Source: Planosporangium thailandense (GTDB lineage Bacteria; Actinomycetota; Actinomycetes; Mycobacteriales; Micromonosporaceae). Taken from it: a stretch of DNA of 64,000 nucleotides. The translations under genes and the position numbers were made by a program. Positions 1 to 64,000 of the stretch are shown here, in pieces (within the stretch, counting starts at the first letter, position 1; every line of letters begins with the position of its first letter). Below the pieces are notes generated by a model that saw only the letters and a list, made by a program, of their open reading frames with translations, was not told the DNA's origin and did no database searches. The stretch covers positions 1 to 64,000 of the forward strand of contig NZ_JAATVY010000001.1 in NCBI RefSeq assembly GCF_011947195.1. The letters are read 5' to 3'.

Positions 1-148
1 CGCCGGCATGCAGACGTCCAAGACCATCGTCGCGGTCAACAAGGACGACGAGGCCCCGATCTTCGAGCTGGCCGACTACGGCGTGGTCGGCGACCTGTTC
101 AAGGTCACGCCGCAGGCGATCGAGGAGATCCGCAAGCGCAAGGGCTGA
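1..148 (+). CDS. etfA: Electron transfer flavoprotein alpha subunit, C-terminal fragment
   Basis: Only the last 48 codons are present; the reading frame starts at base 2 and stops at TGA 146-148. The tail contains [16 protein letters not shown] and [10 protein letters not shown], the characteristic C-terminal end of the FAD-binding domain of EtfA. EtfA/EtfB passes electrons from acyl-CoA dehydrogenases to the respiratory chain. Its position just before a cysteine desulfurase gene and mnmA matches the actinobacterial order etfB-etfA-iscS-mnmA. The N-terminal part lies outside the window, so nothing can be said about start or promoter. Confidence 0.92.
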
Positions 149-241
149 CCGACTGGCTCGACAGGATCGGGGGTGGGCGCGGCTGCGCCCACCCCCGATC
201 GCGTTGACCGGCAGAATGTCACGGACCGCTGCGGCCAACGG

Positions 242-356
242 CCCGCGACAAGCGCCTCCCGGCCCGGCCAGTGGCCCGCGACAAGCGCCTCCCGGCCCGG
301 CCAGTGGCCCGCGACAAGCGCCTCCCGGCCCGGCCAACGGCCCCCGACAAGCGCCG
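242..356. repeat. 33-bp tandem repeat, about 3.5 copies, upstream of iscS
   Basis: Units begin at 242, 275, 308 and 341 with CCCGCGACAAGCGCC; the first three are near-identical 33-mers and the last is partial and diverged. Because 33 is a multiple of three the array is open in the iscS frame, but the downstream ATG at 382 is the credible start. No gene or known element is recognised here. Confidence 0.85.
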
Positions 357-368
357 GAAGCAGGCCGA

Positions 369-374
369 TAGGCT
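369..374 (+). promoter_or_regulatory. -10 box TAGGCT for leaderless iscS
   Basis: TAGGCT fits the actinobacterial TANNNT -10 consensus and its last T is 8 nt before the ATG at 382, so transcription would start at or next to the start codon. No Shine-Dalgarno sequence is visible. No clear -35 is seen. Confidence 0.55.
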
Positions 375-381
375 GGATGCG

Positions 382-1560
382 ATGGCCTACCTCGATCATG
401 CCGCCACCACGCCGATGCTGCCCGAGGCGTTGGATGCTTACGCGGCGACCGCGCGTGAGCTGGGCAACGCTTCGTCTCTGCACGCTCCCGGCCGGCACGC
501 CCGTCGTCGGGTGGAGGAGTCGCGGGAGCGGATCGCCGCGGCGCTGGGCGCCCGTCCGTCCGAGGTGATTTTCACCAGCGGGGGCACTGAAAGCGACAAC
601 CTCGCCGTTAAGGGCATCTTCTGGGCACGCCGCGCCGACGAGCCCCGGCGGAGCCGGATCATCGGGTCCGCCGTCGAGCACCACGCGGTGCTCGACTCGG
701 TGGAGTGGCTGGTCCGCGCGGAAGGCGCACGGGTCACCTGGCTGCCGGTCGACGACCGCGGGCGCGTCGAGGTGGACGCGCTGCGCGCGGCCCTCGACGA
801 GTACGGCGACGAGGTGGCGCTGACCACCGTCATGTGGGCCAACAACGAGGTCGGCACGGTACAGCCGATCGCCGACCTGGCGTCGCTGTGCGTGGCCCAC
901 GAGGTGCCGCTGCACACCGACGCGGTGCAGGCGGTCAGCCAGGTACCCGTCGACTTCGCCGGCAGCGGCGTCGCGGCGCTCACCGTCACCGGTCACAAGC
1001 TGGGTGGTCCGGTCGGGGTCGGCGCGCTCCTACTCGGCCGGGACGTCGCGTGCACCCCGCTCCTGCACGGCGGCGGCCAGGAACGCGACGTGCGCTCCGG
1101 CACTCTGGACGTCCCCGGCATCGTCGCGTTCGCCACCGCGGTCGAGGCAGCGGTGAAGGCGCGGGCCGAGTACGCGGCCCGGCTGAGCGAGATCCGCGAC
1201 GCCCTGGTCGCCGGGGTACGCGCGGCCGTGCCGGACGCCGTCCTCAACGGCGACCCGACCAACCGGCTGCCCGGCAACGCGCACTTCTCGTTCCCCGGCT
1301 GCGAGGGCGACGCGCTCCTGCTGCTGCTCGACGCGCAGGGCATCGCCTGCTCGACCGGCTCGGCGTGCTCGGCCGGGGTCGCCCAGCCCTCCCACGTCCT
1401 GCTGGCGATGGGCGCCGATGACGACCGTGCCCGCTCGTCGCTGCGCTTCACCCTCGGCCACACCTCGACCCGTTCCGATGTCGAAGCACTGGTTGCGGCG
1501 CTCCCCGCCGCCGTGGAACGGGCCAGGCGCGCCGGGGCCGTGCGGGCCGCCCGCGCCTGA
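382..1560 (+). CDS. iscS: Cysteine desulfurase (IscS/NifS class V aminotransferase family)
   Basis: A PLP enzyme of 392 aa that takes sulfur from L-cysteine as a persulfide for tRNA thiolation and Fe-S assembly. The N-terminus [10 protein letters not shown] is the family hallmark; TGHKLGGP carries the Schiff-base lysine (K206), and the catalytic loop STGSACSAG carries C328. The frame stays open upstream to 271 through a tandem repeat, but homologues start at [11 protein letters not shown], so ATG 382 is chosen; it has a -10 box 8 nt upstream and no ribosome site. It precedes mnmA by 57 nt, which suggests its main role is sulfur supply for 2-thiouridine formation. Confidence 0.93.
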
Positions 1561-1605
1561 CCAGGATCGACCGGGCCGCGCGGCGCCCGTACGTCCGACA
1601 CCGGT

Positions 1606-1611
1606 TAACCT
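1606..1611 (+). promoter_or_regulatory. -10 box TAACCT for leaderless mnmA
   Basis: TAACCT ends 7 nt before the GTG start at 1618, the usual spacing for an actinobacterial leaderless mRNA. It lies in the 57-nt gap after iscS, so mnmA may have its own promoter besides read-through. Confidence 0.55.
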
Positions 1612-1617
1612 CGACTC

Positions 1618-2715
1618 GTGAAGGTTCTTGCGGCGATGTCGGGCGGGGTCGACTCGGCGGTGGCGGCCGCCCGGGCGGCCGAGGTCGGGTACGACGTGAC
1701 GGGCGTGCACCTGGCCCTGTCGCGCAACCCGCAGACGTACCGGTCCGGCGCTCGGGGCTGCTGCACGCTCGAAGACGCCCGGGACGCCCGCCGCGCGGCC
1801 GACGTGATCGGTATCCCGTTCTACGTGTGGGACATGGCCGACCGGTTCCATGAGGACGTGGTCGACGACTTCGTCGCCGAGTACGCGGCCGGCCGTACCC
1901 CCAACCCGTGCCTGCGCTGCAACGAAAAGATCAAGTTCGCGGCGGTGCTCGACCGGGCCCTGGCCCTCGGCTTCGACGCCGTGGTGACCGGCCACCACGC
2001 CCGCAAGGGGACCGACGGGCTGCTGCGGCGCTCCGTCGACCTCGGCAAGGACCAGTCGTACGTCCTGGCGGTCCTCACCCGCGAACAGCTCGACCACTCG
2101 ATCTTCCCGCTCGGCGACTCCACCAAGGCCGAGGTGCGGGCCGAGGCGGCCCGCCGCGGCCTCTCCGTGGCCGACAAGCCCGACAGCCACGACATCTGCT
2201 TCATCGCCGACGGCGACACCCGTGGCTTCCTGCACGAGCGGCTCGGCGCGACGCCGGGCGACATCGTCGACGCGGAGACCGGCGAGGTGCTGGGCGCACA
2301 CGAGGGCGCGTACGCGTACACGATCGGCCAGCGGCGCGGCCTGGACCTGCGCCGCCCGGCGCCGGACGGCCGCCCCCGGTACGTACTGTCGATCACCCCG
2401 GTGACCAACACGGTGACCGTCGGGCCGGCCGAGGCCCTGGAGGTGTCCCGGGTGTCCGGCGAGCGCCCGGTCTGGACGGCCGGCCCGCTGCCCGCCGGTG
2501 AGGTGGAGTGCGAGGTGCAGCTTCGGGCGCACGGGGAGCCGGTGCCGGCGACCGTACGCGTGGACGCCGACGGCCTCGTCGCGTCGCTGCACCGGCCGGT
2601 ACGCGGCGTCGCCGCCGGTCAGGCGGTCGTGGCGTACCGTCCGGACCCGGCCGGGGACGTCGTGCTCGGATCGGCCACGATCGCCACCACCGAGCGGGCG
2701 GGCGTGCCGGCCTGA
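1618..2715 (+). CDS. mnmA: tRNA-specific 2-thiouridylase MnmA
   Basis: MnmA adenylates U34 of the Lys, Glu and Gln tRNAs and inserts sulfur to give 2-thiouridine. The N-terminal PP-loop [12 protein letters not shown] is intact. The two reactive cysteines are visible: C98 in [12 protein letters not shown] and C194 in [20 protein letters not shown] belongs to the tRNA-binding region. Length 365 aa is normal for the family. The GTG start at 1618 is supported by a -10 box 7 nt upstream. The gene follows the cysteine desulfurase, its likely sulfur donor. Confidence 0.95.
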
Positions 2716-2746
2716 GCCGCCGGGTCCGGCGGTAGCCTTCCGTGAC

Positions 2747-3748
2747 GTGACCACTTCCTGGCCCTGGCCACTGGGCGCCGCCACCGGCATCGGCTCGCTG
2801 CCGGGCACCGACATCGTCGAGGCCGTCCGCACGATCCTCGGCGAGCTGCCGGACCTGCCGTACCTACCCGAGCTACCGGACCGGGGGCCGGGCGCCGACC
2901 TTGTCGGACGCGGCGCCGGGCTGCTGGTGGAGCTGCCGGTCGAGGTGTACGCCAACCGCTGGCGCATCGCGTCGCGGCCGGGCCACGATCTGCGCGTCGC
3001 CCGGGACCTGATGGAGCGGGATCTGGACGCGGTGACCGAGCAGGCGGCCGGCTACACCGGGACGTTCAAGGTGCAGGCCGCCGGACCGTTCACGCTCGCC
3101 GCCGCGATCGAGCTCGCGACCGGTGGTCCGCTGCTGCGCGACCCCGGCGCGGTACGCGACCTCGTAGCCTCCCTCGCCGAGGGCCTGCGCGGTCACCTCG
3201 CCGACCTGGCCGCCCGGCTGCCCGGCGCCCGGCTCCTGCTGCAGCTCGACGAGCCGTCGCTGCCGGCGGCGCTGGCCGGCCGGGTGCCGACCGAGAGCGG
3301 CTTCGGCACGTTGCGCCGGGTGGAGGAGTCGGTCGCCCGGTCGGCGCTGTCCGAGATCATCGAGGCCGCCGGCGTACCCGTCGTCGTGCACTGCTGCGCC
3401 CGGGACGTCCCGGTCGACCTGGTGCGCCGCGCCGGCGCGGCCGGGGTGGCGCTCGACCTCGGGCTGGTCGAGGACCTGGACGCGCTGGGTGAAACGCTCG
3501 ACGCCGGACTGGGTCTGATCGCCGGGGCGGTTGACACCCGCCCGCAGGCGAACGGTCGTACGCCGTCGTCGGCCCAGGTCGCCTCCCGCGTCCGTGAGCT
3601 GTGGGGCCGGCTGGGCTTCCCGGCCAGCCGGCTGCCCGAGCAGGTCGTGGTCGCCCCGGCGTGCGGGCTCGCCGGGGCGTCGCCGGAGTACGCGCGGGCG
3701 GTCATCGCCGCGTGCCGGGACGCCGGACGGCGGCTCGCCGAGGAGTGA
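2747..3748 (+). CDS. Cobalamin-independent methionine synthase-like protein (MetE C-terminal domain family)
   Basis: A single-domain protein of 333 aa related to the catalytic C-terminal half of MetE, opening with GAATGIGSLPGTD. The zinc-site pattern is present: H215 and C217 in VVVHCCARD, and C306 in VVAPACGLAG. It lacks the N-terminal MetE domain, like the archaeal enzyme and similar actinobacterial proteins, so the methyl donor is uncertain. GTG 2747 is chosen because TAGCCT at 2733-2738 lies 9 nt upstream; the frame extends further up only inside mnmA. The same gene follows mnmA in related genomes as I recall them. Confidence 0.8.
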   Translation: MTTSWPWPLGAATGIGSLPGTDIVEAVRTILGELPDLPYLPELPDRGPGADLVGRGAGLLVELPVEVYANRWRIASRPGHDLRVARDLMERDLDAVTEQAAGYTGTFKVQAAGPFTLAAAIELATGGPLLRDPGAVRDLVASLAEGLRGHLADLAARLPGARLLLQLDEPSLPAALAGRVPTESGFGTLRRVEESVARSALSEIIEAAGVPVVVHCCARDVPVDLVRRAGAAGVALDLGLVEDLDALGETLDAGLGLIAGAVDTRPQANGRTPSSAQVASRVRELWGRLGFPASRLPEQVVVAPACGLAGASPEYARAVIAACRDAGRRLAEE

Positions 3749-3784
3749 GGTTTCCTGTCGTACCCAGTGGGCACAGTGAAGGCC

Positions 3785-4138
3785 ATGATTGGAAGTCTTC
3801 GCGCAGTGGTCATCGACTGTCCCGACCCGGAGGCGCTGGCCCGGTTCTACGAGGAGCTGCTGGGTCTGTCGCGGCGGAGCACCGAGAGTGACTGGGTCAC
3901 CATCGGTGACGACACCAGGAGGATCTCTTTCCAGCGTGCGCCCGACCTGCGGGAGCCCCGCTGGCCCGACCCGGAGCGGCCGCAGCAGTTCCACATCGAC
4001 GTGACCGTCGACGACGTGGACGCGGCGGAGGCGAAGGTGCTGGCGCTGGGGGCGAAGCGGCTGCCGGGGGAGGGCGACGACTTCCGGGTCTACGCAGACC
4101 CGGCCGGGCACCCGTTCTGTCTGTGCTGGGACACCTGA
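3785..4138 (+). CDS. VOC (glyoxalase/bleomycin-resistance) family protein
   Basis: A 117-aa single VOC domain. The first beta strand IGSLRAVVIDCPDPEALA and the later QFHIDVTVDDVDAAEA give the paired beta-alpha-beta-beta-beta modules, ending in DPAGHPFCL, which carries a typical metal-ligand region. The substrate cannot be told from sequence; members include dioxygenases, glyoxalases and drug-binding proteins. ATG 3785 is preferred over ATG 3767 because homologues begin at MIGSLRAVV and CACAGT (3772-3777) sits 8 nt before it as a weak -10. It is convergent with the next gene, with a 4-nt gap. Confidence 0.8.
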   Translation: MIGSLRAVVIDCPDPEALARFYEELLGLSRRSTESDWVTIGDDTRRISFQRAPDLREPRWPDPERPQQFHIDVTVDDVDAAEAKVLALGAKRLPGEGDDFRVYADPAGHPFCLCWDT

Positions 4139-4142
4139 CCGG

Positions 4143-4595
4143 TCACGCCACCCAGCCGGTGGCGTGCAGCCGCCGGACCGTGCTCCAGGTCCGGTCGTCG
4201 ACCGTGCCCGCCTTGCGGCTGAAGGCCGAGTCGCGCAACCGGAACGGGTCCGACAGGTCGAGGTAGCTGTTGTGGGTCGCCCGGCGATCCCACGCGCCGG
4301 TGGGGATCTCGATGTGGTCGCGGCGGGCGCTGCGGTCCTGGCTGGTGATCTTCAGTACCTCGACCTGGCGCTGGTGCGTGCGCAGGACCAGGCACGGGCG
4401 CACCTTGTGGCCGGTGCCGTCGGAGAAGGGCACGTCCGCCCACCAGATCTCGCCGGGCTGCGGGCGCCCGCGCCAGGACTCGTCCGGCGGCGCGGCACGC
4501 AGCCGTGGCCGGACCCGGCGTCGCCGCCACAGCCACCACGCCAGCGCGGCCGCCACGATGAGGGCCGCCAGCCATGCCACCGCCGTCGTACGCAC
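4143..4595 (-). CDS. Membrane-tethered PemK/MazF-like protein
   Basis: Residues about 4-23 form one hydrophobic segment followed by RRRRVRPR, a signal-anchor arrangement that would leave the rest in the cytoplasm. The soluble part contains GEIWWADVPFSDGTGHKVRP and CLVLRTH, which match the start of the MazF/PemK endoribonuclease fold. MazF toxins cut RNA at short motifs and are normally held by a small antitoxin encoded next to them; none is present here. The C-terminal half (HIEIPTGAWDRRATHNSYLD) is compatible with the fold but more divergent. Catalytic activity is therefore unproven; it could be a housekeeping RNA-binding or nuclease protein. 150 aa; divergent from the MMPL gene. Confidence 0.7.
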   Translation of the reverse strand: MRTTAVAWLAALIVAAALAWWLWRRRRVRPRLRAAPPDESWRGRPQPGEIWWADVPFSDGTGHKVRPCLVLRTHQRQVEVLKITSQDRSARRDHIEIPTGAWDRRATHNSYLDLSDPFRLRDSAFSRKAGTVDDRTWSTVRRLHATGWVA

Positions 4596-4683
4596 CCGCC
4601 GACCTCCCGAACGTCTGCCGGCGAGCTTAGGTGATACGCCTGGTCAAGCCCTTTGTGGTAGTCATCTCCTCTCTCTCGGATTT

Positions 4684-4699
4684 TGTGTGCATACACACA
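4684..4699. promoter_or_regulatory. Inverted repeat TGTGTG-N4-CACACA, candidate operator
   Basis: A perfect 6-bp inverted repeat with a 4-nt CATA spacer lies in the 155-nt divergent gap, 52 nt before the MMPL start. MMPL exporters are often controlled by TetR- or GntR-type repressors; no such gene is adjacent, so any regulator is encoded elsewhere. The surrounding 30 nt are unusually AT-rich for this DNA. Confidence 0.4.
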
Positions 4700-4750
4700 G
4701 TTACGACGTACGGTTGCCGGGCCAGTACGTCGTCCGCGCAAGGGAGTTAA

Positions 4751-9284
<4,534 letters not shown>

Positions 9285-9285
<1 letters not shown>

Positions 9286-9737
9286 TGGCCGAGCGGCACC
9301 GGAGCATCGTCGACGTACACCTGATCCTGCGCTGCGACGGGAAGATCCTGATGGGCCGGCGCGCCAACACCGGCTACGGCGACGGTCTGCTGCACCTGCC
9401 GAGCGGCCACCTGGAGCGTGGCGAGTCGGTCGTCACGGGCGTGATCCGGGAGACGTACGAGGAGATCGGGGTGGTCGTGGCGCCGGAAGCGCTGCGGTGC
9501 CGCCACGTCATGCACCGCAACGACCCAACCGGTTACGACCGCGTGGGCTTCTTCTTCGAAGCGGACCGGTGGGCGGGGGAGCCGGTCAACCGGGAGCCGG
9601 ATAAGTGCTCCGAGCTGGTGTGGGTCGACCCGGACGCGCTGCCCGACGATGTGATCGCCTACCCGGCGGCCGCCGTTGCGCAGATCCAGCGAGGTACGGC
9701 CTTCTCGCTGCACGGCTGGGACACCCCGATTCCATGA
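9285..9737 (+). CDS. Nudix hydrolase
   Basis: A 150-aa Nudix protein. The full Nudix box is seen as GHLERGESVVTGV followed by IRETYEEIGV, matching Gx5Ex7REUxEExGU, so it should hydrolyse a nucleoside diphosphate linked to another group; the substrate is not evident. The GTG start at 9285 reuses the last base of the ligA stop (TAGTG), so translation is likely coupled to ligA. The stop codon lies in the first bases of a 50-nt perfect palindrome that probably ends the transcript. Confidence 0.85.
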
Positions 9738-9784
9738 TCCTGAAGGGTTCGCGGTGCCCTGGCACCGCGAACCCTTCAGGATCA
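9735..9784 (+). terminator. Perfect 24-bp inverted repeat terminator after the Nudix gene
   Basis: Left arm 9735-9758 and right arm 9761-9784 are exactly complementary around a 2-nt CT centre, starting TGATCCTGAAGG and ending CCTTCAGGATCA. The repeat contains the stop codon of the Nudix gene. There is no U tract. The outer sequence is shared with the palindrome at 30453-30508. Confidence 0.75.
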
Positions 9785-10103
9785 ACGACGAAGCGTCGAG
9801 CCGCCCTCGTCATGTCGGCACCCGCGACCGGTCATGCGAGCAGCAGTACTGCCAGGGGCCGATCGATGTGGACGCATGAACCATTCGTCGGCGTCTGCCG
9901 TACCGGTGTTAGAAGTCCGATCCGCCCTGCCGCCGAAGGCGCGGGGAAGGGAGGCGCCGGATGCGGTGCACCGTTGGCCCGTTTCGTGCCGGATGCGCCC
10001 GCGTGCCCGTCGGCCACACGCGCCTGGATGCGCGTGGCCGACTCCGCGTCGCCACTTCAGTGCTACTGAAATCGTCACCTCGGGTAGGGAGCAGTGAACG
10101 ACG
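9785..10103. other. Gene-free stretch with a 15-bp inverted repeat
   Basis: No supported gene in these 319 nt. The only structure I see is TTCAGT-gct-ACTGAA at 10056-10070, a perfect 6-bp inverted repeat 34 nt before the next start, which could be an operator. AGGGAG at 10087-10092 is a distant ribosome site for the gene at 10104. Confidence 0.4.
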
Positions 10104-11105
10104 ATGAAGCGTTCTAACGTCACCGGCCCACGCCGGTCAGTCAAGATCGCAACGGCTGCAACCGCCGTCGGGTTGGTAGGGCTCGGCACCGGAGTCAGCC
10201 TCGCCTCAACCGGGGATCCCATTGCTGTGCAAAGAGTTCGTGGCGCGCAGCGGTCCGGTGGTTCGGCGAACGCGGGGTCGGTGACGTGCATAACCGAGGT
10301 CGATGCGAACGCGCAGGCCGGCGCGTCCACGGCCGCAACGGACCTGTTCACCCCGGGCACCAAGCTGCGCGTCAGCAGCGGACTCCAGACGGTCAACGTC
10401 GTGGTCAGCGGCGGGCTCAACGGCAATGCCAACGGCAACGGCAACGGCAATGCCAACGGCAACGGTAATGGCAACAACGCCAACGGCGGGAACAACGCGA
10501 ACGCCAACGGTGGCAACAACGCCGACGCCAACGGCGGGAACAACAAGAGGAAGGTGCGCCGGAACCGGGGCAACAACGATGGCGCCGCGAACAACGGCGC
10601 CAACGCCGGCAACGCCAACGGCAACGCTGACAACGCCAACGCCAACGCCAACGCCAACGCCAACGCTGACAACGCCAACGCGGGCGATGCCAACGCTGCC
10701 GACGGCAACAGCGCCAACGGTGGGAACAGCAGGAGGAGCGCGCGCCGGAACAAGGGGAACAACGGCGCCAACGCGAACAACAACGCCGGCAACAACGCGA
10801 ACAACAACGCCAACGGCAACGCCGGCAACAACAATGGCAACGCCGGCAACAACAACGGCAACGCCGGCAACAACGACGGAGTGGACCCCAACAGCGTGTG
10901 CGTAAAGCTGTCCAAGGCGCCGTTCGACAAGCTGTCCAACAACGGTAACGGCGAGAACGTGGGTACCTTTGTCGTCACGATGGTCCCGCTCGGCAACGGT
11001 GGCAACAACGCCAACGGCAACAACGGCAGCAACGCCAACGGCAACAACGGCAGCAACGCCAACGGCGGTAACGGAGGCGGTGGCAAGGCGGGCCGGCGTC
11101 GGTGA
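10104..11105 (+). CDS. Secreted Asn/Gly/Ala-rich low-complexity protein
   Basis: 333 aa, no family recognised. Residues 1-35 look like a signal peptide (RRSVKIA, then a hydrophobic run ending VSLAS; the RR-x-V-K pattern is weakly Tat-like). A short segment with C62 (VTCITEVD) and beta-prone stretches (TKLRVSS, LQTVNVVVSGG) is followed by about 150 residues built of NANG/NGNA/NNAG repeats broken by two basic patches (NNKRKVRRNRGNN, SRRSARRNKGNN). After that come C266 (NSVCVKLSKAPFDKL), GTFVVTMVPLG and another NANG tract ending GRRR. The two cysteines on either side of the insertion could form a disulfide. DNA repeats are 6- and 12-mers of AAC, GCC and GGC codons. Function unknown; an extracellular matrix or spore-coat-like role would be a guess. 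Confidence 0.8.
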   Translation: MKRSNVTGPRRSVKIATAATAVGLVGLGTGVSLASTGDPIAVQRVRGAQRSGGSANAGSVTCITEVDANAQAGASTAATDLFTPGTKLRVSSGLQTVNVVVSGGLNGNANGNGNGNANGNGNGNNANGGNNANANGGNNADANGGNNKRKVRRNRGNNDGAANNGANAGNANGNADNANANANANANADNANAGDANAADGNSANGGNSRRSARRNKGNNGANANNNAGNNANNNANGNAGNNNGNAGNNNGNAGNNDGVDPNSVCVKLSKAPFDKLSNNGNGENVGTFVVTMVPLGNGGNNANGNNGSNANGNNGSNANGGNGGGGKAGRRR

Positions 11106-11125
11106 GCCGTCCCGCGGACATGGCC

Positions 11126-11177
11126 ATGATCGCGGAGCGTTCGCGTTGCCGCAGCGACAAGAATGCTCCGTGATCAT
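11126..11177. terminator. Bidirectional stem-loop between convergent genes
   Basis: Arms 11126-11142 and 11161-11177 (ATGATCGCGGAGCGTTC with GAATGCTCCGTGATCAT) pair over 17 bp including two G-U pairs, and the 18-nt loop can fold further. It lies between the Asn-rich gene and the convergent methyltransferase gene, whose stop is at 11184. Confidence 0.7.
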
Positions 11178-11183
11178 TGAGGT

Positions 11184-11822
11184 TCAGAGCGCAGGCGGAC
11201 GCTGCGCCCAGAAGAGGGTGTGTGCGCTGGTGCCCTCCGGGATGCGCTCCTGAGCTTCGACGCTGAGCTCAGCCTGGTGCAACCACATCCGGTAGGTGGA
11301 GGCGTCGGCCTGGCTCCACCACATGGTGGCGGGGCCGCCCAGCCAGTTCTCCTCCCTACCGGTCCAGGCCGTGTCGCCGACGGTGGCGACCAGCCACCCA
11401 CCCGGGCGGAGCCAGCCGGCGATGCGGCGGATCAGATCCGGCTGTGCGGTGAGCGGCATGTGGATGAGGGCGTAGAAGCAGACGACCGCGTCGAAGGTGG
11501 CGAGCGGGAAGTCCAGCTCGGTGGCGTCCGCACAGACGAAGGTAGCGTCTGGAACCAGGCGCCGCGCGCGTCGGATCTGCACCTCGCTGATGTCGGCGCC
11601 GGTCACCGTGTGACCGGCCCTGGTCAGCAGCCGGGCGACGGGCACACCGCAGCCGCAGCCGAGGTCGAGTACGGCCGCGCTCTCGGGAAGCAGACGATCC
11701 AGCTCGGCCAGCCACGGACCGTACTGGCCGTCGTCGGCGTCGTCGCTGCGGTACCGGTAGGAGAGCGCGTCGTAGCCCCGCCGGACCAGGTCGCGCTCGT
11801 CACCGGTGCCCACCCGGCTCAC
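11184..11822 (-). CDS. SAM-dependent class I methyltransferase
   Basis: A 212-aa Rossmann methyltransferase. Motif I is AAVLDLGCGCGVPVARLL, motif II is HTVTGADISEVQIRRA, and FDAVVCFYALIHM plus WLRPGGWLVATV give the later motifs. The substrate is not evident; small-molecule methylation is common in this family. Its ATG overlaps the stop of the upstream kinase-like gene by 4 nt (ATGA), so the two are translated together and may act on the same compound, possibly as detoxification genes (inference). Confidence 0.85.
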   Translation of the reverse strand: MSRVGTGDERDLVRRGYDALSYRYRSDDADDGQYGPWLAELDRLLPESAAVLDLGCGCGVPVARLLTRAGHTVTGADISEVQIRRARRLVPDATFVCADATELDFPLATFDAVVCFYALIHMPLTAQPDLIRRIAGWLRPGGWLVATVGDTAWTGREENWLGGPATMWWSQADASTYRMWLHQAELSVEAQERIPEGTSAHTLFWAQRPPAL

Positions 11823-12730
11823 CCCTCCAGCGAGTGGTCGGCGAGGACCTCCTGGATGACGTGCCGGGGTACCGCAGCCTCCGAACTACCGCGCTCGAGG
11901 TGGCCGACAAGCGTGATCAGCGACTTCCACAGCGCCCAACCGCGACCGCGCGCCCAGGTGGCAGGGTCGACGGCGAGGACGTGACGGAACGCGTCCCGGC
12001 TCCGCCCGTACAGCAGCGCCCAGGCGATGACCACGTCGCAGGCCGGATCGCCGACGCCGCAGCTGCCGAAGTCGATCACCGCGGCCAGCTTCCCGTCGCG
12101 TACGAGCAGGTTCCCCGCCCAGACGTCGCCGTGGAACCAGACGGGTTCGCCGTGCCAGCCGGCCTCGACCGCGTCGTCCCACGCCCTGAGGACCGCGTCG
12201 CGGGGGATCTCGTCGCCCAGCGCGGCGACGGCGTCGAGCGTCTCGTCCGCGTACGTGGTGAGCGGGCCGCCGCGGAAGCCGTTGTGCGGACCGGGCTTCG
12301 GACCGTCGGTCGGGTCGACCTGCCGTAGCGCGACCAGGAACGCCGCGAGGTCGGTCGCGAAGCCGGTCAGGTCGCGGATCCGGCCGTGCGTCGCCGGTAC
12401 GCCGTCGAGCCAGCGGTAAACCGACCAGGGGTACGGGAAGCCGTGTCCCGGCGCGCCCTCAGCCACCGGCGTTGGTACGGGCAGGGGGAGTCGGGGAGCA
12501 AGGACCGGCAGCCACCGCTGCTCCTTGGCCACCTGGAGGGCGTACTCCTCGCCGCTGGGCAGCCGTACGGTGAACTCGTCGCCGAGGCGGAAGGTCCGGT
12601 TGTCATGACCGTCGGCCTCGACACGCTTGACGAGCAGGTTGGCCCACTGCGGGAACTGGCTGTCGATCAGTCGCCGGGCCAGGCGCTCGTCGATGTCGGG
12701 GAGTGCCGCCGTCGGCCGCCTGTCATCCAC
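11819..12730 (-). CDS. Aminoglycoside phosphotransferase (APH)-family kinase
   Basis: 303 aa with the protein-kinase-like APH fold. The catalytic loop is WFHGDVWAGNLLV (Asp base and Asn metal ligand) and the DFG-equivalent is VIDFGSCGVGDPACD. FTVRLPSGEEYALQVAKE is the nucleotide-binding lobe. Family members phosphorylate antibiotics, choline, homoserine or sugars, so resistance should not be assumed. The GTG start at 12730 is supported by CACAAT (minus strand, 12742-12737) 7 nt upstream, giving a leaderless message. It forms a two-gene operon with the methyltransferase. Confidence 0.85.
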   Translation of the reverse strand: MDDRRPTAALPDIDERLARRLIDSQFPQWANLLVKRVEADGHDNRTFRLGDEFTVRLPSGEEYALQVAKEQRWLPVLAPRLPLPVPTPVAEGAPGHGFPYPWSVYRWLDGVPATHGRIRDLTGFATDLAAFLVALRQVDPTDGPKPGPHNGFRGGPLTTYADETLDAVAALGDEIPRDAVLRAWDDAVEAGWHGEPVWFHGDVWAGNLLVRDGKLAAVIDFGSCGVGDPACDVVIAWALLYGRSRDAFRHVLAVDPATWARGRGWALWKSLITLVGHLERGSSEAAVPRHVIQEVLADHSLEG

Positions 12731-12872
12731 CGCGTCATTGTGGTGGTGCGGCGCCGTCCGTCGCCAATGAATTGGCAGCGCAGGGCCGATACGGCATATC
12801 CTTCATCGGCTTGCGGGCGGGCCAAATAGACTCTCAGGGTCCGGGACATCTCAGATCGAAAAGGGGCACCCG

Positions 12873-13172
12873 ATGGCTGCCATTTCCCGCGAGGAGGTCG
12901 CGCATCTGGCGCACCTCGCGCGGCTCGCCGTAAACGATGCGGAGCTGGACACGTTCGCCGGGCAGCTCGACGTGATCCTCCAGGCCGTCGCTCGGGTGGG
13001 CGAGGTGACCGCCGCGGACATTCCGCCGACCTCGCACTCGGTGCCGTTGACGAACGTGCTGCGCGAGGACGTCGTGACGCCGGGCCTGACCCGCGACGAG
13101 GCGCTGTCCGGTGCGCCGGACGTCGCCGAGGACCGGTTCCGGGTACCCCGGATTCTGGACGAGGAGGCCTGA
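12873..13172 (+). CDS. gatC: Glu/Asp-tRNA amidotransferase subunit C
   Basis: 99 aa, the small subunit that wraps round GatA and stabilises the GatCAB complex, which converts Glu-tRNA(Gln) and Asp-tRNA(Asn) to their amides. The conserved helix [17 protein letters not shown] and the C-terminal FRVPRIL are typical. ATG 12873 is preceded by AAAAGGGG. A -10-like TAGACT at 12827-12832 may start the gatCAB message. gatA begins 5 nt after its stop. Confidence 0.93.
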
Positions 13173-13177
13173 CCGCC

Positions 13178-14668
13178 GTGACTGACGTAACCAGGGCGAC
13201 CGCCGCCGAGCTGGGTCGGCTCATCGGCTCCGGGGAGGTCTCCGCCGAGGAGGTCACCCGCGCCCACCTCGACCGCATCGCCGAGGTCGACGACCGGGTG
13301 CACGCGTTCCTGCACGTCGACGCCGAAGGGGCGATCGCCGCGGCGCGCGCGGTCGACGCCGCCCGTGCCCGGGGGGAGCAGCTCGGCCCCCTCGCCGGCG
13401 TGCCGATCGCGATCAAGGACGTGATCGCCACCAAGGGCGTACCGACGACCTGCGCGTCCAAGATCCTTGAGGGGTGGCGGCCGCCCTACGACGCCACGAT
13501 CATGGAGCGGATCCACGCCGCCGGCATGGTGATGCTCGGCAAGACCAACATGGACGAGTTCGCGATGGGCTCGTCGACGGAGTACTCGGCGTACGGCGTC
13601 ACCCGCAACCCGTGGGACCTCGACCGGATTCCGGGCGGCTCGGGTGGCGGCTCGGCGGCCGCGGTCGCCGCGTACGAGGCGCCGCTCGCGATCGGCACCG
13701 ATACCGGTGGTTCGATCCGCCAGCCCGGCGCGGTCACCGGCACCGTCGGCTCCAAGCCGACGTACGGCGGCACCTCCCGGTACGGGCTCGTCGCCTTCTC
13801 CTCGTCGCTGGACACCCCCGGCCCGGTGTCGCGCAACGTGCTCGACGCGGCGCTGCTGCACGAGGTCATCGGCGGGCACGACCCGCGCGACTCGACGTCG
13901 ATCCCGGCGCCCGTGCCGCCCGTCGTCGAGGCGGCCCGCCGCGGCGCGACCGGCGACCTGACCGGCGTACGGCTCGGCCTGGTGCGCGAGTTCACCGGCG
14001 AGGGCGCCGAGCCGGGAGTCGCGGCCGCGGTCCGGGACGCGATCGACGCGCTGGTCAAGCTCGGCGCCGAGGTCGTCGAGGTGTCCTGCCCGCACTTCGA
14101 GTACGCCCTGCCGGCCTACTACCTGATCGCGCCGAGCGAGGCCTCGTCCAACCTGGCCCGCTTCGACAGCGTCCGCTACGGGCTGCGCGTCGGCGACGAC
14201 GGCCAGCGCTCGCTCGAAGAGGTCATGTCGCTGACCCGCGAGGCCGGCTTCGGCCCCGAGGTGAAGCGCCGGATCATCCTCGGCACGTACGCGCTGTCGG
14301 CCGGCTACTACGACGCCTACTACGGCCAGGCGCAGAAGGTGCGCACCCTGATCACGAACGACTTCAAGGCCGCGTTCGAGCAGGTCGACGTGCTGGTCGC
14401 GCCGACCACGCCGTTCGTGGCGTTCCCGTTCGGCGCGCGTACCTCCGACCCGTACCAGATGTACCTCGCCGACCTGTACACGATCCCGTCCAACCTGTAC
14501 GGCGGCCCGGCGATCTCCGTGCCCGCCGGTCTGTCCGGCGGGATGCCGGTCGGCCTGCAGATCATGGCCCCGACCATGGCCGACGACCGGATGTACCGGG
14601 TCGCGGCCGCGTGCGAGACCGCGATCCCCACGCTGACGCCGCCCACCCTGTCTGGGAGCAACGCATGA
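13178..14668 (+). CDS. gatA: Glu/Asp-tRNA amidotransferase subunit A (amidase)
   Basis: The glutaminase subunit that releases ammonia from glutamine for GatB. It is an amidase-signature enzyme of 496 aa with the full Ser-cisSer-Lys triad: K80 in [11 protein letters not shown]155 in the [13 protein letters not shown] loop and S179 in [12 protein letters not shown]. The GTG start lies 5 nt after gatC, and the stop overlaps the gatB ATG (ATGA), so the three subunits are coupled. Confidence 0.96.
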
Positions 14669-16164
14669 CCACGACCGCCCCGTCGACCGTCGAAGAGGTC
14701 ATTACCCGCTACGAGCCGGTGATCGGCCTGGAGACCCACGTCGAGCTGGGTACCCGCACGAAGATGTTCTGCGGCTGCCCCACCGAGTTCGGCGCCGAGC
14801 CCAACACCCAGGTCTGCCCGGTCTGCCTCGGCCTGCCCGGCAGCCTCCCGGTCGCCAACAAGGCGGCGATCGAGGCGACGATCCGCATCGGTCTGGCGCT
14901 CAACTGCTCGATCGCGACCTGGTGCCGGTTCGCCCGCAAGAACTACTTCTACCCGGACATGCCCAAGGACTACCAGATCAGCCAGTACGACGAGCCGCTG
15001 TGCGTCGACGGCTACCTGGACGTCGAGGTCGAGGGGCAGACCGTACGGGTCGGCATCGAGCGGGTGCACCTGGAGGAGGACACCGGCAAGACGCTGCACA
15101 TCGGCGGCGCGACCGGGCGCATCCACGGGGCGACCGAGTCGCTGGTCGACTACAACCGGGCCGGCATCCCGCTGGTCGAGATCGTCACCAAGCCGGTCGC
15201 CGGCACCGGTGCGCTCGCGCCGGCCGTGGCCCGGGCATACGTGACGGAGCTGCGCGACATCATCCGCTCGCTGGGCGTCTCCGATGTCCGGATGGAGCAG
15301 GGCTCGCTGCGCTGCGACGTCAACACCTCGCTCAACCGGCCCGGTGAGGAGTGGGGCACCCGTACCGAGACCAAGAACGTCAACTCGCTGCGCTCGGTCG
15401 AGCGGGCGGTCCGCTCGGAGATGCTGCGCCAGGCGGCGGTGCTCGACGCCGGGGGCAAGATCACCCAGGAGACGCGGCACTTCCACGAGGACACCGGCGA
15501 GACCACGTCCGGCCGCAGCAAGGAGACGGCGACCGACTACCGGTACTTCCCGGACCCCGACCTGGTGCCGCTCGCGCCCGATCCGGCGTGGGTCGAGGAG
15601 CTGAAGGCGGCCCTGCCCGAGCCGCCCCGGGTGCACCGCGAGCGGCTGCGCGAGCAGTGGGGCGTCTCCGAGCACGACATGCAGTCGATCATCAACGCCG
15701 GCGCGGTGGAGCTGATCGAGGCGACCGTCGCCGAGGGCGCCTCGCCCGACGCGGCCCGCAAGTGGTGGCTCGGCGAGCTGGCGCGGCGCGCCAACGAGAC
15801 CGGAGTCGAGCTGGCCGAAGTGGGCGCCACCCCGGCGCACGTCGCCGAGCTGCAGCGCCTCGTCGACGAGGGCAAGCTGACCGACAAGCTGGCCCGTACC
15901 GTCCTGGAAGGCGTGGTGGCCGGCGAGGGCAGCCCGAGCGAGGTCGTCGCCGCGCGCGGGCTGGAGGTCGTGTCGGACACCGGCGCGCTCACCGCGGCCG
16001 TGGACGAGGCGATCGCCGCCAACCCGGACGTGGCGCAGAAGGTCCGCGACGGCAAGGTCGCCGCGGCCGGTGCGCTGGTCGGCGCGGTCATGAAGGCCAC
16101 CAAGGGCCAGGCCGACGCCAAGACGGTACGCGAACTGATCCTTTCGCGGCTCGGCGCCGCCTGA
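14665..16164 (+). CDS. gatB: Glu/Asp-tRNA amidotransferase subunit B
   Basis: The kinase/transamidase subunit, 499 aa. The family block [13 protein letters not shown] is near the N-terminus, CGCPTEF and CPVCLGLPG supply the cysteine pairs that bind zinc in some members, and [16 protein letters not shown] is the catalytic-site signature. The C-terminal YqeY-like helical tail (about 350-495) binds tRNA. The start overlaps the gatA stop by 4 nt. A 19-bp stem-loop follows the stop. Confidence 0.96.
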
Positions 16165-16170
16165 CTCGCA

Positions 16171-16218
16171 GATCTTGGACACTTGGCGGTGCCATAGGCC
16201 CGCCAAGTGTCCAAGATC
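16171..16218. terminator. Perfect 19-bp stem-loop between gatB and a convergent gene
   Basis: GATCTTGGACACTTGGCGG (16171-16189) pairs exactly with 16200-16218 around a 10-nt loop. It starts 6 nt after the gatB stop and ends 1 nt before the convergent metallophosphoesterase stop, so it can terminate both. There is no U tract. Confidence 0.8.
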
Positions 16219-16219
16219 G

Positions 16220-17830
16220 CTATGAGGCGCTGGGCGACGGTGTCGGTGCGGCGTCCCCGGTCTGGTCGTCCTTGACGAGGTGCCGCTGCAGCGTCACCTC
16301 GGTCTGCCCGGTGCCGCCCACCGAGATGTCGTCGTAGGCCTGCAGCGTGTGCTTCTTCGCGTCGAAGTACAGCACCGACAGCGCCAGCGGCAGCGGCTCC
16401 TTGCCCTCCAGGCCCCGCAGGCCGGCCCCGCCGGTCGAGCCTTCGACCATCAGCAGGGTCCGCGCCGTGCCCGGGGCGGTGCCGCCCGGGTTGGCCAGCC
16501 GCCGGACCTCGCGCTGGTGCAGGTGGCCGGAGAGCACCAGCGGTACCCGGCCGGCCAGCGGCATCGCGGCCGTCGGGTCGTGCACGAGCGCGATGTCCGG
16601 GGCGTGCTGCATCTCCAGGATCGAGTTGGCCAGCAGCTGCCCGGCGTTGATCTCCTGCTGTACGCCCTTGTCCTGGGCGGCGCCGGGGGCGTTGTTCGGC
16701 GAAGACTTGTCCGGGGTGAACTGCGGGTCGCCGATACCGGTGATCGTGAGTCCGTCGATGGTGACCGCTCCGCCGTCGAGGACCTTCGCATTGGGCTGCC
16801 GGGCCACCGCCGCCTGAGTGTTCATGGAGTCGTGGTTGCCGCGGACGAACACGTACGGCACCTTCAGCGAGGCGATCGACGACACGTACGACGCCTCCGG
16901 CTCGCTGCCCCAGTCGGTCATGTCGCCGGTATCGATGATCAGATTGACGTTGAACTGCTGTGCGACCGTCCGTACGACCGACCAGGCGGCCGGGTTGAGG
17001 TGCATGTCGGAGATGTGCAGGACCCGGATCGTGGAGTTGTCCGGCTCGTACACCGGCAGCGTGGAGATCGTGTCGTACAGCTTGCCGACGTTTCCGACCA
17101 GCCGCTGTAGCTCGGCCCGGTACGCCGAGTACCGGCCGGCGATCTGCCGGGCGTCGCCGACGACGGCCGGGGCGTTGACCAGCAGACCCTCGTACCGTGG
17201 CTCCTCGATGGCGGCGGGCCGGAACGTGGCGACCGAGACGACCGCCGTGCCGGCGAGGATGGCCAGCGACAGGCCACCGGACGCGGCCACCCGCCGCACC
17301 GAGCGGTACAGCAGCGCGGTGAGGACCATCGCACCGAGTACGGATACCCCGGCGACCTGGAAGACCAGCCGCAGCACCCCGTCGCGTAGGTCGTCGACCG
17401 CGCCGCCACTGGCCTTCTCGAGCGCTGCCGGGTTGGTGACCAGCGCCTTCGCGCGCTGCTGGTCGAGCGCGGTGAGCTGCACCGACAGGTGCGCCGGGCC
17501 GGAGTGACTGGCCAGGTGCAGCGAACCGAGCGGTGGGATGCCGACATCCGTGCCACCGTTCAGCGCCGGGGTGACGGCGAACCTTGCGTGGAACGGCCCC
17601 ACGTCGGCGGAGACCCGCCCGGCTATCAGGACACCGACGACCATGCCGACCGCCGTCACGGCGAGCAGGCCGAGCAGCCAGCCGGCGCGCCGGACGTGGC
17701 GGTGGCGCAGAACCCGCACGCCGGGCGCCAGGGCGGCGCTCACCACCCGTAGACCGGCGTACAGGCGACGCCCGGCAGCGGCGAGCCGGCCACGGCGCGA
17801 CAGATCATCGTTCGGGGACACAGAATCCAT
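16220..17830 (-). CDS. Membrane-anchored metallophosphoesterase
   Basis: 536 aa. N-terminal half: a basic cytoplasmic start, a membrane helix at about 45-70 (WLLGLLAVTAVGMVVGVLIA), an outside segment, then two more helices (about 170-220). C-terminal half: a calcineurin-type phosphoesterase with all metal motifs, HISDMHLN, DTGDMTDWGSE, VRGNHDSMN and SGHLHQRE. Substrate unknown; related proteins cleave phosphodiesters or lipid-linked phosphates. ATG 17830 is used; an in-frame TTG at 17842 directly after the upstream stop is the alternative. It is downstream of, and probably co-transcribed with, the sugar-dehydrogenase-like lipoprotein gene. Confidence 0.85.
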   Translation of the reverse strand: MDSVSPNDDLSRRGRLAAAGRRLYAGLRVVSAALAPGVRVLRHRHVRRAGWLLGLLAVTAVGMVVGVLIAGRVSADVGPFHARFAVTPALNGGTDVGIPPLGSLHLASHSGPAHLSVQLTALDQQRAKALVTNPAALEKASGGAVDDLRDGVLRLVFQVAGVSVLGAMVLTALLYRSVRRVAASGGLSLAILAGTAVVSVATFRPAAIEEPRYEGLLVNAPAVVGDARQIAGRYSAYRAELQRLVGNVGKLYDTISTLPVYEPDNSTIRVLHISDMHLNPAAWSVVRTVAQQFNVNLIIDTGDMTDWGSEPEASYVSSIASLKVPYVFVRGNHDSMNTQAAVARQPNAKVLDGGAVTIDGLTITGIGDPQFTPDKSSPNNAPGAAQDKGVQQEINAGQLLANSILEMQHAPDIALVHDPTAAMPLAGRVPLVLSGHLHQREVRRLANPGGTAPGTARTLLMVEGSTGGAGLRGLEGKEPLPLALSVLYFDAKKHTLQAYDDISVGGTGQTEVTLQRHLVKDDQTGDAAPTPSPSAS

Positions 17831-17842
17831 AGTGCCCGACAA

Positions 17843-19042
17843 TCAGCTGCGGTCCGCGCCTCCGGCACCGGAGATGACCACCCGGATGATCTGGTCGTCG
17901 TCCGGCTTGGGCGTGCCCCTGCCGTCCCGGTTGGAGGTGGAGATCCACAGCGAACCGTCGGGTGCCACGGTGGCCGCGCGTAGCCGGCCGTACGTTCCGA
18001 CCAGGAGCGGGGCGGGCGCGCCGAAAAGACCGCCCGCCGCGGTGAGCTGCATCAGCCACAGCCGTTGGCCTTTCAGGCAGGCGGTGGCCAGCACCTTGCC
18101 CGCCACGACCGCCGCCCCCGAGCAGGACGCCTCGGACGGCTTCCACGAAACGATCGGGTCGACGAACCGGCTGTCGCGCGCGACGCCCTCCGCCACGGGC
18201 CAGCCGTAGTTCTTTCCCGCCTCGATGACGTTGACCTCGTCCCAGGTGTCCTGGCCGAACTCGGTGGCGTACAGGTGCTTGGCCGGATCCCAGGCCAGCC
18301 CCTGTACGTTGCGATGCCCGTACGAATAGACCAGGTTGTTGAACGGGTTGCCCGGGGCCGGCTTGCCGTCCGGGGTCATGCGCAGGATCTTCCCAGCCAG
18401 GCTGGTGGTGTCCTGCGCGAGGCTGCGCTGGCCGGCGTCGCCGGTGCTGGCGTAGAGGAACCCGTCCGGGCCGAACGCCAGCCGCCCGCCGTCGTGGTTG
18501 GCGGCGGCCGGGATACCGGTGACGATCGGCTGCGGCTTGGCCCCGAGCGTCAGCTTCGCGATGCGGTTGTCGGTCGCGGTCGTGTAGTACACGAAGATCG
18601 TCTTGTCGGTGGCGTAGGCGGGGGACACCGCGAGCCCCAGCAGGCCGCCCTCCCCGTTGGGGACGGCGTCGTCGATGGTCTGCGCCGTGGTGACCGTGAG
18701 GCCGCTCGCGTCGCTGTCCGGACCGAGCTTTAGGATCCGCCTGCTGTTGCGTTCGGTGACCAGCGCCGCGCCGTCGGGCAGGAAGGCGACCTCCCAGGGC
18801 ACGTCCAGGTGTTTGGCCAGCACCGTGGTGACCACGCTCAGATCGTCACCGCCTGAGCTGGCCGAAGACGACGGCGTCGGCAGGTTGGGAGGCGAGCCCG
18901 CCTGGTCGGGAGGGGGCGGACCGAAGGAGCAGCCCGCGACGAGCAGGCCCGCGACCAAGGTCCCGACCACCGCGCGGACGGCGGCCCGGGCGTCTGCGCG
19001 AAGTCCGCCGTCGATGGAGCGCTCAGGGGCGGGGGCGATCAC
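17843..19042 (-). CDS. Glucose/sorbosone dehydrogenase-like lipoprotein (LppZ type)
   Basis: A six-bladed beta-propeller of the soluble PQQ sugar dehydrogenase family: [44 protein letters not shown] and [15 protein letters not shown] are its repeated motifs. The N-terminus is a lipoprotein signal with lipobox LVAGC (cysteine about 38 from the chosen start), so it is anchored outside the membrane. GTG 19042 is preferred over the more distal start at 19132 because a -10 box sits 8 nt upstream and the signal peptide then has normal length. 399 aa. Mycobacterial LppZ occupies the same position after gatB as I recall. True enzymatic activity and PQQ use are unproven. Confidence 0.85.
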
Positions 19043-19049
19043 GCCGTCC

Positions 19050-19055
19050 AGCCTA
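19050..19055 (-). promoter_or_regulatory. -10 box TAGGCT for the leaderless lipoprotein gene
   Basis: Read on the minus strand, TAGGCT ends 8 nt before GTG 19042, identical in sequence and spacing to the box before iscS. It also settles the start codon of this gene. Confidence 0.5.
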
Positions 19056-19141
19056 ACCGGACCGCGCCGCCCGCCTTGGGGACGCGCGGACGGGGACGAG
19101 TGCCGGGCGACCCGATGGCGACCGTCGGTCACGAGGCCGGA

Positions 19142-19147
19142 TACGGT
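19142..19147 (+). promoter_or_regulatory. -10 box TACGGT for the 2-hydroxyacid dehydrogenase gene
   Basis: TACGGT ends 9 nt before GTG 19156 but only 3 nt before ATG 19150, which favours the GTG as the start. Confidence 0.4.
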
Positions 19148-19155
19148 AGATGATC

Positions 19156-20067
19156 GTGAAGGTCTGGATTCCCGACGAGATCGGACGGTCGCTGCTCGGC
19201 GATCTGCCCACGGAGACGACGGTGGAGGTGTTCGCCGGCGACGGCGCGCCGCCGTCCGACCCGGCGACGGTCGAGTTCTGGTCGCCGCCGTTCCTGTCGA
19301 CGAGCGCCGCCGCCGAACTGTTCGCCGGGATGCCCCGGCTGCGCGTGGTGCAACTGCTGTCGGCCGGCGCGGACGCGTGGGTCGACCGGATCCCGGCCGG
19401 GGTCACGCTCTGCGACGCCCAGGGCGTACACGACTCCTCGACCTCCGAGTGGGTGGTCGGCGCGATGCTGTCGTACCTGCGGGAGTTCCCGAGGTTCGTC
19501 CGTGCCCAGGAACGGCGGGAATGGGCGTACGGCGTGACCGACGAACTGGCCGGCAAGCGCGTGCTCATCGTCGGCGCCGGTTCGATCGGCCGGGCCATCG
19601 CCCGCCGGCTGGAGCCCTTCGAGGTGTCGCTGACGCTGGTCGCCCGTACCGCCCGCGACGGCGTCCACGGCGTCGACGAGCTGCCCCGGCTGCTGCCGTA
19701 CGCCGACGTGGTGGTGCTCGTCGTGCCGCTCACGCGCGAGACCACAGGCCTGGTCGACGCCGCGTTCCTCGCCGCGATGCCCGACGGATCACTGCTCGTG
19801 AACGCGGCCCGTGGCCCCGTCGTGGACACCGCGGCGCTCACCGCCGAGCTCGCGACCGGGCGCATCGCGGCGGCCGTCGACGTGACCGACCCCGAGCCGC
19901 TACCGGCCGACCACCCGTTGTGGGACATGCCGAACCTGCTGCTCACGCCGCATGTCGGGGGATCCGTACAGGGATTTCGGCCGCGGACGTACCGTCTCGC
20001 CGGCGACCAGATCCGCCGATTCGCCGCCGGGCAGCCGCTGAAGAACGTGGTGACCGACGGCTACTGA
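19156..20067 (+). CDS. D-isomer-specific 2-hydroxyacid dehydrogenase
   Basis: An NAD(P)-dependent oxidoreductase of 303 aa. The Rossmann motif [18 protein letters not shown], the catalytic arginine region [10 protein letters not shown], the Glu region DVTDPEPLP and the catalytic His in LLLTPHVGG are all present. It resembles the glyoxylate/hydroxypyruvate reductase group rather than serine-pathway SerA because it has no ACT domain. The substrate cannot be assigned. GTG 19156 is chosen from promoter spacing; ATG 19150 would add two residues. Its last 7 nt overlap the convergent PH-domain gene. Confidence 0.85.
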
Positions 20068-20507
20068 GCCCGCCCGGGGTGGCTCTCCCGCTGCTGGGTG
20101 GCGTCGTGCGGGTCGTCGGTCGGGTGCGGGCCATCCGGCGTCCCGTCCGGCTCCGCGGTCTTCTCCACGACCGCGTCCCCGAGCGTCGCCAGGTCGGCTG
20201 CGCCGACGGCGGGCAGCCGCACCTGGCTGCCGGTCGTCAGGATCGCATAGGCCCGCCTGCGGTCGGCGGGCACCAGCGCGGTGATCTGCGACCAGGGGAT
20301 GAACCGCGAGCCGAACAGGGCCCGGATGCGTACGCCCTCGGGGCCCACATCGGTGCCGGCCCGCCAGCCCCACACCCCGACGAGGATCGGTACCAGCGCG
20401 ATCGGCGACAGGTAGATGTGCGACGTGGCAAGCGGCATAGCGCCGAAGAACGCGACGACGGCGGCGACGGTGATGGCGGCGTTGTACCGGAACTTTTGTT
20501 GACGCAC
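20061..20507 (-). CDS. PH-domain membrane protein (Cfp6-like)
   Basis: 148 aa. Two adjoining hydrophobic segments (about 8-50: ITVAAVVAFFGAMPLA, ALVPILVGVWGW) are followed by a bacterial PH-like domain (GVRIRALFGSRFIPWSQI, AYAILTTGSQVRLPAV). A hydrophilic Pro/Asp/His-rich tail ends the protein. GTG 20507 is chosen since hydrophobic similarity starts at RQQKFRYNAA; the longer frame is Pro/Arg-rich and unlike protein. A comparable small membrane protein (Cfp6) lies between the lppZ and ilvB regions in mycobacteria as I recall. Function unknown. Confidence 0.75.
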   Translation of the reverse strand: MRQQKFRYNAAITVAAVVAFFGAMPLATSHIYLSPIALVPILVGVWGWRAGTDVGPEGVRIRALFGSRFIPWSQITALVPADRRRAYAILTTGSQVRLPAVGAADLATLGDAVVEKTAEPDGTPDGPHPTDDPHDATQQRESHPGRAQ

Positions 20508-20725
20508 GGGGTCATCGTCCCATCCCGGCGCGGGCGCCGTTCTCGGTAGGGCCGGATCGCGCCGGGGCGGGTGGCCGCCCGGCGACAGCTCCGGGGCCGG
20601 CGGGCACGGCCGACCCGGGCGTGGGTGCGAAGGCATACATTCATGGACATGAGCGGCTCGCGGCGGCTGGACCGCGGGATCCCTCGTGTTGCCGGCAGTG
20701 GCGCGATGCTGCCAAGGTAGTCGGC

Positions 20726-22321
20726 GTGAGCAGCGGAGAGAGCTGGACTCGCAGCGCTGGACGGCCCGGAGCCGGGCAACAGATCGGCGGCGGCGAGGAA
20801 CAGCCCGCCCCCGACGAGCGGGAACGCCGCCGTGCCCGTTGGCGTGATCTCAGCCCCTCGGCGCTGCGGGCCGGGCCGGTGCCGCGAGCCGAGGAGCTCG
20901 GCGAAGACGACTACTGGTCCTACCTGCGGGGAGACCGCGAGCACCCGCCGTCAGGCGACGACGCCGACGAGCGGGAGGACCGTGCCGCGGCGCGGCAACC
21001 GCCGCCGGCCGAGACGGAGGCCTGGGCAGCGGCGCTCACGCAGACGTGGTCGCCCAGGGTGATGGCGGACGGGGACGCCGAGCAGCCGGAGACCACCGGG
21101 GATCCCGCGCCGCAGCCGCAGCCGCAGCCGCAGCCTCAGCCTCCGCCGCTGCCCGGGCCGGTGGTGCTGCCGGAGTGGGAGCCGGCATTCGAGCCGGTGG
21201 CGGAGCCGGCATCCGAGCCGGTATCCGGGCCGGAGTGGGAGCCGCAGGCGGACCTGGCGCGCGAGCCGCGGACAGCGACGGCGCGCGAGCCGCTGCCGGA
21301 GGGCGATGCGGCCCGGGTTCACGGCCAGCCGGCCGGCCGCGCCCCGGCCGGCTTCACCCGCCGGGAACGCGTCCTGCCGGGGCTCGCGCGGCCGCTGGCG
21401 TTGACCGCGGTGGTGGCGCTCTGCTGGCTCGCCGTGGTTGCGTACGGCGTCGTGCGCCTCGACCTGCTGTGGGGGCTGATCGCGCTGGCCGCGGGAGTCG
21501 GCGCGCTCGCCCTCGGACTGCAGGGCCGCTCGGCCGTCGGGCTGGCGCCGGTGCTCGTCGGTGCGGCGGCCTGGGGCATGACCACCGGCGGCGAGGTACC
21601 GGAGTCGCTGTCCGACGTCGTCGGTGATCTCCAGCTCATAGCGCTGAACGCGCTGTACGCGGTGCCGCTGCTGATCGCGTACGGGCTGACCACCTGGCTG
21701 GACGCGGTGGGATCGGCGCGGGACCGGGTCCGCGCGGCGGTGGAGGGCCGGCGCTGGTGGGGCAGTGCCGACGTACCCGACGCCGAGCCGGGCATCGCCG
21801 AGCTCGAGGCGATCCCGTCGGCGCGGTTCTTCCAGCTTCCGACCGGCCCGTACCCGCATCTCGTCACGGCCGGCCGGCGAGTGGCGCTGATCCGGGGCAC
21901 CGTGTGGCCGCCCGGCGAGTACACGATCACGGAGGCGGGCGAGGTCCACCGCGACGGCCGCGGCTTCGCCCAGGGCTCGGCCGAACTCCGGGCCGCCATC
22001 ACCGAGGCCCGACGCTGGGCCGAGCGGACCGGGTCGGCGGCCTCCGCCGTCACGGGCTTTCTCGTCGTACACCCGGCCAGCGACCGTCCAGGTGACCGCG
22101 TCGACCTGGACCGGCCGCGGACCGGCGGCGTACGGCTGGTCACCGCCGCGGAGTTCATGGCGGTGGCCGGCGACTACCTGGCGGCTGAGCCGTACCGGCT
22201 GGATGTGGTGCTCACCGAGCGGCTCGGCGAGCACCTACCGATCTTCGTCGCGCCCGACCCGGCCGACGCGCCGCCGGCCGGCCGGAAACCGCCGGTCGGC
22301 CAGGAACCGTCGGCCTCCTGA
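20726..22321 (+). CDS. Uncharacterised multi-pass membrane protein with a Pro/Glu-rich N-terminal half
   Basis: 531 aa, no family recognised. Residues 1-205 are hydrophilic and low in complexity, with a PQ run near 128-140 and EP repeats (EPAFEPVAEPASEPVSGP) near 150-170. About four membrane segments follow (about 222-245, 249-268, 271-287, 302-325). The C-terminal 200 residues form a soluble domain with FQLPTGPYPHLVTAGRRVAL, GFLVVHPASD and a final ERLGEHLPIFVAP, likely cytoplasmic and alpha/beta. GTG 20726 is chosen because the frame upstream has no protein-like sequence. Its stop is 2 nt from the convergent ilvD stop. Confidence 0.7.
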   Translation: MSSGESWTRSAGRPGAGQQIGGGEEQPAPDERERRRARWRDLSPSALRAGPVPRAEELGEDDYWSYLRGDREHPPSGDDADEREDRAAARQPPPAETEAWAAALTQTWSPRVMADGDAEQPETTGDPAPQPQPQPQPQPPPLPGPVVLPEWEPAFEPVAEPASEPVSGPEWEPQADLAREPRTATAREPLPEGDAARVHGQPAGRAPAGFTRRERVLPGLARPLALTAVVALCWLAVVAYGVVRLDLLWGLIALAAGVGALALGLQGRSAVGLAPVLVGAAAWGMTTGGEVPESLSDVVGDLQLIALNALYAVPLLIAYGLTTWLDAVGSARDRVRAAVEGRRWWGSADVPDAEPGIAELEAIPSARFFQLPTGPYPHLVTAGRRVALIRGTVWPPGEYTITEAGEVHRDGRGFAQGSAELRAAITEARRWAERTGSAASAVTGFLVVHPASDRPGDRVDLDRPRTGGVRLVTAAEFMAVAGDYLAAEPYRLDVVLTERLGEHLPIFVAPDPADAPPAGRKPPVGQEPSAS

Positions 22322-22323
22322 GG

Positions 22324-24171
22324 TCACTCCGGGACGCGGCGGTACGCGCCGTCGCTGGCGCTGGTCGCCATCGACGCGTACGCCCGCAGCGCCGCCGAGA
22401 CCGGGCGGTCCCGGTCGGCCGGCGTGTACGGGCGGTCGCGCTTGTCCTGCGCGATCCGGCGGGCCTCCAGGACGTCGTCGGGCACGTTGAGCACCAGCGA
22501 CCTGGCCGGGATGTCGATAGCGATCTCGTCGCCGTCCTCGACCAGCGCGATCAGGCCGCCACCGGCCGCCTCGGGCGAGATGTGCCCGATGGACAGCCCG
22601 GACGTGCCGCCGGAGAAGCGCCCGTCGGTGATCAGCGCGCAGGCCCGGCCGAGCCCGCGGCCCTTGAGGAACGAGGTCGGGTAGAGCATCTCCTGCATGC
22701 CCGGGCCGCCGCGCGGCCCCTCGTACCGGATGACCACGACGTCGCCGGGCTGGACGGTCTTGTCGAGGATGCCGGCGACGGCGTCCTCCTGGGACTCGAA
22801 GACCCGGGCGGGGCCGCGGAACTCCAGGCACTCGGCCGGGACGCCGGCGGTCTTGACGACGCAGCCGTCGGGCGCGAGGTTGCCGAACAGGATCGCGAGG
22901 CCGCCGTCGGCGGAGTAGGCGTTCGCCGCGTCCCGGATGCAGCCTTCGGCGGCGTCGGTGTCAAGGCTCGACCAGCGGTTGTCGGTCGAGAACGGCTCCG
23001 TGGTCCGCACCCCGCCGGGCGCGGCGTGGAACAGTTCGATCGCTTCCGGCTTCGCGCTGCCGCTGCGCACGTCCCAGTCCGCCAGCCAGGTGTCCAGCGA
23101 CTCGGCGTGCACCGAGTGCACGTCCTTGTGGAGCAGCCCGGCCCGGTTGAGCTCACCGAGGATGGCGGGGATGCCGCCGGCCCGGTGCACGTCCTCCATG
23201 TGGTACTGCGGGGTGTTCGGCGCGACCTTGCACAGGCACGGCACCCGGCGCGAGACGGCGTCGATGTCGGTGACCGAGAAGTCCAGGCCGGCCTCGCGGG
23301 CGGCAGCGAGCAGGTGCAGCACGGTGTTGGTCGACCCGCCCATGGCGACGTCGAGGGCCATGGCGTTCTCGAACGCCGCGCGCGAGGCGATCGACCGGGG
23401 CAGGACGCTCTCGTCGTCTTCGCCGTAGTAGCGGCGGGCCAGGTCCACTACGATCCGCCCGGCGTCGAGGAAGAGCTGACGCCGCGCCGCGTGGGTGGCG
23501 AGCGTCGAGCCGTTGCCCGGCAGCGACAGGCCGATCGCCTCGGTGAGGCAGTTCATCGAGTTGGCGGTGAACATGCCCGAGCACGACCCGCAGGTCGGGC
23601 ACGCGGACCGCTCGATCTGGCCGAGCTGGTCGTCGGTGACCGCCTCGTTGGCCGACGCGATCATCGCGTCGATCAGGTCGATCTTGGGGTGGACGATGCC
23701 CTCGATCGCGATCGTCTTGCCGGCCTCCATCGGGCCGCCGGAGACGAAGACGGTCGGGATGTTGAGCCGCAGGGCGGCCATGAGCATGCCCGGCGTGATC
23801 TTGTCGCAGTTGGAGATGCAGACCAGGGCGTCCGCGCAGTGCGCGTTGACCATGTACTCCACGGAGTCGGCGATCAGCTCGCGGCTGGGCAGCGAGTACA
23901 GCATGCCGCCGTGGCCCATCGCGATGCCGTCGTCGACGGCGATCGTGTTGAACTCCTTGGCGACGCCGCCGGCCTCGGCCACCGCCTCCGCCACCAGCGC
24001 GCCGAGGTTACGAAGGTGCACATGCCCGGGTACGAACTGGGTGAAGCTGTTGGCGATGGCGACGATCGGCTTGCCGAAGTCGCTGTCCGTCATCCCGGTG
24101 GCGCGCCACAGGGCGCGCGCGCCGGCCATGTTTCGACCGTGGGTGGATGTCTTCGACCTCAGTTCGGGCAT
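22324..24171 (-). CDS. ilvD: Dihydroxy-acid dehydratase
   Basis: IlvD dehydrates 2,3-dihydroxy-isovalerate and -methylvalerate to the 2-oxo acids for Val and Ile. 615 aa. Fe-S ligands are visible in [11 protein letters not shown] and [30 protein letters not shown] is the family signature. ATG 24171 has a weak -10-like CAAACT (minus strand, 24183-24178) 7 nt upstream. Unlike ilvBNC it has no visible leader peptide, so it is probably controlled differently. It is divergent from the GGDEF/EAL gene. Confidence 0.96.
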
Positions 24172-24317
24172 GAGCCAAGTTTGGCACCGGTGGCCGCGAT
24201 CGGGGAGGCCCAGGTCGGGCGACGTCCACGAGGCGGGACGCGAATCCGGCCCCGGATAGGAAAACGGGCCAGACGAATAGGGCGACGGGCGGGACAGGAG
24301 CCGGGACGTGCGGCACA

Positions 24318-26696
24318 GTGGAGGTCGTGCCTGTCATCTACGGTCTCGCGCCGGCGGCGGCCTGTGCCGTCGCCGTCGTGCTCTGCGCGACCGTGCTGGT
24401 CAGAGTGGCCAGGGCCGGCGACGCGATCCCCGGTGAGCGCGCCCGCGAGGGCTGGGAGGAGCGCGAGGACCGGACGGACCAGGCAGACCGGACGGTTCGC
24501 GACGACCGGACGATTCGGGAGGACCGCCGGCGGGCCTGCCTGATCCTGGCGCTGGCGCTACCGCTCGGCGCGCTCGGGCCGGTGGCCGTGCTCCTCGACG
24601 TGATGGTGGCCACCGAACCGTCGGGGCTGCGGCTGGGCGCGGAGGCGGCGGCCACGTCGGTGCTGTCGACGCCGTTGATCCTGGCCGGCGCGCTCGGTGG
24701 GCTGGGCATCGTCACCAGCCGGCGGGCGCTGCTGCGCCACGTCCTCGACGGCCTGGTCATCGGCGTCAGCGTGTTCTACGCCGGCTGGACGCTGGTGGGC
24801 GAGCCACTGCACCGCCACCACGGCGGAGACCCGACGCCGCAGCGGCTGCAGGCCTCCTGCGTCGTGGTGTCCGGTCCGATCCTGGTCGGGCTCGTCGCGA
24901 CCGGCGTGCTCGTGGCCGCGGGGCTCAAGTCGCCGCCGGTCCGCCGGCTGTGCCTGGGCGCCGCCGTACCGTGCCTGGCGGCGTCGCTGTTGCCGATGGC
25001 CGTGTTCTTCGCCAACGGCGTGTTGACGGCGGTGGCCGTCCTCGGATACGGGCTCGGCGCGCTCGTCCTGACGTACGCCGTCCGGACGGCGCCGGTGCCG
25101 GCGCGGTCGGTCAGCCGGTCGCCGGACGGCCTCGCCGTGTCACTCGCGCTCGTCGTCGTCGCCGCGGTGGCCTGCGTGGTCCACCTGCTGTTCCTCGACG
25201 GCTCGATCGACCAGATCAGCGTCGGCGCCGCCATCGTCGTCGGCGGGGCGCTCGCCGCGCAGCAGGCGCTGGCCCGCATCGACCTCCGCCGCACCGCCGA
25301 CCGGCTGGCGCACAGCGAGGCGCATTTCCGGATGATGGCGCACACCGACGCGCTCACGGGGCTGGCCAACCGGCGGCAGCTGCTCAACGCGCTGCAGGAG
25401 GAGGGCGTCGGCGGCCCGTCCCAGGTCCTGCTCGCGATCGACCTCGACGGGTTCAAGAACATCAACGACACGCGCGGGCACGACGTGGGTGACCTCGTGC
25501 TCGTCGACGTCGCCGCGCGGCTGCGGAGCAACCTGCGCCCGGGCGATCTTCCGGTACGCCTGGGCGGCGACGAGTTCGCCGTGCTGATGCGGGCGTCGGC
25601 GGTCGAGGCGACGGCGGTCGCCGAGCGGCTGCTGGCCGTGCTGTGCCGCCCGTACGAGGTCGACGGCGTGACCGTGTTCCTGTCGGCGAGCATCGGGCTG
25701 GCCTCGGCAGCCACGGCCGACACGATCGAGGGCCTCATGCGCGACGCCGACGTCGCCCTGCGCTTCGCCAAGCAGCGCGGCAAGCAGCGGGTGGAGCAGT
25801 ACGACCTGGCGTACGACCGGTGGCTGCGCCGCCGCACCGAGCTGGAGCACGAACTGCGCGGCGCGGTCGACCGCGGTGAGCTGATGCTGGTGTACCAGCC
25901 GGTGGCGCACCTGCCCGACGGCCGGGTGGCCGGGGTGGAGACGCTGCTGCGCTGGCACCACCCGCGGCTGGGGACCGTGCCGCCCGACGAGTTCATCCCG
26001 CTCGCCGAGGACGCGGGGCTGATCCACGGGCTGGGCGAGTTCGTCCTCCACGAGGCGTGCCACCAGCTGTCGCGTTGGATCGCCGACGGCCACGAGGTCT
26101 ACCTCGCCGTGAACGTGTCCGTACGCGAGCTGCACGACCCCGAGTACGCCAGGCAGGTTGCCGAGGTGCTGCGGCGGCACCGGGTGCCACCGGAGCGCCT
26201 GGTCATCGAGGTGACCGAGCACGCCGTGGCGCAGGACGTGCAGCAGCTGGTCGACCGGCTCACGGCGCTGCGCGCGGCCGGGGTACGGGTGGCGCTCGAC
26301 GATTTCGGCTCCGGGTACTCGTCGCTGGGCCAGCTGCGCACGCTGCCGGTCGACATCCTCAAAATCGACAAGACCTTGATCGAGTCGCCGCGGCCGTCCG
26401 CGGTGCGGTTCGCGCCGCCGCTCGCCGACGTCGTTGTGCAATTGGGCAACCGGCTCGGTCTGGACGTTGTCGCGGAGGGGATCACCGAGGCGGCCCAGCG
26501 GCGGATCCTCGAGGAGGCCGGCTGCCCGTACGCCCAGGGTGACCTGTTCGGACGCCCGATGCCGGCCGAGCGCGTGGAGGCGCTGTTCCGGGCGGATCCG
26601 CTTCCGCCGTACGAGCCCGGATCGGACGCTGACGATGGTTCCAAGGTCCAAAACGTGGGACAGGTTGACTCAGCGCGTGAGATGAGGCAAAGTTAG
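24318..26696 (+). CDS. Membrane GGDEF-EAL protein (c-di-GMP synthase/phosphodiesterase)
   Basis: 792 aa. The N-terminal 320 residues hold eight or so membrane helices, with a charged loop after the first (about 38-72) rich in Arg and Asp. The GGDEF domain has [19 protein letters not shown] and an intact active site [10 protein letters not shown] (416-420), so cyclase activity is plausible. The EAL domain has [10 protein letters not shown] (EAL as ETL, 541-543), VNVSVREL and [19 protein letters not shown] with the usual acidic residues, so phosphodiesterase activity is also plausible; which one dominates is not readable. GTG 24318 opens the frame; GTG 24327 has CACAGT at leaderless spacing and may be the real start. 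Only 4 nt separate its stop from the ilvB leader ORF. Confidence 0.9.
26665..26693 (+). promoter_or_regulatory. Promoter of the ilvB leader
   Basis: TTGACT (-35, 26665-26670), a 17-bp spacer and CAAAGT (-10, 26688-26693) predict a start of transcription at about 26700, the first base of or one base before the leader ATG. The promoter lies inside the 3' end of the upstream GGDEF/EAL gene. Confidence 0.6.
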
Positions 26697-26700
26697 CGCC

Positions 26701-26736
26701 ATGTCGACCACGCCTCGCCGAGTACTTATCACCTAG
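26701..26736 (+). CDS. ilvBNC leader peptide
   Basis: An 11-codon ORF, MSTTPRRVLIT, with consecutive Val-Leu-Ile codons gta-ctt-atc. In DNA where codons nearly always end in G or C, gta and ctt are rare and would make a ribosome sensitive to Val- and Leu-tRNA charging. It starts at the predicted transcription start (leaderless) and its stop codon lies in the first hairpin of the attenuator. Short leaders of this kind precede ilvB in other actinobacteria. Confidence 0.75.
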   Translation: MSTTPRRVLIT

Positions 26737-26794
26737 CGCGCTGAGCTGACTGTCGGCGCGCTAGCCCCCGTGCACCTCGCACGCGGGCTTTTTT
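26733..26794 (+). terminator. ilvBNC transcription attenuator
   Basis: Hairpin 1 pairs CTAGCGCG (26733-26740) with CGCGCTAG (26757-26764) and covers the leader stop codon. The terminator pairs 26764-26773 with 26779-26788 (one mismatch) and is followed by six T (26789-26794). The right arm of hairpin 1 touches the base of the terminator stem, so the two compete at 26763-26764. A ribosome stalled at the Val-Leu-Ile codons or released at the stop would shift this balance (inference from the family mechanism). Confidence 0.7.
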
Positions 26795-26892
26795 CATGCC
26801 CGGCGTCCATGCCCCCCGCTCCCGCCGGCCCCCGGGGCCGATGTGATCGAAGCCACCCGCGAGCCCGTTACCGTTCAACCGAAGGCGATCCG

Positions 26893-28736
26893 ATGAGCAG
26901 ACCAACGCCAGAAGTTCTCGCCCACCGACCTGCCGCGCACGCCGCCCAGACCACCCCGTCGAACCCCGTGGCGCAGATCACCGAGGGTCCGATGAACGGC
27001 GCCAGCGCTCTTGTCCGTTCACTCGAGGAGCTCGGCGTAGACATCGTCTTCGGTATCCCGGGCGGTGCGATCCTGCCGGCCTACGACCCGCTGTTCGACT
27101 CCAAGAAGGTGCGCCACATCCTGGTCCGCCACGAGCAGGGCGCCGGCCACGCGGCCACCGGGTACGCGCAGGCCACCGGCCGGGTCGGCGTCTGCATGGC
27201 CACCTCCGGGCCGGGCGCGACCAACCTGGTGACGCCGATCGCGGACGCGTACATGGACTCGGTGCCCATGGTCGCGATCACCGGACAGGTGGCGAAGAGC
27301 GCGATCGGTACCGACGCGTTCCAGGAAGCCGACATCCAGGGGATCACGCTCCCGATCACCAAGCACAACTACCTGGTCCAGACCGGCGAGGAGCTGCCGC
27401 GCATCCTCGCCGAGGCGTTCCACCTCGCCGCCACCGGGCGCCCGGGCCCGGTGCTGGTCGACATCCCCAAGGACGTGCTCCAGGGGCAGACCATGTTCAC
27501 CTGGCCGCCGACGCTGGAGCTGCCCGGCTACCACCCGACGATGCACCCGCACGGCAAGCAGATCCGGGAGGCGGCCCGGCTGATCGCCTCGGCCAAGCGG
27601 CCGGTGTTCTACGTCGGCGGCGGCGTCCTCAAGGCCGGCGCCTCGGCCGGCCTGCGCAAGCTCGCGGAGCTGACCGGCGTGCCGGTGGTGACGACGCTCA
27701 TGGCGCGGGGCGCGTTCCCCGACTCGCACCCGCAGCACCTGGGCATGCCCGGCATGCACGGCACGGTCTCGGCCGTCTACGCGCTCCAGCGCGCCGACCT
27801 GATCGTGGCGCTCGGCGCCCGCTTCGACGACCGGGTCACCGGCAAGCTCGACTCGTTCGCGCCCAACGCGACGATCGTGCACGCCGACATCGACCCGGCC
27901 GAGATCGGCAAGAACCGGGCGGCCGACGTGCCGATCGTCGGTGATGCCCGGTACGTCATCGACGAGCTGATCGCCGCGGTCTCCGCCGAGGCGAGCGACG
28001 GGCCGGCCGGGCGCGAGCGGCTCGCCGACTGGTGGAGCCAGCTCGACGACCTCCGTGACCGGTACCCCCTGGGCTGGGAGGACCCGGCGGACGGCACCCT
28101 CGCGCCGCAGCAGGTGATCAAGCGGCTGGGTGAGATCGTCGGGCCGGACGCAATCTACGTCGCAGGCGTGGGCCAGCACCAGATGTGGGCCGCACAGTTC
28201 ATCAAGTACGAGAACCCGGCCACCTGGCTGAACTCGGGCGGGCTCGGCACGATGGGCTACGCCGTGCCCGCGGCGATGGGCGCGAAGGCCGGCGCCCCCG
28301 ACAAGGTGGTCTGGGCCATCGACGGGGACGGCTGCTTCCAGATGACCAACCAGGAGCTGGCGACCTGCGCTCTGGAAGGTATTCCGATCAAGGTGGCCGT
28401 CATCAACAACGGCAACCTCGGCATGGTGCGGCAGTGGCAGACGCTCTTCTACGACGAGCGCTACTCCAACACCGACCTCGGTACCCACAAGCACCGCATC
28501 CCCGACTTCGTCAAGCTGGCCGACGCGCTCGGCTGCGTGGGCCTGCGCTGCGAGACCGTCAGCGACCTGGACAACACGATCGCCGCGGCGATGGCCGTCA
28601 CCGACCAGCCGGTGGTCATCGACTTCGTCGTGGGCAAGGACGCGATGGTGTGGCCGATGGTCGCGGCCGGCACGAGCAACGACGAGATCATGTTCGCCCG
28701 CGGCGTGCGGCCGCGCTTCGACGAGGACGACATCTG

Positions 28737-28737
<1 letters not shown>
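26893..28737 (+). CDS. ilvB: Acetolactate synthase large (catalytic) subunit
   Basis: A ThDP enzyme, 614 aa, making acetolactate or acetohydroxybutyrate, the first common step to Val, Leu and Ile. The catalytic Glu lies in [31 protein letters not shown] and the later [12 protein letters not shown] form the ThDP-Mg site; [15 protein letters not shown] is the central FAD-binding domain. ATG 26893 follows GAAGGCGA; the in-frame GTG at 26770 lies within the attenuator and is not protein-like. The stop overlaps the ilvN start (TGATG). Confidence 0.96.
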
Positions 28738-30279
<1,542 letters not shown>

Positions 30280-30294
30280 CACCGAGACGGCCTG

Positions 30295-30360
30295 ACCCGC
30301 GCGCGAAGCGCGCGGGTGTGATCCCGGGCGCCGGGGCGGCCACCTTCGCCCCGGCGCCCG
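30295..30360 (+). terminator. Two tandem hairpins after ilvC
   Basis: The first pairs ACCCGCGCGC (30295-30304) with 30308-30317 round GAA. The second pairs CGGGCGCCGGGGC (30325-30337) with 30348-30360, a perfect 13-bp stem. Neither has a U tract, as is common in high-GC actinobacteria. They begin 15 nt after the ilvC stop. Confidence 0.6.
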
Positions 30361-30452
30361 AGCACTCCCACCGATCCTGTCGGATCGACGAGCTTGTTTC
30401 GAGCCAACAACTCTGGCCGGCGGCTGTCAATACGCGCCGCCCGGTTGACATC

Positions 30453-30508
30453 CCATGATCGTGAAGGATTTTCCGCGTCAGGACACGGAAAATCCTTCAG
30501 GATCATGG
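30453..30508. terminator. Long 27-bp-arm palindrome in the ilvC-leuB gap
   Basis: Arms 30453-30479 and 30482-30508 pair at 25 of 27 positions around a 2-nt centre. The outer part CCATGATC-N-TGAAGG and CCTTCAGGATCATGG matches the palindrome after the Nudix gene at 9735-9784. It sits about 90 nt before leuB and separates it from ilvC. Confidence 0.65.
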
Positions 30509-30598
30509 AACGGGGCGTCCAGATGGTGGACCTGGTGTACCGATACCTAGGACGATGCCTTAACGTTCCTTAGACCGTACGAAAGCGAGAGAACGGAC

Positions 30599-31636
30599 AT
30601 GACGGTGGCGCGAATCGCGGTGGTGGCCGGTGACGGTATCGGACCCGAGGTCGTCGCGCAGGCGCGCAAGGTGCTCGAAACCGTCCTGCCCGGTATCGAG
30701 GCGACCGAGTACGACCTGGGCGCGGCCCGCTACCACCGCACCGGTGAGGTCCTTCCCGACAGCGTGCTGGACGAACTGGGCCAGCACGACGCGATCCTGC
30801 TCGGCGCGGTCGGCGACCCGTCGGTGCCGTCCGGGGTGCTGGAGCGGGGGCTGCTGCTGAAGCTGCGCTTCGCGTTCGATCAGTACGTCAACCTGCGCCC
30901 GTCCCGGCTGTGGCCGGGCACCACGAGCCCCCTGGCGAACGCCAAGCCGGGCGAGATCGACCTCGTGGTGGTGCGCGAGGGCACCGAGAGCCTGTACGCC
31001 GGCGCCGGCGGCAACCTGCACAAGGGCACCCCGGCCGAGGTGGCCACGGAGGAGAGCCTCAACACCCGGCACGGCGTCGAGCGGGTCGTCCGCGACGCCT
31101 TCGCCCGCGCCGCCGCCCGGCCCCGCCGCAAGCTGACCCTGGTCCACAAGAACAACGTGCTGACCCACGCCGGCGACCTGTGGGCGCGGACCTTCAACGA
31201 GGTGGCGGCGGAGTACCCGGACATCGCGACCGAGTACCAGCACGTCGACGCCGCCGCGATGTTCCTGGTGACCCAGCCGCAGCGCTACGACGTGATCGTC
31301 ACCGACAACCTCTTCGGTGACATCCTCACCGACGTCGCCGCTGCCATCACCGGCGGAATCGGCCTGGCCGCGAGCGGAAACATCAACCCCGACCGGCGGT
31401 ACCCCTCGATGTTCGAGCCGGTGCACGGCTCCGCTCCGGACATCGCCGGCAAGGGTCTGGCCGACCCGGCCGCCGCCGTGCTCTCGGTGGGGCTCCTGCT
31501 CGAGCACCTCGGTCACCCCGAGGCCGCTCGGCGGGTCACCGACGCCGTGGCCGCGGAGCTCGCCGGGCGCACACCTGGCGCCCCGCTGCGCACCGACGAG
31601 GTCGGCGACCGGCTCGCGGCGGCGGTATCCGCCTGA
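30599..31636 (+). CDS. leuB: 3-Isopropylmalate dehydrogenase
   Basis: LeuB oxidises and decarboxylates 3-isopropylmalate to 2-oxoisocaproate in Leu synthesis; 345 aa. The start [20 protein letters not shown] and the substrate/metal region [20 protein letters not shown] are family signatures, and [15 protein letters not shown] is the NAD-binding segment. It is of the actinobacterial type. ATG 30599 has GAGAGAACGG upstream. The gap before it holds terminators, so leuB has its own promoter, which I could not place with confidence. Confidence 0.95.
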
Positions 31637-31853
31637 CCGGCGGGCCTCACGCCTTCGGGCCCCGGATCTGCGCGTCGATCGGCGACAACGACGACGGCGA
31701 ACCGGGGCAAATCAACGCCACTTTTCCTTGATCGACGCGATTGACCCGTTCGACCCCGCCGGACGTCCTCACTTTAACGAGCGTTCGGGGGTAAGTTGCA
31801 GGCACGGCCGGTACGGCCCGGCACCCCACCGAGAAGATTTGCGGAGGACATGT

Positions 31854-32948
31854 ATGAGCGGCGGTGAGAGCCTCGAGTTCGAGATTCATCCGAATCCGGC
31901 GGCGGTACCCGCCGCGGAGCGGGCCGCTCTGCTGGCCAACCCCGGATTCGGCCGGATCTTCACCGACCACATGGTCACCATTCGATACGCCGAGGGCAAG
32001 GGCTGGTACGACCCCCGGGTCGAGGCTCGTGCGCCGATCCAGATGGACCCCGCGACGGCTGTCCTGCACTACGCCCAGGAGATCTTCGAGGGGCTGAAGG
32101 CCTACCGAACCGATGACGGTGGCCTGACCATGTTCCGGCCCGACGCCAACGCGCGGCGGTTCCAGGAGTCGGCCCGGCGTATGGCCATGGCGGAGCTTCC
32201 TGAGCAGCTGTTCCTCGACTCGCTCGCCGAGCTCGTCCGGATCGACCGCGACTGGGTGCCCGACGACCCTGACGGCAGCCTGTACCTGCGCCCGTTCATG
32301 TTCGCGAGCGAGGTGTTCCTCGGCGTCAAGCCGTCCGCGGAGTACCTGTACGTCGTGATCGCCTCGCCGGTCGGCCCGTACTTCAAGGGCGGCGTGGCGC
32401 CGGTGACCGTGTGGGTGTCGACCGAGTACACGCGGGCCGCGCCCGGTGGCACCGGTGCGGCCAAGTGTGGCGGTAACTACGCCACCAGCCTGGCGGCGCA
32501 GGCCGAGGGGATCGAGCACGGCTGCGAGCAGGTGGTGTTCCTCGACGCGGTCGAGCGCCGGTACGTCGACGAGCTCGGCGGCATGAACATCTTCTTCGTC
32601 TTCGACGACGGCAGCCTGGTCACGCCGCCGCTCGGCACGATCCTGCCCGGCATCACCCGGGACGCGGTGATCGCGCTGGCCCGCGAGCAGGGGCACGAGG
32701 TCCGCGAGGAGCCGTACTCGATCGACCAGTGGCGCGCCGACGCCGCCAGCGGCCGGCTGCGCGAGGTGTTCGCCTGCGGTACGGCTGCGGTGCTGACCCC
32801 GATCGGGACCGTCCGGTCGGCGGACGGCGAGTTCACCGTCGGCGACGGCAGCACCGGTGAGGTTACCGGTCGGCTGCGCCAGACCCTGGTCGACATCCAG
32901 CGCGGCCACGTCGCCGACACCCACGGCTGGGTGCGCCGCGTCATCTGA
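31854..32948 (+). CDS. ilvE: Branched-chain amino acid aminotransferase
   Basis: A fold-type IV PLP enzyme, 364 aa, interconverting Val, Leu and Ile with their 2-oxo acids. HYAQEIFEGLKAYR is the N-terminal signature; the PLP lysine is in TGAAKCGGNYATSL; EVFACGTAAVLTPIG binds the PLP phosphate. ATG 31854 has GCGGAGGA upstream. It lies 217 nt after leuB; this gap holds no gene and no leader peptide that I can see. Confidence 0.95.
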   Translation: MSGGESLEFEIHPNPAAVPAAERAALLANPGFGRIFTDHMVTIRYAEGKGWYDPRVEARAPIQMDPATAVLHYAQEIFEGLKAYRTDDGGLTMFRPDANARRFQESARRMAMAELPEQLFLDSLAELVRIDRDWVPDDPDGSLYLRPFMFASEVFLGVKPSAEYLYVVIASPVGPYFKGGVAPVTVWVSTEYTRAAPGGTGAAKCGGNYATSLAAQAEGIEHGCEQVVFLDAVERRYVDELGGMNIFFVFDDGSLVTPPLGTILPGITRDAVIALAREQGHEVREEPYSIDQWRADAASGRLREVFACGTAAVLTPIGTVRSADGEFTVGDGSTGEVTGRLRQTLVDIQRGHVADTHGWVRRVI

Positions 32949-32961
32949 TCGCCGTTGAAGA

Positions 32962-32995
32962 CCGGCGCGCCGGCCCCGTGGGCTCGGCGCGCCGG
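32962..32995 (+). terminator. Candidate terminator after ilvE
   Basis: The sequence CGGCGCGCCGG occurs at 32963-32973 and again at 32985-32995. Each copy is itself palindromic, so they pair with each other as an 11-bp stem with an 11-nt loop. It starts 14 nt after the ilvE stop. Confidence 0.5.
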
Positions 32996-33439
32996 CCCCG
33001 TTAGCCCAGCGCGTCGGCCGCCGGGAACCGTCCGGGCGCCCCGTGGCCGGGAACCGTAGCGTCACCCGTCGGCCGCCGGGAACCGTCCGGGCGCGCCGCG
33101 CGTCCAACCGGCACCTGTCGCTCTGTGCTGGGAGGTCCCCGTGCCGACGGCCTCTTTCACCGCCCTGCCACTGGCCACGCTGACGCTGACAGCCCGGTTG
33201 GCGCCGCCGCCGGCCGGCGCGCCGTCCGAGAGGGTCGATCCGCGGCCGGGAGGCCAGGACAGCGGACCGGACGAGCCTGGATCGGGAGAGGCCGGCTGAG
33301 TTCTGGATCGGGAGAGGCCGGCTGAGTTCTGCTGCCTCGTCGGCTACGGTGGTAATCAGGACCGCAATGACCAGGCCAAACCTGTGACTTCACGCACTAC
33401 TGGTCCCGGAATGCGGAAAGTGCTTCCAGGATGTCGGAC
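32996..33439. other. Gene-free stretch with two sets of direct repeats
   Basis: No supported gene here. A 28-bp sequence (CGTCGGCCGCCGGGAACCGT and 8 more bases) occurs at 33012-33039 and again at 33067-33094. A 26-bp unit is tandemly duplicated at 33277-33302 and 33303-33328. An open frame of 66 codons at 33125-33325 runs through the second repeat and is Arg/Gly-rich; I do not count it as a gene. Confidence 0.5.
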
Positions 33440-33460
33440 GTGCGTGGCACTGTACTATGC

Positions 33461-33499
33461 GTGACCGCAGTCCGCACCGTACTGATTATTGGCCCCTAG
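33461..33499 (+). CDS. cimA leader peptide
   Basis: A 12-codon ORF, MTAVRTVLIIGP, starting at GTG and containing gta-ctg-att-att (Val-Leu-Ile-Ile). A longer version in the same frame from GTG 33440 would add MRGTVLC, with two more branched-chain codons, and has CAGGA 8 nt upstream. A TACTAT box (33453-33458) lies just before the short form. The stop codon is at the foot of an attenuator hairpin, the same arrangement as the ilvB leader. att and gta are rare in this DNA. Confidence 0.6.
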   Translation: MTAVRTVLIIGP

Positions 33500-33556
33500 C
33501 GCGCCAGCACTCGACGCTGGGCGCGCAGACCTCTCGCATTCGCGGGGGGTCTTTTT
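33499..33556 (+). terminator. cimA transcription attenuator
   Basis: Hairpin 1 pairs GCGCGCCAGC (33499-33508) with 33516-33526, with one bulged G. The terminator pairs AGACCTCTCGC (33527-33537) with 33542-33552 over 11 bp including two G-U pairs, followed by five T (33552-33556). It lies 25 nt before the cimA start and directly after a leader ORF with Val-Leu-Ile-Ile codons. Confidence 0.65.
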
Positions 33557-33580
33557 CGTTGTGGAGAGGCTGGAAGATCA

Positions 33581-35182
33581 ATGCAGGTTTACGACACCAC
33601 GCTGCGCGACGGGGCCCAGCGCGAAGGCATCACCTACTCGGTGGTCGACAAGCTCGCGGTGGCGCGGCTGCTCGACGACTTCGGCGTCAGCTTCATCGAG
33701 GGTGGCTGGCCGGGGGCGCTTCCGAAGGACACGGAGTTCTTCCGGCGGGCGCGCACCGAGCTCAACCTCAAGCACGCGCTCTTCGTCGCGTTCGGCGCCA
33801 CCCGCAAGGCCGACACCGCCGTCGACGTCGATCCGCAGGTACGGGCGCTGCTCGACGCCGAGACCCCGGTCGTGACGCTGGTCGCGAAGTCGGACGTGCG
33901 GCACGTCGAGCGGGCCCTGCGCACGACGCTGGACGAGAACCTGGCGATGGTCCGGGACACGGTCGCCTTCTTCGTCGCCGAGGGCCGACGAGTGTTTCTC
34001 GACTGCGAGCACTTCTTCGACGGGTACGCGGTGGACCCGAAGTACGCCACGGCGGTGGCCGCGGCCGCCCTGGAGGCCGGCGCCGAGGCGGCGGTCCTGT
34101 GCGACACCAACGGCGGCATGCTCCCGTCACGCGTGACCCGGGTGGTGGGTGAGGTCCGCGACCGGCTCGCCGACCAGCTCGGCGTCAGCGCCGACGAGGC
34201 GGTGGCCCGGCTCGGCATCCACTGCCAGAACGACACCGGGTGCGCCGTGGCCAACACGGTCGCCGCCGTCGAGGCGGGCGTACCGCACTTCCAGTGCACC
34301 GCCAACGGGTACGGCGAGCGCGCCGGGAACGCCGACCTCTTCGCCGTCGTCGGCAACCTCCAGCTCAAGCTCGGGCTGCCCGTCCTACCGGACGGCTGCC
34401 TGGACCAGATGGTGCGCGTCTCGCACGCCATCGCCGAGATCGCCAACATCGCCCCCGACACCCACCAGGCCTACGTCGGGTCGTCGTCCTTCGCCCACAA
34501 GGCGGGGCTGCACGCGAGCGCGATCAAGGTCGACCCCCTGCTGTACAACCACGTGGAGCCGGAGGTCGTCGGCAACGACATGCGCATCCTGGTCACCGAG
34601 ATGGCCGGGCGCGCCAGTGTCGAGCTGAAAGCCCGAGAGCTGGGCATCGATCTCGGTGCCCACCCCGAGGCGGTCTCCCGGGTGACCGCCCGGATCAAGG
34701 AGCTGGAGGCGGCCGGCTGGTCGTTCGAGGCCGCCGACGCCTCGTTCGAGCTGCTGGTACGCGAGGAGCTCGACGGCGGGCTGGCCCGCCCGTTCGCCCT
34801 GGAGAGCTACCGGGTCCAGGTCGAGCACCGCGAGGACGGCGCGGTGGTCAGCGAGGCCACGGTCAAGGTGCGGGTACGCGGGGAGCGGGTGATCGCGACG
34901 GCCGAGGGCAACGGCCCGGTCAACGCCCTCGATGAGGCGCTGCGGGTCGCGCTGGCGAAGCACTACCCGGGGCTCGCCACGTTCGAGCTGGCCGACTTCA
35001 AGGTGCGCATCCTCGAAGGCAGCCACGGCACCGGCGCGGTGACCCGGGTACTGCTGGAGACGGCCGGCAAGAACGGCGACTGGACCACGGTCGGTGTGCA
35101 CCACAACGTCGTCGAGGCGAGCTGGCACGCGCTCGTCGACGCGCTCAGCTACGGACTGGCCGGGCAGCAGCTGCCCGCCTGA
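33581..35182 (+). CDS. cimA: (R)-Citramalate synthase
   Basis: 533 aa, HMGL/isopropylmalate-synthase family. The N-terminal TIM barrel has YDTTLRDGAQREGI with the metal-binding Asp and FIEGGWPGALPKD, the pattern of the CimA branch; HCQNDTGCAVANT holds metal His residues, and FAHKAGLHASA the conserved C-terminal barrel motif. Residues about 400-530 are the LeuA-type dimer/allosteric domain. It condenses pyruvate with acetyl-CoA, opening a threonine-independent route to 2-oxobutyrate and Ile. Ile feedback is typical. ATG 33581 follows GGAAG. The attenuator upstream with Ile codons supports an Ile role over LeuA or homocitrate synthase. Confidence 0.88.
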   Translation: MQVYDTTLRDGAQREGITYSVVDKLAVARLLDDFGVSFIEGGWPGALPKDTEFFRRARTELNLKHALFVAFGATRKADTAVDVDPQVRALLDAETPVVTLVAKSDVRHVERALRTTLDENLAMVRDTVAFFVAEGRRVFLDCEHFFDGYAVDPKYATAVAAAALEAGAEAAVLCDTNGGMLPSRVTRVVGEVRDRLADQLGVSADEAVARLGIHCQNDTGCAVANTVAAVEAGVPHFQCTANGYGERAGNADLFAVVGNLQLKLGLPVLPDGCLDQMVRVSHAIAEIANIAPDTHQAYVGSSSFAHKAGLHASAIKVDPLLYNHVEPEVVGNDMRILVTEMAGRASVELKARELGIDLGAHPEAVSRVTARIKELEAAGWSFEAADASFELLVREELDGGLARPFALESYRVQVEHREDGAVVSEATVKVRVRGERVIATAEGNGPVNALDEALRVALAKHYPGLATFELADFKVRILEGSHGTGAVTRVLLETAGKNGDWTTVGVHHNVVEASWHALVDALSYGLAGQQLPA

Positions 35183-35190
35183 CCGCCCCG

Positions 35191-36189
35191 CTACGGCAGG
35201 ACGAGCTCGGCGAAGACCGCCCGGTGGTCGGACCGGGGGATGCGGTACACGTCGTACCCCGCCACGCCCACCCGGCGGTCGGCCAGCACGTGGTCGAGCG
35301 TCACCCCGGGTATCCACCACTTCTCGTCGTACGGCCAGGTCGCGGCGAGCCCCCGGCCCCGTGCGTCGGCGGCGTCGCGGTACCCGGTCGCGATGAACCG
35401 CCGCAGCGCCGCGTGGTCGAGCGTGGCGTTGAAGTCGCCGGCGAGCACCCGTACGACGCCGTCCGGGCGGGCGGGTGGCTCGCCGGCCAGGTCGGTACGC
35501 CAGCACTGCGCGGCGCCCGGCGAGATCGGCGCGCACGGGTGGACCGACTCGACGGCGACCGCGGGCCCGTCCGGTACCTCGATCGTCGCCGTGGCCTGGG
35601 TGAAGCCGGACGAGAAGGGGCGCAGGCCGGCGTCGCGCAGGGGGAACCGGCTGTACAGCCCGGAGCCCCAGCCGCCGGGCTGCGGGTACGTGGCGCGGTA
35701 GGGCAGCAGGCCCGGCAGACCGGCGGCCGTCAGCGCCCGTACCGCGTCCGGGGTCAGCTCCTGCAGCGCGAGGACCTGCACGTCGTGGCGGCGCACCAGA
35801 TCGACGATGGCGCGCGCGTCGGCGCCGCCGACCATCATGTTGGCGGTCAGCACGCGTAGCCGGGAACCGTCGCCGGTGCTCGCGCCGTCCGCCCACGACC
35901 GGGGAAGCACGCACACCACGAGCGCGATCGCCGCGACGGCCGCCACCCCGGCGGCCCACCACATCCGGAAACCTGCCGTGACGCCGAGCACCACGATGCT
36001 GCCGGCCGCCACGTACGGCGTGAAGGCGATCAGCTGCACCAGCGGCCCCCCGGCCCGGTCGAGCCCGAACACCCGCACCACGGCCCACGCGGCGCAGCCG
36101 CCGGCCGCAACCCACAGCATGGCGGGTGCGGCGGTGCGGACCGCCGGGGACACGGGGGAGATCACCACGTCCGTGAACGTAGCCGTCAT
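35191..36189 (-). CDS. Endonuclease/exonuclease/phosphatase-family membrane protein
   Basis: 332 aa. Three hydrophobic segments in the first 100 residues (about 20-38, 50-68, 74-92) anchor a C-terminal EEP domain. The metal and catalytic motifs are LTANMMVGG, ALQELTPDAV, VLAGDFNATLDH and a final RSDHRAVFAEL, so hydrolysis of a phosphodiester (DNA, sphingomyelin- or inositol-like substrates) outside the cell is plausible. ATG 36189 is chosen; TTG 36195 is two codons upstream. It ends 8 nt from the convergent cimA stop. Confidence 0.82.
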   Translation of the reverse strand: MTATFTDVVISPVSPAVRTAAPAMLWVAAGGCAAWAVVRVFGLDRAGGPLVQLIAFTPYVAAGSIVVLGVTAGFRMWWAAGVAAVAAIALVVCVLPRSWADGASTGDGSRLRVLTANMMVGGADARAIVDLVRRHDVQVLALQELTPDAVRALTAAGLPGLLPYRATYPQPGGWGSGLYSRFPLRDAGLRPFSSGFTQATATIEVPDGPAVAVESVHPCAPISPGAAQCWRTDLAGEPPARPDGVVRVLAGDFNATLDHAALRRFIATGYRDAADARGRGLAATWPYDEKWWIPGVTLDHVLADRRVGVAGYDVYRIPRSDHRAVFAELVLP

Positions 36190-36255
36190 GCGCAACGGCT
36201 GCCCCGCGTCCGGCCGGTCCTCACGACATCTTCACGGAGTTCCGGCGGTACCAGA

Positions 36256-36507
36256 TCAGGTTGAGGTCTTCCGGGCGCGCAGGAACCGGCGCTGGTTGGG
36301 CAACCGCATCGCGGACGCGGCTTCGACCACCGGCAGGCCGTACGCGGCGATCGTGTTCGCGGCGCTGTTGGCGGCGTCGCAGGGGCACAAATGTCCGCAG
36401 GCCTCGCAGCGGCCGGTACCGGTATGGATGCGATGCACCGCGAGCGTCACCTTCGCGATGGCGATTCGGTTGCCGAGTTCATGAGGGGAGTTGGGCGCGA
36501 TGGTCAT
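36256..36507 (-). CDS. Small Cys-cluster protein of unknown function
   Basis: 83 aa, no family recognised. The only strong feature is C34-x2-C37-x3-C41-x-C43 in GRCEACGHLCPCDAAN, able to bind zinc or an Fe-S cluster, with no aromatic finger core. The N-terminus (HELGNRIAIAKVTLAVHRI) is an amphipathic helix and the C-terminus is basic (NQRRFLRARK). ATG 36507 has AGGAAG nine bases upstream, a better start than the more distal one at 36603. It stands alone between an EEP gene and a LuxR gene, with its own 220-nt upstream region. Confidence 0.6.
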   Translation of the reverse strand: MTIAPNSPHELGNRIAIAKVTLAVHRIHTGTGRCEACGHLCPCDAANSAANTIAAYGLPVVEAASAMRLPNQRRFLRARKTST

Positions 36508-36730
36508 CAGCGGACTCTTCCTGGCTAAGCCCGTGCGGGACATCGAACGACAACTGCTGTCAGTCGTACATTCGTCCTCGCGAGTCGGTGAAACAACCGC
36601 CATATGACCCGAGTAGTCACGGTCGGTACGTACGACGCCAGCCCACAGTGTCGACGCGGAACGGGACAGGACAACCGTTTACCGGGTCCGTCCGGCGGGC
36701 ATTGCGGCGGGCTCCCGCCACGCCGCCGCG

Positions 36731-39454
36731 TCAGCGCGCCCCCTGCTCGTACGCGCTGACCGCGAGCTCGACGCGCGAGCTGAGCCCCAGCTTGGCGAGG
36801 ATGTGCGAGACGTGGTTGCGGACCGTTCGCGGTGACAGGTACAGCTCCGCGGCGATGTCCGGGTTGGACCGGCCCGCCACCACGAGTTCGACGATCCGGC
36901 GCTCGGTCCGGGTCAGCGCCTCCCAGCCCGTCGTCGGTCGCTGCCGGCCGCTGCGGTGCCGCACGCCGGCCTCCCGCAGCCGCGCCTGCGCGCGTTCGAG
37001 ATCCCAGGCCGCCCCGATCCGGTCGTAGCAGCCGAGCGCCGCGTCCAGGGCCGCCCGGGCGCGCGCCCGGGCTCCGGTGGTGGCGAGGACGTCGGCGGCC
37101 TCCTCGTACGCGTAGCCCTCGTACAGCGGCCGGCGGGCCTCGTTGAAGGTCTGCGCCGCGGTGAGCAGCACCGCCGCGTCCGCCTCGACGATGCCCCGGC
37201 AGAGCAGGGCGGCGGCGCGCACCTGCGGACCGCCGTGGTGCACGGCGACCCGGTACAGGGGCTCCGCGACCCCGCGCACCTGCGAGCGCCGCCCGCCGCA
37301 GCCGGCCACCCGGGCGAGCTCGGCCGCCAGGCAGGCCAGGGCCGGGCCCCGGCCCCACGCGTCCGACAGCGTCCGCAACGCCCGGTCGCGGTCGCCGTCG
37401 CGTTCGGCCGACAGCGCCCGCGCCGACGCGCGCAGCCATCCCCAGTACGGGCTCGGGTCGTCGTGCTCGCGTACGTCCGGATCCGGGCCGTCGCCGCGGT
37501 GCAGCCCGATCAGCGTGGCCTGGCTGCGCAGCGCCGGTGCCACACCGAGGTGGTCGGTCGCCTCGAGCCCGGCCCGGATCTCGGTGAGCGCGTCGTCCCA
37601 CCGGCCCTCCAGGTACCGCACCCGTGCGCTGCCGAGGCGGTGCCAGGCGAGGAACGCCCGGTCGCCCCGGGTACGCCCTTGCCCGAACGCGGCGTCGGCC
37701 TCATCGAACCGGCCGAGTTCGAGCAGGCAGAAGCCGCGTACGAGATGCGGCGCGAACGGATGGTCCGGCTGGACCTGGTCGCCGCCCAGCGCCGCGAGCG
37801 CCCGGTCGGCGAGGTCGAGCCCGTCGGCCGGGCGCTGCCGTACCAGCCGGACACCGGCCAGCGCCGTCAGCGCGCATGCGTTGACGTAGTCGTCGGACCC
37901 GGCGACGGCCGGCGCGGCGGCGGCCTCGGCGGCCTTGGCGCGCCCCGTCAACAGCAGGCACTGCGCGGCGAGCGCGTGGAAGCGGGCCGCGTCCTCGTCG
38001 CTCAGCCCCTCGTCGGCCAGCACCTTCTCGGCCACGGCGAGTGCCGCGTCCAGCTCACCGCTCTGCAGGCGCGACTGCGCCAGCAGCCAACGCAGCGCCA
38101 CCCCCGGCTTCGGCTCCGCCGACAACGCCGCCTGGACGGCCTCCGTCGCGTCCGCCGGGCGCCCCGCCCACAGCAGCGCCCGCGCGTACTGCAGCCGCAG
38201 GGTCTCCGGGACCTCGCCGCGCCGTTGCCGTAACGTCCGCTCGAGCAGCGGCGTGGCCAGGTCCGGGGCGCGTACGACCAGCGCCTCCGCGGCCCGTGCC
38301 AGCCAGTCGACCAGGTCCGGCGCCAACCCCGTGGCGGCCGTGAGATGCCGTGCGACCCGCTCGACCCGGGCGCCGGCCGTCGCGAGTGCCCGCCCGGCGC
38401 GCAGCCGCAGCGCGTCGGCCGCGCCGCCGGACAGGTTGTCGGCGAGCACCTGGCGGACCAGCTCGTGCCGGAACACGAGCTGGTCGCCGGCTTCGACCAG
38501 CAGCCCCGCCGTCACCGCCTCGCTGGCCGGTTCCCAGAGCGAGATCACGGGGGTGTCGAGGACGGCCGCGAGCTCGGTCAGGTCGAAGCCGGCCCCCAGG
38601 ACGGCGGCGGCCCGCAGCAGCTCGACAGTCGGGTCGCTGAGCCGGTCGAGGCGGCGCTGGATCAGGCCGATCAGCGTGCCCGGTACCGCCGCCGCCCCGC
38701 CTCGACGCGGCGTCGCGTAGCCGCCGGCGACCCGGATGCCGCCGGTGCGCGCCAGCGCGCCGAGCAGGTGGATCGCGTACAGGGGGTTGCCCCCGGCCCG
38801 GGCGAGCAGCTCGCGCAGCTCCGGGCCCGCAGGCGCGCCGAGCAGCGACTGCGCCAGCGCGGCGATCTCGTCCTCGGGCAGCGGCGCGAGCGTCATCGGG
38901 ACCGCGCCGCGCCCGTGCAGCGCTCGCAGCAGCACGTCCAGCCGGGCGTCGGATGGCGTCGGCTGGTATGCCGCGACGAGCAGGAGCGGGAGCTGGGCGA
39001 CGCTGCGGTGCAGGCGGCCGAGAAGGAGCAGGCTCGCCGGATCCACCCACTGGAGGTCGTCGACGACCGCCACCACCGGTCCCGCCGCGCACCACGCCTC
39101 GATCCGGTTGACCACCAGTTCGGTGACCGCCAGGTCGCGGTCGGCCAGTTCGGTGACCACCAGGTCGCCGTCGGCGCCGGGCTGGCGCGTGACGACGGGG
39201 TCGATGGGCGGGTCCGCCGCGAGCCACGACCGGACCGCCGCGAACGACCCCTGCTGGCCGGCCACGCCGTCGGCGCGCAGCACCCTGGCGCCCAGCCGGC
39301 GCCCTTCGGCCGCGGCAGCCGCCAGCAGGGTGCTCTTGCCGATCCCCGGCTCGCCCTCGACCAGAACCGTCGCGCCGTATCCGGAGGCCGCCCGGTGGAC
39401 CAGCTCACGTACGCGCCCGAGCTCGTCGCCCCGGCCGAACACGGCTGCCCGCAT
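36731..39454 (-). CDS. Large ATPase LuxR-family regulator (LAL), copy 1
   Basis: 907 aa. N-terminal AAA-type ATPase with Walker A VEGEPGIGKSTLLAAA and Walker B VVAVVDDLQWVDPAS, a long TPR-like helical middle (about 380-800), and a C-terminal LuxR helix-turn-helix (SNPDIAAELYLSPRTVRNHV). LAL regulators activate secondary-metabolite or catabolic operons after ligand and ATP binding. No biosynthetic cluster is adjacent, so the target is unknown. ATG 39454 lies 7 nt after the stop of its upstream paralogue, so the two are co-transcribed. Confidence 0.9.
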   Translation of the reverse strand: MRAAVFGRGDELGRVRELVHRAASGYGATVLVEGEPGIGKSTLLAAAAAEGRRLGARVLRADGVAGQQGSFAAVRSWLAADPPIDPVVTRQPGADGDLVVTELADRDLAVTELVVNRIEAWCAAGPVVAVVDDLQWVDPASLLLLGRLHRSVAQLPLLLVAAYQPTPSDARLDVLLRALHGRGAVPMTLAPLPEDEIAALAQSLLGAPAGPELRELLARAGGNPLYAIHLLGALARTGGIRVAGGYATPRRGGAAAVPGTLIGLIQRRLDRLSDPTVELLRAAAVLGAGFDLTELAAVLDTPVISLWEPASEAVTAGLLVEAGDQLVFRHELVRQVLADNLSGGAADALRLRAGRALATAGARVERVARHLTAATGLAPDLVDWLARAAEALVVRAPDLATPLLERTLRQRRGEVPETLRLQYARALLWAGRPADATEAVQAALSAEPKPGVALRWLLAQSRLQSGELDAALAVAEKVLADEGLSDEDAARFHALAAQCLLLTGRAKAAEAAAAPAVAGSDDYVNACALTALAGVRLVRQRPADGLDLADRALAALGGDQVQPDHPFAPHLVRGFCLLELGRFDEADAAFGQGRTRGDRAFLAWHRLGSARVRYLEGRWDDALTEIRAGLEATDHLGVAPALRSQATLIGLHRGDGPDPDVREHDDPSPYWGWLRASARALSAERDGDRDRALRTLSDAWGRGPALACLAAELARVAGCGGRRSQVRGVAEPLYRVAVHHGGPQVRAAALLCRGIVEADAAVLLTAAQTFNEARRPLYEGYAYEEAADVLATTGARARARAALDAALGCYDRIGAAWDLERAQARLREAGVRHRSGRQRPTTGWEALTRTERRIVELVVAGRSNPDIAAELYLSPRTVRNHVSHILAKLGLSSRVELAVSAYEQGAR

Positions 39455-39461
39455 CTGATCC

Positions 39462-42275
39462 CTACCCGTGGATGAGCACCGCGCGGGCGATCTCCACCCG
39501 CGACTGCGCCTTGAGCTTGCCGAGAATGTTGGACACGTGGGACTGGACGGTCCGCGGTGACAGCAGCAGCTCGGCCGCGATGTCCGGATTGGACCTGCCC
39601 TGTGCCACCAGCCGCGCGATGGTGACCTCGGTCGGCGACAGCGCGGCCCAGCCGGACGCGGGGCGCCGGCGAGGCCCGCGGGCGCCCCAGCGGACGCCGA
39701 AGGCGCGGACCCGGGCGGCGGCCCGGCGCAGGTCCCACTGCGCGCCCAGCCGGGCGTACACCTCCATGGCGGGGGCCAGCGCGGACTTCGCAGCCGCGCG
39801 CTCGCCCCGCTGCGCGAGCAGGACCGCCACGTCTTCGCAGTTACCGGCGTACTCGACGACCCGCCCGGCGGTCCGCAGGTAGCACCCGGCGCTCGCCAGC
39901 AGGTCGAGATCTCCGGTGAGCAGGCCGCGACAGTGCGCCACCGCAGCGGCCCGGCCGGGCGTCACCCGTCCCGGGTCCCGCTCGCACAGTTCGGCGGCTT
40001 CGCGCGCGGTGTCGAGGTCGGCCACGGCCAGCGCAGCCCGTACCACCGCCGGCATGAGGATGTGCCGTTCCATCTGGGCGTACCGCGGCTGGAGAACCTC
40101 GCGCCAGGCCCGCAGAGCCTGCGCGGGCTGCCCGTCGCGTTCGGCCAGGGCCGCCCGGGCGCCGATCAGGAAACCGCGGTTGGCCACGTCGAACGCGGGC
40201 GCGCTCGGCTCGTCCCGGTACTTGGCCAGCCGGGCGGACGCGGTGGCCCGGTCGTCGCGGTGGCAGGCGATGAGCGAGACGATCCCGGCCGCGATCGGCG
40301 CGACCCGGGGGTTGTCGGGCAGATCCCGCGCCGCGTCGAGTTCGGCGAGGGCCTCGTCCCAGCGGCCCGTCCAGAAGTGCAGGACCGCCGCGGGCGCGTG
40401 GAAGCGGGCCAGCCCCGCGTACCCGGTCCGCCGGTCGACGAGGTCGCGGGCGGCGGCGAGGGTCTGCTCGGCCTCGCCGAAGCGGTCGAGGATCGACAGC
40501 GCGAGCGTCCGGTTGCCCAGCAGCAGCAGCCGTAGCTCCAGCTGCTCCAGGTCGTCGGCGAGCAGCTCCAGCCCGTCGTCGAGGTGGGACAGCCGTGCCG
40601 CCTGGTCGCGTCGCATCAGCGCGATCGTCGACAGGCTGAGCAGGCTGTACCCGATCGCCACCCGGTCGTCGCAGGCGCGCGCGGACGCCAGCGACACCTG
40701 CGCCGTCTCGTCCGCGGCGTCCAGGTCGTCGGCGGTGGTGGACAGGATCCGCGCCGACATCGCCGCCAGCCGGGCGCGCCAGACGACCGGTACTTCCGGC
40801 TGCTCCTGTCCCTGCTCCGCGACGCGCAGCGCGTCACGGTACCGGCCGGCGCGCAGCAGCCGCTCGGCGATGATCCACCGCATCTCGGCCGCCAGGACCG
40901 GATCGTCGGTGTGGGTGAGCACCCGCCGGGCCGGTGCTTCGGCGTCGCAACCGAGCCGGAACCGTACCCGCGCCAGCGCGCCGGTCAGCTCCGCCCACGT
41001 CGCCGCGCCCACGGCAACCTGGCCGCTGGCCCGCTCCAGCAGGTCGGCGGCCGCGGCCGGGGCCCGGTCGGACAGCTCCGGGGCGGCGCGTACGAGCCAG
41101 CCGGTGACCCAGCCGTCGACCGCCGGCCCGGCCGGAAGCAGCTGCGCGGCGACCCGCTCCACCGAGGCGCCGGCGGCCGCGAGGGTCTGCGCCGCGTGCC
41201 GGTGCAGCGCGGAGCGTACGGCTGCGGGCATCTCCCCGTAGAGCGCGTGCCGGATGAGCGGGTGCCGGAACGACAGCCGGTCGCCGGCGGTGACCACCCC
41301 GGCGGCCGTCGCCTCGCTGAAGACGCCGTTCAGGGCGCTCGGCGGCAGTTGCAGCACGGTGGCGACGTCCTCGACGGAGAACTCCGGGCCCAGGAGCGTG
41401 CCCACCCGCAGCGCCGTGGTCGCGTTGTGGGACAGGAAGCCCAGCCGGCCGGCGATCGCCGCGGTCAGCGACGCCGGGGCGCGCCGGGTCCAGCCGTCGA
41501 CCAGCTCCGCCTGCCCGTCCTCCACCGTCACCGCGCCTTCGCGCTTCAGCGCGTCGACCAGCTCCCGCAGGTAGAGCGGGTTGCCGGCGGCCTGCTCGGC
41601 GAGCGACCTCAGCCCGGCGCCGGCCGGTGCGCCGGCCAGAACCGCCACCACCGCGGCCACCGCCCCGGCCGGCAGCGGGCGGAGCCGGATCAGTGCGCCG
41701 CGCGCGACGGCGTCGGCGCGTAGCGCATCCAGTTCGGCGCGGTGCGGTACCGGCCGGTACGCCCCGACCAGCAGCAGCGGAACCTGATCGGCCGTCCGGG
41801 CCAGCCGGTGCCAGGCGAGCAGGCTCGTCTCGTCGGCCCACTGCAGGTCGTCGGCGACGAGGACGACGGGGGAGTCCGTGCACCTCTTGGCCACGATGGT
41901 GAGCGCGCGGTCGACCGCGGCGGCCAGCGGATCCCCGCCGGTGGCCGCTGAGCGCGGCCGGTGGCCGATGAGCGCGGCCGGGACGCCGGCCGGGTCCCGG
42001 TCGGCCCGGGCCCGCTCGCTGTCCAGGCAGTCGAGCAGCAACCGCAGCGGGAAGCGCGGGCTCAGCTCGTCGGCGGCTGTCCAGCCGACCTGGCAGCCGA
42101 GGTCGGCCGCGTCGGCGAGCCCCCCACGCAGCAGCGCCGACTTGCCGATGCCCGGTTCACCTTCGACCAGGACGACGCCGCCCCGGCCGGCGGCGACGTC
42201 GGCCAGCGCGGAGCGCACAACCTCCAGTTCGGAGTCGCGTCCGACGACCGCGCCCGACCCCCCAGCCGGTGACAT
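39462..42275 (-). CDS. Large ATPase LuxR-family regulator (LAL), copy 2
   Basis: 937 aa with the same plan as its neighbour: Walker A VEGEPGIGKSALLRG, Walker B VVLVADDLQWADETS, helical repeat middle, C-terminal LuxR domain (SNPDIAAELLLSPRTVQSHV). The two proteins share layout but clearly diverge in sequence, so this is an old duplication. A -10 box is 8 nt before ATG 42275, so this is the leaderless first gene of a two-gene unit. The tandem could form a heteromeric regulator (inference). Confidence 0.9.
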   Translation of the reverse strand: MSPAGGSGAVVGRDSELEVVRSALADVAAGRGGVVLVEGEPGIGKSALLRGGLADAADLGCQVGWTAADELSPRFPLRLLLDCLDSERARADRDPAGVPAALIGHRPRSAATGGDPLAAAVDRALTIVAKRCTDSPVVLVADDLQWADETSLLAWHRLARTADQVPLLLVGAYRPVPHRAELDALRADAVARGALIRLRPLPAGAVAAVVAVLAGAPAGAGLRSLAEQAAGNPLYLRELVDALKREGAVTVEDGQAELVDGWTRRAPASLTAAIAGRLGFLSHNATTALRVGTLLGPEFSVEDVATVLQLPPSALNGVFSEATAAGVVTAGDRLSFRHPLIRHALYGEMPAAVRSALHRHAAQTLAAAGASVERVAAQLLPAGPAVDGWVTGWLVRAAPELSDRAPAAAADLLERASGQVAVGAATWAELTGALARVRFRLGCDAEAPARRVLTHTDDPVLAAEMRWIIAERLLRAGRYRDALRVAEQGQEQPEVPVVWRARLAAMSARILSTTADDLDAADETAQVSLASARACDDRVAIGYSLLSLSTIALMRRDQAARLSHLDDGLELLADDLEQLELRLLLLGNRTLALSILDRFGEAEQTLAAARDLVDRRTGYAGLARFHAPAAVLHFWTGRWDEALAELDAARDLPDNPRVAPIAAGIVSLIACHRDDRATASARLAKYRDEPSAPAFDVANRGFLIGARAALAERDGQPAQALRAWREVLQPRYAQMERHILMPAVVRAALAVADLDTAREAAELCERDPGRVTPGRAAAVAHCRGLLTGDLDLLASAGCYLRTAGRVVEYAGNCEDVAVLLAQRGERAAAKSALAPAMEVYARLGAQWDLRRAAARVRAFGVRWGARGPRRRPASGWAALSPTEVTIARLVAQGRSNPDIAAELLLSPRTVQSHVSNILGKLKAQSRVEIARAVLIHG

Positions 42276-42282
42276 GCGCCCG

Positions 42283-42288
42283 AGCCTA
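42283..42288 (-). promoter_or_regulatory. -10 box TAGGCT for the tandem LuxR genes
   Basis: On the minus strand TAGGCT ends 8 nt before ATG 42275, with the same spacing as for iscS. Confidence 0.5.
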
Positions 42289-42397
42289 TTCGGATGCGAC
42301 GCTCGTGCACCCCGTACGACCGGCCGATGACCGCCGCGTGACAGTTGTCACCAGCGCTTCTGACCTGCGGATCCTCGCTCGTAACCGCCGCCTTCTG

Positions 42398-43321
42398 TCA
42401 CGTAGAGCAACTTTGCGCATACCGTCCATCGACCTGCCCGGGGACCGGCCGCACGGACCCGCCGAGTACGGCCTCGGTCAGCGCGACCAGTCGGGCGCGC
42501 AACGGCTCCGCCCGACCGGCGAACGCCCGCTGGGCGGCGGCGTACTCCGCGCGGCCCTCGGCCGTCTCGATGCGCACCGGCGGGTACCCGAGGTCGGCCA
42601 GGTCGTACGGGCTGGCGCGCATGTCGAGGGCGCGGATGTCGCGGGCGAGGGCGAAGCAGTCGGCGACGAGTTCGCTCGACGCGAGCGGGCTGAGCTTGTA
42701 CGCCCACTTGTAGAGATCCATGTTGGCGTGCAGGCAGCCGGGCTGCTCGTTGTCGCGCTGAGTCTCCCGCGTGGGCTGGAGGAGGTTCAGCGGACGGGCG
42801 GGCGCGGTGAAGAACCGGAAGGCGTCGAAGTGGCTGCACCGTACGCCGCGCTCCTCGACCACGGCGGCGGTCTCGGCGGGGGACAGGCGCAGCGGCCAGG
42901 CGTTGTGCCGCACCTGGTCCTGGGACTGCCGGTAGACCATGGCCCACTCGTGCAGCCCGAAGCAGCCGAGGTGCGCCGGACGCGACGCCGTCGCGGCGAG
43001 CAGGTCGCGGATCCAGGCGACCGACCGCCCGCGCCGCGCCAGAAACGCCTCGACATCCACCGTCGTGCCGTCCGGGGTGGCCCGGTAGTCCGGGCCGAGG
43101 TCTCCGGCTTCCGCCAGGGCCACGCCGGCGCCGGGATGCCAGCGCCGCAGCTGAGCCGGCCGGTACGAGTAGTACGTGAACAGGAAGTCCTCGACCGGGT
43201 GCTTCACACCGGCCCGGCGGCGCGCCAGATGCGGCGTGATCCATCCGTCCACCCGGTGTTCGTGTGCCGTCATCCGGCGCCGCCAGGCGGCGGGCTCGAG
43301 GATCTCCACGGTCACGATCAC
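42398..43321 (-). CDS. Putative 3-methyladenine DNA glycosylase-type protein
   Basis: 307 aa, well conserved in actinobacteria, where it is usually labelled 3-methyladenine DNA glycosylase; I see no helix-hairpin-helix motif, so that label is tentative. Conserved-looking stretches are VKHPVEDFLFTYYSYRP, LGCFGLHEWAMVYR and CLHANMDLYKWAYKL, rich in His, Trp and Tyr. It may be a distinct enzyme family. The GTG start at 43321 has CACACT (minus strand, 43333-43328) at leaderless spacing. Confidence 0.6.
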   Translation of the reverse strand: MIVTVEILEPAAWRRRMTAHEHRVDGWITPHLARRRAGVKHPVEDFLFTYYSYRPAQLRRWHPGAGVALAEAGDLGPDYRATPDGTTVDVEAFLARRGRSVAWIRDLLAATASRPAHLGCFGLHEWAMVYRQSQDQVRHNAWPLRLSPAETAAVVEERGVRCSHFDAFRFFTAPARPLNLLQPTRETQRDNEQPGCLHANMDLYKWAYKLSPLASSELVADCFALARDIRALDMRASPYDLADLGYPPVRIETAEGRAEYAAAQRAFAGRAEPLRARLVALTEAVLGGSVRPVPGQVDGRYAQSCST

Positions 43322-43407
43322 CGTTTCAGTGTGGCAGCAGGTGTGGCGACCGGTGACGGCGCTGGCCGTGCGCGAGGCCGACGAGTGCCGCTGATCACCG
43401 GGAGGGA

Positions 43408-43413
43408 TAAGTT
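43408..43413 (+). promoter_or_regulatory. -10 box TAAGTT for the leaderless FAH gene
   Basis: TAAGTT ends exactly 7 nt before ATG 43420, with no ribosome-binding sequence between. Confidence 0.55.
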
Positions 43414-43419
43414 TGCCGG

Positions 43420-44235
43420 ATGCGTATCGCTCGTTTCGCCCACGCTGGTGGGATGTCGTTCGGAGTCGTCGAGGGTGAGCCGGAAGCCGGCGCGGAGGGC
43501 CTGACGGTCGCGCAGATCGAGGGCCACCCGTTCGGGGAGATCCGATTCACCGGAGAGCGCTGGGCGCTCGCCGACGTACGCCTGCTGTCGCCGATCCTGC
43601 CCAGCAAGGTGGTGGCCATCGGCCGCAACTACGCCGAGCACGCGGCCGAGATGGGCAGCGAGGTCCCCGCCGAGCCGCTGATGTTCCTCAAGCCGTCGAC
43701 CTCGGTGATCGGCCCCGACGACGTGGTACGGCTGCCTCCGCAGTCCAAGCAGGTCGAGCACGAGGCCGAACTGGCCGTCGTGATCGGTCCGCCCGGCGCG
43801 CGTCGCGCGGACAAGGCCGCGGCGGCCAAGGCGATCTTCGGGTACACGTGCGCCAACGACGTGACCGCGCGGGACCTTCAGCGCAGCGACGTCCAGTTCA
43901 CCAGGGCCAAGGGGTTCGACTCGTTCTGCCCGCTCGGGCCGTGGATCGTGACCGGGATCGACGCCGCCGACCTGGAGGTGCGCTGTGAGGTGCTCCCGGC
44001 GAACGCGCCGGCCGGTACCGAGGCCGAGGTGCGGCAGCTCGGCAGCACCCGGGACATGATCTTCGACCCGGTGACCCTGGTGTCGTACGTGTCACACGTG
44101 ATGACGTTGCTGCCCGGCGACGTGCTGCTCACCGGAACGCCCGCCGGCGTCGGCCCGATGGTCGAGGGCGACACCGTCAGCGTGCGGATTGCGCAGGTCG
44201 GGACGCTGACCAACCGGGTCCTGGCGCTGGAGTAA
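43420..44235 (+). CDS. Fumarylacetoacetate hydrolase-family protein
   Basis: 271 aa. The FAH fold is marked by KVVAIGRNYAEHAAEMG, MFLKPSTSVIGPDD, the Mg-binding EHEAELAVVIG and TGTPAGVGPM. Members are hydrolases, decarboxylases or isomerases of 2-oxo acids such as acylpyruvates or homoprotocatechuate products; the substrate is open. A mycobacterial homologue sits before gltX and tRNA-Glu as I recall; here the tRNA genes follow directly and gltX is absent from the gap. ATG 43420 has a leaderless promoter. Confidence 0.85.
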   Translation: MRIARFAHAGGMSFGVVEGEPEAGAEGLTVAQIEGHPFGEIRFTGERWALADVRLLSPILPSKVVAIGRNYAEHAAEMGSEVPAEPLMFLKPSTSVIGPDDVVRLPPQSKQVEHEAELAVVIGPPGARRADKAAAAKAIFGYTCANDVTARDLQRSDVQFTRAKGFDSFCPLGPWIVTGIDAADLEVRCEVLPANAPAGTEAEVRQLGSTRDMIFDPVTLVSYVSHVMTLLPGDVLLTGTPAGVGPMVEGDTVSVRIAQVGTLTNRVLALE

Positions 44236-44268
44236 CGCGGCCGCGCCACGCCGGTGCGGGGATCCGAT

Positions 44269-44297
44269 TTGGCGGTGCAGATCGGCTCAGGTACAGT
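44269..44297 (+). promoter_or_regulatory. Promoter of the tRNA-Gln/tRNA-Glu unit
   Basis: TTGGCG (44269-44274), a 17-bp spacer and TACAGT (44292-44297) give a near-consensus promoter with a predicted start about 18 nt before the mature tRNA-Gln 5' end. Confidence 0.65.
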
Positions 44298-44321
44298 TCT
44301 CCCCGGTGCAACGAGCACCGA

Positions 44322-44393
44322 TGGGGTATGGGGTAATTGGCAGCCCAACGGATTCTGGCTCCGTTAGTCTAGGTTCGAGTCCTGGTACCCCAG
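44322..44393 (+). tRNA. tRNA-Gln (anticodon CTG)
   Basis: A 72-nt cloverleaf: acceptor TGGGGTA pairs with TACCCCA (44386-44392), discriminator G44393, anticodon stem ACGGA/TCCGT with loop TTCTGGC and anticodon CTG at 44355-44357, T loop GGTTCGAGTCC. The U1-A72 pair is typical of tRNA-Gln. CCA is not encoded. With gatCAB in the window it is probably first charged with Glu and then amidated. Confidence 0.95.
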
Positions 44394-44420
44394 CTTTATC
44401 GATGCTCTGCATCGGTGCCT

Positions 44421-44493
44421 GGCCCCGTCGTCTAGCGGCCCAGGACGCCGCCCTCTCAAGGCGGTAGCGCCGGTTCGAATCCGGTCGGGGCTA
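44421..44493 (+). tRNA. tRNA-Glu (anticodon CTC)
   Basis: A 73-nt cloverleaf: acceptor GGCCCCG pairs with CGGGGCT (44486-44492; G1-U72 wobble), discriminator A44493, anticodon stem CCGCC/GGCGG with loop CTCTCAA and anticodon CTC at 44455-44457, T loop GGTTCGAATCC. CCA is not encoded. It lies 27 nt after tRNA-Gln; a small CGATGC-tct-GCATCG hairpin (44400-44414) in the spacer may guide processing. Confidence 0.95.
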
Positions 44494-44499
44494 CAGCGA

Positions 44500-44533
44500 A
44501 AAGCGCTCCGGAGGAAACTCCGGGGCGCTTTTT
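44500..44533 (+). terminator. Rho-independent terminator of the tRNA unit
   Basis: A 14-bp stem (44500-44513 with 44518-44531, one G-U pair) with a GAAA tetraloop is followed by TTTTT (44529-44533). It begins 7 nt after tRNA-Glu. Confidence 0.9.
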
Positions 44534-44663
44534 CGTGTGCGCTGCTCGCCTTATCCGCGCACGGTGTGACTCTTTGCGGTATCCCGGCTCGGGATGGCCG
44601 CAGTGTGTGACACCTTGCGCGGATCCTGGGCGCGGTGGGCGGGCGTGTGTAGCGGGAGGCCGC

Positions 44664-45350
44664 CTACAGGCCTGAGAGGCGCTGGCCGGCGCGGACCACG
44701 GCCATCGCGTGGCGGTCTCCGGGGCGGCGGCCCAGGCGCTCGATCGGGCCGGAGATGCTGATCGCCGCGATCACCCGGCCGGTGCGGTCCCGGATCGGGG
44801 CGGAGACGCTCGCCACACCCAGCTCCCGTTCGGCCACGCTCTGGGCCCAGCCGCGACGGCGTACCTCAGCGAGGGTCCGGCCGGTGAACTTGCAGCGGGG
44901 CAGCAGCGGCATGACGGCCTCGGGCGGCTCCCAGGCGAGCAGCACCTGCGCGGCAGAACCGGCCGTCATCGGCAGCGCGGACCCGACCGGGACGGTGTCG
45001 CGCAGGCCGCTCGACCGCTCGGCGGCCGCGACGCAGAGCCGTTCGTCGGCGCGGCGCAGGTAGAGCTGGGCGCTTTCGCCGGTGGCGTCGCGCAGCGCGG
45101 CGAGCATCGGCTCGGCGGCGGTCAGGAGGACATCGGGCGCGGAGTTGGCGAGCTCGCCGAGGCGCGGGCCGGGCCGCCAGCGTCCCTGGGTGTCGCGGAC
45201 CAACATCCGGTGGATCTCCAGGGCCTGCGCCAACCGGTGTGCGGTGGCCCGCGGAAGTTTGGTGCGCTCGACAAGTTCGGCCAGGCTAGCACCATCAACG
45301 CAGGCGGAGAGGATGACCACCGCCTTGTCGAGTACGCCCACACCGCTCAT
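44664..45350 (-). CDS. ndgR: IclR-family regulator NdgR
   Basis: 228 aa. N-terminal winged helix (VERTKLPRATAHRLAQAL as recognition region, about 20-60) and C-terminal IclR effector domain (GSALPMTAGSAAQVLLAWE, ELGVASVSAPIRD). NdgR in Streptomyces binds in front of leuCD and other amino-acid genes and responds to amino-acid supply. ATG 45350 (MSGVGVLDKAVV) matches the known N-terminus better than the distal start at 45383. It is divergent from leuC with only 49 nt between start codons, so its operator must lie there. Confidence 0.88.
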   Translation of the reverse strand: MSGVGVLDKAVVILSACVDGASLAELVERTKLPRATAHRLAQALEIHRMLVRDTQGRWRPGPRLGELANSAPDVLLTAAEPMLAALRDATGESAQLYLRRADERLCVAAAERSSGLRDTVPVGSALPMTAGSAAQVLLAWEPPEAVMPLLPRCKFTGRTLAEVRRRGWAQSVAERELGVASVSAPIRDRTGRVIAAISISGPIERLGRRPGDRHAMAVVRAGQRLSGL

Positions 45351-45369
45351 ACTGTGTCCCACGAACCGA

Positions 45370-45393
45370 AACATACCTCCCAAACTTTAGGAT
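45370..45393. promoter_or_regulatory. Divergent ndgR/leuC promoter region
   Basis: For leuC, TAGGAT (45388-45393) ends 7 nt before ATG 45400, so leuC is leaderless. For ndgR, the minus strand carries TATGTT (45375-45370), giving a leader of about 12 nt. The two -10 boxes are only 12 bp apart, so both polymerases and NdgR compete for the same DNA. Confidence 0.55.
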
Positions 45394-45399
45394 GTCCAG

Positions 45400-46809
45400 A
45401 TGCTGGGAGAAGCACCACGCACCCTGTCCGAGAAGGTCTGGGACGCGCACGTCGTCCGGTCGGCAGACGGCGAGCCCGATCTTCTGTACATCGATCTGCA
45501 CCTGCTGCACGAGGTGACGAGCCCGCAGGCGTTCGACGGCCTTCGGCTGGCCGGACGCCCGGTCCGCCGGCCCGATCTCACGCTCGCCACCGAGGACCAC
45601 AACACGCCGACCGACAACCTGATCACGATCTCCGACCCGGTGAGCCGGACCCAGATCGAGACGCTGCGCAAGAACTGCGCGGAGTTCGGCCTCCGGCTGC
45701 ACCCGCTCGGTGACGCTCAGCAGGGCATCGTGCACGTGATCGGCCCGCAGTTGGGGGTCACCCAGCCGGGTATGACCATCGTCTGTGGCGATTCGCACAC
45801 CGCGACCCACGGCGCGTTCGGCGCGCTGGCGTTCGGCATCGGCACCAGTGAGGTCGAACACGTGCTGGCGACCCAGACCCTGCCGCAGCACAAGCCGAAG
45901 ACCATGGCGGTCAACGTCACCGGTGAGCTTCCGTTCGGCGTCACCGCCAAGGACCTGATCCTCGCGCTCATCGCCAAGGTCGGCACCGGCGGCGGGCGTG
46001 GCCACATCGTCGAGTACCGCGGGCCCGCCATCGAGAAGCTGTCGATGGAAGGCCGGATGACCATCTCGAACATGTCCATCGAGTGGGGCGCCAAGGCCGG
46101 TCTGATCGCGCCCGACGAGACCACGTTCGCCTACCTCAAGGGCCGTCCGCACGCGCCCAAGGGCGCCGACTGGGACCGCGCCGTGGAGTACTGGCGGTCC
46201 CTGCGCACCGACGAGGGCGCCCGGTTCGACACCGAGGTGACGCTCGACGCGAGCACGCTGACCCCGTTCGTGACGTGGGGTACCAACCCGGGTCAGGGCG
46301 TGCCGCTGGACGGGGTCGTGCCCGACCCGTCGAGCTTCGACAGCGAGGTCGAGCGCACCGCGGCCGAGAAGGCGCTCCAGTACATGGACCTGCGGCCCGG
46401 AACCGCGCTGCGGGACGTCGGCGTGGACGTGGTGTTCCTCGGATCCTGCACCAACGGCCGGATCGAGGACCTGCGGGCCGCCGCGGAGGTGCTGCGCGGC
46501 CACAAGGTCGCCGACGGGGTGCGGATGCTCGTCGTCCCCGGTTCGGCGGCGGTGCGCGAGGCGGCCGAGGCCGAGGGCCTGCACGAGATCTTCACGGCGG
46601 CCGGCGCCGAGTGGCGCTTTGCTGGATGCTCGATGTGCCTGGGCATGAACCCGGACACCCTCAAGCCCGGTCAGCGCTCGGCCTCGACCTCGAACCGCAA
46701 TTTCGAGGGCCGGCAGGGCCGCGGCGGCCGTACCCACCTGGTCTCCCCGCCCGTCGCGGCGGCGACCGCGGTAACGGGACGCCTGACCGCGCCCGCCGAT
46801 CTGAACTGA
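45400..46809 (+). CDS. leuC: 3-Isopropylmalate dehydratase large subunit
   Basis: An aconitase-family 4Fe-4S enzyme, 469 aa, isomerising 2- to 3-isopropylmalate with LeuD. Cluster ligands are in [15 protein letters not shown] and [33 protein letters not shown] is the family signature. ATG 45400 sits 7 nt after its -10 box with no ribosome site. leuD follows after 10 nt. Confidence 0.97.
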
Positions 46810-46819
46810 GGTAAGGGAA

Positions 46820-47407
46820 ATGGACAAGTTCACCGTTCACACCGGCACCGCCGTGCCGCTGCGTCGTTCCAATGTGGACACCGACCAGATCATCCCCGCG
46901 GTGTACCTGAAGCGGGTCACCAAGACCGGATTCGCCGACGGCCTGTTCAACGCCTGGCGGGCCGACCCGGACTTCGTGCTCAACAATCCGGCGTACGCCG
47001 GCGCCTCGGTCCTGGTCGCCGGCCCGGAGTTCGGCACCGGATCATCCCGCGAGCACGCGGTGTGGGCCTTGCGTGACTGGGGATTCCGGACGGTTATCGC
47101 CCCCCGATTCGGGGATATCTTCCGGGGCAACGCTCTCAAGGACGGCCTGCTGCCGGTCGAGCTCGAACTGGAGGCGGTGGAAGCGCTCTGGGACGCCGTG
47201 GAGGCGGACCCAGCGCTTGCGGTCACGGTCGACCTCGAGAAGCGCGAAGTTCGCGCCGGCGCCAACGTATGGGCGTTCCCGCTGGACGATTTCAGCCGTT
47301 GGCGGCTGCTGGAAGGGCTCGACGACATTGCGCTGACGCTTCGCCACGAGGCCGACGTGACGGCCTATGAGGCGCGGCGTCCGGAGTGGATGCCGGCTGT
47401 AATCTAG
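46820..47407 (+). CDS. leuD: 3-Isopropylmalate dehydratase small subunit
   Basis: 195 aa, the swivel domain partner of Leu[19 protein letters not shown] and [20 protein letters not shown] are the substrate-binding signatures. ATG 46820 is preceded by GTAAGGGAA. A stem-loop follows its stop, ending leuCD. Confidence 0.97.
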
Positions 47408-47419
47408 ATCTGACAGGCA

Positions 47420-47455
47420 GTTTGGCCGGTGGTCCATTTGGGCCGCCGGCCAAAC
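47420..47455 (+). terminator. Terminator after leuD
   Basis: GTTTGGCCGG (47420-47429) pairs with CCGGCCAAAC (47446-47455); inner bases can extend the stem. It lies 13 nt after the leuD stop and has only a short T-containing tail. Confidence 0.6.
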
Positions 47456-47563
47456 CTGTTGTAGGGCAATGATTTCTTTTTCGGAAAGTATTTGTATCCT
47501 GACAGTTGAGACCGATGTTGCGCGTAGATGGAGTCGCGCAGTCTCCACGTACAGGAGGAAATC

Positions 47564-48304
47564 GTGAACAAGGCGGAGCTCATCGATGCGCTCTCGGCCC
47601 GTCTGGGTGACAAGAAGGCCGCGACGCAGGCGCTGGACGCCGTGTTGTCGGAAATCCAGAACGCCGTGACCAAGGGCGACAAGGTCGCCATCACCGGCTT
47701 CGGCGTCTTCGAAAAGAAGGCGCGGGCCGCCAGAACCGCTCGCAACCCGCGTACGGGTGAGCCGGTAAAGGTCAAGAAGACCTCGGTTCCGGCGTTCCGC
47801 CCGGGCGCCGGTTTCAAGGAACTGGTTGCCAGCGGCAAGCTGCCGAAGGCGGCCAAGGTCACCAAGGCTGCTCCGGCCAAGCCGGCCGCCAAGGCCACCA
47901 AGACCGCTGCTGCCACCAAGGCGGCTCCGGCGACCAAGACGGCTGCCAAGGCCGCTCCGGCCAAGACGGCCGCCAAGGCGACCAAGACGGCTGCTGCCAC
48001 CAAGGCGGCTCCGGCCAAGAAGGCCGCCACCAAGACCGCCGCCAAGGCCGCTCCGGCCAAGACGGCCGCCAAGGCGACCAAGACGGCTGCTGCCACCAAG
48101 GCGGCTCCGGCCAAGAAGACCGCCACCAAGACCGCCGCCAAGGCCGCTCCGGCCAAGACGGCGACCAAGGCGACCAAGGTCACCAAGGCCACCAAGGCCA
48201 CCAAGGCGGCTGCGGCGACGTCGCCGCGTAAGTCGACGACCGCTCGTGCCACCGTCGCCAAGGCGGCGCCGGCCACGAAAAGGGCTGCGGCGAAGAAGCG
48301 CTAA
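47564..48304 (+). CDS. hup: HU-type histone-like DNA-binding protein with Lys/Ala/Pro tail
   Basis: 246 aa. Residues 1-90 are a classic HU domain ([55 protein letters not shown]) that bends and compacts DNA as a dimer. Residues 100-246 are [10 protein letters not shown]- and KATK-type repeats like the H1-like tails of mycobacterial HupB and streptomycete HupS, adding nonspecific DNA and RNA binding. GTG 47564 has a strong AGGAGGA site; the in-frame ATG at 47528 would place that site inside the gene and is rejected. The upstream 150 nt are AT-rich. Confidence 0.95.
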
Positions 48305-48317
48305 CCGATACCGCGAG

Positions 48318-48350
48318 AAGAAGGCCGGGCAGAGTTGCCCGGCCTTCTTT
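48318..48350 (+). terminator. Rho-independent terminator after hup
   Basis: AAGAAGGCCGGGCA (48318-48331) pairs perfectly with 48336-48349 around GAGT, followed by a T-rich CTTTGTTCGTT tail. It starts 13 nt after the hup stop. Confidence 0.92.
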
Positions 48351-48374
48351 GTTCGTTGATTCAAGCCACTTTTC

Positions 48375-49289
48375 CTACATTGACGGACGTTCCACGTCCA
48401 GCCGGTCGGCCGCGACAAAGTCCGCGCCCGCGAAGCCGAGGGCCCAGGCCGAACCCTTCGGCGTGCGGTAACGGTCGGGATCCCGTCGGGACAGCGTGGC
48501 CACCACGTCGGGAATCAACCCGCCCTGGCTGCAGATCACGGTTACGCCGTCGTCGGAGGCCAGCCGCTGAATGGCGGCCGCGGCCGCTGCGGCGTCGGCG
48601 GACTCGTCGAAATGGTCGTCCACCTCGATCGGCAACCCCGTCACGGCCGCCACCGGCTCGACCGTCTGCGTGCACCGGTCCCGCCCGGCGCTGATGATCC
48701 GCGTCGGGCCGTACACGGCCAGCACCGGCGCCAGATTCCGGGCGACCGTGCGGCCCCGTTCGTCGAGCGGGCGGTCGTCGTCGTCGCCCTCCCAGTCGTC
48801 ACGGTCACCGGCGGAGGCGTGCCGCAGCAGTATCACGAGCCCGTCGACCCGACACAGCGGTTGGTACGCCGCGAGGACGCCCCGGTCGTGCGCGTACGTC
48901 AGCAGCCTGGCCGCCTCCGCCAGAGGTAGCCACCGCACCTCGTCGACCTCGTCGTTGGAGACGAACGAGTCGCTGTGGCGGCAGACCATCGACCAGTAGT
49001 CCACGCACTTCTCCACGTCCGGATCACCGGTGAGGTACCGCGTCGTGTGCACGCGCAGCCGCGGCGCCGCGCGTACGCCGGTCTCCTCGTGCACCTCCCG
49101 TACGGCGCCGAGCAGGGGATGTTCGCCGGGATCGAGCTTGCCCTTCGGCAGCGACCAGTCGTCGTAGCGGGGCCGGTGTACCAGCAGCACCTCGTGGTCG
49201 TCATCGCCGCGGGAGCCGTCTGGGGAGCCGCCTGGGGAGACGCCGCCCCGGGAGACGACACCGCCGGCGGCCCGGACCACCCGGGTCAT
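48375..49289 (-). CDS. mutT1: MutT1-type protein: Nudix plus histidine phosphatase domains
   Basis: 304 aa. The N-terminal Nudix domain has the full box GKLDPGEHPLLGAV then REVHEETGV; the C-terminal domain is a SixA/RHG histidine phosphatase (LRHASAGDRDDW, ISAGRDRCTQT). Mycobacterial MutT1 has this fusion and breaks down 8-oxo-dGTP and diadenosine polyphosphates in steps, protecting against mutation. It lies between hup and ppk as in mycobacteria. ATG 49289 is used. A Ser/Gly/Asp-rich insert at about 15-30 is unusual. Confidence 0.88.
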   Translation of the reverse strand: MTRVVRAAGGVVSRGGVSPGGSPDGSRGDDDHEVLLVHRPRYDDWSLPKGKLDPGEHPLLGAVREVHEETGVRAAPRLRVHTTRYLTGDPDVEKCVDYWSMVCRHSDSFVSNDEVDEVRWLPLAEAARLLTYAHDRGVLAAYQPLCRVDGLVILLRHASAGDRDDWEGDDDDRPLDERGRTVARNLAPVLAVYGPTRIISAGRDRCTQTVEPVAAVTGLPIEVDDHFDESADAAAAAAAIQRLASDDGVTVICSQGGLIPDVVATLSRRDPDRYRTPKGSAWALGFAGADFVAADRLDVERPSM

Positions 49290-49389
49290 GACGGCAACCG
49301 CCCGGTCGGGCCGGGTTCGCGGAGCAGCACGTGCTGCCCGTACCCGAAAATCGGGTCGCTATCACGATCGGCGTGTCGCACGCACCCGC

Positions 49390-51744
49390 TCACTCCACCT
49401 TGCCGACGATGCGCCGCAGCAGGGCTTCCTGCGGATCGACCAGCGGTTCGCCCTCGCTTGCCGAGCGGCGGTGCCAGGTGCCGTCGGCGGTCAGTTCGAA
49501 CGCCGCGGTGCGCTCGTCCATGGCGATCCGCATCACCCGGTCGAGCTCCGCGCGCGCCGCCGGGTCGACGACCCGTACGAGCGCCTCGACCCGCCGATCG
49601 AGGTTGCGGTGCATCAGGTCGGCCGACCCGATCCAGAACTCGCCGCCGGGCACGGCTGCCGCTCCGTCGGCGGGCTCCGCCTCGCTCCCGCGGGCCGGGA
49701 CCGCGCCGTCACCGAAGCGGAAGACGCGCGAGTGCTCCAGGAAGCGGCCCACGATCGAACGCACCCGGATCCGCTCGGACAGCCCCGGTACGCCCGGCTT
49801 GAGCGTGCAGATGCCGCGGATGACGAGGTCCACGTCCACCCCCGCCCGGCTGGCCCGGTAGAGCGCGTCGATGAGCTCCTCGTCGACCAGTGCGTTCACC
49901 TTGATCTGGACCAGGCCCGGCCGGCCGGCGCGGACGTGCTCGATCTCCCGCTCGATGCGCTCGATGATGCCGCTGCGCACCCCGTGCGGCGCGATGAGCA
50001 GCCGCCGGTAGGCGGTCTGCCGGCTGTAGCCGGTGAGCACGTTGAACAGATCGGTGAGGTCGGCGCCCACCTCCGGGTCGGCGGTGAGCAGACCGAAGTC
50101 CTCGTACAGCCGCGCCGTCTTCGGGTGGTAGTTGCCGGTGCCGATGTGGCAGTACCGCCGGATCTGGTTGCCCTCCTGGCGCACCACGAGCGCGGTCTTG
50201 CAGTGGGTCTTCAAGCCCACCAGGCCGTACACGACGTGGCAGCCGGCGCGCTCGAGCATCCGCGCCCAGCCGATGTTGGCCTGCTCGTCGAAGCGCGCCT
50301 TCACCTCCACCAGGACGACCACCTGCTTGCCGGCCTCCGCGGCGGAGATGAGCGCGTCGACGATGGGGGAGTCGCCGCTGGTGCGGTAGAGCGTCTGCTT
50401 GATCGCCAGTACGTTCGGGTCGGCCGCCGCCTGCTCGATGAAGCGCTGCACGCTCGTGGAGAACGAGTGGTACGGGTGGTGCACGAGGATGTCGCCCTCA
50501 CGCAGGCGGTTGAACACGCTGCGGGGAATCTCGCCCTCGGCGAACTTGGGGTGGGTGGCCGGCACGAAAGGCGGGTCCTTGAGGTCCGGCCGGTCGGTGT
50601 CGTTGTAGACCTGCCACAGCGACGACAGGTCGAGCAGGCCCGGCACCCGGATCACGTCGTGCGCGTCCATGTCCAGCTCGCGCACCAGCAGATCGAGGAC
50701 GTGGTCGGAGATCGAGGCGGCGACCTCCAGGCGTACGGCGGGTCCGAACCGCCGGCGCGCCAGCTCGCGTTCGAGGGCCTGCAGCAGGTCTTCGTCGCGG
50801 TCCTCGTCGAGTTCGAAGTCGGCGTTGCGGGTCACCCGGAACAGGTGGTGCTCGACCACCTGCATGCCGGAGAACAGCTGACCGAGGTGCGCGGCGATCA
50901 GGTCCTCCACCGGCAGGTACACGGTCGGTGCGCCGCCCTCGCGGGAGGAGATGCCCGGTTCCCGCTCGACCGCGACGAACCGTGGCACGTTGTTGGGCAC
51001 CTTCACCCGCGCGAACAGCTCCGGGCCGCCGTCCGGATCACGCACGACCACCGCGAGGTTCAGCGACAGCCCGGAGATGTACGGGAACGGATGCGCCGGG
51101 TCGACCGCGAGGGGAGTGAGCACCGGGAAGACGTGCTCGCGGAAGTACGCCCGCATCCGCTCGCGCTCCGGCGGCTCCAGTTCGGCCCAGCGCACGATCC
51201 GGATGTTGGCGGCCGCGAGCGCCGGCTGGACCTCCCCGGCGAAGCAGCGGGCGTGCCGGGACACCAGCTCGGTGGCCCGCTCGGCGATGCGCTGCAGCTG
51301 CTCGCGGGGGAACAGCCCGTCGGTGCCGCGTACGGCGAGGCCGGTCTGCTGGCGGCGTTTCAGCCCGGCGACCCGGACCATGTAGAACTCGTCGAGGTTG
51401 CCGGCGAAGATCGCGAGGAATTTTGCGCGTTCGAGCAGCGGCGTCCGCGGGTCCTCGGCGAGGGCGAGCACCCGGGCGTTGAAGTCGAGCCAGGACAGCT
51501 CGCGGTTGAGGTAGCGGTCGTCGGGCAGCGCGTCGACGGCCGGCGCGGCGATGTCGGGTTCGGCGGTGGGCTCGGCCGGCGCCGCTGACCGGGGCGGTTG
51601 CGACGTGCGTGGCTCGGTGTGCCGGGCCAGGCGACCGCTCCGGGCGGCTCTCTTCGCGCCGTTGAGCTCGGCCGGGGAGACCTCGGCCGAACGCGCGGAC
51701 GTGCCGGTACGCCGGGATGATCGCGGACTCGGGCTGGCGGTCAC
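49390..51744 (-). CDS. ppk1: Polyphosphate kinase 1
   Basis: 784 aa, reversibly moving the gamma phosphate of ATP to polyphosphate. The N-terminal domain begins at [20 protein letters not shown]; the catalytic region has [19 protein letters not shown] with the phosphorylated-His motif, plus [15 protein letters not shown] and [13 protein letters not shown]. The first 75 residues are a basic, Ser/Pro-rich extension of low complexity. GTG 51744 has CATGAT at leaderless spacing on the minus strand. It lies downstream of fbiD and the cold-shock-like gene on the same strand. Confidence 0.95.
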
Positions 51745-51795
51745 CAGATCATCATGACCCGAAAAACGGGGACGGCCAACGGGTCGGCGGCACCG

Positions 51796-51993
51796 TTACG
51801 GGAGTGTGGGCAGCGTTACCCTCGTCACCCGGCCGGCCTCGTCGCGATCGAGGCGTACCCGCTGGCCGATCCGCAGCAGCCGCAGGCCCGAGGCGGTGAA
51901 CGCCTCCGCCGGGAACGCCACCTCCGTTCCGTCGTCGAGGAGGACGGTGCCGGCCTGGCTCTGCTCGTCGAACGTCGCCACGGTCCCCTGCAT
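51796..51993 (-). CDS. Small cold-shock-like OB-fold protein
   Basis: 65 aa. MQGTVATFDEQSQAGTVLLD and QRVRLDRDEAGRVTRVTLP follow the spacing of a cold-shock domain (strand 1, GTVLLDDG, final strands), but the aromatic RNP1/RNP2 residues are missing, so RNA binding is uncertain. ATG 51993 has AAGGGA six bases upstream; the alternative GTG 52008 overlaps the fbiD stop (GTGA). Either way it is tightly linked to fbiD. Confidence 0.65.
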   Translation of the reverse strand: MQGTVATFDEQSQAGTVLLDDGTEVAFPAEAFTASGLRLLRIGQRVRLDRDEAGRVTRVTLPTLP

Positions 51994-52004
51994 GTGCCGT
52001 CCCT

Positions 52005-52667
52005 TCACCTCGGTCGGCCGCCACCATACTGCGCGACGGCGACCAGTTCGGCGGTGTACCGCCCCAGGCCCAGCGCGGTGGCGGCGGCGAGGTCGGCCAC
52101 GGTGTCGACGTCCTGACGAAGCGACGGCCAGTCCCCGTCGAGCCGTACCGCGCCCGACGCCTCGTGCGCGGCCGCCGAGCCCGGCCCGAATCGCGGGTCC
52201 AGGTCGACCCCGGCCGCTGCCGCGAGCATGGACGTACCGGTGCCCGTGGCGTCCGGAACGTACCCGCGCGGGTGGCGCCCGAGTGCGGTGAGTGCCGCGG
52301 CCAGCTCGTGCGGCCGCAGCGCCGGCAGGTCACCGGTGAGCGCGACCACCGGGGAGCCGGCGGCCGTCGCGGCGCCGCGCGCGAACGCGGCGTTGAGCCC
52401 GGCGTCGGGCTGGTCGGGTACGCGCTCGGCACCCAGGTCGGCGGCTGCCGCCACCATGGCCGGCTCGTCGGTGACGACCAGTGCGCGACGCACGACCGGG
52501 CAGGACCGCACGGCCGTGAGGGTGTCGCGGACCATCGCCAGCACGAGCCGGTCGTGCTCGATGCCGGGGATGGCGCCGCGCAGCCGCGTCTTGGCCAACT
52601 CCAGCCGTTTGATCGGCATCACCGCGATCCATCCCGTGCCCGCCACATCCGGCATCCTTGCGTACAT
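52005..52667 (-). CDS. fbiD: 2-Phospho-lactate/phosphoenolpyruvate guanylyltransferase (F420 synthesis)
   Basis: 220 aa, CofC/FbiD family. It activates phosphoenolpyruvate (or 2-phospholactate) with GTP for coenzyme F420 assembly. The N-terminal VMPIKRLELAKTRL is the nucleotide-binding signature; VVALTGDLPAL is the metal-binding segment, and GTGTSMLAA is conserved. Starts at ATG 52667 or 52655 are both possible. F420 cofactors are widespread in actinobacteria, where fbiD sits near ppk and gpsA as I recall; other fbi genes are not in the window. Confidence 0.88.
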   Translation of the reverse strand: MYARMPDVAGTGWIAVMPIKRLELAKTRLRGAIPGIEHDRLVLAMVRDTLTAVRSCPVVRRALVVTDEPAMVAAAADLGAERVPDQPDAGLNAAFARGAATAAGSPVVALTGDLPALRPHELAAALTALGRHPRGYVPDATGTGTSMLAAAAGVDLDPRFGPGSAAAHEASGAVRLDGDWPSLRQDVDTVADLAAATALGLGRYTAELVAVAQYGGGRPR

Positions 52668-52772
52668 GTGACGCCACGGGTGCGGCCGGGGCGACCCTGT
52701 CTGGCCTGATGACCGCCGGGCCAGGCATGATGCGGGAGCGGATGGCTACGGGCGGGGCAGCGAGGAGGGGCC

Positions 52773-53498
52773 GTGGCGCGACGAAGACTGGGTTTCTGGC
52801 GCCGGTTGGCGGTGAGCGTCGCGAAACCGCTGCTGACGTTGTTGACGCACCGGACGTGGACGGGCATGGAGCATGTGCCCACCAGCGGCGGTGTGATCTT
52901 CGCAGCCAACCACCTGTCACACGCCGACCCGCTGATCGTGGGGCACTACGTGTACGACGCCGGGCGCTGGCCGCAGTTCCTGGCCAAGTCGAGCCTGTTC
53001 CACATCCCGCTGCTCGGGCCGTTCCTGTACGCGGTGCGCCAGATCCCGGTGTACCGGGGCACCGCCGACGCGGTCAAGGCGCTCGATGCCGCGGTGGCCG
53101 CGGTCAAGGACGGCGAGACGGTCATCATCTACCCGGAGGGCACGACCACGCGGGAACCGGAGCTGTGGCCGATGCGGGGCAAGACCGGGGTGGCCCGGCT
53201 CTGGCTTTCGACGGGCGCCCCGGTCATCCCCGTCGTGATGGAGGGCCCGCAGCAGATCTTCGATCCGCGTACCGGGAAGCTGCGGCTGCGTCCGCGGACG
53301 CCGGTGACCGTGGTCGCCGGGCCGCCGCTCGACCTGTCAGAGTGGCAGGGGGCGGCACCCACCGCCACCGTCCTGAACGAGATCACTGAGGCGATCATGC
53401 TGCACCTGCGGGACATGCTGGCCGAGGTCCGGGGCGCGACCCCGCCCCCGCTCTACCCCAACACCCCGAAGCGTACGGAGACCGGAGGCGGCAGGTGA
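52773..53498 (+). CDS. plsC: 1-Acyl-glycerol-3-phosphate acyltransferase (PlsC family)
   Basis: 241 aa. The acyltransferase motifs are NHLSHADPLIVG (HX4D), FLYAVRQIPVYRG, VIIYPEGTTTRE and APVIPVVMEGP, the second acylation step of phospholipid synthesis. A hydrophobic N-terminal region (about 10-25) suggests membrane association. GTG 52773 follows GGAGGGGCC. The next real gene is gpsA, which makes glycerol-3-phosphate, so the two fit one lipid operon. Its stop overlaps a 27-codon mini-ORF. Confidence 0.9.
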   Translation: MARRRLGFWRRLAVSVAKPLLTLLTHRTWTGMEHVPTSGGVIFAANHLSHADPLIVGHYVYDAGRWPQFLAKSSLFHIPLLGPFLYAVRQIPVYRGTADAVKALDAAVAAVKDGETVIIYPEGTTTREPELWPMRGKTGVARLWLSTGAPVIPVVMEGPQQIFDPRTGKLRLRPRTPVTVVAGPPLDLSEWQGAAPTATVLNEITEAIMLHLRDMLAEVRGATPPPLYPNTPKRTETGGGR

Positions 53499-53578
53499 GC
53501 GAGCGGAGCGAGCGAACGGGGTGGCTCAGCGTCTTGGTGTCTCATCGGCCGGCGGAGCGAAGCGAGGGCGGACGATGA
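53495..53578 (+). CDS. Coupled mini-ORF, copy 1 (27 codons)
   Basis: GTG 53495 overlaps the plsC stop by 4 nt (GTGA) and the frame ends at TGA 53576-53578, which overlaps the ATG of copy 2. Predicted product: [10 protein letters not shown] then [17 protein letters not shown]. It has no known homologue that I recognise, and it is identical to copy 2 at the amino-acid level. Whether the peptide matters, or only the passage of ribosomes, cannot be told. Confidence 0.35.
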
Positions 53579-53655
53579 GCGAGCGGAGCGAGCGAACGGG
53601 GTGGCTCAGCGTCTTGGTGTCTCATCGGCCGGCGGAGCGAAGCGAGGGCGGACGA
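53496..53655 (+). repeat. 80-bp tandem duplication between plsC and gpsA
   Basis: Two identical 80-bp units, 53496-53575 and 53576-53655, with a third unit start (TGAGC) at the gpsA ATG. Each contains GAGCGAGCGGAGCGAGCGAA. One unit equals an 84-nt ORF minus its 4-nt overlap, so copy number can change without breaking the chain of coupled frames. Confidence 0.95.
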
Positions 53656-53658
53656 TGA
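53575..53658 (+). CDS. Coupled mini-ORF, copy 2 (27 codons)
   Basis: ATG 53575 overlaps the stop of copy 1 (ATGA) and its own TGA 53656-53658 overlaps the gpsA ATG at 53655 (ATGA). The predicted peptide is the same as copy 1. Its AGCGAGGGCGG near the 3' end could serve as the ribosome site for gpsA. Confidence 0.35.
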
Positions 53659-54650
53659 GCCGCGCGGCGGTGCTGGGCGCGGGCTCGTGGGGGACCGCGT
53701 TCGCGAAGGTCCTGGCCGACGCCGGCAACGACGTGACGCTGTGGGCGCGCCGGCCGGCGGTGGCGGCGGCGATCCGGGAACGGCACGGCAACCCCGACTA
53801 TCTGCCCGCGCTCCGGTTGCCCACCGCCGTCACGGCCACGGTCGATCCGCGCGAGGCGCTCGACGAGGCGGAGCTGGTCGTCATCGCGATCCCGTCCCAG
53901 ACGCTGCGGCTCAACCTCGGTGAGTGGGCCCGCTACCTCAAGCCCGATGCGACGCTGGTCAGCCTGATGAAGGGCGTCGAGCTCGGCACGCTCAAGCGGA
54001 TGAGCGAGGTGATCGCCGAGGCGGCCGGCGTCGAGCCGGAGCGGGTCGCGGTGGTGACCGGGCCCAACCTCGCGCCCGAGATCGCCGCCGAGCAGCCGGC
54101 CGCCACGGTGGTCGCGTGCACCGACACCGACCGGGCGACGCGGGTGCAGAAGGCGATCGCGACGCGGTACCTGCGGCCGTACACCAACGACGACGTCATC
54201 GGCTGCGAGCTGGGTGGGGCGGTGAAGAACGCGATCGCGCTGGCCTGCGGGATGGCCGACGCCCTCGGCTTCGGCGACAACACCAAGGCCACGTTGATCA
54301 CGCGCGGGCTCGCCGAGACGGCCCGGCTCGGGGTGGCTCTCGGCGCCGACCCGCTGACCTTCGCCGGCCTCGCGGGGCTCGGCGATCTCGTTGCCACCTG
54401 CTCGTCGCCGCTGTCGCGCAACCGTACGTTCGGCGAGCACCTCGGCCGCGGCGAGACGCTCGAACAGGCGCAGGCCGCCACCCGGTACACCGCCGAAGGC
54501 GTCAAGAGCTGCCTGGCGATCCGGGACCTGGCCAACAAGCACGGCGTGGAGATGCCGATCACCGAGCAGGTGGAGCGGGTCTGCCACGAAGGGCTCGACC
54601 CGCGCGTGGCGGTCGGCACGTTGATGAGCAGGGAACCGAAATCCGAGTGA
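53655..54650 (+). CDS. gpsA: Glycerol-3-phosphate dehydrogenase (NAD(P)+)
   Basis: 331 aa, reducing dihydroxyacetone phosphate to sn-glycerol-3-phosphate for phospholipids. The N-terminal [19 protein letters not shown] binds NAD(P); [23 protein letters not shown] and [19 protein letters not shown] (catalytic Lys) are family blocks. ATG 53655 is chosen since homologues start here; an in-frame GTG at 53601 lies in the duplication. The stop overlaps the next start (GTGA). Confidence 0.95.
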
Positions 54651-55765
54651 CATCTCAATTTGGGGACAGCACCAGGTGCGTGCGCGCCGGCCGGCCGGAC
54701 GCAGCCCGTCCGGGCGAGCCGTTCCTGGCCGGCCCGGTGTTCGCCGCGCCCTACCACCTCGATCCGGTCGCCGGGCCGCAGCCCGGCGTCGACGGGTACG
54801 GGCGTACCGACAACGCGACGTGGCGGGGGCTCGAAGCCGCGATCGGCGAGCTGGAGGGCGGCGAGTGCGTCGCGTTCCCGTCGGGCATGGCCGCGGTGTC
54901 GGCGGCGCTGTTGACCCAACTGCGCCCCGGTGACACCCTCGTCCTGCCCTCCGACGGGTACTTCCTGGCCCGCGCGTTCGCGCAGGAGTCGCTGCCGGGG
55001 GTGAAGGTCGAGTTCGTGCCCACCGCCGGGCCGTACCCGTCGTTCGACGGGGTGCGGCTGGTGCTGCTGGAGACGCCCGCCAACCCCGGCCTCGACGTCT
55101 GTGACATCGCGGCGCTCGCCGACCGGGCGCGCCGGGCGGGCGCCCTGCTCGCCGTCGACAACACCACGGCCACCCCGCTCGGCCAGCGCCCGTTGGAGCT
55201 GGGCGCCGACCTCGTCGTCGCCTCCGCGAGCAAGGCGCTCACCGGCCACTCCGACCTGATCCTCGGGTACGCGTGCGCCACCTCGCCGGAGCTCGCGGCG
55301 GAACTACGTACGTGGCGGGCCCGTACGGGCGGCGTGCCGGGTCCGTTCGAGGCGTGGCTGGCGCACCGCTCGCTGGGCACCCTGGATCTGCGCCTGGCCC
55401 GGCAGTCGGAGAACGCGGCCGCGGTGGCCGAACTGCTGGCCGCCCGGCCCGAGGTCGGGTCGGTGCGCTGGCCGGGCCGTGAGTACGACCCGGCGTACGA
55501 GGTCGCCAGCCGCCAGATGCGACGCATCCCCGGCGTCGTCACGTTCACCCTGCCGTCCAAGGCGCACGTCGACGCGTTCCTGACGGCGTCCCGGCTGATC
55601 GCCGCCGCGACGTCGTTCGGCGGCCTGCACACGACGGCGGACCGGCGGGCGCAGTGGGGCGACGACGCGCCCGAGGGTCTGGTACGCCTGTCGTGCGGGG
55701 TGGAGGACACCGCGGATCTCCTCGCCGACGTGGCCGCGGCGCTCGACGCCACAGCCACCCAATAG
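54647..55765 (+). CDS. Trans-sulfuration PLP enzyme (cystathionine gamma-lyase-like)
   Basis: 372 aa of the Cys/Met metabolism PLP family. [37 protein letters not shown] and [20 protein letters not shown] (PLP lysine) are the signatures. Cystathionine gamma-lyase and gamma-synthase cannot be separated by eye. The GTG start overlaps the gpsA stop by 4 nt, so it is translationally coupled. Its final codons lie in a 22-bp unit duplicated to form the ung promoter. Confidence 0.85.
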
Positions 55766-55791
55766 GGGCGCCACGGCCACCCAATAGGGTC
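55748..55791 (+). repeat. 22-bp tandem duplication carrying the ung -10 box
   Basis: 55748-55769 and 55770-55791 match at 20 of 22 positions (GCCAC-A/G-GCCACCCAATAGGG-G/T-C). In the first copy CAATAG is the end of the trans-sulfuration gene; in the second, the G-to-T difference makes TAGGGT. Confidence 0.9.
55785..55790 (+). promoter_or_regulatory. -10 box TAGGGT for leaderless ung
   Basis: TAGGGT ends 7 nt before ATG 55797, the standard leaderless spacing, and lies in the second copy of the 22-bp duplication. Confidence 0.6.
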
Positions 55792-55796
55792 GTCGT

Positions 55797-56471
55797 ATGG
55801 CCCTGGACCTGATGCGGCTGCTGCCGCCCGACTGGCGTGACGTGATGCGGCCGTACCTCGACCCCGGCACGGTGGCCGCGCTGAGCGAGTTCGTCGAGGG
55901 CGAGTACGCGTCGCACCCGGTCTACCCGCCCCTGCCCGACCTGTTCAGCGCGTTCCGGCTGTGCCCGTTCGCCGCCGCGCGCGTGCTGATCCTGGGCCAG
56001 GACCCGTACCACAAGGCCGGGCAGGCGCACGGCCTGAGCTTCAGCGTCCGGCAGGGCGTGGCGGTGCCACCCTCGCTGCGCAACGTCTTCAAGGAGCTGC
56101 GTGACGACCTCGGCGTGCAGCCACCCGCGCACGGTGACCTGACCGGCTGGGCGGAGCAGGGTGTGCTGCTGCTCAACGCGGTGCTGACCGTCCGCGGTGG
56201 AGCGCCGACCTCGCACGCCGGCCGCGGCTGGGAGCACTTCACCGACGCCGCGATCAAGGCGCTGGACGCCAAGGACAGCCGGGTCGTGTTCGTGCTGTGG
56301 GGCGGGTACGCGCGCAAGAAGGCGGCGCTGGTGACGCGGCCGCACCACGTCGTGCTGGAAGCGGGCCATCCGAGCCCGATGAACATGCGAGGTTTTCTCG
56401 GCAGCCGCCCGTTCTCCCAGATCGACAAGGCGCTCGCCGACGCCGGCGCGCCGCCGATCCGCTGGGTCTGA
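55797..56471 (+). CDS. ung: Uracil-DNA glycosylase
   Basis: Family 1 UDG, 224 aa, removing uracil from DNA. The water-activating loop is [19 protein letters not shown] with D69; [12 protein letters not shown] and [13 protein letters not shown] follow; the Leu-intercalation loop is GHPSPMN with catalytic H191. ATG 55797 has a leaderless promoter. Confidence 0.96.
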
Positions 56472-56549
56472 CCGCCGCGCGGCCCGATCGGCACGGCCTG
56501 ACCGTCGCGGTGCCCCGACGGCTGGGAGGCGAGGGTGGTGCACGCACGG

Positions 56550-56555
56550 TAAGGT
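56550..56555 (+). promoter_or_regulatory. -10 box TAAGGT for leaderless ddl
   Basis: TAAGGT ends 8 nt before GTG 56563; no ribosome site lies between. Confidence 0.6.
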
Positions 56556-56562
56556 CTGGCGC

Positions 56563-57654
56563 GTGACTACGCCTCGCAAGATCCGCGTTGCCGTTGTATT
56601 CGGCGGTCGCAGCACCGAGCACGGGATCTCGGCGGTCAGCGCCGGCAGCGTCCTCAGTGCACTCGACCCCGACGAGTTCGACGTCGTGCCGATCGGCATC
56701 ACCCGCGAGGGGCGCTGGGTGCTCACGGGTGGTGACGGAAAGTCACTGGCGATCGAGGGACGCCGCCTGCCTGAGGTTACCGACGGCTCGGGTTCGGCCG
56801 TCGTGCTCGCGCCCGACCCGACCACGCGGGAGCTGGACGCCCGCGACGCGGTCAGCGGGCTGGGCGACATCGACGTCGTCTTCCCGGTGCTGCACGGCGC
56901 CTACGGCGAGGACGGCACCATCCAGGGCCTGTTCGAGATGGCGGGCCTGCCGTACGTCGGCGCGGGGGTGTTCGCCTCGGCCGCCGGCATGGACAAGGAG
57001 TTCACCAAGAAGCTCGCGGCTGCCGAGGGCATCCCGGTCGGGCCGTACGCGGTGCTGCGCGCCGGCCAGTCGCTGTCCGAGGCCGACAAGGAGCGGCTCG
57101 GCCTGCCGGTCTTCGTCAAGCCCAGCCGGGCCGGCTCGAGCATGGGCATCACGAAGGTCGACGACTGGAGCGAGCTGGACGCGGCCGTCGCGCTCGCCCG
57201 GGAGATCGACCCGAAGGTCCTCGTCGAGGCCGCGATCATCGGGCGTGAGGTCGAGTGCGGCGTCCTCGAAGGGGAGTACGGCGGCGCGCCCGAGGCGAGC
57301 CTTCCCGCCGAGATCCGGGTCGTGCGCGACCACGCCTTCTACGACTTCGAAGCGAAGTACCTCGACGACGCGTGCGAGTTCGACATCCCGCCGCAGCTGC
57401 CCGCCCACGTGATCGAGAAGGTCCGCGAGTACGCGTGCCGCACGTTCACGGCGCTCGACTGCGCGGGCCTGGCGCGGGTCGACTTCTTCGTCACCCCCGA
57501 GCTCGACGTGATCCTCAACGAGATCAACACGATGCCCGGCTTCACGCCGATCTCGATGTTCCCGCGGATGTGGGCGGCGTCGGGCCTGGAGTACCCGAAG
57601 CTGGTCTCCCGGCTGGTGCGCACGGCCCTGCGCCGCGGCACCGGTCTGCGCTGA
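56563..57654 (+). CDS. ddl: D-alanine-D-alanine ligase
   Basis: 363 aa, joining two D-Ala for peptidoglycan. ATP-grasp fold: [20 protein letters not shown] at the N-terminus, [33 protein letters not shown] (ATP loop) and [17 protein letters not shown] (Mg ligands). Nothing suggests a D-Ala-D-Lac variant by eye. The GTG start has a leaderless promoter. It converges with the DUF3515 gene after 5 nt. Confidence 0.95.
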
Positions 57655-57659
57655 CCCGG

Positions 57660-58226
57660 CTAGGAGCTGCTGGGCGTCGGCGGCTGGCAGCCTGCGGGTG
57701 CGGTCGCGGTGCGGCTGAGCGTCGCCGCGACCGGCCCGGAGAACTCGATCACCCACTGCCCCGGTGCGGAGTAGGAGGCGGGGACCGTCACCCGTACCGC
57801 CGGTTCCCGGTCGGCGGTGGTCCAGACGGTGCCGCCGTTGCCGGGCTGCGGGTACCAGCACACTCCGGACAGTACGTACACGTCGGCGGTCTGCGGCACG
57901 GAGGCCGGCGGGACGCCGCATGCGAGGGTGATCGGCGGGTCCCCGTACGCCGCGTTCTGATCCGTTCCGGCGGTGACCGGCCGTCGGGGCCGGTCCCGCA
58001 GCGCGCCGGGCAGGCGGGTGACCAGGCCCCGGCACGCGGTGGCCTGGGCCGGCGCCAGGGACGGCGCGGACATCGCGACGGGCGCTGTCGACTGTGGACG
58101 TGGCCGGGTGGAGCCGGTGCCGCGGAACCCGCCGAGCAGCCAGAACGACGCGATCCCGACGATCACGGCGATCGGCAGGGCGATCAGCGTCGCCAGCCGT
58201 GCCGGGCTGGTGGTGCCTGCTGCCAT
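57660..58226 (-). CDS. DUF3515-family membrane-anchored protein
   Basis: 188 aa. One N-terminal membrane helix (about 10-32, LATLIALPIAVIVGIASFWLL) then an extracellular domain with four or five Cys (ATACRGLV, LACGVPP, SGVCWYPQ, PAGCQPP) likely in disulfides. Proteins of this type sit beside ddl and thiL in actinobacteria; function unknown. It starts 3 nt after the Lrp-type gene, so both are one unit. Confidence 0.8.
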   Translation of the reverse strand: MAAGTTSPARLATLIALPIAVIVGIASFWLLGGFRGTGSTRPRPQSTAPVAMSAPSLAPAQATACRGLVTRLPGALRDRPRRPVTAGTDQNAAYGDPPITLACGVPPASVPQTADVYVLSGVCWYPQPGNGGTVWTTADREPAVRVTVPASYSAPGQWVIEFSGPVAATLSRTATAPAGCQPPTPSSS

Positions 58227-58229
58227 GGT

Positions 58230-58463
58230 CTAAAGGTGAACCACCGAGCAGGTCAGGGTGCGGGTGATCCCCGGCACCAACTGGACCTTGCTGACGATCA
58301 TCTTGCCCAGCTCGTCGACGTTGTGCGCCTCGGTCAGCACCACGACGTCGTAGGGTCCGGTCACCGCGTCGACGCGCACCACGCCGGCGATACCACCGAT
58401 CGTCGTGGCCACCTCGCGGGCTTTGCCGACCTCGGTCTGGATGAGGATGTACGCCTGGACCAC
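58230..58463 (-). CDS. Stand-alone Lrp/AsnC ligand-binding (RAM) domain protein
   Basis: 77 aa. VQAYILIQTEVGKAREVATT, VRVDAVTGPYDVVVLTEA and VPGITRTLTCSVVHL give the ferredoxin-like beta-alpha-beta fold that binds amino acids in Lrp regulators; there is no helix-turn-helix. GTG 58463 is set by GGAAGGAG seven bases upstream. Such solo domains form amino-acid-binding rings; the partner is unknown. Confidence 0.85.
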   Translation of the reverse strand: MVQAYILIQTEVGKAREVATTIGGIAGVVRVDAVTGPYDVVVLTEAHNVDELGKMIVSKVQLVPGITRTLTCSVVHL

Positions 58464-58636
58464 GACATGACTCCTTCCATGCCGCCCCGCGCGCGGCTTG
58501 CAGGTGAAACTACCGCAAGCGGCGCGGGGTCCGTGAGGCGCGCTTTGATCCGCTGCCGGATCGGCAACCGTGTTGGTACTGGCGGCGCGACGGTGCGGCG
58601 GTGCAAGGTACGTCAGGAAGCGGGGAGGAACGCGAC

Positions 58637-59575
58637 ATGAGGGTGGCGGACACCGGCGAGTTCGGCCTGATCGCCCGGGTGACCGCGCGGCTGCGCCACG
58701 GCCAGGCGTGCCTGCTGGGCCCGGGTGACGACGCGGCGGTGGTGGCCGCGCCCGACGCCCGGGTCGCCGCCTCCACCGACGTGCTCGTCGAGGGTCGCCA
58801 CTTCCGCCGCGACTGGTCGAGCGCCCGTGATGTCGGTCACCGGGCGGCGGCGGCAAACCTCGCCGACATCGCCGCGATGGGCGGCGTCCCGACGGCGCTG
58901 CTGGTCGCGTTGTGCGCCCCGCCCAACCTCGACGTGCGCTGGGCGGAGGAGCTGTCCGAGGGGCTGGCCGCGGAGGCGGCCCGGGTCGGCGCGAGCATCG
59001 TGGGCGGCGACATGTCGGCGAGCCCGACGCTGACCATCGCCGTGACCGCGCTCGGCGATCTGGGCGGCCGGCCGCCCGTCGTCCGGTCCGGCGCCCGCCC
59101 CGGCGATGTCGTGGCGGTCAACGGCCGGCTCGGGTACGCCGCCGCCGGCTACACCGTCCTCAGTCGCGGGTTCCGCACGCCGAAACTGCTCGTGGAGGCG
59201 TTCCGGCGGCCCGAGGTGCCGTATGCGGCCGGTCCGGAAGCGGCCCGGCTCGGGGCCACCGCCATGATCGACGTGTCGGACGGCCTGCTCGCCGACCTCG
59301 GTCACATCGCGACCGCGAGCGGGGTCGCCATCGACCTGAAGCGGGAGGCGTTCGCCGTGCCGGGCCAGATCCGCGACGCGGCGCTGGCGCTCAGCGTCGA
59401 CCCGTACGACTGGATTCTCGGCGGTGGAGACGACCACGCGCTCGCCGCGACGTTCCCGGCCGACGTCGCGCTGCCGGCCGGCTGGGCCGTGATCGGAGCG
59501 GTCGGCGACGGTGCGGGCGTGACCGTGGACGGCGCGCCGTACCGGGGCGCGGCCGGGTGGGACCATTTCCGGTAA
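58637..59575 (+). CDS. thiL: Thiamine-monophosphate kinase
   Basis: 312 aa, making thiamine diphosphate, the cofactor of IlvB. LGPGDDAAVVAAPD, STDVLVEGRHFRRDW, AANLADIAAMGG and MIDVSDGLLADLGH hold the Mg/ATP aspartates; GGGDDHALAATFP is the C-terminal motif. ATG 58637 has GGGGAGGAA upstream; the longer frame lacks homology. Confidence 0.94.
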   Translation: MRVADTGEFGLIARVTARLRHGQACLLGPGDDAAVVAAPDARVAASTDVLVEGRHFRRDWSSARDVGHRAAAANLADIAAMGGVPTALLVALCAPPNLDVRWAEELSEGLAAEAARVGASIVGGDMSASPTLTIAVTALGDLGGRPPVVRSGARPGDVVAVNGRLGYAAAGYTVLSRGFRTPKLLVEAFRRPEVPYAAGPEAARLGATAMIDVSDGLLADLGHIATASGVAIDLKREAFAVPGQIRDAALALSVDPYDWILGGGDDHALAATFPADVALPAGWAVIGAVGDGAGVTVDGAPYRGAAGWDHFR

Positions 59576-59591
59576 GGGCCGAGACACCCCG

Positions 59592-59597
59592 TACCCT
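59592..59597 (+). promoter_or_regulatory. -10 box TACCCT for leaderless GNAT gene
   Basis: TACCCT ends 7 nt before GTG 59604. Confidence 0.55.
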
Positions 59598-59603
59598 TTA
59601 CGC

Positions 59604-60071
59604 GTGATAGCGATCGACCTGCGCACGACCCGATTCGACGACCCGGTGGCCCGCACGATGGTCAACGCCGCGCTGGCCGACCTCGGCGCGCGTTACGGCG
59701 GAAATGGTGACGACACCCCCGTCGACGCGAGTGAGTTCGAGCCGCCGGTGGGCCGTTTCCTGGTGGCGTGGGTGGGCGGGGTGCCCGCGGGCTGCGGTGG
59801 CTGGCGAACCTTCGCCGAGGACGACGAGGTCGCCGAGATCAAGCGGATGTACACCGACCCGGTCTGGCGGGGGCGGGGCGTGGCGTCGGCCGTGCTGCGG
59901 GCGATCGAGGAGAGCGCCCGCGACGCGGGCAAGAAGCGGACGGTGCTGGAGACCGGTGCGCGCCAGCCGGAGGCGATCGCGCTGTACCGCAAGCTCGGGT
60001 ACGAGCGGGTGCCCAACTTCGGCTACTACAAGGACTACCCGGGCAGCCTGTGCTTCGGGCGGGTGCTCTGA
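59604..60071 (+). CDS. GNAT-family N-acetyltransferase
   Basis: 155 aa. The acetyl-CoA site is IKRMYTDPVWRGRGVASAVL (R/Q-x-x-G-x-G/A pattern), followed by LETGARQPEAIALYRKLGYE and FGYYKDYPGSLCFGR. The substrate is unknown. The GTG start has a leaderless promoter. Two imperfect copies of GGCCGGCTGCTCTGA follow the stop at 60073-60103. Confidence 0.85.
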   Translation: MIAIDLRTTRFDDPVARTMVNAALADLGARYGGNGDDTPVDASEFEPPVGRFLVAWVGGVPAGCGGWRTFAEDDEVAEIKRMYTDPVWRGRGVASAVLRAIEESARDAGKKRTVLETGARQPEAIALYRKLGYERVPNFGYYKDYPGSLCFGRVL

Positions 60072-60207
60072 GGGCCGGCTGCTCTGAGGCCGGCTGCTCT
60101 GAGGGGCCCCGGCGGTCCGCGTCGACCGGGGTAGCGCGAGCTTGCGGGTACGCGCAACCGCCGGGTCGCCTCACGGCGGCCCGGCGGTCAGCGAGCAGAG
60201 CGGGCGA

Positions 60208-60399
60208 TTAGGCCCGGACGACCTTGCCGGCCTTCAGGCAGGACGTGCACACCTGCATACGACGGGTCGTGCCGCCACCGGCTGGGGTGCGCACCGTCTG
60301 GATGTTGGGGTTCCAGCGGCGGTTGGTCCGCCGGTGCGAGTGGGATACGTTGTGGCCGAAGCCCGGCCCCTTGCCACAGACGTCGCACACGCTAGCCAC
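60208..60399 (-). CDS. rpmB: 50S ribosomal protein L28
   Basis: 63 aa. [20 protein letters not shown] and [12 protein letters not shown] carry two CxxC pairs, so this is the zinc-binding (C+) form; many actinobacteria also have a Cys-free paralogue used under zinc limitation. GTG 60399 (MASVCDVC) has AGGAG upstream; the longer frame to 60435 is rejected. It is divergent from the FakA-like gene. Confidence 0.95.
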
Positions 60400-60547
60400 T
60401 GCAGTCTCCTGGGTTGATCGCGATAGGTCGCCCACTGGACGCCGCGGGCAACCTGACGAGAGTACCTGACGCCGATCGAGCCGACCAAACGGGCACGGGA
60501 CCGGCCCGGCGTCGCCACACGGTGGGGCGGATGTCGCACGGCGGCAC

Positions 60548-60553
60548 TAGGCT
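60548..60553 (+). promoter_or_regulatory. -10 box TAGGCT for the FakA-like gene
   Basis: TAGGCT ends 9 nt before GTG 60562, so the mRNA is leaderless or nearly so. Confidence 0.45.
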
Positions 60554-60561
60554 TTCCGGAC

Positions 60562-62424
60562 GTGCCGGAGACCCTCGATGCCGCGGTCGTACGAGACTGG
60601 TGCGCCGCCGGTCTGGAGCGGCTGCGCCAGCACCAGCACGAGATCGACGCGCTCAACGTCTACCCCGTCCCCGACGGGGACACGGGCACCAACCTGGTGC
60701 TCACCGTAGCGGCTGGATACACCGCGCTCGCCGACGCCGACGGGGCCGCGGCGCTCTCCGGCGCGCTGGACGGGGCCACCGCGTCGGCGGCGCCGCTCGG
60801 CCGGATCCTGCGGTCGCTGGCCCGCGGTGCGCTGCTCGGCGCCCGGGGCAACTCGGGGGTCATCCTGTCCCAGATGTTCGGCGGCATGGCCGAGTCCCTC
60901 GCGCAGGCGTCCGACGCGGGGGGCCGCGCCCTGGCGGCCGCGCTGGACCGGGCGGCGGTCTCCGCGCGGGCGGCGGTGTCCGAGCCGGTGGAGGGGACGA
61001 TCCTCACCGTCGCGCGGGCCGCGGCCGACGCGGCGCTGGCCGTCGACGGTGACGACGTCGTGGCCGTCGCGCGTGCCGCGCGGGAGTCGGCCCGGGAGGC
61101 GCTGGCCCGGACCCCGCAGCAGTTGCCCGCGCTGGCCCGCGCCGGCGTCGTGGACGCCGGTGGGCGGGGGCTCGTGGTCCTGCTCGACGCGCTCGTCGAG
61201 GTGGTGACCGGTGGCGCGCGGCCCGATCCCGGTGCGGCCGACACCGTGCCCGCGCCGCCGATGGCTCCGGCACGGACGGCGGCGCAGCGGGAGACCGGCT
61301 CCGGCGAGTACGACTACGAGGTGCAGTACCTGCTCGACGCGCCGGCCGAAGCGGTCGACCGGCTGCGCCATGTCCTCGGCCGGCTCGGCGACTCGGTGGT
61401 CGTGGTCGGCGCACCGGCCGGGGAGACCACCGATCGGACCTGGAACGTGCACGTGCACGTCAACGACGTCGGCGCCGCCATCGAGGCCGGCATCGAGGCC
61501 GGTCGGCCATACCGCATCTCGGTGCTCCGCTTCGACGACCAGATGCGGCCCGACGGAATGCGGCACGACGGAATGCGGCACGACGGAATGCGGCACGACG
61601 AGATGCGGCCCGACGGAATGCGGCACGACGAGATGCGGAAGGCACCCGCGCCGGCTCCGACGCCCGTGGCGGCGGTCGACATGGCCGCGGAGGTGGACGC
61701 GGTCCTGCCGGTTCCCCTGATCGACCCGGTCGGTCCGGCCGACGAGCGCCCGCCGCAGTCGGGCCGGGCGGTGGTCGTGGTCTGCGACGGCGACGGCAGC
61801 GCGGAACTGTTCGCCGCCGAGGGCGCCACCGTCGTACGCCGGCATCCCGACGGCGCCGCCCCGTCGACCGGCGAGATCCTCGACACGATCCGTGCCACCG
61901 GGGCGGGCAGCGTCGTCGTCATGCCCAACGACCCCAATGTGATCGCCGCCGCCACGGCCGCCGCCGAGGAGGCGCGCGCCGAAGGGATCCGCGCGGGCGT
62001 CGTGCCCACCCGGTCCCCGGTGCAGGCGCTCGCGGCGCTCGCCGTGCGCGATCCCGATCGCCGGTTCGAAGACGACATCATCGCGATGGCCGAGTCGGCC
62101 GGCGCCTGCCGGTACGCGGAGGTCACGACCGCGAGCCGGGACGCCCTGACGGTCGCCGGCCTCTGCCGGCGCGGCGACGTGCTCGCGCTCGTCCAGGGCG
62201 AGGTGACCCTGATCGGGCAGGATCTCGTCGACACCTGCCGGCGGCTGCTCGACCGGCTGCTGGCCGCCGGCGGTGAGATGGTCACCCTGCTGACCGGCGA
62301 CCGGGTGCCCGAGGACCTGGTGGGCATCCTCACCGAACATGTCGGCCGGGAGTGGCCGTTCGTGGAGGTGCACTGCTACCGCGGCGGCCAGCCGCACTAT
62401 CCGCTGTTGGTGGGGGTGGAGTGA
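60562..62424 (+). CDS. DAK2/FakA (YloV)-type kinase subunit
   Basis: 620 aa. The N-terminal DhaL-like domain has ALNVYPVPDGDTGTNLVLT with Mg-binding Asp residues and GARGNSGVILSQMFGG; the C-terminal half matches the YloV/FakA C-terminal domain (VVMPNDPNVIAAA, VVPTRSPVQALAAL). FakA phosphorylates fatty acids presented by FakB; no DegV/FakB gene is adjacent here. Between the halves (residues 328-357) is a run of six MRHDG/MRPDG/MRHDE units. The stop overlaps the recG start (GTGA), as in other actinobacteria where yloV precedes recG. Confidence 0.88.
   Translation: MPETLDAAVVRDWCAAGLERLRQHQHEIDALNVYPVPDGDTGTNLVLTVAAGYTALADADGAAALSGALDGATASAAPLGRILRSLARGALLGARGNSGVILSQMFGGMAESLAQASDAGGRALAAALDRAAVSARAAVSEPVEGTILTVARAAADAALAVDGDDVVAVARAARESAREALARTPQQLPALARAGVVDAGGRGLVVLLDALVEVVTGGARPDPGAADTVPAPPMAPARTAAQRETGSGEYDYEVQYLLDAPAEAVDRLRHVLGRLGDSVVVVGAPAGETTDRTWNVHVHVNDVGAAIEAGIEAGRPYRISVLRFDDQMRPDGMRHDGMRHDGMRHDEMRPDGMRHDEMRKAPAPAPTPVAAVDMAAEVDAVLPVPLIDPVGPADERPPQSGRAVVVVCDGDGSAELFAAEGATVVRRHPDGAAPSTGEILDTIRATGAGSVVVMPNDPNVIAAATAAAEEARAEGIRAGVVPTRSPVQALAALAVRDPDRRFEDDIIAMAESAGACRYAEVTTASRDALTVAGLCRRGDVLALVQGEVTLIGQDLVDTCRRLLDRLLAAGGEMVTLLTGDRVPEDLVGILTEHVGREWPFVEVHCYRGGQPHYPLLVGVE
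61543..61632 (+). repeat. 15-bp in-frame repeat in the FakA-like gene, six units
   Basis: Six 15-bp units, ATGCGGCACGACGGA with C/A and GA/AG variants, at 61543, 61558, 61573, 61588, 61603 and 61618. They code for MRPDG, MRHDG, MRHDG, MRHDE, MRPDG, MRHDE. The frame is kept whatever the copy number. Confidence 0.95.
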
Positions 62425-64000
62425 CGACGACCTTCGAGACGCCGCTCAAGGGGCTGGTGGGGGACAAGACGGCCAAGGCGCTGGCGTCACATCTCGACCT
62501 GCACACCGCCGGCGACCTCATCTACCACTTCCCCCGCCGCTACGACGAGCGCGGCGAGCACACCGACATCCGGGCGCTGGAGGTCGGTGAGCAGGTCACC
62601 GTCATGGCCCAGGTGCAGCGGACGACGGTGCGGCCGATGCGCCAGCGACGCGGCCAACTGCTGGAGGTGACCGTCGGCGACGGCACCGGCGGCACCTTGA
62701 CGCTCACGTTCTTCAGCCAGCCCTGGCGGGAGCGGGATCTCAAGCCGGGCCGGTGGGGCCTGTTCGCGGGAAAGGTCACCGAGTTCCGGGGCAAGCGCCA
62801 GCTCAACAGCCCCGACTACGTGCTGCTCGACGACGAGACGGCCACCAGTGAGGTCGAGGAGTTCGCGGGTGCCCTGATCCCGGTGTACCCGGCCGCCGCG
62901 GCCGTGCCGACCTGGGTGATCGCCCGGTGCGTCCGGGTCGTTCTCGACACGCTCGCCCCTCCGGACGACCCACTGCCCGCGTCGGTACGCGCCGAGCGGG
63001 GCCTGATGGGGCTCGACAGCGCCCTTCGTGAGATCCACCGGCCGGGATCGCGGGAGTCCCTCGCGCGTGCCCGCCGACGGCTGAAATGGGACGAGGCCTT
63101 CGCCGTCCAGCTCACCCTCGCCCAGCGCAAGCACCGGGCGGCCGACTGGCCGGCCAGGCCCCGGCCGTGCCGCGACGACGGCCTGCTGGCCGCGTTCGAC
63201 GTGTCCCTGCCGTACGAGCTGACCGACGGCCAACGGCGGGTGGGCGAAGAGGTCGCAGCTGACCTGGCCGCGCCGCATCCGATGCACCGGCTGCTGCAGG
63301 GCGAGGTCGGCTCGGGCAAGACGCTGTGCGCGCTGCGGGCCATGCTGCAGGTGGTCGACGCGGGCGGGCAGGCGGCCATGCTCGCGCCCACCGAGGTGCT
63401 CGCCGCCCAGCATTACCGAAGCATTCTCGAGCTGCTCGGTCCGATGGCGCGCGCCGGTGAGCTCGGCTCGGCGGCGGAGGCGACGCGGGTGGCGTTGGTG
63501 ACCGGTTCGATGGGGGCGGCCGCCAGGCGGGCCGCCCTCGCCGAGGTCGCGTCGGGCGCCGCCGGCATCGTCGTCGGCACGCACGCGCTGCTCTACGAAG
63601 GCGTGGACTTCGCCGACCTGGGCCTGATCGTCGTCGACGAACAGCACCGGTTCGGGGTCGAGCAGCGCGACGCGCTGCGCGCCAAGGCGGATCAGCCACC
63701 GCACGTCCTCGTGATGACGGCGACCCCGATCCCGCGGACCGTCGCCATGACCGTGTACGGGGACCTCGAGACCTCGGTGCTGTCGCAGTTGCCGCGTGGC
63801 CGGTCGCCGATCGCGTCCCACGTCGTACCGGCGGCCGAGAAGCCGGCGTTCCTCGACCGGGCGTGGAGGCGGCTGCGCGAGGAGGTGGCGGCGGGGCACC
63901 AGGCGTACATCGTCTGTCCCCGCATCGGTGAGGCCGTGACCGGCGACGAGGACGAGGAGGCGCCGCCGCCCGAGGACGCGAGCGAGCGCCGGCCACCGCT
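62421..64000 (+). CDS. recG: ATP-dependent DNA helicase RecG, N-terminal part (cut by window end)
   Basis: At least 526 codons; the gene runs off the end. GTG 62421 overlaps the preceding stop (GTGA). The wedge domain starts at FETPLKGLVG, with LIYHFPRRYDERGEHTDI. Helicase motifs follow: Q-like LTDGQRRVGEEV, Walker A LQGEVGSGKTLCAL, motif Ia LAPTEVLAAQHY, DEQH box VVDEQHRFGVEQRD and motif III VMTATPIPRTVAMT. RecG remodels stalled forks and Holliday junctions. The insert EAVTGDEDEEAPPPED near the end is acidic. Confidence 0.95.
   Translation, partial: MTTTFETPLKGLVGDKTAKALASHLDLHTAGDLIYHFPRRYDERGEHTDIRALEVGEQVTVMAQVQRTTVRPMRQRRGQLLEVTVGDGTGGTLTLTFFSQPWRERDLKPGRWGLFAGKVTEFRGKRQLNSPDYVLLDDETATSEVEEFAGALIPVYPAAAAVPTWVIARCVRVVLDTLAPPDDPLPASVRAERGLMGLDSALREIHRPGSRESLARARRRLKWDEAFAVQLTLAQRKHRAADWPARPRPCRDDGLLAAFDVSLPYELTDGQRRVGEEVAADLAAPHPMHRLLQGEVGSGKTLCALRAMLQVVDAGGQAAMLAPTEVLAAQHYRSILELLGPMARAGELGSAAEATRVALVTGSMGAAARRAALAEVASGAAGIVVGTHALLYEGVDFADLGLIVVDEQHRFGVEQRDALRAKADQPPHVLVMTATPIPRTVAMTVYGDLETSVLSQLPRGRSPIASHVVPAAEKPAFLDRAWRRLREEVAAGHQAYIVCPRIGEAVTGDEDEEAPPPEDASERRPP

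Follow-up and report, generated by a model that had tools for sequence, protein, structure and literature searches.

The region upstream of cimA in Planosporangium thailandense raises the question of whether this gene is controlled by a translated leader and, if so, which amino acid is sensed. In the window, by which we mean the whole stretch of 64,000 nucleotides analysed, cimA occupies positions 33581..35182 on the plus strand, and its product is identified as citramalate synthase by a score of 611.6 bits against TIGR00977 (cut-off 450). Among the window ORFs it is the last gene of an ilvB-ilvN-ilvC-leuB-ilvE-cimA cluster, in which the identities of ilvB and ilvE are backed by NCBIfam; the names ilvN, ilvC and leuB are assumed from gene position. 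Threonine ammonia-lyase-like genes, scoring below that family's cut-off, are present elsewhere in the genome and cimA thus need not be its only source of 2-oxobutyrate. The original prediction, a leader peptide and attenuator in front of cimA, is supported by conservation, reading frame, covariation and gene association. The element is very probably an isoleucine-responsive transcription attenuator, and most likely cimA is switched on when isoleucine is short.

The leader region of cimA

The element spans positions 33461-33556, and its terminator sits 25 nt before cimA. The leader ORF of 12 codons, located at 33461..33499 on the plus strand (GTG ACC GCA GTC CGC ACC GTA CTG ATT ATT GGC CCC TAG), is predicted from frame and conservation to encode the peptide VTAVRTVLIIGP. 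Codons GTA (33479), CTG (33482), ATT (33485) and ATT (33488) are all in frame with the stop codon TAG (33497-33499). Codon conservation points at ATT-ATT (Ile-Ile, 33485..33490, plus strand) as the control codons. Among 94 Ile codons counted across five ORFs of the window, 4 are ATT. The arrangement originally described, i.e. a leader ORF with gta-ctg-att-att, a hairpin at its stop and a U-tailed terminator before cimA, can be read directly in the sequence and is conserved.

Alignment of upstream regions suggests a -10-like hexamer CACTGT at 33448..33453 (plus strand) with a predicted transcription start at 33461. In relatives the box reads CANNNT (CAGAGT, CAAAGT, CATACT), and pattern matching placed a GGCA..[T/A] box at a distance of 5-9 nt ahead of [G/A]TGA in 87 of 98 upstreams from the family. 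A scan for sigma-70 consensus sequences around the cimA leader did not find a promoter. Because the conserved start codon GTG 33461 follows seven bases after the end of the -10-like box, the transcript is probably leaderless, starting at its own start codon. Either GTG 33440 or GTG 33461 had been considered as the start; the latter is favoured by conservation and the former was rejected, because the conserved -10-like box only comes after it. Further upstream of the cimA promoter, at 33277-33328, a perfect tandem direct repeat of 26 nt is present in two copies.

Two hairpins follow the ORF. The first, P1 (33499..33526, plus strand; arms 33499-33508 and 33516-33526), is proposed as an antiterminator on the basis of folding and covariation, and it begins with the last base of the leader stop codon TAG, G 33499. 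The second, T (33527..33556, plus strand), is an intrinsic terminator according to folding and a terminator scan, with an 11-bp stem (33527-33537 and 33542-33552) and a U-tract reaching to 33556. P1 and T are separated by a linker of 0 nt. T is the sole terminator-like site in 33300-33600 (one found; shuffles gave a mean of 0.2 with a standard deviation of 0.4).

Conservation and distribution of the element

We looked for the cimA protein in 101 genomes of the Micromonosporaceae, a family we use in the GTDB sense, with Stackebrandtia included by inference, and some match was found in 100 of them. The nearest named relative is Planosporangium flavigriseum (92% protein identity). Upstream DNA was collected for the best cimA match in 98 genomes and for three paralogues; left out were G059 (no match), G030 (distant match only) and G014, in which the gene is partial and its upstream (L106) matches covariance model R2 with 46.2 bits. 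The structure of R2 was specified by hand; this model replaced R1, which was built from relatives and contains 15 pairs, with fewer in P1. Two anchors that are blind to reading frame, the GGCA..[T/A] box with [G/A]TGA after it and an AT[TCG]AT[TC] motif, are both present in 87 of the 98 upstreams, all of which also contain the terminator pattern, and the 11 upstreams lacking one anchor all match R2 with 60.5-90.5 bits. The element therefore precedes the best cimA match in 98/98 genomes of the family; it is absent upstream of the cimA paralogues (0/3 match R2).

Measured without regard to frame, the Ile codons of 87/87 anchored members lie 12, 15, 18, 21 or 24 nt from the start codon. On a quick tree of cimA proteins (66 rows, 55 of them labelled) the leader underwent 11 or more changes in length, each of them by a multiple of 3; provided that these changes are independent, the chance of such frame-keeping without a frame would be about (1/3)^11. 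Of the 87 leaders, 67 contain ATT-ATT, 83 Ile-Ile and four Met-Ile, a count biased by the anchor, which required ATN-ATY, and the 11 unanchored members were therefore checked apart. Nine of them feature Ile-Ile, L066 has Ile-Thr and L100 Met-Ile-Met, so that Ile-Ile occurs in 92/98 members overall and the exceptions number six, the four Met-Ile leaders included. Leu precedes the Ile codons in 82/87 members. The leader stop is TAG in 82/87 and TGA in 5/87 and follows four codons past the first Ile codon in 68/87; in the other members the interval is three to twelve codons.

The codon-sized steps in which the leader varies argue against the idea that the element is a protein- or ligand-binding RNA, i.e. 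a riboswitch or T-box, accompanied by an ORF arisen by chance. The high conservation of P1 and of the boundary sequence would agree with such an RNA, yet the cimA leader is not matched by any Rfam covariance model, T-box included, even at E<=1, and we regard this explanation as extremely unlikely.

The same leader, expected before cimA in related genomes, was also found in 77 of 80 named cimA loci. Carriers among these belong to the Micromonosporaceae, Glycomyces, Stackebrandtia, Geodermatophilaceae and a Nakamurella metagenome-assembled genome (MAG), and further carriers are Thermobifida fusca, Yinghuangia, Streptomyces and some other MAGs. Leaders from Geodermatophilaceae often contain Ile-Ile-Ile in ATC codons, and locus L140 has Ile-Leu-Ile. 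For six loci (L109, L110, L144, L146, L152 and L157) the automatically assigned Ile position is false; the element was recognized in their upstream sequences, with L144 and L146 confirmed by R2. The three loci without a counted element are L130, which ends 33 nt before the gene, and L151 and L155, where a loose pattern fires but R2 finds nothing.

When the 7.0-Mb genome was searched, R1 yielded one match at E<=1 and R2 one strong and four weak matches (E 0.05 to 6). The whole-genome search with R2 missed a leader in front of ilvB in the window, which scores 41.7 bits when the window alone is searched, and the genome tallies are thus lower bounds. With R2 at E<=1e-6, 142 of 246 genomes of the class were matched, that is 139 of the 195 with cimA and 3 of the 51 without. 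The match lies 20-232 nt upstream of cimA on the same strand in 101 of 109 checkable genomes, and cimA resides downstream in all 20 genomes fetched out of 30 further matched ones (20/20). An interpretation of the remaining eight of the 109 matches as false positives was rejected, since an ilvA-like gene follows seven of them and ilvB the eighth. No R2 match was obtained for 56 of the 195 class genomes with cimA, which fall into family codes f92 (21 genomes of 1.2-2.2 Mb), f85 (13), f81 (9) and others (13); three cimA upstreams from unmatched genomes (L260-L262) likewise gave no R2 match. A search of the phylum (R2, E<=0.01) matched 59 of 296 genomes. Among 37 elements from deep branches, 28 have ilvB, leuA or a related gene downstream and to nine no gene was assigned; for one of the 28, L216, the 'ilvB' label is weak and the longest ORF resembles ilvD by eye only. 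Nine of the 89 elements examined for their downstream gene were assigned none, and seven of these, which score 25-31 bits and in which no branched-chain leader could be framed, are probably false matches.

Control codons and the genes downstream

The leaders in front of different genes end differently. cimA leaders end in ..IIx, ilvA-like leaders in [L/F]M[V/A/G]IT with one Ile (7/7) and ilvB leaders in a mixture of Val, Leu and Ile (LVLI in 12/32), while the three leuA leaders end in NLLLT, NLLLT and GLLLR and both leuS leaders (L256, L280) in GLLLT. The control codons thus follow the pathway, which is the best evidence that the codons act as sensors and that the sensor of the cimA leader is isoleucine. 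The ilvA-like cases (L246-L252), in which the gene downstream is threonine ammonia-lyase-like, stem from seven genomes that all carry family code f85; the one f85 cimA upstream examined (L262) contains no element. As to gene identities, the L244 gene is leuA, above the family-model cut-off, and the lyase of L250 and the truncated leuS of L256 are named after their best family-model match, below curated cut-offs.

The window itself provides a sister element upstream of ilvB. Its leader ORF (26701..26736, plus strand), recognized by R2 and in the sequence, would encode MSTTPRRVLIT from a probably leaderless ATG, and it is followed by P1 and an abutting terminator at 26733..26795 on the plus strand (R2 41.7 bits; ends approximate). 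With the cimA leader it shares the -10-like spacing and CTAGCGCGC at the stop/P1 position.

The original prediction had coupled cimA to the charging of Ile-, Val- and Leu-tRNA alike, and joint sensing of the three amino acids, as is thought to occur in ilvB leaders, would be in line with Val-Leu-Ile-Ile in the window leader and with Leu ahead of the Ile codons in the great majority of family members as well as in certain leaders from other families (L220, L221). However, Geodermatophilaceae leaders mostly have Thr or Ser ahead of Ile-Ile, with Leu and Phe as further variants, and Streptomyces leaders have Met or Thr at this place, such that Val and Leu are mostly absent from both groups and Ile-Ile stays. 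In addition, the Val/Leu/Ile mixture is kept by ilvB leaders, and 2-oxobutyrate derived from citramalate leads to isoleucine only. In the wider set, which holds 34 cimA elements with the window included, Ile-Ile is found in 29, the exceptions being L223, L285, L291 and L297 with a single or separated Ile and L287 without Ile at the expected place. Joint sensing is therefore unlikely, and comparison of the leaders indicates that the cimA leader likely senses isoleucine rather than Ile, Val and Leu alike; inside the family, where Leu is conserved in 82/87 leaders, and in those other families in which it is present, a contribution of this amino acid is conceivable. The anticipated conservation of Val-Leu-Ile-Ile accordingly holds for Ile-Ile and, within the family, for Leu, but for the most part it does not extend to Val and Leu in Geodermatophilaceae and Streptomyces.

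Two genomes with family code f86 contain a second copy of the element (L254, 1290-1723; L255, 1732-1821) with Ile-rich codons (RIII, LVIIM). In L254, the second copy is followed by a gene for a short protein that matches an ACT domain weakly (PF13291, 18.3 bits, below cut-off).

The junction of P1 and T and the proposed mode of antitermination

For a covariation test on an alignment of 51 sequences, the 10 bp of P1 and the 11 bp of T were fixed from the window structure. Paired cells amounted to 92.7% for P1 and T together, and changes on both sides were found in 12 of the 21 pairs, or in 7/10 when P1 is considered alone. The percentage paired and the covariation score were matched by 0/500 shuffles, and pairing falls to 30-61% in slid versions of the structure; the number of further pair types showed no excess over shuffles (401/500).

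Folding does not set the two hairpins against each other. Mean energies are -21.4 kcal/mol for P1 and -20.4 kcal/mol for T, and joint folding costs nothing (mean difference -0.4 kcal/mol). The minimum-energy fold of the window contains both, and its -38.1 kcal/mol roughly equals the energies of P1 and T added together. Folding did not reveal an antiterminator of the classical 2:3 type, whose overlapping pairs would exclude T, and this type was rejected because P1 and T coexist; read-through thus does not follow from thermodynamics. An anti-antiterminator hairpin was not seen in the window fold either. When a ribosome is mimicked in the window fold by masking up to the stop codon, P1 is lost and T stays, and when the mask reaches to the first Ile codon, both stay, indicating that the position of the ribosome can decide P1.

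T persists in the fold whichever of the three ribosome positions is imposed. This, together with the lack of mutual exclusion, would be expected if T were a constitutive terminator that sets a low basal level of cimA and the ORF were decorative, without a regulatory role. Such a terminator would not explain why the frame survives at least 11 length changes, why Ile-Ile is retained in almost the whole family, why the control codons vary with the target gene and why P1 covaries, and we therefore consider it very unlikely.

From the ORF with its frame and codons, P1, T, their abutment and the association with cimA, all of which are seen in the DNA itself, we infer a leaderless start, ribosome stalling and an equivalence of P1 formation and read-through. 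Transcription would begin at the leader start codon and a ribosome would translate the 12-codon ORF. With charged Ile-tRNA, the ribosome would proceed to the stop codon and cover the 5' arm of P1, and T would end transcription near 33556. When Ile-tRNA is short, the ribosome would halt on ATT-ATT, its footprint ending approximately at the foot of P1; P1 would then form against T and hinder closing of the lower stem of T, so that polymerase reads into cimA. Counting against an attenuator are the coexistence of P1 and T, the family elements in which P1 captures no terminator bases, the Ile-Ile exceptions, the 56 of 195 cimA genomes without a match and the codon substitutions reported to be ineffective in the S. 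coelicolor ilvB leader.

The weakest step is the way in which P1 would hinder T, be it by abutment, by capture of the boundary AG or by both; most likely it acts by abutment with boundary competition. The linker between P1 and T measures 0 nt in 73/87 family elements and 1 nt in 13/87, with one fold differing, and P1 starts 5-8 nt past the Ile codons (8 nt in 70/86). These 87 elements were chosen without R2 and hence without selection for abutment. In the wider set the linker is 0 nt in 27/34 cimA, 26/32 ilvB, 5/7 ilvA-like, 2/3 leuA, 2/2 leuS and 4/9 untyped elements, figures that lean towards abutment because this set was found with R2, whose structure places P1 beside T. Folded alone, P1 captures at least two basal terminator bases in 62/87 family elements and none in 21 (four not scored); P1 and T would thus share 2-3 nt at their boundary in 61/87, 4 nt in one and none in 21. 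The P1 of the window captures boundary bases weakly, with a gain of about 0.4 kcal/mol.

It has also to be considered that P1 may serve for pausing or protection and that a ribosome stalled shortly behind RNA polymerase brings about antitermination. The position of the first Ile codon in the window, 42 nt upstream of T, and the fact that P1 does not exclude T would both suit this explanation. In Streptomyces, however, the stretch from the control codons to T is longer by about 40-50 nt, and P1 still ends directly at AGACC in the alignment; the distance between ribosome and terminator thus varies and the P1-T junction does not. We consider this explanation rather improbable.

The 'fast' attenuator of Corynebacterium glutamicum ilvBNC as described in the accessible text of PMC11857589 shares with the cimA element a leader ORF with branched-chain codons and adjacent antiterminator and terminator hairpins; its near-leaderless start and the few boundary bases common to its hairpins probably have counterparts before cimA, and a mutation series in C. 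glutamicum supports competition at the hairpin bases. There the shared bases are the trinucleotide GCC, in contrast to the 2-3 nt, 4 nt or none estimated for the family cimA elements. Unlike this system, the element studied here targets cimA and has Ile-Ile as control codons, and its window fold is without an anti-antiterminator hairpin. The ilvB-II motif, according to the accessible parts of PMC10272879 and PMC11109978 reported from Corynebacterium alone and in every case ahead of ilvB, has in common with the cimA element uORF lengths divisible by three with in-frame start and stop, and P1 plus a terminator; in its published antiterminator the P1 loop pairs with the 3' arm of the terminator. 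The actinobacterial ilvB, leuA and leuS leaders (PMC1262725; S. lividans, Table 4 of PMC8079986) likewise encode branched-chain leader peptides, several being leaderless and some followed by terminators, and the accessible text of these sources does not discuss abutment of P1 and T. The M. tuberculosis ilvB1 attenuator resembles the cimA element in its uORF, ribosome-footprint logic and intrinsic terminator and has LVVI codons, a 166-nt leader and ilvB1 as target; two mutually exclusive folds are proposed for it, unlike P1 and T (PMC13236596, accessible text). The term 'cimA' has 0 occurrences in the accessible text of PMC8079986, PMC13236596, PMC11109978 and PMC10272879, and that of PMC1262725 names neither cimA nor ilvA. 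Within the literature searched, which lay mostly outside subscription papers, no cimA or ilvA attenuator is described for actinobacteria, consistent with the original statement that attenuation of cimA had not been reported. The kind of attenuator is known, and cimA is a new target.

As a tentative generalization, the leaders of cimA, ilvA, ilvB, leuA and leuS might form one class of leaderless branched-chain attenuators throughout the phylum Actinomycetota, in which the abutting hairpin physically prevents closure of T at the polymerase exit without alternative pairing and which is retuned by swapping two to three control codons; one family would have the ilvA-like gene where its relatives have cimA. 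If the reading of the cimA leader is true, the threonine-independent route to isoleucine would be under direct control of Ile-tRNA across much of the Actinomycetes, and cimA control would be separate from that of the shared Val/Leu/Ile steps. Codon-specific stalling has been put in doubt by the S. coelicolor ilvB leader, for which codon substitutions are reported to be without effect (PMC1262725, accessible text). Such stalling could readily be tested with the codon swaps that nature has made among cimA, ilvA-like, ilvB, leuA and leuS leaders, and the tight P1-T junction makes antitermination without exclusive pairing a testable claim.

Elsewhere in the window, ARAGORN calls a tRNA-Gly at 38455-38528 on the minus strand. 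As the Rfam scan does not list it, this call, which lies inside the minus-strand ORF 36731-39454, is probably false.
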